A DNA stretch of 64,000 bases from Isoetes taiwanensis (Eukaryota > Streptophyta > Lycopodiopsida > Isoetales > Isoetaceae). This document shows positions 1-64,000 of this stretch, piece by piece. The notes beneath the pieces are model-generated. The model searched no databases, was not told the origin of the DNA, and worked only from the letters and a program-made list of their open reading frames with translations. The position numbers and the translations under genes are program-made. Position 1 is the first letter of the stretch, and each line of letters starts with the position of its first letter. The stretch spans positions 9,565,284-9,629,283 of the forward strand of contig JAJEKV010000052.1 of assembly GCA_021234155.1 (NCBI GenBank). The letters run 5' to 3'.

Positions 1-1437
1 TGCTTTATGACAGACCATGGGAATGGAGTTCCAGTAGCTTGGGTTCTCACATCTAGTCAAGAGGAAGAGGAGATCCGGCCAGTGGCTTGTGGCCATGAAG
101 GAACACATCCATAATAATGATCCCACTTGGTCCCTTCTTGCTTCATTGTGGATGATGCCCGTAGAGATCAATGCTTTGAGGGATGTTTGGCCCATGTCAC
201 GTATCCAATTGTGCTTGTGGCATGTGAGGCGGCCCGGTTGAAGATGTTTGTGAAGCGGGTTAAAGATAAGAAGCCTTGGGGCCCAAATGTTCAAGGAATT
301 AGGAGACATCATGTATGGTATTCATGTTGATGGGGATGGTAGATATGGGCAAGACTACATAGACTCATGTAGGGAAGAGGGATTAAGGCAGCGTGGAAGA
401 GTTCAAGGAAAGGCACAAGGTCTACAAGAAAGTTGTGAAATACATGAGCAAGGTGTGGACAAAGAACATTACTTCTGGATTGTTGCTACTCGGCGGTATC
501 CCCATGCAAACCAAGAGACAAATGCAAGCATAGAGTCATATCATGCCACTATGAAGAGGAGGCTTGGTCTCTCAAGCATTCATTGAGAGGGACGAGGATT
601 GATTGGTTGCTTTACATGCTGACATGCATAAATATCCTTTTGATAGGTTCAAAGAAAGATAATGGTTTTAAGATCAACCGCATGAGCGAGAAGCGGGTTA
701 TCGAGACAACAATCATTGGAGCAAAAAAGATTCACGATGCAAAGATGAGGTGGCTAGACTACCAACAAGGAAGGGCTGAAGTTTGGAGCCAAAACATGGA
801 TGCTTGGGATGAGAATAGAGGCCCTTCCTTACATGGTAGTTGTGGCAAATGAGAATTGGGCTTCTTTGCGATTGTCCATGGGGTATGAAGGGTAACATGT
901 GCAAGCATCAAATTAAAGTGATTCAAATGATGGGCAGCTATAGGGATGATGACATATTGAGAGTGTGTGGAACTCTTTACGGTTCCCAAGCTGGTGGTTT
1001 GAAAAACTTGAGATCTATTGCAGAGGATTATAAGGTGGATGAGTGTAGCGATGACGTCGTGCTTTCTAGTTTGACCTCAACAAGCCTCATTGATGTCGAG
1101 GAGGAGCCACATGTTGGTAAGTGCTTCGTAGACCCTACACGTAGAGACATGTTGGAGAGTATAGATGCTAGCCTTCATAACATAAGGGATACATTAAGTA
1201 GCAACCCTCACATCATTCGTGAAGTTGATTTCCTTCTTCGAGAGCTCACCCAAAAGTTAGAGAATTTGAAGTCCTCTACTGTTCAAAGAGGTGTTGCACC
1301 TTGCATGCCAACAACAAAGGACTTCAATGGGAGCACCATAGCTAGGCCAATTCCTTTCATAGAATGCCATAAGAGGAAGAAGAAAGTGGTGGGGGATACC
1401 GTGTTTGCACGTGAATGTGAACGACACCTTGAAGAGT
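1..1437 (+). pseudogene. MULE/FAR1-like transposase remnant with SWIM zinc finger
   Basis: The reading frame changes several times. The left edge reads in frame 1 as a MULE core piece (DHGNGVPVAWVLTSSQ) before a stop at about 112. A second frame at 150-235 gives ALRDVWPMSRIQLCLWHVRR, the usual C-x-WH block of FAR1/MULE transposases. The stretch at 500-560 encodes NASIESYHATMKRRL, also typical. The last open frame (840-1439, 199 residues) holds a SWIM finger, LLCDCPWGMKGNMCKH, matching CxCx8CxH with C10, C12, C21 and H23. Such proteins cut and paste Mutator-like elements. Frame breaks and in-frame stops show it is dead. The N-terminal part lies outside the window. It ends about 60 bp before the 26-bp repeat array, so it may belong to the same element, but that link is inference. 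Confidence 0.8.
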
Positions 1438-1489
1438 AAATGTTTCTTAATGCTTGACTTGTGGATCTTCTATAGTAAATTTATGATAT

Positions 1490-4390
1490 AACTTACCTGG
1501 AGTCCACTAAACCACTTAACCACTAAACTAGGCTTAGTCCACTAAACCACTAAACTAGGCTGTCCAGGTTAACCACTGGAGATGTCAAGTGGTTAACCTG
1601 GACAAGTTCAAGTTGTCTAGGTTAACCACCTGGACAACCATGTCAAGTGGTTAACCTAGACAAGTATAGTGGTTAACCTAGACAAATGATCCACTTAGGT
1701 GGTTAACCTGGACTCGTGTAGTGGTTAGCCTAGACAAGTATAGTGGTTAACCTAGACAAGTATAGTGGTAAACCTAGACAAGTTTGTCTAGTGGTTAACC
1801 TGGACAAGTTTGTCTAGTGGTTAACTTGGACAACCCAGTCTAGTGGTTAACCTGGACAAGCATAGAAGGGAATATTTAAACCAACGGTTCTTTCTAACGG
1901 TTCTTTCTAGCCTTCAAGCTATATATACCCTTGCCTTAGTTGTTCTTGGTAGAAAGTTAGTTGGTTTCAGTTGAGTTCAGTAGTAGTCGAGTTTCTTTGC
2001 TTACTGTTCAAGCCAAGTGACAGATGGTGAGGACCCGACAATAGCTTCGTGAGAGCAGTGCCATCAATGCCCACACTCTTGAGGATATTCTCGTCCACTT
2101 GAATGAAATTCAGGAGGATGTGGGGCTAGATCTCGCCCAACCTAACAACATCAAAACGTTCAAAAGTAAGCATGTTCTTTCTTGTCTTCCTTCATATTTA
2201 TGTTCTACTTTCATATTAATCTTTTCATGATCCCCTCATGGTTCATGCAGAGGCAGTGGAGAATGGGGAATTCCTAGACCCCCTAGACCTCACACCGACC
2301 TTAAAACCTAGGGCATTTGCAACCAGAAGGCTTTGAGGGCATTTATGCGGGAAGGCAACACTCTAAAAGCTGAATTGAAGAGGCGGCGAAAGTGTATTAT
2401 CCTAGGGGCAAACCCTATCGCTTTGAATGATGTGGGATTTGTGCTAGCTGGGGCGTTATGGCAACGGATGTTGATTCAGGCAACACTCCAAAAAGTGGCG
2501 TGTCCCGGATGATGATGACTCGATACATGTATTTCTTACCATCATAGGGTTTGTGAAGATGCTTTTGTAGAGAAGTTTCATAAAAAGTCTCATGTTTACC
2601 GGTTTATAATGAGGTTAACCTAGACATGTGGTAAACCTCGACATGTAAAGTCCTAGACATGTAAGTCTAGTGGTTAACCCGGACATGTAACTCTAAGTGA
2701 TTAACCTAGACATATAAGTCTAGTGGTCTTGCAAGTCTAGTGGTAAACATGATGTAACTCTAGTGGTAAACCTAGACATGCAACTCTAGTGGTTAACCTG
2801 GTTAAGTCTAGTGGTTAACCCGACATGTAAGTCTAGTGGTAAACCCTAGACATGCAACTCTAGTGGTTAACCCGACATCCATGTATAGTGGTAAACCGAC
2901 ATGTAAGTCAAGTGGTAAACCTAGACATGAATGGTTAACCCGACATGTAACCTGGTGGTAAATGTAAGTCTAGTAGTTAACACCCGACATGTAACTCTAG
3001 TGGTAAACCTAGACATGTTCCTCTAGTGGTTAACCTAGACATGTAAGTGTAGTCCTCCATGATATTTAGTGGCATGTATAGTAAACCTAGACATCAACTC
3101 TAGTGGATTACATGTAAGACTATCCTAGTGGTCCCGGACATGGCATGCAACTCTAGTGGTTAACCTAGACATGCAAGTCTAGTGGTTAACACGGACATGT
3201 GTAAACCTAGACATTAAGTCTAGTGGTTAAAAGTTTCATGTTTAACCTAGACATGCAAGGGTAAAAAACAGTCTCATGTGGTAAACCTAGACATGTAAGT
3301 TTAGTGGTTATATGCAAGTCTAGTGGTAAAACCTAGTGGTGGTAAACCTAGACATGTAAGTCTAGTGGTAAACCTAGACATGCAACTCTAGTGGTTAACC
3401 TGGTACATGTCTAGTGGTAACTCTCTAGTGGTTAACCTAGACATGTAACTCTAGTGGTTAACCCGGACATGCAAGTCTAGTGGTTAACTGACATGTAAGT
3501 CTAGTGGTAAACCTAGACATGACATGCAACTCTAGTGGTTAACCTAGACATGTAAGTCTAGTGGTAAACCTAGACATGCAACTCTAGTGGTAAACCTAGA
3601 CATGTAAGTCTAGTGGTACAAACCTAGACATGTAAGTCTAGTCAAGTCTAGTGGTAAAACCTAGACATGTAAGTCTAGTGGTAAACCTAGACATGCAACT
3701 CTAGTAGTTAACCTGGACATCCATGTATAGTGGTAAACCTGGACATGTAAGTCTAGTGGTAAACCTAGACATGTAAGTCTAGTGGTTAACCCGGGACATG
3801 TAACTCTAGTTAACCCTAGACATGCAAAGTCTAGTGGTTAACACATGTAAGTCTAGTGGTTAACCTCGACATGCAAGTCTAGTGGTTAACCTACATGTAA
3901 GTCTAGTGGTAAACACATGTAAGTCTAGTGGTTAACTGTAACTCTAGTGGTAAACCTAGACATGCAACTCTAGTGGTTAACCTAGACATGTAAGTCTAGT
4001 GGTTAACCTGGACATGTAAGTCTAGTGGTTAACCTGGACATGCAAGTCTAGTGGTAAACCTAGACATGTGGTAAGTCATGTGGTAAACCTAGACATGTAA
4101 GTCTAGTGGTTAACCTAGACATGCAAGTCTAGTGGTTAACCTGGACATGTAACTCTAGTGGTAAACCTGGACGTGCAACTCTAGTGGTTAACCTAGACAT
4201 GTAAGTCTAGTGGTTAACCTGGACATCCATGTATAGTGGTTAAACTAGACATGCAACTCTAGTGGTAAACCTAGACATGTAAGTCTAGTGGTAAACCTAG
4301 ACATGACATCCATGTAAGTTTAGACATGCAACTCTAGTGGTTAACCCGACATGTATAGTGGTTAACTAGACATGGTAAAACCTAGACAAG
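1490..4390 (+). repeat. Left array of ~26-bp repeats (GTGGTTAACCTAGACATG type)
   Basis: Dozens of degenerate copies of a roughly 26-bp unit containing GGTTAACC or GGTAAACC, then AGACATG, then TCTAGT. Spacing slips often, with partial units, which fits an old minisatellite. Copies at 1500-1600 run the other way, giving 15-bp inverted pairs (GTCCAGGTTAACCAC with its complement) at 1562-1603 and again near 1620-1660. Non-repeat sequence occupies about 1865-2590. The array at 7.6-9.4 kb is the same family in reverse orientation. Confidence 0.9.
1919..2400 (+). pseudogene. Promoter-like start and first exons of an unidentified broken gene
   Basis: Non-repetitive sequence inside the left array. 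A TATA-like CTATATATACCC at 1919-1930 lies about 105 bp before an ATG at 2024. The frame from that ATG meets a stop at the seventh codon (2042-2044), then stays open to a good splice donor (AAAA/GTAAGC, GT at 2166). Past the stop it encodes an Asn/Glu/Leu-rich stretch. An acceptor CATGCAG at about 2245-2251 precedes a second exon-like stretch with an in-frame stop. I do not recognise the product. Its place within the array suggests it was a gene of the same mobile element. Confidence 0.35.
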
Positions 4391-4797
4391 ATAAGATAGC
4401 AAGATATGTTTACTTGATGTTTACAAGATATGAATATATACTTGATATGTGCACATGATGCTTATTTACATACATGATGTTTAGAATTTTATTAGTGATA
4501 TGTTTGCACGATATGTTTAAATCTGAAGCCAAAATAACATCAGCTTTTCATATACTTATAGTGGCACCGAGCCGATACAAATACAAAAGGCACCCTGGCC
4601 TGATACGAAGGGTTAGCAAGAAAAAAAGTTTTAACAGGAAAAAAGGCTTAGCCTGAAACATCAACTTCTTATCAAGAACAGAAAACTGTATTTTCATATA
4701 ACTATTTTTAGATGAGAAATTTTCAGATAATTGTTCTCATTCAACCTGTGCTGGGGTCTTCCTTGGCGTTTGACCTGTCACTATAGCCTGATGCAGT
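4391..4797. other. AT-rich spacer between left array and ULP1 gene
   Basis: No gene recognised. It includes short TGATGTTTACATGATAT-like repeats near 4400-4510, next to the array edge, and would hold the 3' UTR of the minus-strand ULP1-like gene. Confidence 0.5.
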
Positions 4798-7012
4798 TTA
4801 CCTAGCATAAAGGAAAAGGACTTCCTGCAATTGGCCACTGCTGAAATGGTAAATCATTTTTTGATAATAACTGTTTTTTGATATGACTTTTTTACTTGCC
4901 TTCGGATAGGGTTCCTCGGCCTTCTTGAAAATGAAATCCTGGAGAAAATACTTGGCATACAATATAGTGTAGATGCCACAATCAGATCCATTGTCTTGCT
5001 GGGGACATGGCACACGAAGAAGAGGACATCTGTACCAGGCAGGCAGATTGGCAGACCATGACTCGTGCACTTTCCTGAGAACACTAAAGCAAATCAAAAG
5101 AAATTCAGATAGTGATGACTAAACCAATACACAAATGGAATAACACAAATGACTTACTTGATGGCAGCATTTTCCAAGGTTGAATGGTAGCCACTAACAC
5201 AATCAAAGTGGAGCAATGAGGGTGTGTTCGTCCCAAGAGCTTTGCAGATCTCGACATCATAGCAGAATACATACAGGCTCCAATGGCCCGCTGCGATTGT
5301 GCAAAAATCGGTGCTTGAGGGTAAAAGAAACACACTAATGGGAAATAGAAATAGTCAACTTACCTTCACATACCGGGCAGCCAATACCAAAATATTTCTT
5401 CTATTGGATCGCCGTCTTCATTTGAATCTGTATCTTCTTCTTCCGCTCAATGGAGTCTGGTGGGAGTGGGAGCAAAATTAAGAGGTGATCATGTTTGCAG
5501 AGATACTGAGACCCATCAAACTAGGATGTATCCAAAGAATGATGCTTCCTCGATCAATGGGAATTGCATGGGATAGAATTACTTTTTGAATGCATGAAAG
5601 CAAATAAAGCAAAATTGGATTAAAGCCGGACAAAATGCACATCATGGTTTTTAAATTGAAGCAAACATAGCAAATCAATTACATCATCGACTTACATTAG
5701 ATATGCCCCAACGCATTCCTTTGTTCACCCATGATTTAAACATCTTTTTTCGGGATCGCCCTGTGCACATCCTCAAAGCACTCACCACCTGGCCTGCTCT
5801 ATCATAAATTAACCTCTCTTGACGAACCCCAAACCTATATTGGGCTCTTGACGTGAATGGGCCATTGGCGGTTGTATGAAAGCACAATTTTCTTCCCGGT
5901 TTAGGCCTCCCCAATCCCCAAACCATGGTAAAGAGGTCCTCTATCTGCCAGAAGGTGTGGAAAGCAAGCTTATAGTGCGGAGCTAGGCTCAAATTGTTCT
6001 CATGGGGCGTGGACCCTCTCATTGGTTTTGATGGTGTAATCATATCGAAAAGCTCTACTACTGCACATGGGGCAGAGGGAAGGAAACGGGGAATGCCGAT
6101 TCTCATGGCTAGAAGGACCTGGACTTACTCAGTTTGCCCGAGGGCTCTGGCCGATGGTGGCTCCTCGGGGCTTCCTCCGGCCCTGCCAGATTTGAGGATT
6201 TCTTCATTTAGATCTGCCATGACACGGTTAACTTGAGAAGTCCACTCGGATTCTCTTGTCTGCATGTCATCAGCAGCCAAGGGATTCCACTCTTGCTCCT
6301 CAACACCCTCCAAGCCATAAACAATGGCTATAGTCTTCGTATATCTGGCCATTCTAGCCTCCTTGTCTTTTTCCCACTCAGCATTCCTCCTGGCAACATA
6401 CTCTTCAAGGATATTTCTTGGCTGCCTCCTTATCTCCTATCAACCCCTTCATTTTGCTAACCCGATCCCAACCAATCTTGAGTGCATGGTCTTGGCACCT
6501 TCTCAAATATCTTCTCTGATTAACCCGGTACCTGTACTCAGGGTCCATTCTATAGGCAAGATGATATGCTGAAAGGTCACGGTTGGGCCTTCTCTTTTGC
6601 TTTGTGGTTGCTTGCCTGCGTCTTCCCACCGGTGCTCCCTCCACAACAACTGCAAGGTTATGTACATTGCTCATGTGTGCCCATGACCTCAACCTTTTTC
6701 GGTGTCCCATACACACCCGGAACTAAACAACAGCGCCTCTTCTTCTTGAGGGAGTAATAGTATGCCCGGCTTCATGTGATGTTCCTCTATCTCGGTCGCC
6801 ATCACTAAAGCTGCTTCAACCTCAGGAGGTAAACGCACCCCTGTGCCTTCTTCCCCTTCTTCTACCTGTGTCTTCTTGGCAGATCCCTTCTTTGCCCCCT
6901 TTTGAAAAGCAATCGGATCCTTCCCCTTCTCGACTGCTACAACTTTCCTCTCTTCATAGTTGGGCTGGTACTCATTATCAGAATCGGAAAGGCTCTCTGA
7001 ATCTGATGACAT
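4798..7012 (-). pseudogene. ULP1-like (C48) SUMO-protease gene of a transposon, probably decayed
   Basis: ULP1 proteases are cysteine peptidases that cut SUMO or related proteins; plant MULEs of the Kaonashi type carry such genes. Catalytic residues sit in the expected order: His in GHWSLYVF (codon 5285-5283), Asp in HFDC (5204-5202), Gln and Cys in PQQDNGSDCG (Cys codon 4980-4978). A splice donor AA/GTAAGTC near 5159 and an acceptor near 5072 join the two catalytic exons. Upstream the same strand carries an acidic Ser-rich start (MSSDSESLSDSDNEYQP, ATG at 7012), a basic region at 6405-6680, a Glu-rich frame at 6125-6420 and a 140-residue exon (5684-6106) ending at a GTAAGTCG donor. Links between the upstream pieces need frame changes, so I call it a probable pseudogene. 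It could still be spliced if introns explain the breaks. Confidence 0.72.
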
Positions 7013-7189
7013 TGCGCTTGAGCATAAGATTCCACAAAAATAAAGCTTAGCTCTGTGGCAGCCCTGCCCTTCAATGCAAGCGGCCCAAGCTGGCGCCAGA
7101 TGAACTCCGTTTGAGCTTCGGTTTGCCTCTCGGGCTTGATCAGGTGGGTGCGCGAGCTGAACAGAACTAAGACTGAGCGCATTCACCCG

Positions 7190-7630
7190 GGAAACAAAAC
7201 TCGGCCATAGCCAAAACAGTCGAGCTCATGCCTTCAGACAGGTTTACACATGGCAAACAGCCATTTGCTCTTTTCAACCATTAGATTTCATTTCAAATTT
7301 AAAAATATGCTATGTTCAACCATTAGATTTCATTCAAATATAAAAATTGTCTCGGGCTCACCATTTGCAGAGTAGGACAATTCCAAGGCAGATAGTCGAG
7401 GGTTTCTTATAACCCGGTGCGGTGTGATTGATATGGGACTCTTCAATTATGATTGATATGGGACTCTTCAACTATGATTGATGTAGCATTTAATAATATA
7501 ACAGGCAATGCAGGGGAATAATATAACATGATTGATGTTCCGTGCAATCCACTTTCATTATCTAAGTTGCATGGCACTGTTCCACTGTAATTGGTGCAAC
7601 ATTTTCTACCATGCTTCCTAATTATTTGCC
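7190..7630. other. Spacer upstream of ULP1-like gene
   Basis: No gene recognised. Short direct repeats occur: CAACCATTAGATTTCATT at about 7278 and 7318, and TTGATATGGGACTCTTCAA at about 7429 and 7453. It would contain the 5' flank of the minus-strand ULP1-like gene. Confidence 0.45.
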
Positions 7631-9360
7631 ATTACACTTAGTTGTCCAGGCTAACCATTACACCCACATACCCACTAGACTTAGTTGTCCAGGCTAACCA
7701 TTGCACCTACATGTCCATGTTTACCATCTCAAATCTCAAGTGCATGTCCAGGTTTACCACTAGACTTAGTTGTCTAGGTTTACCATTACACTTGCACACT
7801 GGACATGGTTGTCCAGGTTTACCATTGGACTTGCATGTGCAGCCTAACCATTGCAACTACATGTCCAAGTTTACCATCTCAAGTGCATGTCCAGGTTTAC
7901 CACTACACTAAGTTGTCTAGGTTTACCACTAGACATGGTTGTCTAGGTTAACCATTGCACCTAGGTTTACCACTACACTAAGTTGTCTAGGTTTACCACT
8001 AGACATGGTTGTCTAGGTTAACCATTGCACCTACATGTCCAGGTTTACCATCTCAAGTGCATGTCCGTTTTACCACTAGACTTAGTTGTCTAGGTTGACC
8101 ATTACACTTGCATGTCCGTTGTCAAATTGGTTGTCCAGGCTAACTATTACACTTGCATGTCCAAGTTTACCATTGGACTTGCATGTCCAGGCTAACCATT
8201 GCAACTACATGTCCAAGTTTACCATCTCAAGTGCATGTCCAGGTTTACCACTACACTAAGTTGTCTAGGTTTACCACTAGATATGGTTGTCTAGATTAAC
8301 CATTACACCTACATGTCCAGGTTTACCATCTCAAGTGCATGTCCAGGTTTACCACTAGACTTAGTTATCTAGGTTTACCATTACACTTGCATGTCCAGGT
8401 TTACCATGTCAAATTGGTTGTCCATGCTAACCATTACACTTGCATGTCCAAGTTTACCATTGGACTTGCATGTCCAAGCTAACCATTGCAACTACATGTC
8501 CAAGTTTACCATCTCAAGTGCATGTCCAGGTTTACCACTACACTAAGTTGTCTAGGTTTACCACTAGACATGGTTGTCTAGGTTAACCATTGCACCTACA
8601 TGTCCAGGTTTACTATCTCAAGTGCATGTCTAGGTTTACCACTAGACTTAGTTGTCTAGGTTTACCATTACACTTGCATGTCCAGGTTTACCATGTCAAA
8701 TTGGTTGTCCAAGCTAACCATTACACTTGCATATCCAAGTTTGCCATTGGACTTGCATGTCCAGGCTAACCATTGCAACTACATGTCCAAGTTTACCATC
8801 TCAAGTGCATGTCCGGTTTACCACTACACTAAGTTGTCTGGGTTTGCCACTGTCGCATGGTTGTCTAGGTTAACCATTGCACCTACATGTCCAAGTTTAC
8901 CATCTCAAGTGCATGTCCAGGTTTACCACTAGACTTAGTTGTCTAGGTTTACCATTACACTTGCATGTCCAGGTTTACCATGTCAAATTGGTTGTCCAGG
9001 CTAACCATTACACTTGCATGTCCAAGTTTACCATTGGACTTGCATGTCCAAGTTTACCATTGCACCTAGTTGTCTAGGTTTACCATTAGACATTGTTGTC
9101 TAGGTTAACCAGCACACCTACATGTCCAGGTTTACCAAATATGCTCTGGAAGTCCAAGTTTACCGCTAGACTTAGTTGTCCAGGCTAACCATTGCACATA
9201 CATGTCCAAGTTTACCATCTCAAGTGCATGTCCAGGTTTACCACTACACTTAGTTGTCTAGGTTTACCATTACACTTGCATGTCCAGGTTTACCACTGGA
9301 CATGGTTGTCCAGGCTAACCATTACACTTGCATATGTCACTAGGTTAACTACTATGGTTG
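7630..9360 (-). repeat. Right array of the same ~26-bp repeat, inverted relative to the left array
   Basis: Tandem degenerate units such as TTGCATGTCCAGGTTTACCA and TAGTTGTCTAGGTTTACCA. The reverse complement of the left-array unit matches this strand. Superimposed is a longer period of roughly 270-300 bp: the segment running from a LEFT-type unit (CATCTCAAGTGCATGTCC) to the next recurs at about 7725, 7880, 8050, 8230, 8330, 8510, 8610, 8800 and 8905, so blocks of several units were amplified together. Confidence 0.9.
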
Positions 9361-9727
9361 TCTAGGGTTAACTTCTATGCACGTATATGACATTAGGTTA
9401 GGGTGATTATGTGACAATACTTACTGTTAAGGTTGGTTATCCAGTGACAATACTTACTGATTTTGCTAAAAAACTTGATAACTTGGGCAATCATGCTAAA
9501 AATTTGTTAGGTTGACATGTATCTTCAAAATGGAGCACATTGGAGCAATGGAGCACATTACTAAAAAAAACACTTTCATAAAACCGTGGCAAAACAATAG
9601 CAGAAAAATAATATTTATTTTTTTACAATAGCATCTTCGAAATCATACTTCGGGTGGTTCAAACGGCCTGCCACTGCAGGTTGCAAGTGCCATTGCAGGA
9701 GCGGGTACGGTGATGATTGAGGGATCA

Positions 9728-10042
9728 TCATTCTCCATAGCAGCGAGGAGTCCATTCCTTAAGCGGGTGTGAGCAGTCCCTTTCCTTCGGTTCCCATCCA
9801 TAGCATGGGCTTCGGATGCATGCCTCGGATAGCGGATGGGCCATCCGGATGGCCGATGGATGATGCATTGTCAGGCGGATGGTGATTCGATCCATGGCCG
9901 AGCTTACCACGATTTCCTGCCCGGTTTTACCACTTCCCGGAGTAGGAATACGGCGCTCCCAATTTGAATGCCTGCACTCGTCAGAGAAGAAATGCATTTG
10001 CATGGGGCTCCACATCGCAGCCTTCCTCTCCATCTCCTCCAC
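9728..10042 (-). CDS. Unrecognised 104-residue open frame
   Basis: Open frame with a Met- and Trp-rich start and a Cys/Pro/Glu-rich C-terminus (ends KEWTPRCYGE). A Gly-rich TPGSGKTGQE stretch resembles a P-loop, but there is no Walker B or other support. It lies just outside the right 26-bp array and an overlapping frame continues to about 10125. Base composition is GC-richer than the flanks. It may be the 3' end of a transposon gene; I do not recognise a family. Confidence 0.25.
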   Translation of the reverse strand: MEEMERKAAMWSPMQMHFFSDECRHSNWERRIPTPGSGKTGQEIVVSSAMDRITIRLTMHHPSAIRMAHPLSEACIRSPCYGWEPKERDCSHPLKEWTPRCYGE

Positions 10043-10129
10043 AAAGGAGTCTTACGTTGGCGGAGAGGTTGAAGCTTTATTGAAGATGTTTTTATGGCTT
10101 GGATGAGCAGCTCTTGCAGCTTCATGCGT

Positions 10130-10706
10130 AGGATATCCTTAGTTCAGAGCCCATATGCAAGCGGAAGTTCAATGTTTGAAGGAATTAATCATGGTTTCTA
10201 CAGACCTTCTCGAGAATTTGCCGCCTCTTGCTGGCAAAGGAAGTAGACATTTGAGAAAGTTGTGAGCATATTTCTTCCCTTTATTATTGTTCTCAAATTT
10301 TTTTGATATGTTACTGTCTACCTCAAGCAATCTCTCACTCAAACCATCTATAAGTCATCAATTCAAGCATTATACCGCCCCATGCCAGCACATTTTAATT
10401 GCATCTTTCTTTCTGCCGTAATTATTGTTGAAGCCTCACGCTATCTGACCAGTTTAGCAGGGTTCTAAGTTAGCACGTGCTAGCATGCTGTTGAATACGA
10501 CTGAGCATGGCCTCCCAGAGCTTTACAGCAAGCGAACTGCTTCCAACCTATGTGGATGCGACACAAATATTGCATCCTGATCTCTGATTTATATCCATTT
10601 ATGCAGGTAGATTTAGGGCATTTTAGTTTGGTAAATGATATCTCTTTGCTATTTCATATATTGACTAGCTAGAACTGAAGATCGATGGCAGTGACCTGGA
10701 TCATTA
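10130..10706. other. AT-rich intergenic DNA
   Basis: No gene, RNA or repeat I can support. Confidence 0.4.
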
Positions 10707-11251
10707 GAGGAAATTTGAGATCTCATTTCATCCCCATAAGAATCCTCCAATGAAATGGCTACCCTCTATTAACTGCAATTAATGTAGCACCAAAAATTTC
10801 ATTGTTGTCGTTTTTCCCCCATAACTTTTGATCCACTTGTCAAAATGTTGCGGCGTTTGTTGCATTAGATGCGGAATGAAAAGATCTTTCCAATGATGTA
10901 TGGTTATGATGTATTTCAATATGGTCATATGCGTTAACCTTAAAAAAATATGATTTTTTGCTTATTTCTTATATATTTATATCGTAAAAGATGCATGAAT
11001 GGGTTATCACTAGATAGATTTTGTGAAGACGAACCCATTGCTACAAAAAGTTTTTGAATCGGAGTTCTGGATCAAAAGTTATAATGAAAAAATGATACTA
11101 CAGAAGTTAGTTACAGCTGCATTAATTACAGGCTGCCACATAATACTGGAATGAGATATACTGAAGGTCTTCTCTTATTGGACAGTTTAAAAAGCTGACA
11201 TGGCATTTTAAGCATCCCTTAATGGGACAAAATGTGATCTCATTTTTCCTC
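10707..11251. mobile_element. 545-bp MITE with ~38-bp terminal inverted repeats and TA duplications
   Basis: The left end GAGGAAATTTGAGATCTCAT and the reverse complement of the right end GAGGAAAAATGAGATCACAT match, and the similarity continues for about 38 bp at roughly 80 percent. TA lies immediately outside both ends (10705-10706 and 11252-11253). Inner parts are also imperfectly inverted, with AACTTTTGATCCA near 10827 and its complement near 11072. There is no coding capacity. TA duplication fits a Tc1/mariner-type non-autonomous element, although the ends are not the usual Stowaway motif. Confidence 0.75.
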
Positions 11252-11253
11252 TA

Positions 11254-14031
11254 ATGGCACACTTTACGGAGAGATTTTTAGAATATGTGAAGATCTATGG
11301 CAGTAAACTGGATGCTCCTTATGATCATTGATTGTGGCATGTTAACAACTGCCTTTAACTTTGTTTTTGTGGCTCTAGCCATTTGCACCTTGCTCAATTG
11401 ATTGGGATCATGGACATAGCTTGAACTGCATGGTAAAGGTTTATCTATTGTTATGTCAGGTAGAAAAGGGAAAAATAGAAAAGGGCAAAGTAGAAAGCGG
11501 TATTTTTGGGGTAACTGATGAAGATAGGCCATCAGAATCATCTCATCAGATAACTATCTAGCATTCAATGATAAGTCGATGTTTACATCCATAAATGTTT
11601 TGTCGAAGTGATCATTTGTGAAATTTCTGTTATGTTCAATAGTCTGTTGCATGAACCGGACAATTTTGGCATCTAGGACTGTTATAGCACAGTAATTCTT
11701 TCAATAAGAACATCTTTGTCATCATGGATTAGCTTGCCAGTTCATAGAATTAAACTTGGTTTCTGGTACATCTGTACTCTATTTTTTTAAATTTGTGTTC
11801 TTCAAAATAAGTTTTTTAAGGTTGCAGGGTTGGACTATGGCATATAGGCTTTGCAACTTAGAGCCTGTTCATGTCTGTAGTACTAACATGAACTACACTA
11901 ATTGAGTTCTTCCTCCTTACAATAGTTTTGCTAAAAGATTGTATTTTTTGCCTCTATTTTGTGATCATTCCTACATATTTAACTTCAGTATTATTTGGCA
12001 GAATCTTACATGTAGGTCTTTGTTGGAAGACAATCTTAGGTAGACAAGTTGAAGCCAATTTTAATGAAATTGGTATAGTTGCATCTCAACTATGGATTCC
12101 TTGCTGTCCTTCAGCATCAGTACTGTAGTAGAGTACAATTATATCACTTATGACAAAAATTTTGTACTATGGTTATGAAGTAGGCATAACCATAAACAGG
12201 AATTTCATTATCATATGCTGGAGAAATATGTTGATTTGGAGCCACTCTTCGTAACTATTTCATTTTCCAATTGATCCCTGCTATTTATTTGGTTACATGG
12301 GCTACCGCAAATGGCAAATTCTTCCAGAATGAAAAGTAAGAAGGTGGCACTTGCATGTTAAAGATATTTTGATGGCACCTTTGTTTGTGCCATGCCCATT
12401 TGTAAGACTAACTACATTACTATGAGTACAATCCCACCATGCGAGATAAGACAGAACATGAAGGGTTTGCAAATAAAATATGAAGACTGCACCAAAAGTG
12501 TAACCATAATGCCACGTACAGGTTGAGAGGTTGTTATTGTTGACGACATACTTTTTGCTTTAGTGTATCATTGAACATTTATTCAGGTGAGTTGCAGTAG
12601 AAAAAGATTTGTGCATTTTATGTTCTTGAATTACTTTGACCTAATATGCATAATGGCCAGGCATTTTGGAACATTATACACTTCAAGCTGCATAGTTATG
12701 CCCTTCGTATATCTAGAAATTTTGCATTTAGCATTTGCATGAATGTGTAAAGGAGAAACAAGGAACATTGTAGGTCAGTGCAATCTTTAGTGCGTTATAG
12801 CAAAAACTTGATTCAATTGTTCTCTTTGTAGGTCACCTCATTTGCAGTTTTGCTGCCATTTGAAGCTTGTCTACACTACACTATACAATTTTAGGATATT
12901 GAAAATAAGTGATTACATCTGAACTGCAGGGAATCACAATCCATGTTAAGTGTAGTTAGCTATATGATAGAATGTTGTTTAGATACCAAGAGTGACGATT
13001 ATCACTTGTAGTTTTTCTGCAATCGTAAAGCATGATATTCAACCTCTACTATAGCAGATTTTTTGGGCAGTGTGCCAACATCAAGTTAGCAAAACATTCC
13101 ATGGAGACTATGCAACTTGAAGCCACTAAGCTATGTGATAATGACGAAACTAGAATAAGAGTCTGTTGTTTTATGCCTGTAAATGTAGGGAATCGCGTAT
13201 GCAAAAAGGTGCCATTCAAAATGTTTATCCAAATGTCTAGGATGCTCTTATTTTCAGAAAACAATACAGATGATTAGCATTATGTAGCCAAACGAATTGT
13301 CCTGCAAGATGTGAGGCTTTTATTTTTAGTAATTTATTGAGTTTTCTTGCAGATCAAGATCCCACTCAATAAGCCTGATAAGCTCAAAGCTGATGTGTCT
13401 AGGCATGATGTGCTTAATGTTTGAGGCCAAAGAGTGCCCCCATCAGATCCAAGGATTTTTCCTGATCAAAGGCAATATTGTTATTGATTAGAGGAAGAAT
13501 TGAAGGGATTTTTAAAGTTGATCCATCGGCATTTCTGTCTTATGTGTTTGAAAATGAACTCATTAGCTTCCAGGTTGAGCTATTAAATCCATCATTCTTT
13601 AACATCCTGATATTTGAAATAAGTGATAGTTTTTGTTTTAGCTTTCTATTACTAAGATAATGCATGAAAGTAGAATAAGAGTCTATTCAACCATGACAAT
13701 CAAAACAAAAAAGCTTCGTGTATTTAAGAACTATTCAAATAATTAGTGCATGTTAGGTACTGATGGAAAACATCTACGTTTCTAAGCTTAAAGGCCATAC
13801 TGGGCCTTTCAATATTTTCTTTTTTATGTCAAAGTTTAGATGATTTGCATTTATGATCTACTTCTTGCTCATAATGCTTAACAACATATCTAATGTTTGT
13901 TTCGGTCCCATGGACAATAAAAGCAAAATCAATCTAATTCAATTAATGACCAACCAACTGTAAACGTCCATACGCCATTAAGAATTTAAAATGCATTCTT
14001 ATGTAGTTTTGATAATATATTTCCAATGAAA
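11254..14031. other. AT-rich non-coding DNA, possible Helitron body
   Basis: Only short chance open frames. A LINE-like 3' tail (GGTCCCATGGACAATAAAAG) lies near 13906-13925 with an ATTCAATT-rich tail. The stretch ends at a Helitron-type 3' terminus. I could not find a convincing 5' TC terminus. Confidence 0.4.
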
Positions 14032-14059
14032 GCCCAGCAACGCTGGGCACTTTTTCTAG
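14032..14059 (+). mobile_element. Helitron-like 3' terminus (hairpin plus CTAG-T)
   Basis: A perfect 7-bp stem GCCCAGC/GCTGGGC with loop AAC (14032-14048) is followed, seven bases on, by CTAG (14056-14059) and then T. This is the canonical Helitron 3' end: a GC-rich hairpin about ten bases before CTRR, inserted at an A/T site. The surroundings are very AT-rich, so the hairpin stands out. No Rep/helicase coding is visible, so it would be non-autonomous. Confidence 0.6.
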
Positions 14060-14147
14060 TCATAAGATAGATACAAAATATGTAGAGGTGGTCTTACCAG
14101 AGAAACCAACCTTACTACTAACAAGATACAATTCATGTCAGCTACAT

Positions 14148-14604
14148 TTAACCGCTCTCCATGCAGTTCTTTTCCAATTCAATTTTGCCATCCCTTTTGG
14201 TCATTTTCATGATGCTCCTGAACATTTTTATGTCGCTCTTGCATCTCCTGGATCTTCTATAACTTGGCCCTAGCATCCTCATCAAAGATAAGAGTATGTG
14301 CAATCTTTTGTAGGATAGAGGTTTTAGCAGCAGATGGAATAGCAACAACAGAGGTATCGGTAGCGTTGGCAGAAGGGACAACATAAGGTAAAGGGAACAC
14401 AACAGAGGTAGGAGGCGCGTAGGAGGAAGGGGCCATTGCAAGGTCATCTCTCTTAGCACGAAAATTTACAAACAGAGCAAGTTGAGGAAACAAATCAGCA
14501 AGCTGAGAACCATTAAGCAATTGCAAGGCATACTTTAAAAACATAAGGCCACTTTTCACAACCGCACAGTCAAGAAGACAGTGACCAAAGGAAAAGAGAC
14601 ACAA
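14148..14604 (-). CDS. Unrecognised broken open frames, possible retrotransposon ORF1 piece
   Basis: Two overlapping minus-strand frames. The first (14257-14604, 115 residues) is Ala/Ser/Leu-rich; just after its stop another frame reads IQEMQERHKNVQEHHENDQK, a coiled-coil-like stretch. A stop separates the two. It lies just downstream, on the same strand, of a LINE 3' end, so it is older sequence or another element. Family not recognised. Confidence 0.25.
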
Positions 14605-14655
14605 ATTTGAGCTCCATCAATAATAGAATGGGCCAGATGAGTACCTAGACCATTA

Positions 14656-14840
14656 GCAATAGAATAGAATAGAATAGAATAGAATAGAATAGAATAGAAT
14701 AGAATAGAGTTTTTAACGTCCACGGAGACCAATAGGTCATGGGACCCATACAATGGGCTAGTACAATCATTACTATTAGGATTAAAAACCCTGCCTCCGA
14801 AGGTTTTCAAAGGGAAAACCCTTGCAGTAATGATGATACT
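14656..14840 (-). mobile_element. LINE 3' end with pentanucleotide tail
   Basis: Read on the minus strand, GGTCTCCGTGGACGTTAAAA (14711-14730) is followed by a tail of about nine ATTCT units (14661-14705). Further upstream on that strand is a folded GGGTTTTCCC...AAAACC...GGGTTTTTAATCC block (14780-14835), also present near 54640-54700. The GGACGTTAAAA end recurs at 18045, 33507, 62960 and 63030, which defines one LINE family in which tail repeats differ by copy. Confidence 0.7.
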
Positions 14841-15249
14841 AGACAAGCCGAGATAATGACTAACAGGGCTCCGGTACCGTGCACGTTTATCTAGAACCTC
14901 AAGTATGTATAATGCCAAGTCATGCACGATGGTGCTCGAGAAGTTGTGGAAGCATGGAATGGAATGCTAAGGTCAAAAATGATTCCCGACTATCTCAAAA
15001 GTAGGCAACTTCGGGGAAAGTATGACTTTCATCTTTAATAACTCATGGCGGCTTAGCGAGGCACATAGTCTAAACTTCTCGGGCAATTCGCGGCCGCTCC
15101 CATCTACTGTCTCAGTCAAGTAGCTGTGGGACCTGAGGACTGAATTGTGCAATAGCTACAAGCTTGTTCCTGGACAATGAAGCAAACAAAATAAGCTTGG
15201 GGCCACTTGGTGCCAAGGTGGGATTTATGTGTGCATGATAATGGCCGTT

Positions 15250-16141
15250 TTCATTTGGGCCAAAGTAAGCTGCGTCCCCATATCTTTTGAGAAAAAGCGA
15301 CCATTGAGATATTGTTGCAAAAGTTCGGGATCAGGGCAAGCATCGGGCAAGGCTCTGGTTGCAATGTTTCAGACAGGCTCCATGTAGTGCAATGCTCTTT
15401 CCAACATCGTTTCAAAACCCCGGTGAGGAGATTCAGCCATGGCAGTGCAGAAACGGGATACCTAACATCATCCATGTGGTGCACTTTCTGCGGATATAAT
15501 TAGGAGATGCATGCTTCATGGTAGAATGTTGAAGAGGCCAAAAACCTGTCTCTTGTAAAAGAATAGCATAGGGCACCGCTGTTTTAACTCCGAGGCTGTA
15601 AGTGAGCAATACTGATAAGAAACTATGACACCAAGAGATCAGGAGGAAGATTAAGAATAGAAAACCAACATGGCATCTTAAGTGCATGAACCAAAATATA
15701 AAATCACTCCACATTGGACCCAAGCCATCTGCCCCCAGTTGCTCAACAGCAGCAACATCATCAAAAAGAATCAAGAAGAACTTTTTATCCAGCATCTTAA
15801 GCTGATAGCCTTTTTTCTTTAAAGATGGCCAGTCAACCAATAACCAAGCTTTCTAGAGAAAATGCTCCAGTAAATTGACTAACCACACTAAACGACATCA
15901 AATTACCAATACATTTCTTATGCAAATCACGATCAATCTCAACCATATTGTATCCAAATGCCTGAACAGTATTCTTATACATTTTAAACTGATAAAAGCC
16001 TTCAACAGGAGGTAACTGAAGGTCCAAATGAGTTTCCTTTGCCCGCAACTCATTCAAGAGGTTACTAGAACCTTTTTTATTATCTTGAATCATCACATCA
16101 ATAGCTATAGCAACACAAACTACAAAAGTAGTTGACGACAA
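15250..16141 (-). pseudogene. Unrecognised fragments, perhaps LINE ORF1
   Basis: A 102-residue frame (15833-16141) and a 135-residue frame (15433-15840) follow each other on the minus strand with a small overlap. The second starts near WPSLKKKGYQLKMLDKKFF, which recalls the region of DUF4283-type LINE ORF1 proteins where a conserved Phe-rich strand precedes a Trp. The match is weak. Further downstream on the strand lies a LINE 3' end at 14.7-14.8 kb, so these could be parts of one decayed LINE. Confidence 0.3.
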
Positions 16142-16904
16142 GTCCTTGATCTAATCACTAAAGCACTTCCTGCTAGTATTTACCCCAAGAGTTGACCTCC
16201 AAGGAAGCGCAGGAGACTGATCTTTATTAGAATTGGTTTTAGGGGTGTCAAGGCACCATCCACAGAAGCATTACTGCCATTCAAAGCATCTGTACTATTC
16301 AGTGCATTAGCACAGGATGTCAATGCAGAAAAATCACATTCTTGAAAGATGCTCTAACTAAAAGCCAGAGGGTTAACATGCAATGTCAAATTTGAACCCT
16401 ACACCTGTATGGATATAGGAGATTTTGTAAGCAATTTGGAAGTTGAAGCCATTCCTTTCAAAGGGGCTTGACAATCTTCTAATTACAATAGTCCAAAACA
16501 ATAATATGAATCCAACAACTTGGCATTCTGAAGTTGCATAATGATATGAGAATTTTGAGTCTAAGAAGCATGAACTGGGAGGATTTTATGGTGCTCAAGA
16601 CCGGGTCTTACGAGCCCTCCAGACAATAATGTAATGATGTTGAGATCCAATTGGGCTTATGCATACAAATTTAGAGTAGTGAAGTTAGTATTTTGCACAA
16701 AGATTCTGAGGGTTTGAGCCTTGTTATTAGAAACAAAGAAAAGAAATTTTCTGCAATACCCTAATTGTGTTGCATATTTCCGTGAAGTCAATAGCTGGAT
16801 GCACAATTTCTTCCCGCTAGGGCTTTGTTATTGGCACAAGGGTCACACCGGCTGAAAAAAGTATGGCGGGAGCACTATAAGCGGTGGTTTGCAGCGTGGT
16901 CTAT
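16142..16904. other. Non-coding DNA
   Basis: No gene or repeat I can support. Confidence 0.4.
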
Positions 16905-17908
16905 AGACTACTCGTAGATTGTGGCTATGTCTGATGCCAAGGGACAGGAGGCGCACCTGAATGAGCACTTTGCTACCATTCTATGGGATGCAGCCACTCT
17001 TACGAAGCCTAAAACAGAGCACTACTGCATGCTGATTAATCCAACGCTGGAACGTGGCCCACACCAGTACTTGAAAGCACATGTATCTATGAAGAAACGG
17101 AGAGCTATTGCCTCCATGAGGACGGGATCCCCATCATCTCGGGTGAAACGAAACACTTCACCGAGTACGATGGAGGGCGAGAGAATCCCGGCAAGATAAG
17201 AGAATATGCCGGTGTTGCCGCCCATGCAAAAGCGAGAGGATGGCGCCATGCTCTGCGGAGGTTAGAGCATTCCGCGCGCCATTCATAGCATATGCGAGAT
17301 CTTAGATGCTTTCGAGACACCGATGCATCACTATTTGGCATCGGCCGATAGTTGTAACGCCTCTCATCCTACATTTTGCAAGTCTCCACCGTCAAAGCAT
17401 CCCTTGCAGGACAAGGGATATGAGAGCCTACTAGTAGATTTTGGCTATGCCATGCCAAGGGACATGAGGCGCACTAATGAGCACTTTGCACCATTTTATG
17501 GGATCACCACTCTTCTGAGAGCCTAAAACATAGCACTATTGATAATCATTTTGGTCCACACCAGTTTTTGAAAGCACATATATCTATGAAGAAGCGAGAG
17601 CTATTGCCTCCATGAGGGCGGGATCCCCATCATCTGGAATTGAAACATGTCACCGGAGTACGGATGGAGGCGGAGAATCCCCAAGCGGGAGAAAATGCCC
17701 GTTTGCGCAATAAGAGAGGATGGGGTTTGCTTTGCGGGGAGTGGGCATATCACTTCCGAATAGCATGTGCAAATCTTAGATGCTCTAAAGACGCAAAGCG
17801 TATCACTTAGAGCAAAATGAATAGTTACCGCGATCTCTCATCCTACATTTTACAAAAAATCGTCAAAGCATCATCCTTAAAACAAAGGGATATAAGATTA
17901 CTACCAGA
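16905..17908 (+). repeat. Direct tandem duplication, period about 520 bp
   Basis: Copy 1 (about 16905-17427) and copy 2 (about 17428-17908) share order and many exact blocks, for example GAGCACTTTGC (16963 and 17480), GAGAGCTATTGCCTCCATGA (17099 and 17596) and GGGATCCCCATCATCT (17124 and 17621). Copy 2 has small deletions and has lost the open frame present in copy 1 (16921-17199, 92 residues, unrecognised). Confidence 0.8.
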
Positions 17909-18029
17909 ATTTTTCCTCCCATATGGGGGTTTTTCCATCCCAATAGTGGGGACACATTGTATAATAGTATGTGTATTATTTTGGTGTAGTTTTTCTCTAC
18001 ATTCTGTACTGCAAGAAGCATCTCATAGG

Positions 18030-18090
18030 CCCGCTTTGGCCTCCGCGGACGTTAAAATATACTTCCTTCCTTACTTCCTTTCTATAACTT
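18030..18090 (+). mobile_element. LINE 3' tail
   Basis: GCCTCCGCGGACGTTAAAAT followed by an ATACTTCCTTCC-rich tail. Same 3' end as the other GGACGTTAAAA copies; no coding part is attached. Confidence 0.65.
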
Positions 18091-18547
18091 TGGTTGGGGA
18101 AAAAAGGTTTTAATAAGAAATAGGGGTTTCTTTTGAGGCATGGATCATTGTGAAAACAAAAAAAAAATAAGATTGTGTATTGAACGGGAGCAAATAATTG
18201 AAACGAGAGCAAAAGGAATATTCCTTAAAGATCTCCTTATTTTTTACAAAAAAGGGGTTAAAATAAGGTTAAAAAAAAGGTGCATAAAATTGTATTTTGA
18301 CTCCCCCCTCCCCCCCTCTAATGACTAAATTTTTTTGTGCAACGGGAGAATTCCTTTTTAAAGTAACACTTTTCGTTGCAAATAGAATGTTCTTGAAGTA
18401 TATTTTTAGAGAGAACCACTAATTTAAGAGGATAAAATATTTAACAAAAAATTGAAGTAAAGTCTATAACTGAAATTGTAGTATTCTCAAAATTTAAAGA
18501 TAAAATCTTCATATTCACATGCAAAATTTACAGTATTTTTCTAAGAC

Positions 18548-21500
18548 TCAGTTATGTACAAAAGTGTGAGTAGTGATGAGAGAGGGATCCAATACGTCAT
18601 AATATTCATTTATACCATTCTCATCATCTTCACTTCTTTCACTGTCACTCGAGGAAGTGCCCGAGTTATCTTCCTCATCACTATCAACAGATGGTGAAGC
18701 ATTGCCACCACCACTTCCTTCTTCATCCTCTTCCTCGTAATTACAAGACTTTTTAAGTAAATTGATAGTCCTCTGGCGCAGACGATTGCCAAATTTCAAT
18801 TTGAAATCATAGCACAATATAGTCACATCACTTAAGTTCAGCTCATCCCTACAACCCACTTTCTTGGACTTCCTCCCTTTTCCTTGACTTCTCATTTCTA
18901 ACTCATACCTACCTTCAAAAGCATTTTCTGAACGTGTCGCAAGCTAGTGAATCTTGAGTTTTAGTTACTAAACCTTCCTCCTTGACTATGTCAAGAACTT
19001 TTGCTATCCAAAAAGGTCGACCTTTGTCATCCTCCTCAGTTGGAAGAGCAATCAGTATACCTTTGGCAATTTCTGTGATATTACCGCGTCTTGATCCGAG
19101 GTACATGACTCAGTCCTCATCTTCCTCTACTGCAGGTGCTATGGTAGCATTGCTTGGACATGTCTGGTTCTGGGGTAGATGGAAGGTGTTAGGCCATTGA
19201 AACGGGTCTTGCAACTGTCTTAGAGCTAGGTTTTGCAAAACAATTTTCTGTTCAAGAAAGAAATTTCTCCACCACATGTGATCTTCTTGTAAGAAGTACT
19301 TAAAGCCAGAGGAAATTCCATTTTCAATGGCTTTTAAAGATGTCAATGGGGTACTTTTCTTCTGCTTGGACTTCTTAGGATTTTTGAGAGGAAGTTGCTC
19401 AGCACGTTCTATGAAGCAAATGTCTGGAACAGATTTAAGGAAGTGCAATCCCTCTGGTAGACTCCAATCCTTAGTTGTGGTGTACTTCTTTTCCTGTAAG
19501 AAGTTTTGTCCATCCTTCAAGTAGAACTTGATGTGATGTTGAAAGGTAAGATCATTCAATTTGTTCACAGCTTGTTCTCGGAACGTTGAGGGAAAACAGA
19601 CTCTCTAAAGTCAGCAGTCTTTTTAAGAAGCTCGACCACTGGAATGGGAGTGTAAGAATCTTCAATGATTCGAACTAAAGTAGGAAGACAAAAAGTTTTC
19701 TTCCTTCTAAGACGCACGAAAAATTTGCTGAACATCTGGCCAATCTGATCATGAGTGTGCCCTACAAGTAAAAATTCGAGCTTTACTTTCCTGAAGATCC
19801 TTAGCTCCACTAGCATGGCACAATAAGCAAAGAGTGTTTGATTCTTGTTCTCCCTTGTAGTGTTGTCAAGTTGCAGATAGAGCGCTGGTAGTAGTTGCTT
19901 TTGCTCGCATAAGACCTTGTTAAGAATTATAATTAAGAGGTTCGAGTCACCATGCAAGTTTGGATACGTCAAATATACTTTGCACTTTAGACTTCCTTTG
20001 AAGACCATAGCTCCTACAAGGTGGACTTTAACAAAACATTCCTCTGACACATCTTTTGGAATATTTAGGAAATGGGGTAGAGTTGTCTAGAGTTGTCTTT
20101 TTTTGATCCATTCCGTCAATTACAACAGACATATATTGCAGTGGATGTTCGAGACTTTTTTCTGTGTTTGGCAAGCTTTCTTCTCTGTGCTGCTTGTTGT
20201 TTACGATGTCTAGCAAGGTTCTGTTGCTCAATATCTGTTGAAGAAATTGTGTCAAAACATTTTCTTTAAAATAAGTGAGAGATTGGAGAACTTGAGTTTA
20301 CTTCTTTCGACCTCTGTCTTTGCAATTTCTCGTTGAATTTTTAATTCTGCACACCTTGAGCAAATAGACATTCTATGTCTCTTAGGAGTTTTCACAAGAC
20401 CGAATTCACTTTTCCAGAGTCTAGTGAAGTGTGAGTAAGAGATATGCTGAAACTGAATGCAAGTCTCTTTGTATTCTTTGAAGACATTTTTTTTTTGTAA
20501 TGTTGTCTGTCAAATGATACTTGTTGCTAGTAGGCAAATTCTCACATGTTTGTCTAAAATATTTCTCCATCCATGTCACAGCAGCCAAGGCATGCATTGT
20601 TACAACTCTTCTTGGTCCACAGTGATCATCAATTGCTGGGTTTTTATCCAGTCTTTTATGTATTTGAGACATTCTTGTGGACCCTAAACAGTGGACAACC
20701 ATAAAGCATTTTTGGCAGACTTGTTCACGGTTAATGTAGTGCAAGAAGGTGTTACGGTCTGGTCTTACATGATAAGCTAAGTAGGCATTCTGGTCTGCCA
20801 GTATCATTGAACTGTAGTTATCTCTAACTGCTCGTAATTTAGCCATGTTAAATCTGTTGATGCAACCCATTGAGCAGCATTTAGTTCTTAGAAGTCTCCT
20901 CATTTTGTGTTCATCCATAAGGTTTTTTCTTCTTACAGAGGAGCATGCTCTCAAACTAAAATCCACCTTGAATTTCTTCGAAGATTGGCTGGAGAACATG
21001 TAATCTCGTTGCTCCTCGTTGGTGTCTTCATCTTCTGTTGAAAGTTCAACTCTAGGGGTGACCTTCTCTACCCTGAGTGGTGTGTTTATAGAGGAAAACA
21101 GACCACGTGAAGCTATTCCCGGATAAGGCGGTGGCACAGTGTTAAAAGATGGTGACGGTCCATAAGAGGTTGTGGCAGCAGCTATTCTTGTACCATCTTG
21201 AAAAGGAGTTCTTGCAAACATCTCCTTTACCGCAGACTGGAATCCTGCAAATCCATGTGTGACAACTGTTGTGTGAACATGAGTACATGCTGCAACATTG
21301 TCCTCATTTGTAGTGAAGTCTTGGTGAGAGAGATTGTAGAGAATCTCACAGTCTTCTGTACATTCTGCATTCCTTGTGTTTTTGCACGAAGGAGGAGAAA
21401 CTACAAATGGTGGGGGTAGCTTGTTCTTTGTGTTTTTGCACGAAGGAGGAGAAACTACAAATGGTGGGGGTAGCTTGTTCTTAACCACTTGTTGTGGCCT

Positions 21501-21809
21501 CTGTAGTTCTGGGGGATGGAAGAAAGGGTGGTGGCAGTCTGCTACAAACAGGTGGTGATGTTGTGTAAGGAGGAGGAAGGGTAATTCCTACTGGACTTAA
21601 TGACGGGTGATGGCAGTCTGGTACTTGCTGGACTTGGAGTGTCTTCGAGAAATCAACAAGGATCTTGTAGAGGTAGGAGTCGGAGAAGCCCGGTCTTCAG
21701 AAGAAAACATGTTCTGGCCAAGCATTTCTTCAGAACTAGAAGAGCTTGAGACAACAAAAGGTGTTGGAAGTTTGTTCACGAAGCGGTTCGTCATCTTCAA
21801 CAACTGCAA
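18548..21809 (-). pseudogene. DUF7869-type DDE-like transposase gene, frame-damaged
   Basis: Read from 21809 down: a Pro/Ser-rich disordered start with a perfect 54-bp repeat (18 residues), then a Cys-rich region (TKCCSMGCINRFN, then REQVCQKCFMVVHCLGSTRM) resembling the zinc-binding N-terminal half of DUF7869 proteins. Next SYSHFTRLWKSEFGL...CSRCAEL at about 20300-20410. The core follows: VVIDGMDQKKT (Asp codon 20117), YLQLDNTTRENKNQ (Asp codon 19867) and FLLVGHTHDQIGQMF (Asp codon 19750), a DDD/E-like spacing. The C-terminal part has KGRPFWIAKVLDI (about 19010) and an acidic Ser/Glu tail ending 18548. Breaks: a shift at the A10 run 20486-20495, one near 21500-21600, one near 20150, and a stop before 19106. 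Assigning it as a transposase is inference from the conserved acidic triad. Divergent from the gene at 22.6 kb. Confidence 0.72.
21376..21483 (-). repeat. Perfect 54-bp tandem repeat inside the transposase-like gene
   Basis: Two identical 54-bp units (21376-21429, 21430-21483) that keep frame and encode KNKLPPPFVVSPPSCKNT twice. A third diverged version, NKLPTPFVVSSSSSSEE, is encoded near 21730-21770. Confidence 0.9.
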
Positions 21810-21854
21810 AGTAGTGTGGAGACATGAGAAACTTTCTCGACCGCAGAATGTTTC

Positions 21855-22529
21855 TTATTCCCGAATACAAGACCACACTGTTCAAGTGGAAGTCCTAGTA
21901 ACAATTAAGCGAAAGATAAACTAAAAGTTATTCCGAAATACAGTGGAGCAGGAAAATAAGATAACGTATTCCATTTCACATAGAAAAAGAGCAGGACATA
22001 AGGGGTACCTTTAAAAGGAAATTTTGGAGCTCTCACTTCTGTATTCTAGTCTCTGAGTTCTAGATGCCAGCGCCAATGCCCTTGATTTTAAATACAGAGA
22101 CTGTATTCCCGTGTGCATAGAGAAATCATGGACGGGTGAGTGCAAAAAGTACATTCTATGTTCATTTTCCCTTCTGTTGCCTTTTTCGGAATACACTTTG
22201 GCTTCTGTGAAGAACCGAAAGTGTATTCCAGAATACACTTTCGCTTTAGACGAAACTGAAAGTGTATTCCAAAATACTTTCGTTTTCCTCTGAAGCCAAA
22301 GTGTATTCCGGAATACGCATTCGCTTCAGACGAAACTAAAAGTGTATCAGTTTCGTCTGAAGGCAAGGTGTAATCCTGTGTAGAATTTACCTACTTTTTC
22401 CTCTAAGGGGATTATTTTCTTGCACTTTTTAGACTACAAGAAGCCCTTTAAATCGTTGAAATTTGTGTTAAAAAGTCTTATATTTGTCATGTTTGAGTAT
22501 AGAATTCTCTTATTTTATTCCCGAATAAG
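21855..22529. promoter_or_regulatory. Divergent spacer with palindrome cluster 1
   Basis: Spacer between two head-to-head genes. Palindromic or near-palindromic sites built on GTATTCCGGAATAC: 21855-21868 (TTATTCCCGAATAC), 21929-21941, 22183-22200 (half site), 22216-22243 (CGAAAGTGTATTC and its complement around CA), 22257-22282 (imperfect), 22303-22316 (perfect) and 22515-22529. Links between sites contain CTTC(A/T)GACGAAAC and its variants. They could bind a dimeric protein, or form hairpins. The spacer is the only place both genes' promoters could lie. Confidence 0.75.
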
Positions 22530-22566
22530 ATTTTGTCTTCGTTTTATTTTCTTTTCTTTTTTTTCA

Positions 22567-25125
22567 GATTTTAACAACAACGTTTTTAGAGGCAAGACGG
22601 AAACAAGAAAGCTCCACGAAAAACATTGAAGGTGACGAAGAAACCTCACCAGCAGGCAAGGGTCCAGGAAACAAAGGAGTCTGCTGTGTATGAAAACTTC
22701 CAGACGCAGTGGTACATAACAAGGAGAATTGGAGTAAAGTACAACACACTAACTTTCCTCCACGTCTGTGGAAGTCCGGGTGGCAAAAGGTTTGATGACA
22801 AAGAGTTTAAATGCATGGGTGTCATCAGAGACATTTCCGAAGTTGCCAGTCAGTCTGGACAACAGAGACGGCTATCCTTCGGAATGTCTCAGGGATTCAT
22901 AGTTGTGGACCAGGCCTATTTTAGACTTGGTAGAGTGAGCCCTCAAGCTTTGTATAAGTACATGACTCATTACATTAAGCTGAGGCTGGCTGAAATCATA
23001 AGAAGAGTACAATCTACTCAAAGTGAGGATTTTGCTTGCAGCAAATTCGAAGATGAAGTAGTGGAAGAGGAGAAGCAAGACGATGCCTCTAGTCAGAAAG
23101 AACAGGAGGAAAGTCCTAGTGGTTCAAAAGAGCATCAAAGGAAGAGCCGGCCATGAGGCACCATTGCAGCAAAAGAGCAAAAAAAATGCAAGGTGCAGGA
23201 AATTGTGGTGCAAGAGATTCCAGAAGAAATGCCAAAGAAGAAAAGAGGAGAAGAGAGGTCGCCATTAAAGAAAAGAAGGTGGACAAGACCTCAGAGAGAA
23301 TGGAAGAAATAAACTTCCACAAGTATGTGCAAGACGTCATGTATTTGCCAATAACTTCCATGAGGTTGCCACCAAAGAATGAAGCTGGTGAACGCCCTCT
23401 TCAAGTTCGAAAGATTTATGCTGGTCACTTAAGGAACCTGAAGGATAGGATCAAGGGCAACCCTAATGCCCACATTGCTCCAATTGTCATTCTCATGGAC
23501 AGAACCCAGTGCATGGACCCCAAGGAGTACGACAGAGAAAATGCAGACACTTACATGCATTACGTTCTAGGGGCAACCACGGTTTTAAGGCAAGGAGGCA
23601 GTTGTACAAGGAGAAAAATAACCCGAGATACCTCTCTGTCCGTTGTGCTATTTACTGTGGCCTGACGGACAAAGAAGCGAAGATCGTTGCCAATATGCAT
23701 AATGCTGACAATGAGTACAAACTTAAAATGAGTTTCGTCCACAAGATTAGGTTCATGCACAGGGAGTATGTGATATTTAAAGAAAAATGTGGAGAAGATC
23801 TGAAGAAACCAGCAAACTCCTTGGAGTTGAAGGAAGTGTATACTATCGAGTGTTGCCTCAAGTACGACGAGGCCAACAAATGATAGTCTCTGATAGCCCA
23901 CGACAACTGGTTTCAACTAGCTTTTAGAGATGGCAGAGTAAGTGCTTTTTGTATTCCGGAATAACCCTACAGTTTTCCCATTAACAATTTTTATCTGAAT
24001 ACAGATCTGGGATCTTCAGAACGAGATTTTCAACATGTTTGAGAGAGGGGAGTTGAAAAGCAAAGGAAAGGTCTCCAACAAGAAAAAAGGCTCCGACGTT
24101 CCAAAAAAGGAGATGACTATAACTGCCTGGAGAGAAATGCAGAGCTTCACAGATATGGACTTGCTCGAAACGCTACTGCAGAAAGTTGTGGACAAGGAAT
24201 TTACGCTGGAGGAAATGTCCAAGGAGCTGCACAAGTATGTTGAGCGTCACACCCTTTGTTTTTCTTTTGTTTTTTTGGAGTAGGAGTCACATTCATCAAA
24301 GTAAAAAAGTTTTTTGTGGCACATTTGCTTAACGGTGCACAAGTGTATTCCGGAATACGTCTCTCCCCTGATTCATGGCAAAAGTATATTCCAAAAAATA
24401 CTTTTCTTCACACTGAAGCTAAAGTGTATTCCGGAATACACTTTAGCTGCGCAAAAGGGCATAACATATTCTGGAATACACTAGTGCTTAGTTGTAAAAT
24501 AAAATTGTATTCCGGAATACACTTGTGCTTTGAAGTGTATGGTCTTTGTATTCCAGAATACACTTTAGTTGCCTCTGTGTACCGACTACGTTTTTCGTAG
24601 AAAGATTGATGTTGTGGTTATCTTTCAGCCAAAAGAAAGCCATAACATGTCAAACATGTTTGATCGAACAATTAAACATTGACAGTTGGGATAGATGTAA
24701 AGAGCTTTATCCTGTCGCAACTTCAGACGAACGCATCATCCAGTACGCGCCAAATTTTGAGGGCTGGATTGTCTTTTTGTTTCTCCTTTTTAGTTTTTCC
24801 GTTTCTGATTGTTACAGTGTGTTTTTTATTATAGAGCAAAAAGAAAAACAAAGACCTACCGGAGGGCTTCATGTACCTGGTAAGGACAGCACGGGAGGAG
24901 AGAATGTTAGCGGACAGGCGTGTTGTAGATGCTGAGCCCTTCGACTATGAACGCTTTACTATATTCGATCAAAACAATCTGTTTTGTATAGTTCACGGTG
25001 ACTGCACGAAGTTGTCCGGATCAATCAAGCCTCAAGATTTCACCTTGATAATAGCCAACCTACTATATGGCTTCAAGCTTAAGGACAGCCGCTACGACGA
25101 CCAACCTTTAAAGAACTCTGAGTTC
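22567..25125 (+). pseudogene. ParB/Srx-like domain plus N4/N6 DNA methyltransferase gene, truncated and frame-damaged
   Basis: First exon follows an acceptor TTTTCAG (22567); ATG at 22626. Residues 1-176 are unrecognised and end at 23156; the next frame starts at 23153, an ATGA overlap best read as a shift. It then reads YLPITSMRL...RKIYAGHLRNLKDRIKGNP...APIVILMD (23345-23500), like the first part of ParB domains. After a one-base slip in a G run (about 23570) comes GNHGFKARRQLYKE, then YCGLTDKEAKIVANMHN, the GNHR-type box and following helix of ParB/sulfiredoxin-like proteins. Exons at 23990-24234 and 24627-24760 are joined by plausible GT/AG introns. The last exon (from 24840) reads FCIVHGDCTKLSGSIKPQDF then TLIIANLLYGF, matching the start of a beta-class amino-methyltransferase, where motif IV is (D/N/S)PPY. 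The prolines are leucines here. Motif I (FxGxG) should follow but homology ends near 25125. Confidence 0.68.
23951..24562. promoter_or_regulatory. Palindrome cluster 2, within introns of the ParB-like/methyltransferase gene
   Basis: TATTCCGGAATA at 23952-23963; GTATTCCGGAATAC at 24345-24358; a perfect 32-bp palindrome at 24417-24448 (left half AGCTAAAGTGTATTCC); an imperfect site at 24467-24478; TGTATTCCGGAATACA at 24506-24521; and TGTATTCCAGAATACA at 24547-24562. All but the first are in the presumed intron 24235-24626, spaced 30-75 bp apart. The core is the same as in cluster 1. Confidence 0.85.
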
Positions 25126-26600
25126 AATGCTTTTGTCGACGGCACCTCTATGCTTCAAAATTTGCTCTACCAAATCGATTCCAAATCCTCTCAAATTTGA
25201 GGTACTAATTTTGATAATTTTTTCTAATATCCTTACACAAGAATTGGCAAAATTCTCTCTCCATCTTCGTAATCTCAAAAGAGCATTTACTCTCAAACAA
25301 TTAGGGAACTGGCCTTAAGGTCGCTTTTTCTGTTTGAATAAGTGATATGGAGTTCAGATCATCACTTATTATGGAGAACTGGCTTGTGTTGGTAAGAAGT
25401 CAGGATTTCCATCAAAACACTAGTAATAATTCTAGTTGTGCAAACAGCTTTACATATAGTCTTTACTACTAATTTCGCTAGTCCATGTGGCACTTATTTT
25501 CGTAGGTCTATTAAAGAGTCTATTCTTTCGTATTGTGTCGAAGGCTTTATGACGAGTATGTGATATGTGGTTGAGAGTGTGTGGTTTGAAACCTGCCTGT
25601 CCCTATGCCCTTTTCTGTCATTTACTTGACCTTTGTTCTAGTACCATTCTGTTCCATTTTGCAAAAACCAAGCAGATCATTATTGTTTTCCAATTTTTAT
25701 CTACTTTATACCTTGTTAAATGTTGTCATTTCATTGGTATGCTCTCATACTGCGTTGTTGATCATATTTGCGGCTTTTTCCCCTCCAGCTTTTGACACTT
25801 TTGTTGTTAAATCTTCTAGATTCTAAGTTTTATTCCTTGCCAACTTGTGCAATGCATTCTCCATTTATTGATTCATTAGATGCACCATGTCTCTGTCATA
25901 TCTCCATCTATGATGCCCCTTTGTAATATAGTTTCTTCACATATATCTGCCAATTTATGGTGATCACTGCTTTACTTTTGCATTTTCTGATTCCTGGCCA
26001 GAATCTACAAGGTTTTCTGCTTATCCATGATGCTAATGTCTGGTCTTCCTGTAGGTTTTGCCATCTTTTCGTTCTTAGTATCTTTTGATTTTCTTTTTTT
26101 CTTTCTTGTAACTTTCTATTCTGTTGCGTTCTCCCCTTTCTTTCTTTTATTCTGTGTGCATTGTCATACCATATTGCACTTTTGAATTTGCTATATGCCT
26201 CTGTTTCCATCTGTTTTGTTTTATCTGAAGACCACCTTGTTAGCTTCCATTAGTGTTTTGCTCAATGTGTTTGTCCCTTCTTTTGCCATCTTGCCTGTCC
26301 AGTCAATTTCTTTCATTTTATCATTCATTTCTCTTGCTTTATCTTCTACTTGATCTTCATCTTAGAGTTCCAAGTGTCATATTTCTGCTTTTCATCTTTT
26401 TTTTTGTTGCCAAAGTCACTTGTAATGGCTGGTGTACTTCCTATTCCAATTGACCCATTTCCACTTGATGTCCTTAATTTGCTTTAATCTTTCGCTACAA
26501 TAATTACATACTCCACTATGCTCTTTTTCGTGGCCGTTTGATATGTGTATCCTCCACTACTAGGCCTCCTGCTTATTCTCTTACCATGTCTGCCCCACTT
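25126..26600. other. AT-rich non-coding DNA
   Basis: No gene recognised. The methyltransferase homology stops at about 25125, which suggests a breakpoint there. The rest is T-rich with short chance frames. Confidence 0.4.
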
Positions 26601-27560
26601 CCCTTTACTATCCCTGGTGTCTTTCAGTTTTCTTTGCCATTCATCCCTTTTCCTTGTTAGTGTATTCATCTCTTATTGTTCTATTTTCAGCTTTCTATGT
26701 TTTTTCTCTTATCCTTCCATTTAGATCCCCCATTGTTATATCACTCCCGTTGCTTTCCATTTTCTATGGCTTCCTTATAGCCATTAGATTTAGTACATCT
26801 ACATTCGGTGGTATGTATGCTAGCAAAATATATTCGATGTATTATAAAAATGATTAGGGCCTTCATGCAAATGCTTTGTTAACTAAACTATTCTAAGAAT
26901 AACATGCAAATTCAAAACTCCAGCGTGACAAAAACCTAATCTTTTCTTTGCGAGTTCCATAGAACATGAAATCCCGTATAATATACTTACTAACCAGCAA
27001 ATTTTCTAACAAGTTGTTGGCATTCCAAACGTTCCAAGTTGCAGATAAATTTCTTATGATTGCAAAGGAAGAATTCAATGATCTAATTGAGCACTCTATT
27101 CACATACGCATGTTAGTCCTTCTTGCCATGAACTCATCTCACTGTTAATTTTTGAAATCTTTGTGTTTCTTTATATAGCAAGTCTATATCCAAATTATAG
27201 GGCTATTTTTTCAGAATAGGGATATAAGTTCTTTTAGAAGCTATAAAAGTGTCTATCTTATCCACTTAAAAGAAAAAGTGTTGTTAGACATGACCTCAGT
27301 GGGGTTACTAGGATCATATCTTCGAGGGATCATAGATGTGCGCACTCAAATATGTTCTTCGGCATGGTATTGAAATGTATCTTAATGTATCATTGTACAA
27401 TTTATCAGCACGCTTATTATTGCCAAGATTTCTTCCTTGAAAACCCCTTGGAAAAGGGATTTAATTCTGACACTAACACGTTTGTTGTTCTCTTTGATTA
27501 GGTCCCATAGGCAAATTTGTCTCCAAGGAAGATAAAATTCTTTCAATTCAATTAATTTCT
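26600..27560 (+). repeat. Spacer copy A of the pectate-lyase-linked tandem duplication
   Basis: Matches 31640-31800 plus 33548-34140, with those two joined. Shared blocks include TTAGTGTATTCATCTCTT (26658 and 31697), GTATGTATGCTAGCAAAATA (26811) with GCTATGTATACTAGCAAAAT (33604), and TCCAAGTTGCAGATAAAT (27032 and 33847). It ends in a LINE-like tail (GATAAAATTCTTTCAATTCA at 27531) that is matched by GATAAAAGTCCTTTCAATTC at 34109. Confidence 0.8.
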
Positions 27561-27839
27561 AGCACATAAATATGTAGCATAATAACATGGGGTTTTTTGT
27601 GTGTTTTTGTACGCTTTTCACAAAGGTTTTCCTAAGATTTCATGGCGTATTCGAATGGATGTACTAATGCGTACATCTAGAGTGCACCATATCTTAGTCG
27701 TTGATTTAGTTTTTTTTTTTGCAATGGTCCAACATCGAAGGGCTCAAAACAAAAGCCCTCTTTTTATTTTAGGGGGTGAACATGCAAGCCTCGTGGATAG
27801 CATTTCAGGGCATTCTTGCAAAAAATTAATGTTCTTGTG

Positions 27840-28075
27840 ATCAGACTTACGCAGTGGCATGGATAGGCAATGTACTCTGCTCAACGAAGAAATCCTGTCT
27901 GGAATGGCAAGCTAACGTTTTTTGTGGATGATTCAAGCATTCGAGACGGAAGCGGAGCATTTATGGTAGAAATTTATTCCCATGGAGCCCTGAGTGATTA
28001 TTTAGTAGGAACTGTAGCAAGGCAAAATAGTGCCGCAAATACTCAGTTTATGGCTTATAGTGTCTTGTGAGATCT
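27840..28075 (+). pseudogene. Possible RNase H fragment of a retrotransposon
   Basis: A short frame reads TFFVDDSSIRDGSGAFMVEI then NSAANTQFMAYSVL, which resembles the first strands of retroelement RNase HI (D-G-S...G-G, then A-N-x-x-A-E). The expected Glu in the second block is Gln/Phe here. No adjoining RT is visible. The evidence is weak. Confidence 0.3.
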
Positions 28076-30158
28076 TGGTGTAAAAACATGGCATACTCAA
28101 TGTTTCGTCGGACTCCATTCTGATCGATTCTTCTTCCTCTCAAACCCTAACCCTAATACTCCATCTTCTAGACCTAATTCTTCAAGCTCTAGGGCAACAG
28201 AGGCGATTATGGCTTATCCTCAACAATCTTACCAATCTACTGAGTCTATTTCTAAGGATTCTCACGAACATATCCCATTATGTGGAAGCATATCTCGTGC
28301 CTATATCCGTGCGGTTTCCTAGAGCTTTTCTTTCAAATCAAATAATGTGGACATCACGGCACATCGGTTTGAAGCGGCCGGATTTGCGGCATATTTGAAG
28401 CATCGGATTTGTCAAAGCGGATGTCAAGTTTTGGGCCTTTATAAAAAACTTCTAGGGCAAATCCAGAGTTCGGGTTTCTCCTACGGCCCGAGCTTCGGGA
28501 GGTTTCATCTGCGACGAGCTAGGGGAGTTCGGGAGTTCCGAGTTGGGGAGTTCTTTTCCTTTTTATTTTTGAAATTGGCGGAAGGGTCGGCCTGCGAGGA
28601 ATCTCGAGATCTCCAAATGATCCACCGCAGCTCAAGTTTTTCACCGGAGTTAAGAAGAAGCTGTCATGTGCAACAAATGGCGCCTAGGGGTCGCTTTGCT
28701 TATTCAAACCTCTGCATTAATGGCTTCCTTGTCAAATTTCGTTGCATTAAATCGGTCGTTCCACGTGCTCATTTGCTCCATTTACGAGCATGATGATGCC
28801 CTACGTTTGCATATAAAAAGGGCTTCTATTTCTTCCCCGTACTTTTTTCAATTATCATGTGAGTATATAGTCCCTCCTTTCTCTCAATACCTTCTAATCC
28901 TCTTTCCGCTCAACCAAATGGTTTATAATTCTTAAATTTTTTCTCTTTTGCTCTTGGTTGGATTATAAGGCAAGCTTTCTTGATTCATGGCTCCAGTTTT
29001 CTAATGGTGAAAAACGGAACTACCAAATTGGTAGTTTGTTTGGCGATTCTTTGCTCCTCTCATAATTCACTTCTTTCGGTGCTTTAACGTGGAGTTTTTT
29101 TTGTTCTCTTGCGATTTTTTGAATACTTCATACATCTTTTGATTCCGGACACATATCGTAGTTTTTAGATTTTGCACAACAAGAAATGGGGATTTTGGCA
29201 TCGCGATGATCGTAACACTATTAACCAGTTTTCTGTAGAAGCGAAATTTTAGCGAGGAGATTCGGCCCTTACACACACGAGATGATGTAAACCGGACATA
29301 ACGAAGGATTATATGACGCATGTCTGCACGATGGACACTTTATGAAGTTTGGTTTTGCAATGGCTTGCAATGGCTTTTGTAGCCCACGGTTCTAGCATGG
29401 AGAATTCTTGAAAAAGCTGGATTGCTTGATCAAGCAAGGGGTACAATGCGCTGGATTACAGATTATTTTATAAAGGTTTTATCCTTCCAAGAATGAGCTA
29501 TACTTCCAGGTGAAATTTCACCCCTTGTCCTTCTAAGCATTATGTTATCTTCAATTTTTCATTATGCATTGTGCTCTCTCTCGTTTGTTCTAAGCTTCAT
29601 TCCACACTGTTAAACCATGGAATTCATTGCTTCAAGTTATGCAATGGCTTGCTTTCCTCTGTCCAAGCTCAAATTTACATACTACCTTGCTAGCATTTGT
29701 CATGTTCTTGGAAAGTTTTTGCATATGTGTTGCTCAAAATACATTAATGCTAAAGTATTCTCTGTACTATTCTCTATGCAGGTTCAAAAAAAAATTGCAA
29801 GATGTTGATATCTCTAGCAATGCTTACGATGGCAATTGCACAAACAACTAAGGAAGATCGAGTTTGTCGCATGATCCATTTCTATTTTATGTGTAACTAT
29901 CAATGCCTACAGTTTTTATTCCGTCAAGACAAGCAAATTGTTGCAACAATGCTATTTTAGAATGATTTCAAGACAATTTGAGCGCATTGTTACAATGTTG
30001 TCATTTTGAAACCTATAAATTATGCAATTTAAAATATATGGTTTGCAATAACACACTTTTATTTTATTTTCATTTTTCTTTTTCTGTTTACCACAGAATT
30101 TATCTATGTTTGTTTCTTTTGTGGCCCGAAGGGCCAAAAAATTTTTGTAATATAAGAA
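28076..30158. other. Non-coding DNA within an insertion that splits the duplication
   Basis: The duplicated unit is interrupted between about 27560 and 30620. The insert holds a 148-residue unrecognised frame (28347-28793, GC-richer, Arg/Gly/Phe-rich), possibly LINE ORF1-type, and otherwise AT-rich DNA with no support for genes. Confidence 0.4.
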
Positions 30159-30596
30159 CCAACATAACTACTATGAACATTAATTAACACAAACCATTAT
30201 ATTATACATGTTTAATTAAATTCCCCCTTAAACCCCCTTTTGTTTGGGTGCATATTCACACGGGGGGTGACTTCGGGCAACGAGAGCTGTTGGATAGGCA
30301 TATTCACCCCTTATTCCTTAATCTACACCGTACACAAAGTTCCTCGTTTGTGGGGTATGAATGTATAGAATTTGTTATACTGTATAACAAGATTTACAAA
30401 ATACTATAAGATTTCAGGCAATATACTATATGGTGTTGATTTTGTACGTGCAAAACATAATTACAAGGGCTCTCGCTGCCCGAAGTCACCCCCCGTGTGA
30501 ATATGCACCCAAACAAAAGGGGGTTTAAGGGGGAATTTAATTAAACATGTATAATATAATGGTTTGTGTTAATTAATGTTCATATTAGTTATGTTG
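30159..30596. mobile_element. 438-bp element with 128-bp near-perfect inverted arms
   Basis: Left arm 30159-30287 and right arm 30469-30596 are reverse complements with only about two or three mismatches. The ends read CCAACATAACTA...TAGTTATGTTGG. The centre of about 181 bp is unique. There is no coding capacity. The arm length recalls a MULE-type or foldback MITE, but I see no clear target-site duplication. The high arm identity implies a recent origin or gene conversion, and a transcript would form a long hairpin. Confidence 0.85.
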
Positions 30597-30619
30597 GACA
30601 AGTTTATGAAAGATAAATG

Positions 30620-31624
30620 GCGAGATTTTCATTTGGAAAAAGATTTGAATCAAATGTATGAAATTGTGCTTTATGGTAGATTGACGAGATACAATGAAAG
30701 TCCACCTTTCTTGGCTAGGCAAAGCCTCAAAAGGGTTCGTGTTTCACCCCTTTATCTTTCATATGTTACCTCATACTTGACATTAAAGACCGAAGATGTT
30801 GTATCATGGCCATATGGTACATACTACACTGTATGCTATGGGAGGAAGGTATGTCCACATACATGTCACATGTACTTGCTTTACATTGAATTTCATAGTC
30901 TTTTAGCATCTTAACAAGAAGGAAAATTTTAATTAATAATGAGTTAAAGAAAGAAGGAACATTCTTTCGTTTCTCGTTTTGATCAAATCAAGCTGTACAT
31001 GTATAGTTTGGTGATGTGGTACACTTGAAATGAATGGGGTACATTTATTGTGCCTTCTTGGCTTTATGGCACAATTGAAATGAATGGGGTACGTTATGAT
31101 ACCTTCTTAGCTTGAAGATTATATAACTTTTAATCTCTTTGTTACCTGCAACATACGTATTTCAGAAGTGGCTCAAATTATATGTTTATGGTGCCAAAGC
31201 AATAAAGTAGAAGTATACCTATTTCTATGCACCAACTGCATACCAATTAGCTTCACTCAATATTCTAGGTCCTGCACTTCCTCCTACTGCACACATTAGC
31301 TAGTTCTTATAATGGTTCACCAAAGTGGGCATAGCCAAATTTAATCCTACATTCAAACAAAAGAACATGACTGGTTGGTCTAGTGGTAAGGGTGGGGGGT
31401 TTGGGGGGCAATGTCCAGGGTTCAAGTCCGTGGTAAACCAAAAAATTGTTATTATTTATCTTACAATATAAATGCCTTGTAATATCATACCTAGGCATCC
31501 TTTCTATACATACTTGGGAGAAGTAATTGTACATGACAGTAACTTTCATAACCTTATCAGCACTAAAGCCATCAAAATGTCCCAAAATCATGACCTGGAT
31601 AGATTTCCATGAAAAAGTGGCCAA
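30620..31624 (-). pseudogene. Truncated pectate lyase copy (3' half)
   Basis: About 30640-31620 matches 34190-35310, the 3' half and downstream flank of the intact pectate lyase gene. The third exon is recognisable (VMILGHFDGFSADKVMKVTV, then YNYFSQVCIERMPR; about 31494-31598), as is the fourth (about 31225-31340). The last exon, 34684-34902 in the intact gene, is missing: flanking intron and 3' flank are joined near 31130. The first two exons are not present. A tRNA-like SINE sits between exons 3 and 4. It cannot encode an enzyme. Confidence 0.88.
31369..31447 (+). mobile_element. tRNA-like SINE insertion
   Basis: Contains a box A-like TGGTCTAGTGGTAAGGGTGG and a box B-like GGTTCAAGTCC spaced as in tRNA genes. 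The intact pectate lyase intron (around 35130) lacks these ~78 bp, so the insertion is defined by comparison with an empty site: flanks AAAGAACATG and TTATTA are contiguous there. The acceptor stem does not pair well and there is no long tail, so this is not a working tRNA gene. Confidence 0.7.
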
Positions 31625-31799
31625 ATTTATGGATTTTTACTTCCCATTGCTATTTTGGTGTGTTTCAGTTTTCTTTTCCATTCATCACTTTCCCTTGTTA
31701 GTGTATTCATCTCTTGTTGTTCTATTTTCAGCCTTTCTATGTTTTTTCCTTTTATCCTTGCATTTAGATCCGCCATTGTTATCATCACTCTCTTTGCTC

Positions 31800-33548
31800 C
31801 TCATGTGATTTCACACAGGTGGGAGCATCAAGCCAGCAAGCCTTAGCATAAGGCATCGGCAGCAGCATGACAAGATTCAGCAGCCAGAACTGACTCTGTA
31901 GCACGATTTTGCATCTTCAAAGGTGAGCTTCAACAGTACCTGCTTAGCCTTGCTTTGGCCCTTTCAGTCACGCAGACCCCAGCTCGGTTTGGATTTGGTT
32001 TTGCCCTTGCCCAGTAGCTCAATTTCTATAGGAACCAGCGTCAAGGAGGATCGGCCGGATCACGGTTTGCCAGGCATCGATTCAGCCCGCCTCTGGTCCC
32101 CTTTGTCACTCATAACCTACCTTGAATCCGGCGGAGCTTCAGACCAGGTTTGGGATTGTGTTTTGCTTTGTTCTGGTTCATCCCTTGCCCAGCTATTGGC
32201 TCTGCTTTCTTTGTCTCCGCTCTTGGAGGTACTTTGTTTTGTGGCTCGTATCCTACAGTTTCGATTCCTTGAAGCTTGGAGCTCCCTTCTGTTCTTATAA
32301 GCACTTCTGCTCGCCCATCCTCTTGTTGCTCTGAATGGCTCGTCAGATCAAGCGCATGGCCAGGGAGACCCGTAAAGGAAAGAACCTCGTTAGGCTGCCT
32401 GAGCCGATCTTGAATAGGCCCTATGACCCCGTGATTGCGCCATATCTTCAGGCAGCCCCATCATTTGGGCCTCAGCGCCCTATACTGGCACACCCAGACT
32501 CACCCCCAGACACGCAATCCGCTCCAGATGCATCTTTGGCTGCAGCCTTGACCAGGATTGATGCTCGGATCCATTGTCTGCCTCTAGATTTGTTGGTCGG
32601 GATACGCACGATCCAATCGACAGTCACACTCACAGGAACATCGGCTCAGTTGCCCTTGGGAAGCTGGGTCCAGCTTTTAGAGATCTTTGCTCATAGGCTG
32701 ATTCAAAGACAAAGACGGCGATTACACCCGTACCTCCCACAGGGTTAGCGTCTGAGCATGTGGATGTTACGTCCCAGGCCGATGATGCCACACCTATGCC
32801 CACACGGCCGTCATCCGAGGATTGTTTGCCCCTACCGCACGGTCCCGCTTTGGCTCGACCAGGCCACGGCACTTACCGTTAGCCCCGAACCCACGATTGT
32901 GGGTTTGGAGGAAGCAAGCGACACTCCCGGGCAGGTGAGGTGACCCGTTTCTTTGCAGGTGATGCACGAAGGCGGATGGCATTCTCTCGCTTCGCCGAGT
33001 TGGAGCGGCATCTACTTTGAGCCCTGGCCATTTACTTGGTCGGGCCGGGGATGCTTTGTCCAGCCGCACATCCTCCTCGCCATGGCAATCACTTGCAAAG
33101 GACCTCCTTCTCCGGCCCGGGAAGACCTTATCCCGCCACCCACTCTGCCGACGGAAGGATCAATTATGTCGAAGTCCGCGCGAGGCTCGTCCTCGCACCT
33201 AAGTGGGCCAGGTGTATAGAGGCGGCCAGGCTATCATTCGGGATCACTGGCCACTTGATCCGTGGGCAGTGTCTGTGTAGTTGATTTGACTTCGACATCT
33301 GCTTGGGCTTATGCCCTTTTGTTTTGTTTTATTCTAGTATTGTGATTCGCTACGGGGCATAGTCCCCCGAGTTCTGTGTACTGGGGCTAGTCCCCACGTT
33401 GGATTTTGGCTTCGGCATTTTTGGTTTGGTCACGGGGCTTGGTCCCCGAGTTTCAGTCTGGGCTTTTGCCCTCTCCTTTGTATTGGGTCCCATAACCCGA
33501 TTGGGTTCCGCGGACGTTAAAAATTTCTTCCTTCCTTCCTTCCTTCCT
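31800..33548 (+). mobile_element. LINE-related non-autonomous insertion with ORF and TTCC tail
   Basis: About 1.75 kb inserted in spacer copy B (compare 26600-27100, which lacks it). It is GC-richer than its surroundings. It has an open frame from 32335 to 32748 (137 residues, starts MARQIKRMARETRKGKN, unrecognised) and further frames to about 33220. The 3' part repeats short GGGGCTTGGTCCCC-like folds (33350-33450) and ends AACCCGATTGGGTTCCGCGG then ACGTTAAAAATTTC and about five TTCC units. That end is the same as at 63005-63068, so it was probably copied by the same LINE machinery. Confidence 0.68.
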
Positions 33549-34140
33549 TTCCATTTCCTACTGCTTCTCAATAGCTTTTAGGTTTAGTATAACTACATCC
33601 AGTGCTATGTATACTAGCAAAATATATATGATGTATTATGAAATAAATTCTAGAGCCTTCATCATATGCTTTATTAGCTTAATCATTCTAAGACTAACAT
33701 GCTAATCTGGCACTCCAGCATGATAAAAACCTATAACTTTCTACTTGCAATAATCTTTTCATTGAGTGTTCCATAGACTATGAAATGCGTACAATATATT
33801 TACTAACTAGAAAATGTTCTAACAAGTCGTTGGCATCCCAAGCATTCCAAGTTGCAGATAAATTCATTATGATTGCAAAGGAAGTATTCAATGATATGTT
33901 GTATTTCTTTACATAGAATGTTATGTTTGTAGGGGTATATGGTAGAGGTTGGTTACCTTTTTTAAGAGGTTCGATATTCCCTCAGAACCTTAGGAGAAAT
34001 CGTATTTCATATTTCAAAATCATAGGCATCTCCAATCATAAATGGCTATAAGCGAAACGAGGGCTGTATGTTTGATTGGACCCCAAAGGCATATTTGGTC
34101 TCCGCGGACGATAAAAGTCCTTTCAATTCAATTTTTTTCT
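33549..34140 (+). repeat. Spacer copy B of the tandem duplication, ending in a LINE tail
   Basis: Continues the match to 26740-27560. The end TTTGGTCTCCGCGGACGATA (34096) followed by AAAGTCCTTTCAATTCAATT is the diverged LINE 3' end also seen at 27500-27555. Confidence 0.75.
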
Positions 34141-34683
34141 AAAGATAAATGAGTGAACATATTTATGATGTTTAAATTGCCAAATTTTTAATTGCAAATG
34201 GTAGATTGACGAGATACAATGAAAGTCCACTTTTTTTATGGCTTGGCAAAACCTCAAAAGAAGTCCGTGTTTCACCACTTGATCTTTCATATGTTACCTC
34301 ATAGTTGATGTTAAAGACCGAAGATATTGTATCATGGCCATATAGTAGATATTGCTTCAATACTATATCCTATGGAAGAAAAGTTTGTGCATATACATGC
34401 CATATAGGTACTTGTTTTACAATGCATTCAGAAGTCTTTTAGCATCTTAACAAGAAAGCAATTGTAATTGATAATGAGTTAAAGAGAAAAGGAACATTGT
34501 TCCATTTCTCTCGGTTTGATCAGATCAAGCTGTACATGTATAGTTTGGTAATATGGTACAATTAAATTGAATGGGTTACATTTATTGTAGCCTCTTTGAT
34601 TTTTGGTACAACTAAAATGAATGGGGTACATTTATGGTACCTTCTTAGCTTCAAAATAAACTAAGTTTTAACGAGGAGCTTCT

Positions 34684-36118
34684 CTAGCATCTACTACCAA
34701 CACTACAATGGAGGGCACCAGCAGAAGCAGTTATTTGTGGAACTGACGCTGCTGGTCTAATGGCAAATCTTTGAGCTATGGTATATCCTGGATCGGCACT
34801 TCCACTTCCTGACTGTACAAAGAAGGCACCATTGAGGAAAATGTCTCCTTGAGATTTCCATATCCAGTTACTATTTCTACCAGAAGCTTCTCTCTTTGTT
34901 ACCTGCAATATACACGTCACAGAAGTGGCTCGAATTATATGTTTATGGGGGCAAAGCAATAAAATAGAAGTAATACCTGCTTCTGTGCACCAGCTGCATA
35001 CCAATTAGCTTCACTCAATATTCTAGGTCCTGCACTTCCTCCTACTGCATACATTAGCCAGTTCTCATAGTGGTTATTCACCACATGGGCGTAGCCAAAT
35101 CTAACCCTGCATTCGAAGAAAAAGAACATGTTATTACTTTTCTTACAACATGAATGTCTTGTAATATCATACCTAGGCATCCTTTCTACACATCCTTGGG
35201 AGAAGTAATTGTACACGACAGTCACTTTCATAGCCTTATCAGCACTGAAGCTGTCGGAATGTCCCAGAAGCATGACCTGGATAGATTTCAATAAAAAGGT
35301 GGTCAAAAAGTACGGATTTTATAGAAAAGATGGCATCTACCACTGACCTTGTCATGGTTAGTAAAGTGGTTGTTAGAGATGGTAACCATATTAGAGGCAT
35401 GGATAACATCAATAAGTCCATCAGTAGCATGGGAGAGAAAGTTATGATCGATCCAGACATTGTTAGATCCAAAGACAGCAATGGCATCACCGTCAGCGCC
35501 GTTACGGTCGCCAGTGTGGGTGACGGAGGTCATGATGGTACCGTGGGAGCCAGGGACGCAGTTGATGATGGTAAGGCCATGGATGATAACGTGGCTAGAG
35601 AATTGGACGGTAAGGCAGGGGCCACCGTTACCGATAACCACGTTGGCACCACGGCCGTCGATGGTGGTGTAACTATTGACCATGAGCTCCTGTTTGAGGC
35701 GGATGGACATGCTGGACGCAAACACGATCCAAATGGGCCCGATTTGGACGGTACCGTAGCGCAGGGTTCCGGGCGCAGGATGAACCGGGTCATCGCCAGG
35801 ATCTGTCACCACGTATAGCCTCCCACCCTTGCCCCCCATTGCATTCTTTCCAAACCCTACTGCGCAATCCGCCAGATGCATCCGGTTCTTGCTCCAGTTT
35901 GGGTCGTATCTCCAACAGTTGTCTATCACATTTCCTCCATAGCTGTACCTGTATAACAGAATTGAATTGAATTGAATTGTCCATAGACATAAACATTTGT
36001 CGAACTAGACTGCCATGCATTATTACCTCGGTGCTGGTGCTGATGCTTCTACCGGTGCAAATATAAGCTGAGAACATATAATGAGAACCAGGAGCATTAC
36101 ACAGATTGGTCGCGACAT
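34684..36118 (-). CDS. Pectate lyase, secreted (five exons)
   Basis: Pectate lyases (polysaccharide lyase family 1) cleave de-esterified pectin by beta-elimination in the cell wall and need calcium. Exons on the minus strand: 36118-36027, 35948-35348, 35276-35173, 35106-34977, 34902-34684, all with GT/AG borders and consistent phase. I start at 36118 because that Met opens a signal peptide ([20 protein letters not shown]) and a TATA-like box lies at 36222-36232; the upstream in-frame Met at 36223 overlaps the TATA. Mature protein: [58 protein letters not shown] (calcium-binding region), [22 protein letters not shown] (catalytic Arg region) and a Cys-ending tail. About 380 residues, the usual length. 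No stops or shifts seen. A broken copy lies downstream at 30.6-31.6 kb. Confidence 0.95.
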
Positions 36119-36221
36119 CTCAAGTGTTTCTTCGCCTTCCAAATTTTCATATTTAAGCACTCCTTCGACACCCCACGTCTCACGTCCAAGTCGTGACATG
36201 AGCAGCTCAATCGATCGTGCC

Positions 36222-36232
36222 ACTATATATTA
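36222..36232 (-). promoter_or_regulatory. TATA box of pectate lyase gene
   Basis: ATAATATATAG on the minus strand about 105 bp upstream of the chosen ATG at 36118. Confidence 0.5.
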
Positions 36233-36239
36233 TGCCTTT

Positions 36240-37610
36240 TTATTGGGCCCGACCCAACATCGATTGTTGGTCAATTGACCAGGGAAAAAAAAAATTTAAT
36301 TAAATTACTCCTGGCCCCGGTCCGGCAGATACGTCCACCGCAGCAGGTCGGTCTATCTTTCAGCTCTTGTTTTTTATCATGCTATTTAAAAATGCATGTT
36401 TCATGCTTTAAAATGCTCCTGTTTTCTAGACATGGGCTTCACAAAGTATTAAGAATTCGGTCTAGATTCCATTCGCTTTCAGAAGCTCCTAGATTGGCAC
36501 AACCTCTTCGCGGAAATATTTCAAACTGTAGCCTGGAATGCAGTATTGTACAGCCAGATTCGACACATTTTTTCTGAATAAATGTCCCCTCTCCATCTCT
36601 ATATGTCTTCTTCCAATTCTAGCTTGTGATGACATAAAAATTCAGGATTCTTGTGGTAGAAAACACTCATCACTAACAGTATGATTTTGATGCAGCCATT
36701 TCCAACAAAATTGAGGCATTGTTTTTTGAAATATCGAGAAGCATGTAGTTTATTGTCTTTGAAGGATTTAGTTTAAAATATGCTCGTGTCATGCATGCTT
36801 CACTTTAGTGCTTCAATTTAATTTAATGCTTCAATGCTAAGGGCACATTTTTATGGTAGGAATATATAATTCTGGCTGTTTTGAAGTTGTTTTAAAGGTT
36901 TATTTATTATTGGTTCTTCACGAGGTATGCAGATTTTTTATGAATTATCTGCACGAACATAAAAGTTTAGATTCCTGCAAAATAGGCCACAAAATATCCC
37001 CAAAGTCGGCCTCCTCACCTAAGTCCGTGGGTCGACCCAACTACGTAAGTCGCCACTATAATAACACAGTTTTAACATTGTCTTCAATTCACTTTGAGCC
37101 AAACAAGTAAAAATGATAAGGATGTAAAAATAAGTTACTTTATATTTTGCTTTTGCATCAAATGAGATCGTGCCACATCGCATATCTTTCTAGAACCTCT
37201 CTGTAAGTTCTCGCTGCTTGCAATTTCTCTAAAGATTTTACCTTCGAATCTACTTGCAATTCTGGAATCCTGTTCTACTCAGAATTCTGAGAATTTTTAC
37301 TAGGCACAAAATGTAAAGTAACATGTTTCCACATTAAGAGAATGTCTCTCATTCCAGAGATACAATGCCTCCGTCTAACGGCTTCGGGAATGTTTCCATC
37401 TCTAGAGAGACATTCTCTTAGGGAGTGTTTCCATCTCCATAGAGACATAAAGAAGTGTCTTCATAAAACAGATATATCATGGATGTCTCTTTATGTTGTT
37501 AAAAGTTAAAACAGTTTTGGAGTTGTCCCTAAAGCTGCAATCACATCCCTCTGATGCGAAACTCTTAAGCTTTTAAGAGTGACAGGAAGGAGAATAAAAA
37601 GATACATGCA
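36240..37610. other. Intergenic region between pectate lyase promoter and NADH kinase 3' end
   Basis: No gene recognised. A 15-bp inverted pair TAAGAGAATGTCTCT (37335-37349) and its complement (37405-37419) could form a hairpin; related AGAGACAT motifs lie around it. CT-rich stretch near 36590. Confidence 0.45.
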
Positions 37611-37617
37611 TATAATA

Positions 37618-40123
37618 CTAAAGAAATATTTTTAATGGTGGACCACCTGATGAAATTTTGACTGTAGACCCAAAGGTGATGGGCCTGGACAGATGTGAGC
37701 CATCAAAGTAAATGCAACCTTGCCTGCAACCCCACCTAATGTGCATTACCTCATCCTTCTTCACCCAACCACGAAGATGTTGGACGTGGGTCTCATAAGG
37801 TAAAATAGGTTCCCGCACCATATACTGCAGATTTTCTGACAGCAATGGCATTGAATATCCTCCAGCAGAATGCATAGCTGCTGTTGAACCTGCTGCTGTA
37901 CATAAACGCAATCCACTTGACCGGCTGTGAATTAACGGGGTGATCTGGTCACCATTGCTTTGCTTGCAGATTCTGTATATAACAGAAGCTCCATCAACCA
38001 GTCTTATCTCAAAATATGCACATTATGCAGCTTACACAGGTCCAAGGATCCAAACCTAAATGTAAACCGCGACACAGATGCTGGATTTGGATGTGCCAGA
38101 AGTACGTCATTCAAAGCAGGGATGTCATATGCTACATCATCAATATATGTTTGGATTCGATGTAGCTCAATTGCCATTCTCCTCTTTTCTAATATTTCAT
38201 CCAGCACCTGCATAAATATGACAGTAACAATACTTTCAACATTTGATTGGTAACAAAGACATGCTCACTTGAGCAATTCAAATATTCAACATACAGCAGA
38301 AGTTTCATAAACTACTCATTAAGTCTACAATAATGTTCTATGGATACGCACTTGTTGGCCTGTTTCTCCAGTACTCTTGCTATGCAATGAGCTGATGCAA
38401 ACTCAGAGGCACCATAAGTAGGCCAAGTTCTTGTAGAAAGAAAGTTTAACGGACATTTTCCTAACTCCAGTACTCTTGCTATGCAATGAACTGATGCTAA
38501 CTCAGAGGCAAGATCCCATAAGTACGTCCATTGAAGATATGCACCAAATGACGCCTTCGCCATCCACATGGCCTGGTGCAACTGCTGCACCCCAGCAAAT
38601 GCGCATGAGATAATGGTGCATACATCACAGACTTATTGTTTATAATGTCTTCAATAATATGCGCAATAATTATACAACTGTTTGAAACATGAAGAAAGTT
38701 TTAAACCTCTTGAAGCAATAGCCCATATAGCTAAAGAAGGACAATGGCCGCATGAAAATGGGGAAGTTTGGTTTAGCTTTTCCATGCTGAACTTGATCAA
38801 GAGAATAAAAAGCACAACATAATATTGCAAGCCAGGGATGTCAAGGTCTATGTTCTGCCCTCACCATAATCAGTAGCATGAGGTCTTTAACAGTTCTAAT
38901 AGATGTTCCAAGTGACTCATTATAGAGAATGCTCCATGCTGACAATTCATTCAATTGTGAAGAGAGTATTTTATTTTCCATCCATCTTATGTCAAGCGGC
39001 TTAAATTCTAATCCTTAAGCAATACACGTTGTTATTTGTTCTAACAACTCCCATTTGAACATGGCTACAGAATTCCCTTACACTGGCATAGATTTAATTA
39101 GACTGATTAGGTAAGTACTATTACCTGTAAAAAAAAGGGGGATATGGTGGCAATATCTTAAAATTGAAGAGAAAGAGAGCTCTTCAAAAGGGACAGCAGT
39201 ATTCTGGGACAAACAACCATAAACTTCCCTTATTCCACAAATCTAGTGCATGGATGCAAGCATTACATTATCATAATTACCCTAAAGCTATTATCATAGA
39301 TTTACAGCTTATAGAAAAGCAAAATCAATTTCATATCTTGGTAAATGAGCAAACCTGCTCAAAATTGTCTGCGGACGCACCGCATAGGTAGCCTCTACTA
39401 CGTGTTGCATCGAATTCTTCTAGCTTAGATTCTACCTGGGGTACACAGGAACAATATGTCATTTGATACTTAGAAAAGTAATTCTATGAATAACTGAATA
39501 ACTTGATAGAACTATTTTGGAAGTTAAGGAGCACCAAATAGACATATTTATCAAACTCGTTATATTGATTACTAACTGCAAAGGTATTTACCAAACATTT
39601 CATACTGATAATTAAGAAGTTAACCTCATCAGACTTCGTTGGATCTGAATTGACTCCCAAAACTGGAATGTCATCATCCAAATAATGGCTGGCTTGCAAT
39701 AATGTCCCGTCTCCGCCAACAGTAATAACAAGATCTACACCCCGAATGGGTCTATCAAGCTCCTCTCTCATAACAAGTTTCCAGTCCACTGCCTTGCGAT
39801 CAAGCACATCCTTGCATTTCTGGACTGTTTGTTCATGAACCTGATGCCTGTCAAACAAATTACCAGCTACCTGAAAAAAAAAACAAGAGTTTGAGCCATG
39901 ACTGTTGCTAAGTAATTCAAACCATAATCAATACATCCATCCTCATCTAGCAAAATCCTTTGTTCAGAAGCGAATTTAAAGGATCTTACGCCTAAATATA
40001 CTGAAGATTGCAGGAGCCAAATACCTGGTTTTGAAGAAATGAAATATCCCGGTGGATGCCAATATATAAATCGTAGGCGCTGCGCTTAAGAAGAACTAAA
40101 ACTCGCTTCATGGTAGCAGACAT
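37618..40123 (-). CDS. NADK3: NADH kinase, NADK3 type (five exons)
   Basis: Phosphorylates NADH (and NAD) with ATP to give NADPH/NADP; the plant NADK3 type is peroxisomal and prefers NADH. Exons on the minus strand: 40123-40025, 39870-39625, 39435-39355, 38207-38056, 37972-37618. Lengths 99, 246, 81, 152 and 355 nt add up to 310 residues plus stop, against about 317 in Arabidopsis NADK3. Seen: the GGDG nucleotide motif in VITVGGDGTLLQASH, then PVLGVNSDP, EEFDATRSRGYLCGA, the second motif LNDVLLAHPNPASVSRF and RSSGLRLCTAAGSTAAMHSAGG. Short N-terminus MSATMKRVLVLLKR without a transit peptide, as in NADK3. The end, PLKIFL, is shorter than the Arabidopsis tail and no clear peroxisomal signal remains. 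The exon 4 donor (TTTAG/GTTTGG) is weak but the phase fits. Confidence 0.93.
38340..38540 (-). repeat. Short direct duplication in NADH kinase intron 3
   Basis: CCAGTACTCTTGCTATGCAA followed by TGA(G/A)CTGATGC at about 38369 and 38466, period about 97 bp, in the 1147-bp intron 38208-39354. The minus strand is open across it (38312-38590), but there is no family match and it lies inside the kinase intron. Confidence 0.7.
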
Positions 40124-42466
40124 GAGGGGTAGCCATAGACAACAGGGGAAGAAGAAGCATCACGACATACAGACGGAATGAATGCGTAGGTTATGTAGTA
40201 TAAATACTTGTCCTATCTGCAACTTGATATATAACGTGATCCAAAAACAATCTGCCACTGCCAATTGTTAAAAATTCGTTCCCTTGGTCTAATACAATTT
40301 GTGATAGCAGCAAAAAATACTTAGTAATGGGTTTGTGTTGGTTCATATGGCGCTGATGTTTGAATCTGCATTTTCGCCTTGTGTTCCAATGGCGGTATGA
40401 TGACGAGGTGTTCTTCCTAACAACTCAATTTGTTCTTCGAACTTCCAATTCACAAATCATGTTTTAATGCCCCATTGGCAAACTCAAATAAATAAAACAG
40501 TAAAATATATAACTTGGCTAGGATTACTAAAAGATAGTTGGGCGGGTGGGTCTCTGTATGTGCGTGCATTGTGACACAAATTAATGCACACAATGGCATT
40601 TGTGTGTGTTTATGCCATTTATCCTCCATCATTTATTTCCATTTTGTAGTTTGAGTTTTTAAAAGTTTGAGCACCTGAACTGTAGAATGCCTTTCAAATG
40701 GTGGTTGCTAGGACTTTTATGTCGTTGCTTTTAACATTATGGGAGGGAGCCAAGCAAAGGCCCAATGGTATAAATCCCATTGTGATCTAAGTTCCCATTG
40801 GTCAGTTTCCTATTGATCATGAAACCCCGAAGCATTCTAGAGGTCAGAAACAGGACCAGAAGTTCCCATGACTGCCTCATTTTGGAGGAGTCAAGTAAAG
40901 GTGTCCATGGGAATGATGCTTGTTTGGCGCCGAGGTCCGACCTTCGCATGTGGGTTAGAAATCTCAGGCATTCCAGCCCATGGGAAGGCGCCCAAAGGAG
41001 ATTACATTGAACCCTTATTAGCATTACTATCTACTTCGGTCAATACCTCCGTAGGCTTAACATTCCATATTGCATCTTGAGCAAAACACAGATTGCATAT
41101 CTGCCTAAATATTTTCTATTCCCAAGAATCTGTGTTAAAAGCGTAACAATAAGTCATATTAAGCCTAGTTAGGCTATAAAGACGTGTATGTGTTATCATC
41201 AATACAAGATTAATAATCATTTGCTTATATCTAATTCATTTCTGTATCAAATATTTACACATTTCCCTATCTTTTTGCATTTTTTTAGGCATTCATTACG
41301 TAGCCATCAGGTATACAATTGCATTATTTTATAATATCCAAGTCACACAAGCATTATACTGCCCAGCCTTTCATTGCAATCTGTTAAGTACATAACTATT
41401 TAGAAAGATATTAGTACTCAAGGTATTTATAAAGCTAAATTATCATATCAGATATATTGTACATCAGGTAATGATGCAAAAGGTACATTGGTGTTTCTTG
41501 GTTTATCATCTTTCACCAATTGTGCTTTTTTTGCCCTTGCATACTTTCAAGAAAAGCTAAAATATGTAGTCCTTACATAATAATTGAGATCAAATCTAAG
41601 CGATCTGCGATTGCCATCCAATACTTACATATAAGAAAGTAAATAGAAAAAGCACTCTAGTTTAGTTTTATTAGCCTCTATCATAGTCTGAGACTAGCTG
41701 TGCTCCATTGTTTTGTCATCCAATCACAAGCCTGAGCTTATGTTGTTTAAAAGAAAAAATATCTACTCCATAGTAGCCATAAATTTGTGTTATGATCTGT
41801 TCTAATATTCCATATAGCTTAGATTTAGCAAAATATTTTATATTAGTAAATACCTTCCATGGGGTTGATTAAGATACCATGTTACATTAAAATTCTCATC
41901 TTTTCTAGCATTTTGCAGTCCATGGCCATCATTTGACTATTAGTTTTGAGTTATTGGCATCCACCTTGCAGCAGCAGCCCATGACTGTCAGATGCTACAC
42001 GGCTGCCATGCTCAAGATCATAAAACAAGAACAAAGAGACAAAGGTGTACATAGAATATGGGAGATGTGCTCTTGAAATAAAACATGGTTACATCTGAAG
42101 AGGCTCTGGTCTAATACAGTATAGACCGCAAATCTGAGCCCTAAATCTAGCTAAATCTAAATTGTACACTTCTGTTAACCTTAGCATGTGTCAATTTTAA
42201 TATGCCTAAATGCCTAATATAGTTTTCAACCACTAGACACTTAACATATGCACGATTTGGACCACTTGGTGGTTAACAATGCTTGCCGCTAAAAGTTTTT
42301 AGCATGAAAACATGTATAGACTTTTATACGATAAATTCAACAATTACAATTTGATGCCAAAAATTAGTGGAATAAACGGTGGTAATGGTTGGGTTTTATC
42401 GCTGAAAGCTGAACATGAGTGCGTAATATCACTCAATGCCCAGACCATGTCGATGTCGATGGGCCA
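40124..42466. other. Intergenic DNA with a possible solo LTR
   Basis: TATTTATA (minus strand, about 40197-40206) about 75 bp upstream of the NADH kinase ATG could be its TATA box. Around 40740-41240 a GC-richer stretch ends in TATAAAGACGTG and ATCAATACAAGATTAA, which recalls the R/U5 end of a Copia-type LTR, but no partner or primer site is seen. The rest is AT-rich without recognisable genes. Confidence 0.35.
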
Positions 42467-43110
42467 GAAGTTTTTTTTTTTTTTGAAGAACGTGTTTTAC
42501 TTCATATTATACACTCAAAATATTACAAAGTACTTCCAGAAGTAAGGAATGTCCCTGAAGCATCAATCACTTTTAGATGATCACTCCATATTGGAATTTT
42601 AATACGATCAGGCCAATTGGAGATCTCGAAGCAATTATACAACTTCTTCTTAATTTCTTGAAGCACCACACGAGAAGAAATAAACTTATCATAAAGACCT
42701 TTCTTCGCCCCATACACTCCATATTAGCCAAGACTTTGCCATGTGAAATGCAATCCTTTTAGAAGCGATCCAACCGATTTGGATAAATACCCAAAAAGAA
42801 AGTCCGACTATCCAAAGATACTCCAAAAAGAGAATGCGGCCGGGACCTAAGACTACTCATTTCGCACACAAATATAAACAGTGCTCCAATGTTTCAATGC
42901 ACCGCTCACACATTGGGCAAAGTGGGCTTACTCCCGGCTTAAAGCGATGAACCATCTCATTAACTCTGAAAGAGCGATGAATCACCTGCCAAAGTAGAAC
43001 ATTTACCTTTGAAGGATTATATTTAGACCAAACAAGGTTCCAGATGGATTGCCATTGAGAAGGCAAAGTCTGTAAGTGCCATTTTCGAGAAGGTGATAAA
43101 GTATTTGATA
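42467..43110 (-). mobile_element. LINE 3' fragment with zf-RVT domain and poly-A tail
   Basis: The minus strand encodes the reverse-transcriptase zinc-binding domain: WQSIWNLVWSKYNPSKVNVL, LWQVIHRSFRVNEMV, then CPMCERCIETLEHCLYLC with the Cys/His spacing of zf-RVT. The frame ends near 42857, then 3' UTR to a poly-A (T run 42470-42484 on the plus strand). This is a second LINE family, distinct from the TTCC-tailed one. The 5' part is truncated near 43110, where a tandem TTTCCAGAAGTTGT repeat begins. Confidence 0.82.
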
Positions 43111-43218
43111 GCCATCCTCTTATATTTCCAGAAGTTGTATCAATGGATAAAGTATTTCCAGAAGTTGTGTCAATGGATAGCCATCCTCTTATATTATGAG
43201 GTGGCCCAATATACGTGC

Positions 43219-43250
<32 letters not shown>
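43095..43250. repeat. Short tandem duplication and A31 run
   Basis: GATAGCCATCCTCTTATATT occurs at about 43107 and 43177, with AAGTATTTCCAGAAGTTGT-type units between. An uninterrupted A run follows at 43220-43250. Confidence 0.85.
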
Positions 43251-43252
<2 letters not shown>

Positions 43253-46200
43253 TAAAATTAAAAACATGGAGACCTTTAAAAATATAAATACCATAAATGT
43301 GAACCACGTGATCAGCCATAAAATCGTGAGTGGGCATTGATCAGTTTGTGACTATGCGTTCGTGCTCCAAATATGCATGTAAAATAACCATGGCATAGGA
43401 AGGGCCATTGTGACATTTTACGTATTTATATGGTATCTACACATATATAATTGAGAATGTCCGATAGGGACGTCCAGGTGGCAAAAAATCTGAAGCTCTA
43501 AAGCTTAACGCATATTTTTCCCGGACAATTTTTTGCAAGAAGAAAAGAAAAGAAAAAATGATGCTCCGTTTCGACTCACCTTACCGCCTTCATCGCCATA
43601 GCCATAGACATAGTCGTGAGAATTTCGGCACAATCTCTGCCTGTTGTAGAAAATTCAGGTGTTGTGCGCTTTCCATCCTGATTTTAAACACCCAGATCAC
43701 AGAAAGGAGATGAAAAGCCATAAAACTGGAACCACTTCTGAGACAAGAATCCCTGATTTCTGCTCCTAACGCCTCTGTAATGCCTTTGCCTATCTTCCCC
43801 TCAAAAATGGATTTTGAATTTCTTGGTTAAAAGCTCTCGAATTGACAGATTCAACCTATTTGGGCACAAAAATCCCTGTTTTACGCAGACCGAAATCCCT
43901 GCTTTTTGCTTTGCGATATGCTCTGTTTTCCCCCAAAAATACTCTGTTTTTCCCCTTTGATACGATTTGGGAGCACAGAACTGGTCCGCATTCTTCTGCA
44001 GGCTATGGCATGTCTCAAAGGCAAATCCGGATCATCTGATGGGCGAATGCTTCAAGTCCAGACTTTCTAATCTCAGAATGTAATCATTTTCCTAATTTTA
44101 TATCACCCGCGCAGGCACTTAGAACACTGGCAAAAGTAATCTCATCTGGTCTTACGAAATCCTCTTGCAAAAGGCCTCTTTACCATCCTTATGCTGAGAA
44201 AAGCCAGCAATCAATGAGTTCCGTGATACAATATCTCGTAAAGGCATCCTGTCAAAAACTTTGTTAGCTCTACTCTACTTATCAATAATTGTATTGTTGA
44301 CAAACACATCAGCTGTGCAACCATCCTTGGGTCGGAAAGCATGGGGAAAACAGAGAAACAAAAAAAAAAACAGTAAAAAATGCCCCTTGCCGGCCTCTGA
44401 AGAATGGACGACCGTCCAGTGGCCAAGCTAGTGTCGAAGAAGAAGCGCTTTTCTCTGTTTTTGTCCTTTAAATTTGGCGGACACCAGCTATATCTGACTA
44501 TTCTCTATTTTGTTGCCCGAGATTTTTTTCTTTTCCTTTTTTTAAACCCAGACCTAGATAAGGTTTTTTCAAAATCTTACTCTAGATATTCTCTCATCTA
44601 TCAATTACATGGATGGATGGACCAGAGCAAGTCACCTTGGCCTTTCTAGTTTGCATTCTCAAGTAAAGGTTCTGGAAAACAATTGTTTATAGACCATGTG
44701 TGCCCAATATTGCCTTTCGTCAAGCATAGTTAAAGATGCACAAATCCTCTCAAATGTGTCGAGTGTGTGATATGCAATCTAGGCATATATATTGAATGTC
44801 TATAAAGAAGTTGCATCTAAAAAATAAATATTGATAAACCATATGTATGATGTCATCAAACAATCTCTAGGGACCCAAACCCTTCCAAGTTCATGAAGTG
44901 TTAATAAGCCATACAAATTTTTCAAATTTAAACAACTTGAGTGCACCTTCATGACCTTAGGCTAAAGTAAATTTTGATAGCATTGTGGAGGGATCCTACA
45001 TTCATGATACCAAATCTTGCGTCTCCATGGAGTGTGACTACACCCGATGACAAGTATGTTAGGTACCACCACACCCAATCATTAGCATGATGGACTAGGT
45101 TATATACCACATGTAAGAACTATAGAGAATAGTATCATAACAAAACCACCATTGTGCGACAACGATCAGTAGCTTCCTCAGATAGGAGGAGGACTAGCTG
45201 GAGTAGTAGCAGGTCTTTAATGTCTTAAGGATTAGAAGCAAAGCTTCAGTGATTTGAGGTTGAGTGAATAATTCCAAGTCCCAAGCTTATTTTAATACGT
45301 TAAAGGTTGGTTGTGGCGATGTTTTTTAAGTGGTAAAATTTAGAACATTGTAGAGCATTTAACTTTAATTTTTACCAGTGGTGAAAATTGAACATTGCGA
45401 AGCATTAAGGGAAGTAGGTAGAACTATATTTGCACCGGGAAAATTGTTTAAAGGATGTATATTTGCACCAAATAATTTGTTAGATAGTAGATGCCAAGTG
45501 TAAGGCAAATGTCCTGCGCTTTGCTATTGTGCCAACCAGTGCAGTAGCCGCCTTCGGTTTTGGTTTTATGCCCGGACGGCTGGGACGTTGTTTCCTGAAC
45601 GAAGTTAACTTAGGTTGAGAATTCCTCGCATCAAGTTGGAGGTCTTGACACGCACTTCAGACGTTTTGTGCTGCACCCCAACCTATAGAAGAGCAATCAT
45701 GCTAAGCATAGATATAAGACATGCAACCCAACAGGCCTGGGTGGTTATAGATGGCTCACAATGAACGGTACTGGAGCATCCAAAAAATCCAACATTTTAT
45801 TTGGCAAGATCTATCAAAAGAAGATGAAATGAGATGCGCAGACCTTTTTAAGAGTTACACTACTATTCCTTAGCAAACAACCCATCCAAGGAATTTTTTG
45901 CAAGATAAATGCATATATAAGTATGACACGATTAGCAACATGCAAATTATAAAAGAGAGAATCCCATCTCCCTAACTTGACAAGAATTGAAACTCTGTAT
46001 GTCTTTTACATGTTAATCCATTTTACCAATCGAAAGTGCATCTTCAACATGCATTAAACATACAAGGAAGGACCTGGTGAACAAGGGCCTGGTGGCATGC
46101 AAAAGAGCTTTAGACCTTTAACTGTGAACAAAGCATTGTATTTCGATTCCTGCAAGTTGATAGAGTGATAGGAAAAATAAGCGATGACCTTTGTTTGAAT

Positions 46201-46290
46201 CTATCAGTTGTAATTCAAGGATGCCTATTGTGGAAGCTGAACTATCACAAATCCCAAGCTAGATAATATCTGGAACATATCGTAAGTCTA
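43251..46290. other. Non-coding DNA
   Basis: No gene, RNA or element I can support. Short chance frames only. GC-richer patch at 45540-45600. Confidence 0.4.
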
Positions 46291-46319
46291 GTTGATAGGG
46301 TTGGAAGAAGAGAAACGTT

Positions 46320-46341
46320 CGCGGCGGCCTTGGCCGCCGCG
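46320..46341. repeat. GC-only hairpin
   Basis: CGCGGCGGCC, TT, then the exact complement GGCCGCCGCG: a 10-bp all-GC stem in AT-rich DNA. Confidence 0.85.
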
Positions 46342-47173
46342 ATAAGTTTCTTGTACGTATAAATGTCATGACACGTCACTATGGGTATTTTGGGGCCATT
46401 GTGGAATAAACTAAAAGGGTTTAAATTAGCTATGCTAAAAATACCAGTTAATTAAGCCAATGGGATTAAGCCACCTGGACCAACTCGATTGGCCCACGCT
46501 ACTTACCCATTTGGGAAGTAATCAAGTGGGTCTCCAGCCCCAATTCTGCCCCAAATCAATTTCCGAGGAGTTGGAGAAGGAGCAGCTGCTTGTTCAAACC
46601 TGTCAACCCAGCTAACCATGGAAACTCTCAGGGACAATGGATCAAGCCAGGACATAGGTTAGTACCTAGATAGAATGATCTTCTAACTAACCCTTCTATG
46701 TGTAGATTTGTGATTAGTCTCTATATATTATGCTTTGATTAAGGTTATGGTTGAATCGATGTATGTATAGTGGATGTTCTCTTTTTGTTCCTCCTGTGTT
46801 GTGGGAATTAAGGGGTAGAGACCTAAAGGCCATCTAGTAGTAGATATGCTCCTAGCTAGAATCCCTTAAATCCCGTTAAATGTGGCCTGTGCACAAGAGC
46901 CCACCTGGCTAGGGATGGTATGTTGTGGTTCAACACCATACAATGGACACGGTGGTGAAGTAGAGGTGGAACCTTGCCTCGCATGGCTAAAGGATTCCTA
47001 TAGTATGCTAGGCTTATAGTCGGTCACTGTGTGTGGGCCGGGTATAGGTCTGACAGCATCTGGGTCGCAAGATATGTGCCTATAGGGATGTCCTAGACTC
47101 GATGAGCACGGCTGAGGCCGGCTTGTGGGTTTTGGGAGGTTAAGTCAGGTATGGATGTGGGGGTGCCAGTGAT

Positions 47174-47778
47174 CAGGGAATAAATTACTAATTGCATATT
47201 TCTATTTAGCCATAATGGCTTTAGCTAAACTTGCCTGAAACTAATCCCAAAACTTTCTGTGTTTTAGCTACACTCTTCAAATTTTCCCTCTCATACTTTC
47301 TAGCGTTTAGCTAAACTAACCCAAAATTCATCCCAAAAATTTCTGAGATGCGGGCACAGAAAACTTCAAGCTAAAATTATTATACTTTTTTCCAATTGTT
47401 TCCATTTACTTTAGTCATTTTTTGTGTGGAAACTTCCTAACAAAATGCCAACTAGCTAAGTTTAGGCCTCAAATTATTCCATGGATGCTAGGAAATAAAT
47501 ATTAATCATATATTTTCTTATTATCTAGAATTATTTTAGCCAAACTAGCCCGAAACTCATTCCAAAATTTTATATGGCTTAGCTAAACGTTACAAATTTC
47601 CACACTCTTATTTTCTAGCATTTGGCTAAAGCGCTCAAAGGTTAGGGTAGGCGTGAAAAAAGTTAAGCTAAAATTATTATTTTTTCCTCCATTTTTTCCA
47701 TCTACTTTAGCCAACATTTTTTGAAAATGTGCTAAAAAATCGCCAAATTGCTAAATTTAGCCCTTAAGTTATTCCGTG
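47174..47778. mobile_element. Non-autonomous hAT element, 605 bp, 8-bp target duplication
   Basis: Ends CAGGGAATAA and TTATTCCGTG (complement CACGGAATAA) match in nine of ten positions and have the CA-GG start of hAT termini. The 8-bp CCAGTGAT flanks both sides (47166-47173 and 47779-47786). Inside, a block of about 300 bp is tandemly duplicated (about 47178-47480 and 47480-47775), with many TTTAGCTAAA-like motifs. No coding capacity. Confidence 0.85.
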
Positions 47779-48415
47779 CCAGTGATGCCACGATCCTCTA
47801 GCCACCAATAGAACCATCGTGTTCGGGAGGGGGTTCACCCCTTTCTTGCCTCGTCGGACCGAGGAGATATAACCTAGAGTATAGGGTGATTCCATGAGAT
47901 TACGTCTCCGGAAGGCTACAACCATGTCATAGCATATTGCAGCCTAACTGCAAAATGTGCACAGGAGGGGCGAATGGAGTGGACTACCCTAGCCATTGTT
48001 CTATGCCAGCCAACGCCATTGTCATTATTTCGTCCGTTGTTATCTGGAGGCCCTGACTGTCAGTTGACTCCCATGAGTCTGAGCCCAGGATAGAACCTTC
48101 ATTTATGGTGCATTTCCTACGTTATATTGGTATTATGTTGATGTTGTCTTGATGATGGATGGGCCACCCTTTAGGGTGGCATACTATTGTGTATGTTGTG
48201 CTAGGTGCTAACATGTATGTACACTTCCACTATATAGGATTCCCATAGAAGGCATGGGGCGAATGACACCTCCCTGACCTTCGCCCGGACAGTTGACCAT
48301 CACAAGTGGTCCGAGCCAGACGTGGGGCCTTTCCATAGTGATGGAGTCGCCATGGGAGGGGAATTTCCTGTCTTTATACGATGGGAGCATCGTATAGGTT
48401 GGGGGAGCGTTACAA

Positions 48416-48427
48416 TGGTATCAGAGC
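48416..48427 (+). promoter_or_regulatory. Primer-binding site, tRNA-iMet
   Basis: TGGTATCAGAGC is the standard 12-nt complement of the initiator tRNA-Met 3' end used to prime LTR retrotransposon minus-strand synthesis. It lies one base after the LTR end ACA. Confidence 0.85.
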
Positions 48428-51400
48428 TATGATCTCGGTAGACCTTGATCATAGCCTTGGCCAAGTTCTAACTCGTTAGCTTGATTAATCATTAATGTAG
48501 AAAAATCACCCTAACCCTTAGGTATTGTGCCATTTAACTTAAGTAGGAGAAAAATGGGAAGATTATGAAGTAAATTGTAGGATGTAAGAGTAGGACCCTG
48601 TTGAGTTTTTGGTAGAACAAGGTCCCTGACTCTCAGAAGCCATAACTTTTCGTAGGAGGCTCGGATGAAGGTGATTTTTGTGCCATTGCGTTGAGAACAC
48701 TTAAATTACTTAGGATACCCATTGGATGGCATACCAAATGTCATCATTTTGGCTCTAGATTCAAGGGGGCATGTTGGGGGAAAAGGGGTCCCAGAATCAT
48801 GAGATAAACTCAAAAAAATCCCTATGCACCCACTTATATGTGCCTGCCATATAAAAAAAAACTTATACGTATATTTTGTATTAAAAGAAGAAAAAAAGTT
48901 AGGAGTAAAAAAAAAAAATTCGGGTATGTTTATTTTCTCTTGGTCGGTCCTTTTTTCTACACTATCATTCCTATTATTTCAGGTTGTCACATGGGTCGGT
49001 TATGATGCTTTGTTTTGTTGGGTCTTGTCGAGTTGTTTGGTCATAGAGGTTAGGTCTATTATTGTTGGTGCATTTGTTGCGCTTCTTGCTCTGAGCCAGG
49101 ATGGTTATTGGAAAATTTTGCCTAGGTTAAGGTGCTTTGTTGGTCTAGAGATATGTTGCTTACCCTTCTAGGTTCGTCTAGATATTGTTTAAATACATGT
49201 TTGTCGTTGTATGCAATAATAGAAGCCTCTTCATATGCATATTGTGCGTTATGCACGTTTTGTAACGGTTGCTTGGTTATTTATATAATTGTTCCAGCCC
49301 TAGCTTGTCCTTTCAACACGAGGTTTAAGGATGCATTACCAGGCTCGATGGTTATTGGAGGTCGAGTTATGGCTTTTCATTCGTCTTGAGTAGGCAAGGT
49401 TTGTGTATGGTTTGGTGCTTGTAATGTCTTCGTTTCTCGTAAGCTTTTATATTTTTATGGGTTCCTTCTAGTGTTATCGTGCTATGGGGTTTTCTGTTAA
49501 TATAGTGTTTTATTCTACTTATAATTTTAGTATCAGATGTGGAAATTGTAGTTCATGCATGCACTATAATCTCATCTTCGTCATGTTTTATATGCAAGTC
49601 CCGTTTGGCCCCTCTTGTTATTCGCTAAATTGTTCGTTTAATATTGCTCAATCCATGCATTGGGTTTCTCATCTTCAACTTGTCAAGTATGCCACCTCAT
49701 ACAAGTATTCCCACATCATGGGCATATTTAGTAAATGGCAGGGGTTCGTGTCTTCTTGACAACGGGATGAAATTTAGATGGGTCGGGGGACACTATTTTT
49801 AAGTATCTATTTAATTTTTCTCTTTGGTCTTTGCGATTTCTACAGGTAAATTCACTTTGCATATGAGCATTTATACTAAAATTGTCATTCTTTGGGTAAG
49901 AGCATCCATTTGGGAATATAGTAACTCCCGTCGAAATCTGATTCATTGCTTGGCTATTCCATGGATTTCTATCTTTGCAGTCTAGGTAGCGTCCTGTGCA
50001 ACATAGATTTTAGTTGTGGGATGTGCATCTGTTTGGCAGTTGATCTCGTTTTGCAAGTTAGACGATTCTCAATCCACGTTAATTTATTTCAATAGTTACA
50101 TAGTTCATTGGTTTGGTTAGAAGTGACTCTTTTTTCTCCAATTTCTCTTGCATGTAATTTCATTTGATATTCACTATGCTTGCTCTATTTGTTTTACCTC
50201 ATTACTTCTCCCTTCTTCTCCTCCTTTTTTGCATAAGTGTCTCGTCCCATTCAACCTTTGTTGCAATCAGTGGTCCCTTTGCTCTATTTGTTCTTTTACT
50301 CCATGTATCTCATGATGTCCCCTTCATTTGTTTTTTGTTCCTCGATATCTTCCGATTTGTTATGCTTTGGTCCTCATTTCTTGATCCCATTTCTTTGTCC
50401 ACATTTCTTTTTGTTTCTATTCTTTCTTGCTCTAAGGTTTTCGAGCTTTGTTTCTAGTGGTAGGCATAGGTAGGTGAGTGCATGCTATGTTCTTAGTGGT
50501 TTTCATGGATGCCCTTATGAGAACCTATACTCGCACTTTATCATAGATTCTTAGTGTCTCTTTAGTGCCTTTGAGGGCCCTTTGGCCATTTGCATTTTGT
50601 GACCTTGGCTACTTTGTCTCGTTTTGCTCTGTTCCTCCATTCTCGATCCCTTTTTCCATCCATTTCATTCTGATCTTCTGTTTGTCTTTTTTTACCCTAC
50701 ATTTGTTCCTTTCCCCTTTTGTTCCATTTTATCCCTTGAAAGACATCTTTGCTCTGCTATTGTCTTGACTCCCTCCTTTGTCTGCCTCTTGACTCGTCGT
50801 AGTTCTTCTTGCCTTGTTGGTCCAGTCATCATGCCTTTTCTATGTTGATCCCTTACGAAAAGGGAAGAGTTTGTTTGGTGTACATCTATCCTGCATGATG
50901 TTTACATGACATTCCCCTTTTCGGCCTGCATTTGAAATTTCAAAACGCGGTTATATCATCGCATATTCATGCATGTTGTAGTGGTTCTTGTTGTTGGTTG
51001 TCTTGCATTCTTATATGGTTTTTATTCTTGTTTCAGGTTGCACCCAATTTTCTTCATGCATTCCTCGTCTTAGCATTGACCCCATCCTCGCTGACTCTGT
51101 GGCATCATCTACCGATGTTCTCAATTGCCTCCTCTCTGCCTTGCCTTTTTTGGTAGTCTTTCTGTTCCTTCCAGCAAGTGCTAAGTTGGATTCATTTTTG
51201 GCTATCATTTGCCCTGGCTCGACAATCTGCCTGCCAACCCGTTCTTTTGTTAGAAATCATTCATCTCTAGTTGTCGACATTGTTTTTGCTCTCGCCACTT
51301 CTGACTTCCTTCTTATCGATACCGCCTCCATCGTGCCCTCTCACCCTTTCTTCTGTTCCCTTTTGGGGGTGGTCCCAAAAGATCATCAAGTTATTCATCA

Positions 51401-51829
51401 AGTTGTTCTCTTGAGTCTGTTAGTCCCTTGATGTCATCTTCCGACTATGTCATATGGTCCCCTTTGGATTCCTTGGATTCATTGTTCCAGGCTCCAGATT
51501 TCTGTCACCTTAATGGTTCCTTTTGTTCTTGAGTCTCGGGATCACTATCGTCTTATTTTTGTAGGTTATGTTTTTTCTACTTTTGAAAGTTTGCTTGGAT
51601 CAGTTATGCATGTAGGGTATATATTTAGGTTTTAGTCCTTATTTGTCATGGTGTTTTGTCGTTATAATATTCACTGTAGTTTGCTGGTACATTGATTCTT
51701 CGGTTTTGATTTCAGGTGCTCTTTGTTAGCTTGTTGACTATGTGGACTATGTCCTGTCTTCATGTCTTCCATTTTATGAATTCCATGGTGGGTGGTTTCG
51801 GTCTTTCTTATTAATAGTGGGGTTTGCAT
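48428..51829. other. LTR-element leader, then unassigned T-rich DNA
   Basis: About 48428-48800 looks like untranslated leader of the LTR element. After about 48840 it is T-rich with long Leu/Phe/Ser-biased chance frames on the plus strand; none matches a family I know. Confidence 0.35.
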
Positions 51830-52839
51830 TGTCTTCATGAAAGTTCGCTTGAATCTGCCCAAGTTAAGAAGTTTCTTCAGGATAACCCATCCTACCGGCG
51901 ATTCCAAGAATAGTTAGACTCTTGATCCCGGAGGCATTGTACGAAGAGACTTTATGCATCCCGGTTACCCCAGGGTTTCTTGGGCCCTTTCCCCTCTACT
52001 TGCATTGGCATCCCGCATCGTCTCATGCTCATTACTTTTTTCCTGGCATCGAGGTGCGCCTTATAGTCTCTCGTGGCCTCGATCTATAATGGGGTTTGAG
52101 GTAGGTTCCTCTTTGTGTCGGATGATGATATTTGTGCATAAAGACCTTTCCCTAGAATGCTATGGTTCTCTTCTTGTATAGAAGATAGGGAAAGGAACGC
52201 TAGTTTTGGCGCCAGATCTCCTTTCGGACCCAGGCTTTCTTTGGCATAAGCCTGCTATAATGCAGACTCTCTTTGGCCCTTTCTTCCATAAAAGACTTGT
52301 GTCTTCCTGATTCCTCATCGGCGTTTCCTCTAAGCTGAATCTTGTTGTTGTATGGAGTTCCCCCCCTCCCATCTCTTGTTCTTCTATATAGGTTTTACTT
52401 TTCGTTCACAGTTGGCCAATGGGCTTCTGCATTTTTCCCAGCATAGCACATGGCGCTTCTAGAGGGCAACAGGGGGACGCCCCTCCGGGTCCAACCTATA
52501 TTTTCCTATCTCGGCGTAGCCCCGTGGCCTCCGAGGATCCTTATAGATCGTCTTTTAAATTTTTGATATTGCGTTCTTGTATTTCTAGTCCAACTTTATA
52601 GCTTGCTGACTCTTGACCCATAGATGGCTCCTAACACAGTTGACTGTCACATGTGGTTTGATCTTGTAGTTTGGAGCTCACTGATGTGCATGGGGCTGCT
52701 TTTTATATGCCCCTAGGTCGAGCCTATCTTATCTATTAAAATGGTAAGGTGTTGGGTTTCGTGCCGGAACGCCGCAAGTTACGCCGCATGCGGCGTTCCC
52801 TCTTCCTATTGCGACAGAGTTTTCCCCTTGCGTCTTGGC

Positions 52840-53262
52840 AACGACGATGTTGATCGAAGATGCTGATCGAAGATGCTTTGGGCACAAAAGAACTGTAGTG
52901 GCTCTGACCCACTGCAAGAAGGGTTGCGTCAATTCGTTGCTCAGAACAAATGTTCCTATTTGCTCAGAACAAATGGCTCAGAGCGTCTTCCTATTTGCTC
53001 AGAACAAATGGCTGCCCCATCGAACTGGTGGAGCCTATCGGTACAAGGCCTTCGAGGCCATTTTGCTGCTTGGGCGCCTGTACTTTGCCACTGTGGATAT
53101 GAGGATTAGGGTTCGTAGAGGTGGCCGTACCTCCCAGATCTATGTCATCCGCCAAAGCATTGCCAAGGCTTTAGTTGCTTATTATCAAATGTACGTGAAG
53201 AGCAGTCCAAGAAGAAAATAAAGGAAATCTGGCAGCTCTAATGGCCTGGTAGAGAACATTAT
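52840..53262 (+). pseudogene. RPS16: Ribosomal protein S16 (uS9) pseudogene 1
   Basis: uS9 is a component of the cytosolic 40S subunit. The frame reads [17 protein letters not shown], then [29 protein letters not shown] and [15 protein letters not shown], matching plant RPS16 in order and spacing without introns. Between the first two blocks a stretch is replaced by about three units of a CTCAGAACAAATGG-type short repeat. A one-base shift near 53194 leads to a premature stop; the correct continuation [12 protein letters not shown] is in another frame. The basic C-terminus (RGARSRYQKSYR in plants) is missing. Intron-free and truncated, so a retro-pseudogene. Confidence 0.9.
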
Positions 53263-54324
53263 CCCTAACAAAAGCGCAACGTTCTTGACATCTGGTACAT
53301 TGTTTTCGTGCCAGCATCAATATGAGAGTCGCATTTGGTCTCAGGTAAGGACCCTGAGATGCCGATCTTCAGGCTTTGCAGTGCGCAAATATAGCCATGG
53401 CACTATTTTGGGCATCCACTAATTCTTTACTCTGCATGCAGAGTCGAAGCTTCTGAAAGAGGATTATAAGCAATCATCATGATGCATACCAGCAAACCAG
53501 TGTATGCTCCATATCTCGCACTTCCTGCTTCTCGAACGTGTTTGCTACAACTTTTTTTTTTTGCCCATCTGGTAGAACTTCTTCTTAAATTGGATTGTCT
53601 GCTCTATTTAAATTGTTTGTTTTGCCACACCTGTACATTGTGGCCTTATGGCTACTAAGCGGCATCAGTTGTTTTCTCACTCTTTGGCTATTAAGGAATC
53701 GTGGAGGCTATAATTTGATCCGGAGAATACAACATGTTGCTAAGGAGAAGAGTGATATGGCATGAAACAGGAACGGATCAAGATGTGTAAAGATTCTGAT
53801 GTATTAGGTAAATCTGTGGCAATAATTTTGGCTTTACTTTATAGGAGGCTAAATTTGTGATCACTGAATAGGTCTTTGCAATGTAAAGGACATTTCCCAT
53901 TCCTTTCTTCTTCTTCTTTTCCTGCATGCAGCTACTTGAACGGACCTAATCCTCTATGTTTCTAAAGCATAGTGATCGAATGAGCCTGCAAGGTCTGTTT
54001 TTATAAATACTGTTCTTATGTTAGGGAATAATTGTGAAGGCTTAGCATTTTGCTATTCTCTCATTGTACTAATAGATACATGTCAATCTAGATTCTGAAT
54101 GACATGTTTGCTAATCAACAAGGTTAGAACATGTTATTATAAAGGTAGGAACTGCATTCACTTGAACTGAAACTTAGATTTCAGAACGTTGCACATGTGC
54201 AGAAATTTTGTTTGCAATAAAAAGCTAGCTAGCATTCTCTGAAAATTTACTTTGCACTATAATCTCCATCATAATTGCATGTATTTAGATGTGCACATTA
54301 ATTTAGTTCGAAATAATATTTAGT
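53263..54324 (+). repeat. 3' flank of RPS16 pseudogene 1 (copy P of a four-copy segment)
   Basis: About 850 bp (53280-54120) recurs at 55505-56340, 58025-58870 and 59185-60045. Markers: TTGACATCTGGTACATT, GGCCTTATGGCTACTAAGCG, TGAATGACATGTTTGCT. Copies differ by a few percent. Confidence 0.85.
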
Positions 54325-54329
54325 TGCTT

Positions 54330-54435
54330 ATTAGCAAATGTACATGAAGAGCAGTCCAAGAAGAAAATAAAGGAAATTTGGCAGCGGAATGGCCTGGTAG
54401 AGAGCATTATCCCTAACAAAAGGGCAACATTCTTG
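54330..54435 (+). pseudogene. RPS16: RPS16 3'-end fragment (tandem partial copy)
   Basis: AAGAGCAGTCCAAGAAGAAA and the following AAAGG block repeat the 3' end of pseudogene 1, marking the junction of a 1.14-kb tandem duplication. A second such fragment is at 59073-59175. Confidence 0.85.
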
Positions 54436-55496
54436 CACTGCGACTCGCATGAAACCAACAAAGCGCCCGATAGATAGGCTTCTCATTCATCTCAGCAGAT
54501 TTTCTACAATGGTGGACAGTGGATAGCCGCACACATGCGAACTACCCACGAAAAATAAAGGGAAAATCCAATTATATCATTTGGACCCCAAAACAAATAC
54601 AATGCTAATAGATGAGTGGCTGATGTACCTGCCGAAAGCTTATCACCGGGATTAAAAAACCCCGCCCTTTCGGGTTTTCGAAGAAAAACCCTAGTGATAA
54701 AGCCGAAGGGGCTTAGACAAGCGTAAGGCATAGAATCGCTCCCAAAACCAGCGCATGGAGAAGTCAAAACGGATGGCTCGCCAACTGCACTGCACATCAC
54801 CAACAACAAACGAGAAACATACCAAAGAATAGCATCACCCGGTGGGTGGAAAAAAGCATCACCCACCCGTGGAAAAACATGATAAAACGAAACTTGTACA
54901 AAATATAATAAACAAAGAAGGGGGAGGGTGGGTTCAAAGAGAATAAGGTGCTGGCGAGAGAAGAGGAAGCGCCCGATGAAACGTCGATGTAGAACTCTGC
55001 AATAAGTAGCAAACGCCCAACTTGATGAACGGCCCAAAAATGCATCGCGATGCATGCATCGCGACGCATGCATGCTTCGTCTTGAGTACAGAATGCCGAT
55101 TCGCTTCTGCGAATCGGCGACATTCTTGCACCGCGACATTCGCATGAAACCAACAAAGCGCCCGAATACCAAAGGACTTCCTTAACAAACTAGGATCGAG
55201 GACGAAGGTCACAGGATGAAGGCTAAAGGCCGGAAAGGATAGCAGGAAAGCAACGCCAAATTGGCCAAACCAGGCAGGAAGAAGCCCCTCCCCTGCCTGG
55301 AAACAAATCAAAGAGAATAAGGTACCGCTGAGAGAAGAGGAAGCGCCGATGAAACGTCGATGTAGAACTCTGCAATAAGTAGCAAACGCCCAACTTGATG
55401 AACGGCCCAAAAATGCATGCGATGCATGCATGCGACGCATGCAATGCATGCATGCTCGTCTTGAGCAAGAATGCCGATTCGCTACGCGAATCGACG
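54436..55496 (-). mobile_element. 1061-bp compound insertion with three 9-bp target repeats
   Basis: The same place in copy 2 (about 59175) is uninterrupted. The 9-bp ACATTCTTG occurs at 54427-54435, 55120-55128 and 55497-55505, so the insert is two units, 54436-55119 (684 bp) and 55129-55496 (368 bp), separated by the target sequence. Both share AGAGAAGAGGAAGCGCCCGA-type blocks, GATGAACGGCCCAAAAATGC, alternating GCATGCATCG repeats and a hairpin GATTCGC...GCGAATC. Unit 1 also carries the LINE-like fold CCCTAGTGATAAAGCC with GGGTTTT repeats (54640-54720, minus strand). No coding capacity recognised. Confidence 0.75.
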
Positions 55497-56344
55497 ACAT
55501 TCTTGACATCTGGTACATTCTCTTCCTTCCAGCATCAATATGAAAGTCGTGTTTGCTCTCAGTTAAGGACCATGAGATGCCGATCTTCAGGTTTGCAGTA
55601 GGCAAATGTAGCCATGGCACTTGTTTCTTTACTCTTCATGCAGAGCCGAAGCTTCTTAAAAAGGATTATAAGCTACTATCACGATGCATACCAGCAAACC
55701 CGTGTATGCTCCATAGCTCACACTTTCTGCTTCTTAAACATGTCTGCTACAGATTTTCTTTTGCCCATATGGTAGAACTTCTGCTTAAATTGAATTTTTT
55801 GCTCTGTTTCAATTGTTTATTTTGCCACACCTGTACATTGTGGCCTTATGGCTGCTAAGCGGCATCAGTTATTTTCTCTCTCTTTAGTTATTAAGGAATC
55901 GTGGAGGCTATAAGTTGATCCGGAGAATACAATATGTTTCTAAGGAGAAGAGTGATATGGCATGAAACTGGAACAGATCAAGATGTATAAAGGTTCTGAT
56001 GTATTAGGTAAATCTGTAGCAACAATTTCGACTTCACTTTATAGTAGGCTAATTTTGTGATCACTGAATAGGTCTTGAGCAATGTAAAGGTCATTTCGGA
56101 TTCCTCTCTTTTTTTTTCCTGCATTTTTCTATTTGCATGCACTTCTTGCAGGAAGAGCAGCAACTTGAATGGACCTAATCCTCTATGTTTCTAAAGCATA
56201 GTGATAAAATGAGCTTGCAAGATCTGTTTTTATAAATATTGTTCTTATGTTAGGGAATAATTGTGAAGGCTTTGCATTTTGCTATTCTCTCATTGTTTTA
56301 ATAGACACATGTCAATCTAGACTCTGAATGACATGTTTGCTGCA

Positions 56345-56410
56345 GTGTTGCAGCGTATTGTTGCTCTGGAGCAGGTTAAAGTGCGGGAGGCACGTGTGAA
56401 GGCGGCCTCG
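56345..56410 (+). mobile_element. Truncated LINE fragment at end of duplication copy 1
   Basis: Follows TGACATGTTTGCT, as the full LINE does at 60045. The stretch GTGTTGCAGCGTATTGTTGC to GCACGTGTGAAGGCGGCC is shared; here it then breaks off. Confidence 0.75.
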
Positions 56411-56670
56411 TTTGTTATAAGTCTTAAAAAAAAGTTGGCACAACTTAGCTTAAATATTGTTCAAAAGTTGTTGCAAAAACCTACTTAACATGCGATAGAA
56501 AGTTGACAAAAGGAGGTCATTGCTTTGACAAAAGATTTGACACTATGCAGTAGAAACAATGTTGACACAACACAAGCACTTTGTGTGAAGATAGTAGTAT
56601 TCGACACAAATTTGTCACTACACATAGGACTTGTCACAAGGGTTGACACTATACCCCCATCCTCTTGTAT
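56411..56670. other. Spacer between duplication copies
   Basis: 260 bp without a gene; short GTTGACA/CACAA-type repeats. Confidence 0.5.
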
Positions 56671-59600
56671 TGTCTTCATGAAAGTTCGCTTGAATCTACT
56701 TTATGCATTCCGGTTACCCCAGGGTTTCTTGGGCCCTTTCCCCTCTACTTGCATTGGCATCCCGCATCGTCTCATGCTCATTACTTTTTTCCTGGCATCG
56801 AGGTGCGCCTTATAGTCTCTCGTGGCCTCGATCTATGATGGGGTTTGAGGTAGGTTTCTCTTTGTGTCGGATGATGACATTTGTGCATAAAGACCTTTCC
56901 CTAGAATACTATGGTTCTCTTCTTATATAGAAGATAGGGAAAGGGACGCTAGTTTTGGCGCCAGATCTCCTTTCGGACCCAGGCTTTCTTTGGCACAAGC
57001 CTGCTATAATGCAGACTCTCTTTGGCCCTTTCTTCCATAAAAGACTTGTGTCTTCCTGATTCCTCATCGGCGTTTCCTCTGAGCTGAATCTTGTTGTTGT
57101 ATGGAGTTCCCCCCCTCCCATCTCTTGTTCTTCTATATAGGTTTTACTTTTCGTTCACAGTTGGCCAATGGGCTTCTGCATTTTTCCCAGCATAGCACAT
57201 GGCGCTTCTAGAGGGCAACAGGGGGAAGCCCCCCCAGTCCAACCTATATTTTCCTATCTCGGCGTAGCCCCATGGCCTCCAGGATCCTTATAGATCGTCT
57301 TTTAAATTTTTGATATTGCGTTCTTGTATTTCTAGTCCAACTTTATAGCTTGCTGACTCTTGGCCCATAGATGGCTCCTAACACAGTTGACAGTCACATG
57401 TCGTTTGATCTTGTAGTTTGGAGCTCACTGATGTGCATGGGGCTGCTTTTTATATGCCCCTAGGTCGAGCCTATCTTATCTATTAAAATGGTAAGGTGTT
57501 GGGTTTCGTGCCGGAACGCCGCAAGTTACGCCGCATGCAGCGTTCCCTCTTCCCTCTTCCTATTGCGGCAGAGTTTTCCCCTTGCGTCTTGGCAACAACG
57601 ATGCTGATCGAAGATGCTCGTCGAAGATGCTTTGGGCACAAAAGAACTGTAGTGGCTCTAACCCACTGCAAGAAGGGTTGCGTCAGTTCGTTGCTCAGAA
57701 CAAATGTTCCTATTTGCTCAGAACAAATGGCTCAGAGTGTCTTCCTATTTGCTCAGAACAAATGGCTGCCCCATCGAACTGGTGGAGCCTATCGGTACAA
57801 GGCCTTCGAGGCCATTTTGCTGTTTGGCGCCTGTACTTTGCCACTGTGGATATGAGGATTAGGGTTCGTAGAGGTGGCCGTACCTCCCAGATCTATGTCA
57901 TCCGCCAAAGCATTGCCAAGGCTTTAGTTGCTTATTATCAAATGTACATGAAGAGCAGTCCAAGAAGAAAATAAAGGAAATCTGGCAGCTCTAATGGCCT
58001 GGTAGAGAACATTATCCCTAACAAAAGCGCAACGTTCTTGACATCTGGTACATTGTTTTCGTGCCAGCATCAATATGAGAGTCGCATTTGGTCTCAGACC
58101 CTGAGATGCCGATCTTCAGGCTTTGCAGTGCCCAAATATAGCCATGGCACTTTTTTGGGCATCCACTAATTCTTTACTGTGCATGCAGAGTCGAAGCTTC
58201 TGAAAGAGGATTATAAGCAATCATCATGATCATGATGCATACCAGCAAACCAGTGTATGCTCCATATCTCGCACTTTCTGCTTCTCGAACGTGTTTGCTA
58301 CAGCTTTTTTTTTTTTGCCCATCTGGTAGAACTTCTTCTTAAATTGGATTGTCTGCTCTATTTAAATTGTTTGTTTTGCCACACCTGTACATTGTGGCCT
58401 TATGGCTACTAAGCGGCATCAATTGTTTTCTCACTCTTTGGCTATTAAGGAATCGTGGAGGCTATTATTTGATCCGGAGAATACAACATGTTGCTAAGGA
58501 GAAGAGTGATATGGCATGAAACAGGAACGGATCAAGATGTGTAAAGATTCTGATATATTAGGTAAATCTGTGGCAATAATTTTGGTTTTACTTTATAGGA
58601 GGCTAAATTTGTGATCACTGAATAGGTCTTTGCAATGTAAAGGACATTTCCCATTCCTCTCTTCTTCTTTTTTTCCTGCATGCAGCTACTTGAACGGACC
58701 TAATCCTCTATGTTTCTAAAGCATAGTGATCGAATGAGCCTGCAAGGTCTGTTTTTATAAATACTGTTCTTATGTTAGGGAATAATTGTGAAGGCTTAGC
58801 ATTTTGCTATTCTCTCATTGTCCTAATAGATACATGTCAATCTAGATTCTGAATGACATGTTTGCTAATCAACAAGGTTAGAACATGTTACTATAAAGGT
58901 AGGAACTGCATTCACTTGAACTGAAACTTAGATTTCAGAATGTTGCACATGTGCTGAAATTTTGTTTGCAATAAAAAGCTAGCTAGCATTCTCTGAGAAT
59001 TTACTTTGCACTATAATCTCCATCATAATTGCATGTATTAGATGTGCACATTAATTTAGTTCGAAATAATATTTAGTTGCTTATTAGCAAATGTACATGA
59101 AGAGCAGTCCAAGAAGAAAATAAAGGAAATTTGGCAGCGGAATGGCCTGGTAAAGAGCATTATCCCTAACAAAAGGGCAACATTCTTGACATCTGGTACA
59201 TTCTCTTCCTTCCAGCATCAATATGAAAGTCGTGTTTGCTCTCAGTTAAGGACCATGAGATGCTGATCTTCAGGTTTTCAGTAGGCAAATGTAGCCATGA
59301 CACTCTTTTGGGTATCCATTGTTTCTTTACTCTGCGTGCAGAGCCGAAGCTTCTTAAAAAGGATTATAAGCTACTATCACGATGCATACCAGCAAACCCG
59401 TGTATGCTCCATAGCTCACACTTTCTGCTTCTTAAACATGTCTGCTACAGATTTTCTTTTGCCCATATGGTAGAACTTCTGCTTAAATTGAATTTTTTGC
59501 TCTGTTTCAATTGTTTATTTTGCCACACCTGTACATTGTGGCCTTATGGCTGCTAAGCGGCATCAGTTATTTTCTCTCTCTTTAGTTATTAAGGAATCGT

Positions 59601-60105
59601 GGAGGCTATAAGTTGATCCGGAGAATACAATATGTTTCTAAGGAGAAGAGTGATATGGCATGAAACTGGAACAGATCAAGATGTATAAAGGTTCTGATGT
59701 ATTAGGTAAATCTGTAGCAACAATTTCGACTTCACTTTATAGTAGGCTAATTTTGTGATCACTGAATAGGTCTTGAGCAATGTAAAGATCATTTCGGATT
59801 CCTCTCTTTTTTTTTCCTGCATTTTTCTATTTGCATGTACTTCTTGCAGGAAGAACAGCAACTTGAATGGACCTAATCCTCTATGTTTCTAAAGCATAGT
59901 GATAAAATGAGCTTGCAAGATCTATTTTTATAAATATTGTTCTTATGTTAGGGAATAATTGTGAAGGCTTTGCATTTTGCTATTCTCTCATTGTTTTAAT
60001 AGACACATGTCAATCTAGACTCTGAATGACATGTTTGCTTGCGAATGTTGCGGCGTATTGTTGCTCGAGGTTAAAGTCGCGGGGAGGCACGTGTGAAGGC
60101 GGCCC
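56671..60105 (+). repeat. Segmental duplication, copy 2
   Basis: Same order as copy 1 without the 1061-bp insertion. It shows the empty target site AACATTCTTGACATCTGG at about 59181-59198 and runs into the LINE at 60045. Confidence 0.92.
57582..58005 (+). pseudogene. RPS16: Ribosomal protein S16 (uS9) pseudogene 2
   Basis: Copy of pseudogene 1 with the same short-repeat expansion and the same 3' shift, so both arose from one retrocopy by DNA duplication. It carries one extra break: a lost G at about 57830 shifts the frame inside AILLxG, so [15 protein letters not shown] is out of frame with the start. Not functional. Confidence 0.9.
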
Positions 60106-61667
60106 CCTTACGGTTGAAGGAGGGGGACACAAGTTAAATCGGTGTTCTTCGGGCGACTAAGCAGTGGCGATATCAAAGATCTATATGGCGTCCCTTGCTT
60201 TGCGATGGCGGGACTTTGGAGGATCTCGCTTGCTTTGCGGGTATGTGCATGCCCATTTCTCGGGGTTTTTCGCAACAAGACTCTTCCCCTATGAGCGAGG
60301 AGATCGCGGGGAGCTTGTTTTGGGGGTTGTTAAGCCATCTATTCAACCTCACCAGCGTGAGAGCTTGGAGCGAGAGCTCTCGGAGAGGGATTTAGCAAAT
60401 GGCATGTATGTGCATGGCCAAGGATAAATGTCCCGGGCTGGATGGCATCCCCAGTGGAGTTCTTCGGACTTATTGGGAGTGGGCTAGTGAGTCGATTGTA
60501 CCCGTGGTGTATCTTGAGTTCTTTGCGGTCTTCTCAAATGGATAGGATCTTGAATACCGCATGCATTTCCTTGATTCCTAAGGTTAAGCGACCTTCTACT
60601 ATTAATGATTGGAGGCCTATCTTCTTGTTGTCCTCGTGTATAAGATTATTGCGAAAGCCACGGCGTGAAGTTGAAGCCCGGTGTTGACTTCTTCCATTAG
60701 TAATGTGCGATGCAGGTTTGTCCCCAGGAGGAACATTTTGACTAATGTTGCCGCGACTTATGAGGGGCCTTTATTGGGCTAGAAGAACGAGGTCAAGGCA
60801 TTGCCTATCTTAAGCTTGACTTTGCCAAAGCTTACGATAGTGTCCGTTGGGGAGTTCTTATGCGCCATGATGTTAGCGTTGGGCTGTGGTCCACGCTTTG
60901 AAAACGATCATGGGCTGCATAGGTCGGCCGACGCGGACTACGGTGGTGTGCGTAGTGAACCCTTCGCCTTTTTCTCCTTAGGCGAGGGGTGCGTCGGGGG
61001 TGCCCTTTGGCGTCGTTTTTGTTCTGATTGTTTACGTTTTTGGCTGCGGGAGGAGGGAGTGGTGGATGGGCTTCGGATGCGGGGATGGTAGCCCGGCCAG
61101 ATTATTAACCCGGTTCGCCGATGACACTTTCCTCTTCTTGGTGGCAAAAAAGAGAGGAATTTGCGGAATGTGAAGGGTTTGTTGGATACTTTCTCCTTGG
61201 CCTCGGGCATTCTTAAAATTGGGGTAAGTGCTCCGCATTATGGGCCCCAAATGACTCCGCCTCCCCCTTGTTTGGCTCTATTTCCTTGGAAGGTGCTTCC
61301 GTAATGTGTGTACTAAAAGTTGTTGGGTATTCCCTTTGGAGGGGATGTTTCCATGGGGAGGGTGTGGGATGAGATTTTGCAGGGGTTGCAGAAACACCTC
61401 AATTGGTGGAAGGGTAGCAAGTTGTCCATGGCGGTAGGATCACTATTGCCAAGTCGGTTACTTTGTAGCACTCATGTGTATCTGAAGATCTGCGATGCTA
61501 GCTCTGAGGGTAAGATCTGTGCTTTGGATAAGATTGTTCGAAATTTTATGTGGGGCGGGGATGATGAAGGGGCAGTTGTTAAAGTGGCTTGGTGGAAGTG
61601 TCTCCGCCCCCGGGAGGATGGGGGCTTGGCCATTCTGGATTTGGCGCTGCATAGTAAGGTTACATAA
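60045..61667 (+). pseudogene. LINE (L1-like) reverse transcriptase, frame-broken
   Basis: Blocks in plant L1 order, in different frames: KCPGLDGIPSGVLRTYW (60425-60480), ISLIPKVKRPSTINDWRPI (60566-60625), FVPRRNILTN (60719-60750), LDFAKAYDSVRWGVL (60815-60860), FADDTFLFLV (61113-61145, the catalytic Asp-Asp), FSLASGILKIG (61190-61222), LGIPFGGD (61323-61346), WWKGSKLSMAVGSLLPSRLL (61404) and IVRNFMWGGDDEGAVVKVAWW...DGGLAILDL (61530-61645). The endonuclease half and 3' end are missing. Homology stops at about 61665. Inactive because of many shifts. Its left start is shared with the fragment at 56345. Confidence 0.9.
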
Positions 61668-62470
61668 CAAATAATGTTCTTCATTATCATAGCAGAAAAC
61701 AACCAGTTGTGCAATATTGGTGTGATGCAATGGAGATGTTTAAAACTATATCGTTTCAAATGTCATTTTCCATGAAAATTAAAAATGATGAGTGCTTGAT
61801 CTTCTTATTGCTAAGATATGTAGGAATGAATAGGCATGCCATAACTAAATGGTCAACATGTGTAAGACTAAGAAGTGAGAACAATATCACTCGTAGCACT
61901 GTTCTCCCCAATCAAATATTCCTGCCTTAGACATTAGTAGTATATTTGGGGAGTGTTCTCTCCAACGGAATGGTGCTTAGTTTTTTTTTTCCCCTCTCTC
62001 TCTTTTGTTTATTCCATACATTTTGGGTGATGCAAAGAGTTTAATCCATTATTTTTCTAGGAGAACAGGCTACAAAGACTGCATGCCTTTGCTTCCACGA
62101 TAATTAGACAAAGCTTCCTTCCATATCCCCTGTGCAACAATGAGTTGGTTCATAACACCAACATTGACACAAGCTGTACCTCACATAAATTCACCCCTTA
62201 AGCGAATCAGTATATAGAAATGTTCGAGGCAGCCTGCCACGATAAATTTCCTGTAACAATAAAAATGCTAACTAGCATGTCCGTTTGTCCATCGCATAGT
62301 AATTGTCCACAAAATACAAAGCTCCCATCACAAATATCTCACAAAGTTAAAGTTGTACTTGATTGAATTATCCATCAAGGAATTCATATACTACTACCAA
62401 AACAATTGAGTATTGCAAATAGTGTTGCGTTACAACCATTGTTCCTTGTAATTCTTTGGAACTTGGAAAT
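61668..62470. other. AT-rich non-coding DNA
   Basis: No gene or repeat I can support. Confidence 0.4.
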
Positions 62471-62945
62471 TGATACGATTCTTGAAATTTGGGAATGTTT
62501 AAATAATTATGAAACAATATTATCTCAAAAGAAGTAGTGAAGAACAACTACATACTGGGTTGGATTACAACAAATTGATTGGAGCACATCATTAACCGCC
62601 CAATCGGATCCACTGGGTTGATGAAAAATATAAACGCTATGGCAAATACAAAGCTCTGGCTCTGGCTTACTAGCCTTTCAGACTAATCTTGATATTCCAT
62701 GTAGTCAAGTCTAGGGCATGAAGGAGCAGAAGGGACGAGAGCTTCTAGATTTTGCTTCTCGTAGGCTTTTAGTAAGATAATTCACATATGTTCTTGTGAA
62801 AAGATAATCTTCTCTATAAATGGCAGGCTCCAAAGATTTGCCAATTCATCCATATGCCTAGCCCCAACAATTCTATGGCATAGTAAGATTCTGTAGTACT
62901 TGCACCACATGCAGAAGCCCTCGTTTTTTACCACCTTGAGAACTT

Positions 62946-63092
62946 CTTTTAATAATCCATGGACGTTAAAATATACTTCCTTCCTTCCTTCCTTCCTCTG
63001 CCCATAACCCGATTGGGTTCCGTGGACGTTAAAAATTTCTTCCTTCCTTCCTTCCTTCCTTCCTTCCATAGATTCTTCTCTTTTAATAATCC
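62946..63092 (+). mobile_element. Ultra-short LINE-tail insertion with 13-bp target duplication
   Basis: CTTTTAATAATCC occurs at 62946-62958 and 63080-63092. Between them are two head-to-tail LINE 3' ends, CATGGACGTTAAAATATA with TTCC units and AACCCGATTGGGTTCCGTGG then ACGTTAAAAATTTC with TTCC units. It is an insertion of about 120 bp inside the TRIM element. Confidence 0.8.
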
Positions 63093-63128
63093 CTCTGTTT
63101 ATAGATCCCAGAAGAATCGCAAACCTCC

Positions 63129-63140
63129 GCTCTGATACCA
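63129..63140 (-). promoter_or_regulatory. Primer-binding site of TRIM element
   Basis: GCTCTGATACCA on the plus strand, i.e. TGGTATCAGAGC on the element's strand, next to the 5' LTR. Confidence 0.85.
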
Positions 63141-63361
63141 ATTAATACGACTCTTGAAATTTGGGAATGTTTAAACAATTTTAAAGAAGTAGTGAAGAAC
63201 AACTACATACTTGGGTTGGATTACAACAAATTGATTGGAGCACACCATTAACTGTCCAATCGAATCCACTGGGTTTGGAAAATATAAACGTTATGCAAAT
63301 ACAAAGCTATGGCTCTGGTTACTAGCCTTGCAGACTAATCTCGCTATTCCATGTAGCCACA

Positions 63362-64000
63362 AGTCAAAAAACAGTTGCAAATCTGTGATGTTGCTGTGGC
63401 AGTAATCTATGATCCCTTGTCATATTTCCGGCCATTACTCCCTCATACAAACGAACTACAAGAAGTTCCATCCAATTTAAAAAGTAGACTCCGAACTAGT
63501 TCCAATGAAGTAAAAGTGGCCTCAATCAGAGCTTTAATTGCGGAGATATGTCCAATTGAAATTTAGCCTATATTTTTAGATCTCTCCACGATTTCAGCCT
63601 TTTTTAGCAGGCACTTGCCTTTTATATTAAAATAGCTACTTGCCTTTACTTGACTTATCATATGGGATATTATCTATGGGCTTTTCTTCAAGCTCCCCCA
63701 ACTAATAATCATCCCAATGATAGTGCATCGACCCTTTCCATAAATATCAATGGTTCTTCATACCCAAATATTATATTATCCTATGCTCCTTCTTTCTAAA
63801 CACCTGAGGAAACAAAACAGAAGTTGGGTCTGCGTTCTTATTGTAGTTTCGACACGTGTCCTCTCCCTCCAACACGGAATGGAAGTCGGCTCGAGGATTC
63901 CGCTCAGCCGGTGAACAACACTTCTGGTCACCGGTGTTCTGCTTCTATTTATCGGTATCTCACATCTTCTGCTTGTCTGCTTCAAAGAGGTTCTTCCGAA
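63362..64000. other. Non-coding or unassigned DNA
   Basis: Short unrecognised frames on both strands (63375-63566 plus, 63776-63985 minus). No support for a gene. Confidence 0.35.

Follow-up and report, generated by a model that had tools for sequence, protein, structure and literature searches.

Transposon-borne ParB-methyltransferases are already known from algae (PMC12477816, available in part). In Ectocarpus, the Sola1 transposon Sola1-1_Ec32 contains a ParB and N4C/N6A methyltransferase pair (PMC12477816), and ParB-methyltransferase proteins have been described from transposons of green and red algae (Iyer, 2011; Petroll, 2025; both as cited in PMC12477816). The algal proteins are proposed to bind and modify their own element; the available part of the source names no binding site (PMC12477816). 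For land plants, the available parts of two further sources place Sola1 in Physcomitrella (PMC9033089) and report more SOLA elements in Azolla than in Salvinia (PMC6786969).

The locus considered here lies in a 64-kb stretch of Isoetes taiwanensis DNA, referred to as the window. Its accessory gene has the algal type of arrangement, in that a ParB-like domain and an N4/N6 methyltransferase are encoded together, on the strand opposite to the probable transposase gene, inside a transposon; the ParB-like assignment comes from weaker profiles, and the transposase is a DUF7869 protein whose role is presumed. No ParB-methyltransferase of a vascular-plant transposon was found among the titles listed in the literature searches (open-licence papers), and neither the Azolla-Salvinia nor the Isoetes genome paper uses the word ParB in its main text. 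As far as this literature was searched, the vascular-plant members, the compact two-gene form, the selection on both domains, and the candidate sites are new.

A transposon family in Isoetes taiwanensis

A decayed copy of a DNA transposon, truncated on its right side and belonging to a multi-copy family, lies in the window (Table 1). A first-pass annotation of this DNA had read ParB-like and amino-methyltransferase blocks in it (IYAGHLRNLKDRI, GNHGFKARRQLYKE, GLTDKEAKIVANMHN, IVHGDCTKLSGSI, and LIIANLLYGF), and these blocks are real; all are found in the window letters where they had been placed, and they are not products of chance, because the long blocks of the segment are homologous to other genomic copies at approximately 74-92% DNA identity. 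Among the first 20 copies, L019, L022, L027, and L028 have homology to the window from 18165-18173 onward; in the remaining copies it starts later or the left end lies outside the fetched stretch. Past position 25144 none of the 20 copies has homology to the window, while most copies share approximately 1.3 kb more, and neither the second half of the methyltransferase nor the right end of the element was found elsewhere within the 64-kb window. The plus-strand gene of the window is a pseudogene, with a TGA at 23154, frame changes near 23280 and 23570, a TGATAG at 23881, and the loss of the exon 5 donor. A protein database search with its broken protein matched none of 2750 candidates, and an Rfam search of the window gave nothing at gathering score.

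Table 1. Features of the element copy in the window (positions are those of the window)
Feature	Position	Strand	Remarks
Transposon copy	18166..25144	+	from the left end to the truncation; lacks the right end
Left terminal inverted repeat	18166..18190	+	3 mismatches to AACAAGATTGCGTATTAAACGGGAG
DUF7869 gene (probable transposase), decayed	19110..21488	-	PF25273, E 9.4e-45 on 19568-20050 (profile search of the window); ORF list
Open pieces of the DUF7869 gene, at least three	19110-19568, 19565-20050, 20421-21488	-	ORFs
Non-coding stretch between the divergent genes	21856..22527	.	seven TATTCCGGAATA-like palindromes (up to 2 mismatches)
Intergenic palindromes	22182, 22224, 22265, 22304		spacing 42, 41, 39 bp
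ParB-like/methyltransferase gene, broken, 3'-truncated	22567..25144	+	
N-terminal region, no known domain	22567..23260	+	in-frame stop 23154-23156 (TGA)
ParB-like region	23261..23937	+	frame change and two stop codons; basis TIGR03764
Intron	23938..24004	+	one exact palindrome (23952-23963)
Exon 4 (linker)	24005..24234	+	
Intron	24235..24628	+	palindromes at 24346, 24427, 24467, 24508, 24549 (spacing 81, 40, 41, 41)
Exon 5	24629..24767	+	splice donor after the exon lost in this copy
Exon 6, methyltransferase start	24835..25144	+	motif IV is NLLY; cut at 25144

Copy searches covered the I. taiwanensis genome (1,658,258,908 bases in 1110 contigs), and the copy counts are lower bounds. With the last exon of the window (24850-25140), the best 40 of 387 first-look candidates were scored, all of them 81-100% identical, the window included; with the next exon, which has no counterpart in the window, 150 of 3588 first-look candidates were scored, all with 81-98% protein identity and many without a stop codon. 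The family set consists of 26 fetched copies (20 plus six) and the window, giving 27 sequences; a diverged second element in L025 was excluded from the family rows.

Full-length copies measure approximately 8.2-8.4 kb; their terminal inverted repeats are 25 bp long and imperfect, and the target duplications are 4 bp. The left end, AACAAGATTGCGTATTAAACGGGAG, differs at three positions from the right end read as its reverse complement, AACAAGGTTGCAAATTAAACGGGAG. Both ends were recognised in seven of the 27 sequences, and each of these seven has the 4-bp duplication, which is perfect in six (L022, TTTT; L027, TGCT; L028, CATT; L029, TAAG; L031, GGTT; L032, ATCA) and matches in 3 of 4 bases in L019. 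The diverged L033, whose variant repeat falls below the end criterion, has GTGA on both flanks by eye. Five of the seven two-ended copies measure 8.15-8.44 kb; internal stretches are missing from L019 (7.0 kb) and L022 (7.2 kb). Terminal inverted repeats with 4-bp target duplications are a feature of Sola, a group reportedly defined by Bao in 2009, and the transposon is most likely of the Sola type.

The inverted repeats and duplications enclose both genes, which were detected together in 17 of the 27 sequences. The copies thus bear out the first-pass proposals of an intron-bearing gene for a ParB-like domain and an amino-methyltransferase inside a DNA transposon, and of a likely transposase gene adjoining it. 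A virus or provirus is unlikely, given the inverted repeats, the 4-bp duplications, and the two-gene content. The minus-strand neighbour encodes a DUF7869 protein, which is probably the transposase because it is the only other gene recognised in the element, and which may be of the DDE type; an AlphaFold model of the DUF7869 piece in the window has a pLDDT of 35.

The methyltransferase and ParB-like parts

The plus-strand gene is spliced in the other copies: the intron boundaries inspected in L029 and L031 follow the GT-AG rule, and among the 16 copies (of 26) matching the search pattern, 15 carry GTAAG as the donor following exon 6. The ParB-like and methyltransferase exons of L031 are open, with no stop codon, and its exon 5, which starts out of frame, was entered only in part in the L031 product. 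The product of the gene joins a ParB-like domain, assigned on weaker profiles, to a complete β-class amino-methyltransferase. PF01555 (N6_N4_Mtase) matches the L027 and L031 products with E values of 1e-17 and 3.6e-18, respectively (65.3 and 66.8 bits, against a gathering cut-off of 26.7), and the L031 product aligns with CcrM (6pbd) at E 1.8e-11 over approximately 245 residues that begin ahead of motif IV and end beyond motif I. PHROG 67 matches three of four rows (best E 1.3e-29).

Motif IV reads DLPY in 13 of 20 other copies and DIPY in one, compared with NLLY in the window copy; motif I, FSGSGTT, is present in other copies on the exon without a counterpart in the window. The expected motif IV, (D/N/S)PP(Y/F/W), ahead of the FxGxG of motif I, was therefore found as the variant DLPY followed by FSGSGTT, and the order of IV then I places the enzyme in the β class. 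For these other copies, the PF01555 and CcrM matches and the motif order uphold the first-pass identification of a β-class amino-methyltransferase. Of the details it anticipated for intact copies, FxGxG is present as FSGSGTT but DPPY appears as DLPY, and the PF01555 match is above cut-off in L027 and L031 but lacking from the pieces in the window, which, singly or as a joined read-through, match neither Pfam ParBc nor N6_N4_Mtase. A DxPY motif is typical of enzymes that methylate N6-adenine rather than N4-cytosine, and its presence suggests that N6-adenine is the target here.

A phage or bacterial origin is plausible from the domain class. Searches of proteins, phages, plasmids, and viral contigs found no close prokaryotic or viral relative. 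In viral contigs, the whole-protein query matched four loci, in the methyltransferase part only, and the ORFs read at two of them (L035 and L037) encode plain methyltransferases; the methyltransferase query gave no match in viral contigs.

The ParB-like region has TIGR03764 as its only NCBIfam match in all four rows from other copies, with E values of 0.0096 (L026), 6.6e-5 (L018), 2.8e-4 (L029), and 6.8e-4 (L014), all with scores well short of the curated 143.75-bit cut-off; the L018 row crosses a mended frame change, and in the three other rows the matched part is uninterrupted. PHROG 1033 (ParB-like) matches one of three rows, the mended L018, at E 7.9e-4, and PHROG 723 gives E values of 0.13 and 0.26. 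The joined read-through of the window has weak matches to TIGR03764 (ParB; E 0.0071) and PHROG 30771 (E 0.011). Pfam ParBc (PF02195) matches neither the window, the joined read-through, nor the sequences searched from other copies and from the Azolla type described below; the case for the ParB-like domain of the first-pass annotation is made by the weaker TIGR03764 and PHROG 1033 profiles.

Nei-Gojobori dN/dS ratios between copies, which are biased downward by the choice of exons with mostly open frames, are 0.05-0.11 for methyltransferase exon 7 (19 pairs), 0.05-0.18 for exon 6 (25 pairs), 0.04-0.18 for the ParB region (15 pairs), and 0.22-0.25 for the N-terminal exon (4 pairs); only unsaturated pairs with dS above 0.1 were included. 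The ratios for DUF7869 are 0.07-0.71 (27 pairs), where the high values include decayed copies and where L027 is probably misaligned, inflating the ratios. dS is above 0.5 for 35 of the 44 pairs of methyltransferase exons; over the methyltransferase and ParB exons together it ranges from 0.1 to more than 2. These ratios indicate purifying selection on both the ParB-like and the methyltransferase domain, and the exons of both element genes bear its mark.

Palindrome arrays and Azolla-type relatives

Within the 64-kb window, TATTCCGGAATA occurs 14 times with up to 2 mismatches (2.1 expected), and all 14 sites lie inside the element, at 21114-24560. A motif-free search gave ATTCCGGAAT as the first-listed palindromic 10-mer in 18 of the 27 sequences, among them the diverged L033, where it occurs 11 times, and L034, where it occurs 6 times; some of the other nine have little element sequence fetched or kept. 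The consensus of 276 sites with up to 1 mismatch is approximately AAAGTGTATTCCGGAATACACTTT. At the same threshold, the seven whole copies hold 83 sites inside the element and none in 14,504 flanking bases. Each of the 17 sequences carrying both genes has at least four intergenic sites (up to 2 mismatches), more palindromes lie in the introns of the methyltransferase gene, and the detected coding stretches hold 5 of 340 sites. Spacings under 120 bp number 204; 118 of them lie at 39-42 bp, and approximately 41 bp is the commonest. An exact 16-base palindrome used as query has no match in viral contigs.

When prokaryote genome contigs were scanned with the methyltransferase as query, seven were found (L039 to L045), all from one metagenome-assembled genome named uncultured Trichormus sp. 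The cyanobacterial partner of the fern Azolla, Trichormus azollae, belongs to this genus. The seven contigs are probably Azolla fern DNA binned with that of the symbiont; they are taken as such because their genes are split by introns, one of which has the same position and phase as in the Isoetes gene. The Isoetes intron at 23938..24004 is absent at the corresponding point of three Azolla-type genes. Two 136-amino-acid ORFs in public contigs, with 75% and 66% identity to exon 6, both stop at the exact residue that ends the Isoetes exon.

The divergent pair of a DUF7869 gene and a ParB-methyltransferase gene is present in five of the seven contigs (L040, L041, L043, L044, and L045; the DUF7869 match in L041 has E 1e-51), and the DUF7869 gene was not detected in L039 or L042; the gene homology in L042 begins at contig base 153. 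Identity between Azolla-type and Isoetes proteins is 49-51% for DUF7869, approximately 40% for the ParB-like region, and 27-47% for the methyltransferase exons.

A different palindrome, AAGTCGATGC-NNN-GCATCGACTT, occupies the same intergenic place in five of the seven contigs, those in which the stretch preceding the gene is kept. With up to 5 mismatches in 20, there are 9 sites in L039, 3 in L040, 5 in L043, 10 in L044, and 15 in L045, against 0 to 0.1 expected from 10 shuffles per contig. In L041 the two genes abut (3592 and 3499), which presumably explains why it has no palindrome. Of 37 spacings, 33 are 40-43 or 50-54 bp; they cluster near 31, 41, and 51 bp, and 10.4 bp does not stand out in the periodicity statistic, so that helical phasing of the palindromes, among copies that are not independent, is only suggestive. 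The Isoetes and Azolla-type palindromes are both 23-24 bp long and have the outer AAGT/ACTT in common; the core has changed while place, length, and array form have been kept, as expected if a DNA-binding protein and its site change together. Chance palindromes are ruled out by the counts in the window, the whole copies, and the Azolla-type contigs relative to expectation. The palindromes are candidate binding sites of the ParB-like protein of the element.

Proposed function and known systems

The preferred reading, held with moderate confidence, treats the locus as the dead copy of a cut-and-paste transposon with two genes, the ParB-like part binding the palindromes and directing methylation of the element itself. 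The ParB-like part would bind the palindromes as ParB binds parS and so bring the methyltransferase to the DNA of its own element, where it would write N6-methyladenine (or N4-methylcytosine). The outcome would be control of both divergent genes, which is likely because the palindromes sit in the shared promoter region, and with it a self-regulating supply of transposase; a further outcome may be that expression of the element is shielded from host silencing. A bolder and more tentative form of this proposal is a self-addressed epigenetic system, in which the ParB-like protein loads at phased palindromes of the shared promoter, perhaps spreads over the element in the manner of ParB from parS, and methylates adenine or N4 of cytosine in its own DNA, and in which protein and palindrome have changed together between Isoetes and Azolla. 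If true, a mobile element would write its own identity mark where the host marks transposons with 5-methylcytosine.

Alternatively, the palindromes could be sites for the DUF7869 transposase, or its N-terminal part, serving transposition or self-repression, with the ParB-methyltransferase acting elsewhere, e.g., on the whole element with no choice of site. It is common for transposases to bind repeated sites within the element that encodes them, and DUF7869, with its 49-51% identity between Isoetes and Azolla type, could track the changed palindrome equally well. Such sites are expected near the termini, however, and in 20 copies (left ends for some copies only) the palindromes are mainly intergenic and intronic with few near the right end, which makes this reading rather unlikely.

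It is somewhat less likely again that the ParB-like region is another DNA-binding or nuclease fold with a coincidental similarity to ParB profiles. The region has no Pfam family above cut-off; its exon alignment matched none of 5742 candidates in a protein database search, the Isoetes and Azolla versions had no tblastn match in phages and plasmids, and PDB chains gave no match to the ParB-like profile. With that profile, which is shallow, hhalign scores phage N15 ParB no better than three control proteins, and an AlphaFold model of the Azolla-type region has a mean pLDDT of 42. The recurrence of TIGR03764 as sole NCBIfam match, the PHROG ParB family in one row, and the independent assignment of the Ectocarpus relative to ParB (PMC12477816, available in part) speak against coincidence, and from these weaker profiles and the published assignment the region is best described as ParB-like.

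Host regulatory sites such as heat-shock elements are an improbable identity for the palindromes. TATTCCGGAATA contains TTCnnGAA, the Isoetes core includes two head-to-head half sites of the heat-shock consensus, and some plant transposons are heat-activated; but the conserved palindrome reaches beyond this core, and the Azolla-type palindrome at the same position lacks TTCnnGAA, which rules out heat shock as a general explanation. Least probable is a methyltransferase gene acquired by chance as a dispensable passenger, since, even with many copies broken (that of the window among them) and with accessory genes of no assigned use often carried by giant algal transposons (PMC12477816, available in part), the dN/dS of the methyltransferase and ParB exons, at 0.04-0.18 for dS values from 0.1 to more than 2, together with the gene layout and the intron position and phase common to Isoetes and Azolla type, points to long-term selection.

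Under the preferred reading of palindromes bound by the ParB-like part, a concrete candidate site, altered in sequence but kept in place between Isoetes and Azolla type, makes the algal proposal of self-modification directly testable, and the answer would be relevant to whether a mobile element lays down sequence-directed 6mA or 4mC in plants.

Among known systems, CcrM and other β-class adenine methyltransferases have in common with the transposon enzyme the order of motifs IV and I, DxPY, and FSGSGTT; unlike CcrM-type enzymes, the transposon enzyme is fused to a ParB-like domain and split by introns, and the best phage enzymes among the matches listed are approximately 25% identical to it. 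Fungal KDZ transposons, reportedly described with TET/JBP genes in PNAS in 2014, are said also to carry a DNA-modifying enzyme, with enzyme and transposase unrelated to those of the present element. The 4-bp duplications agree with those of Sola elements. Land-plant Sola elements fit by host group, and the available parts of their descriptions mention no methyltransferase (PMC9033089; PMC6786969). The proteins of green and red algae have the same domain pair in transposons of other hosts (via PMC12477816, available in part). Sola1-1_Ec32, compared by its description, comes from a brown alga and measures 21.5 kb as against 8.2-8.4 kb for the Isoetes element, and the available part of that description mentions no palindrome array, unlike what is found in Isoetes; common to both is the fusion of a ParB-like domain with an N4C/N6A methyltransferase, encoded on the strand opposite to the transposase inside a DNA transposon (PMC12477816).

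Constraint and intron content of gene 2

The N-terminal region of the spliced ParB-like/beta-class amino-methyltransferase gene (gene 2), which is without a known domain, evolves faster than the ParB-like and methyltransferase domains (dN/dS 0.22-0.25 in four pairs); this region could help to select the DNA site. The intron at the junction of the ParB region and exon 4 in Isoetes is absent from three Azolla-type genes (L040, L042, and L043) and, in the window copy, contains an exact palindrome; intron gain and spread of the palindrome may therefore be linked.

Relatives of the element

The Azolla-type relatives lie on seven contigs (L039-L045) that a public genome collection assigns to a cyanobacterial MAG; these contigs are probably host fern DNA, and contamination of the MAG is likely. 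Directly downstream of one genomic copy of the element (L025) is a second, much diverged ParB-methyltransferase element with the motifs ADIPYGF and DAFSGSGTT, so the genome contains more than one family of such elements.

Coordinates of features (window positions unless stated)
Feature	Position	Strand
SWIM-like ORF	840-1439	
Repeat array 1	1501-4374	
Repeat array 2	7266-9333	
Gene 2, N-terminal region	22567-23260	+
Gene 2, palindrome-bearing intron	23938-24004	+
Pectate lyase-like ORF	35303-35929	minus
ORF A	52835-53221	
ORF B	57582-57974	
Second element	8579-10000 (oriented copy L025)	

Repeat arrays and other ORFs

Two long arrays of a ~26-bp repeat (around GTGGTAAACCTAGACATG) lie in opposite orientation, 67-72% alike across ~1-1.7 kb; they look as if they were the long inverted ends of another element. 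Judged by eye, one ORF has the look of a MULE-type SWIM zinc finger and another that of a pectate lyase. ORFs A and B, probably repeated gene fragments, have in common a C-terminal stretch of 24 aa, which resembles ribosomal protein uS9/S16.
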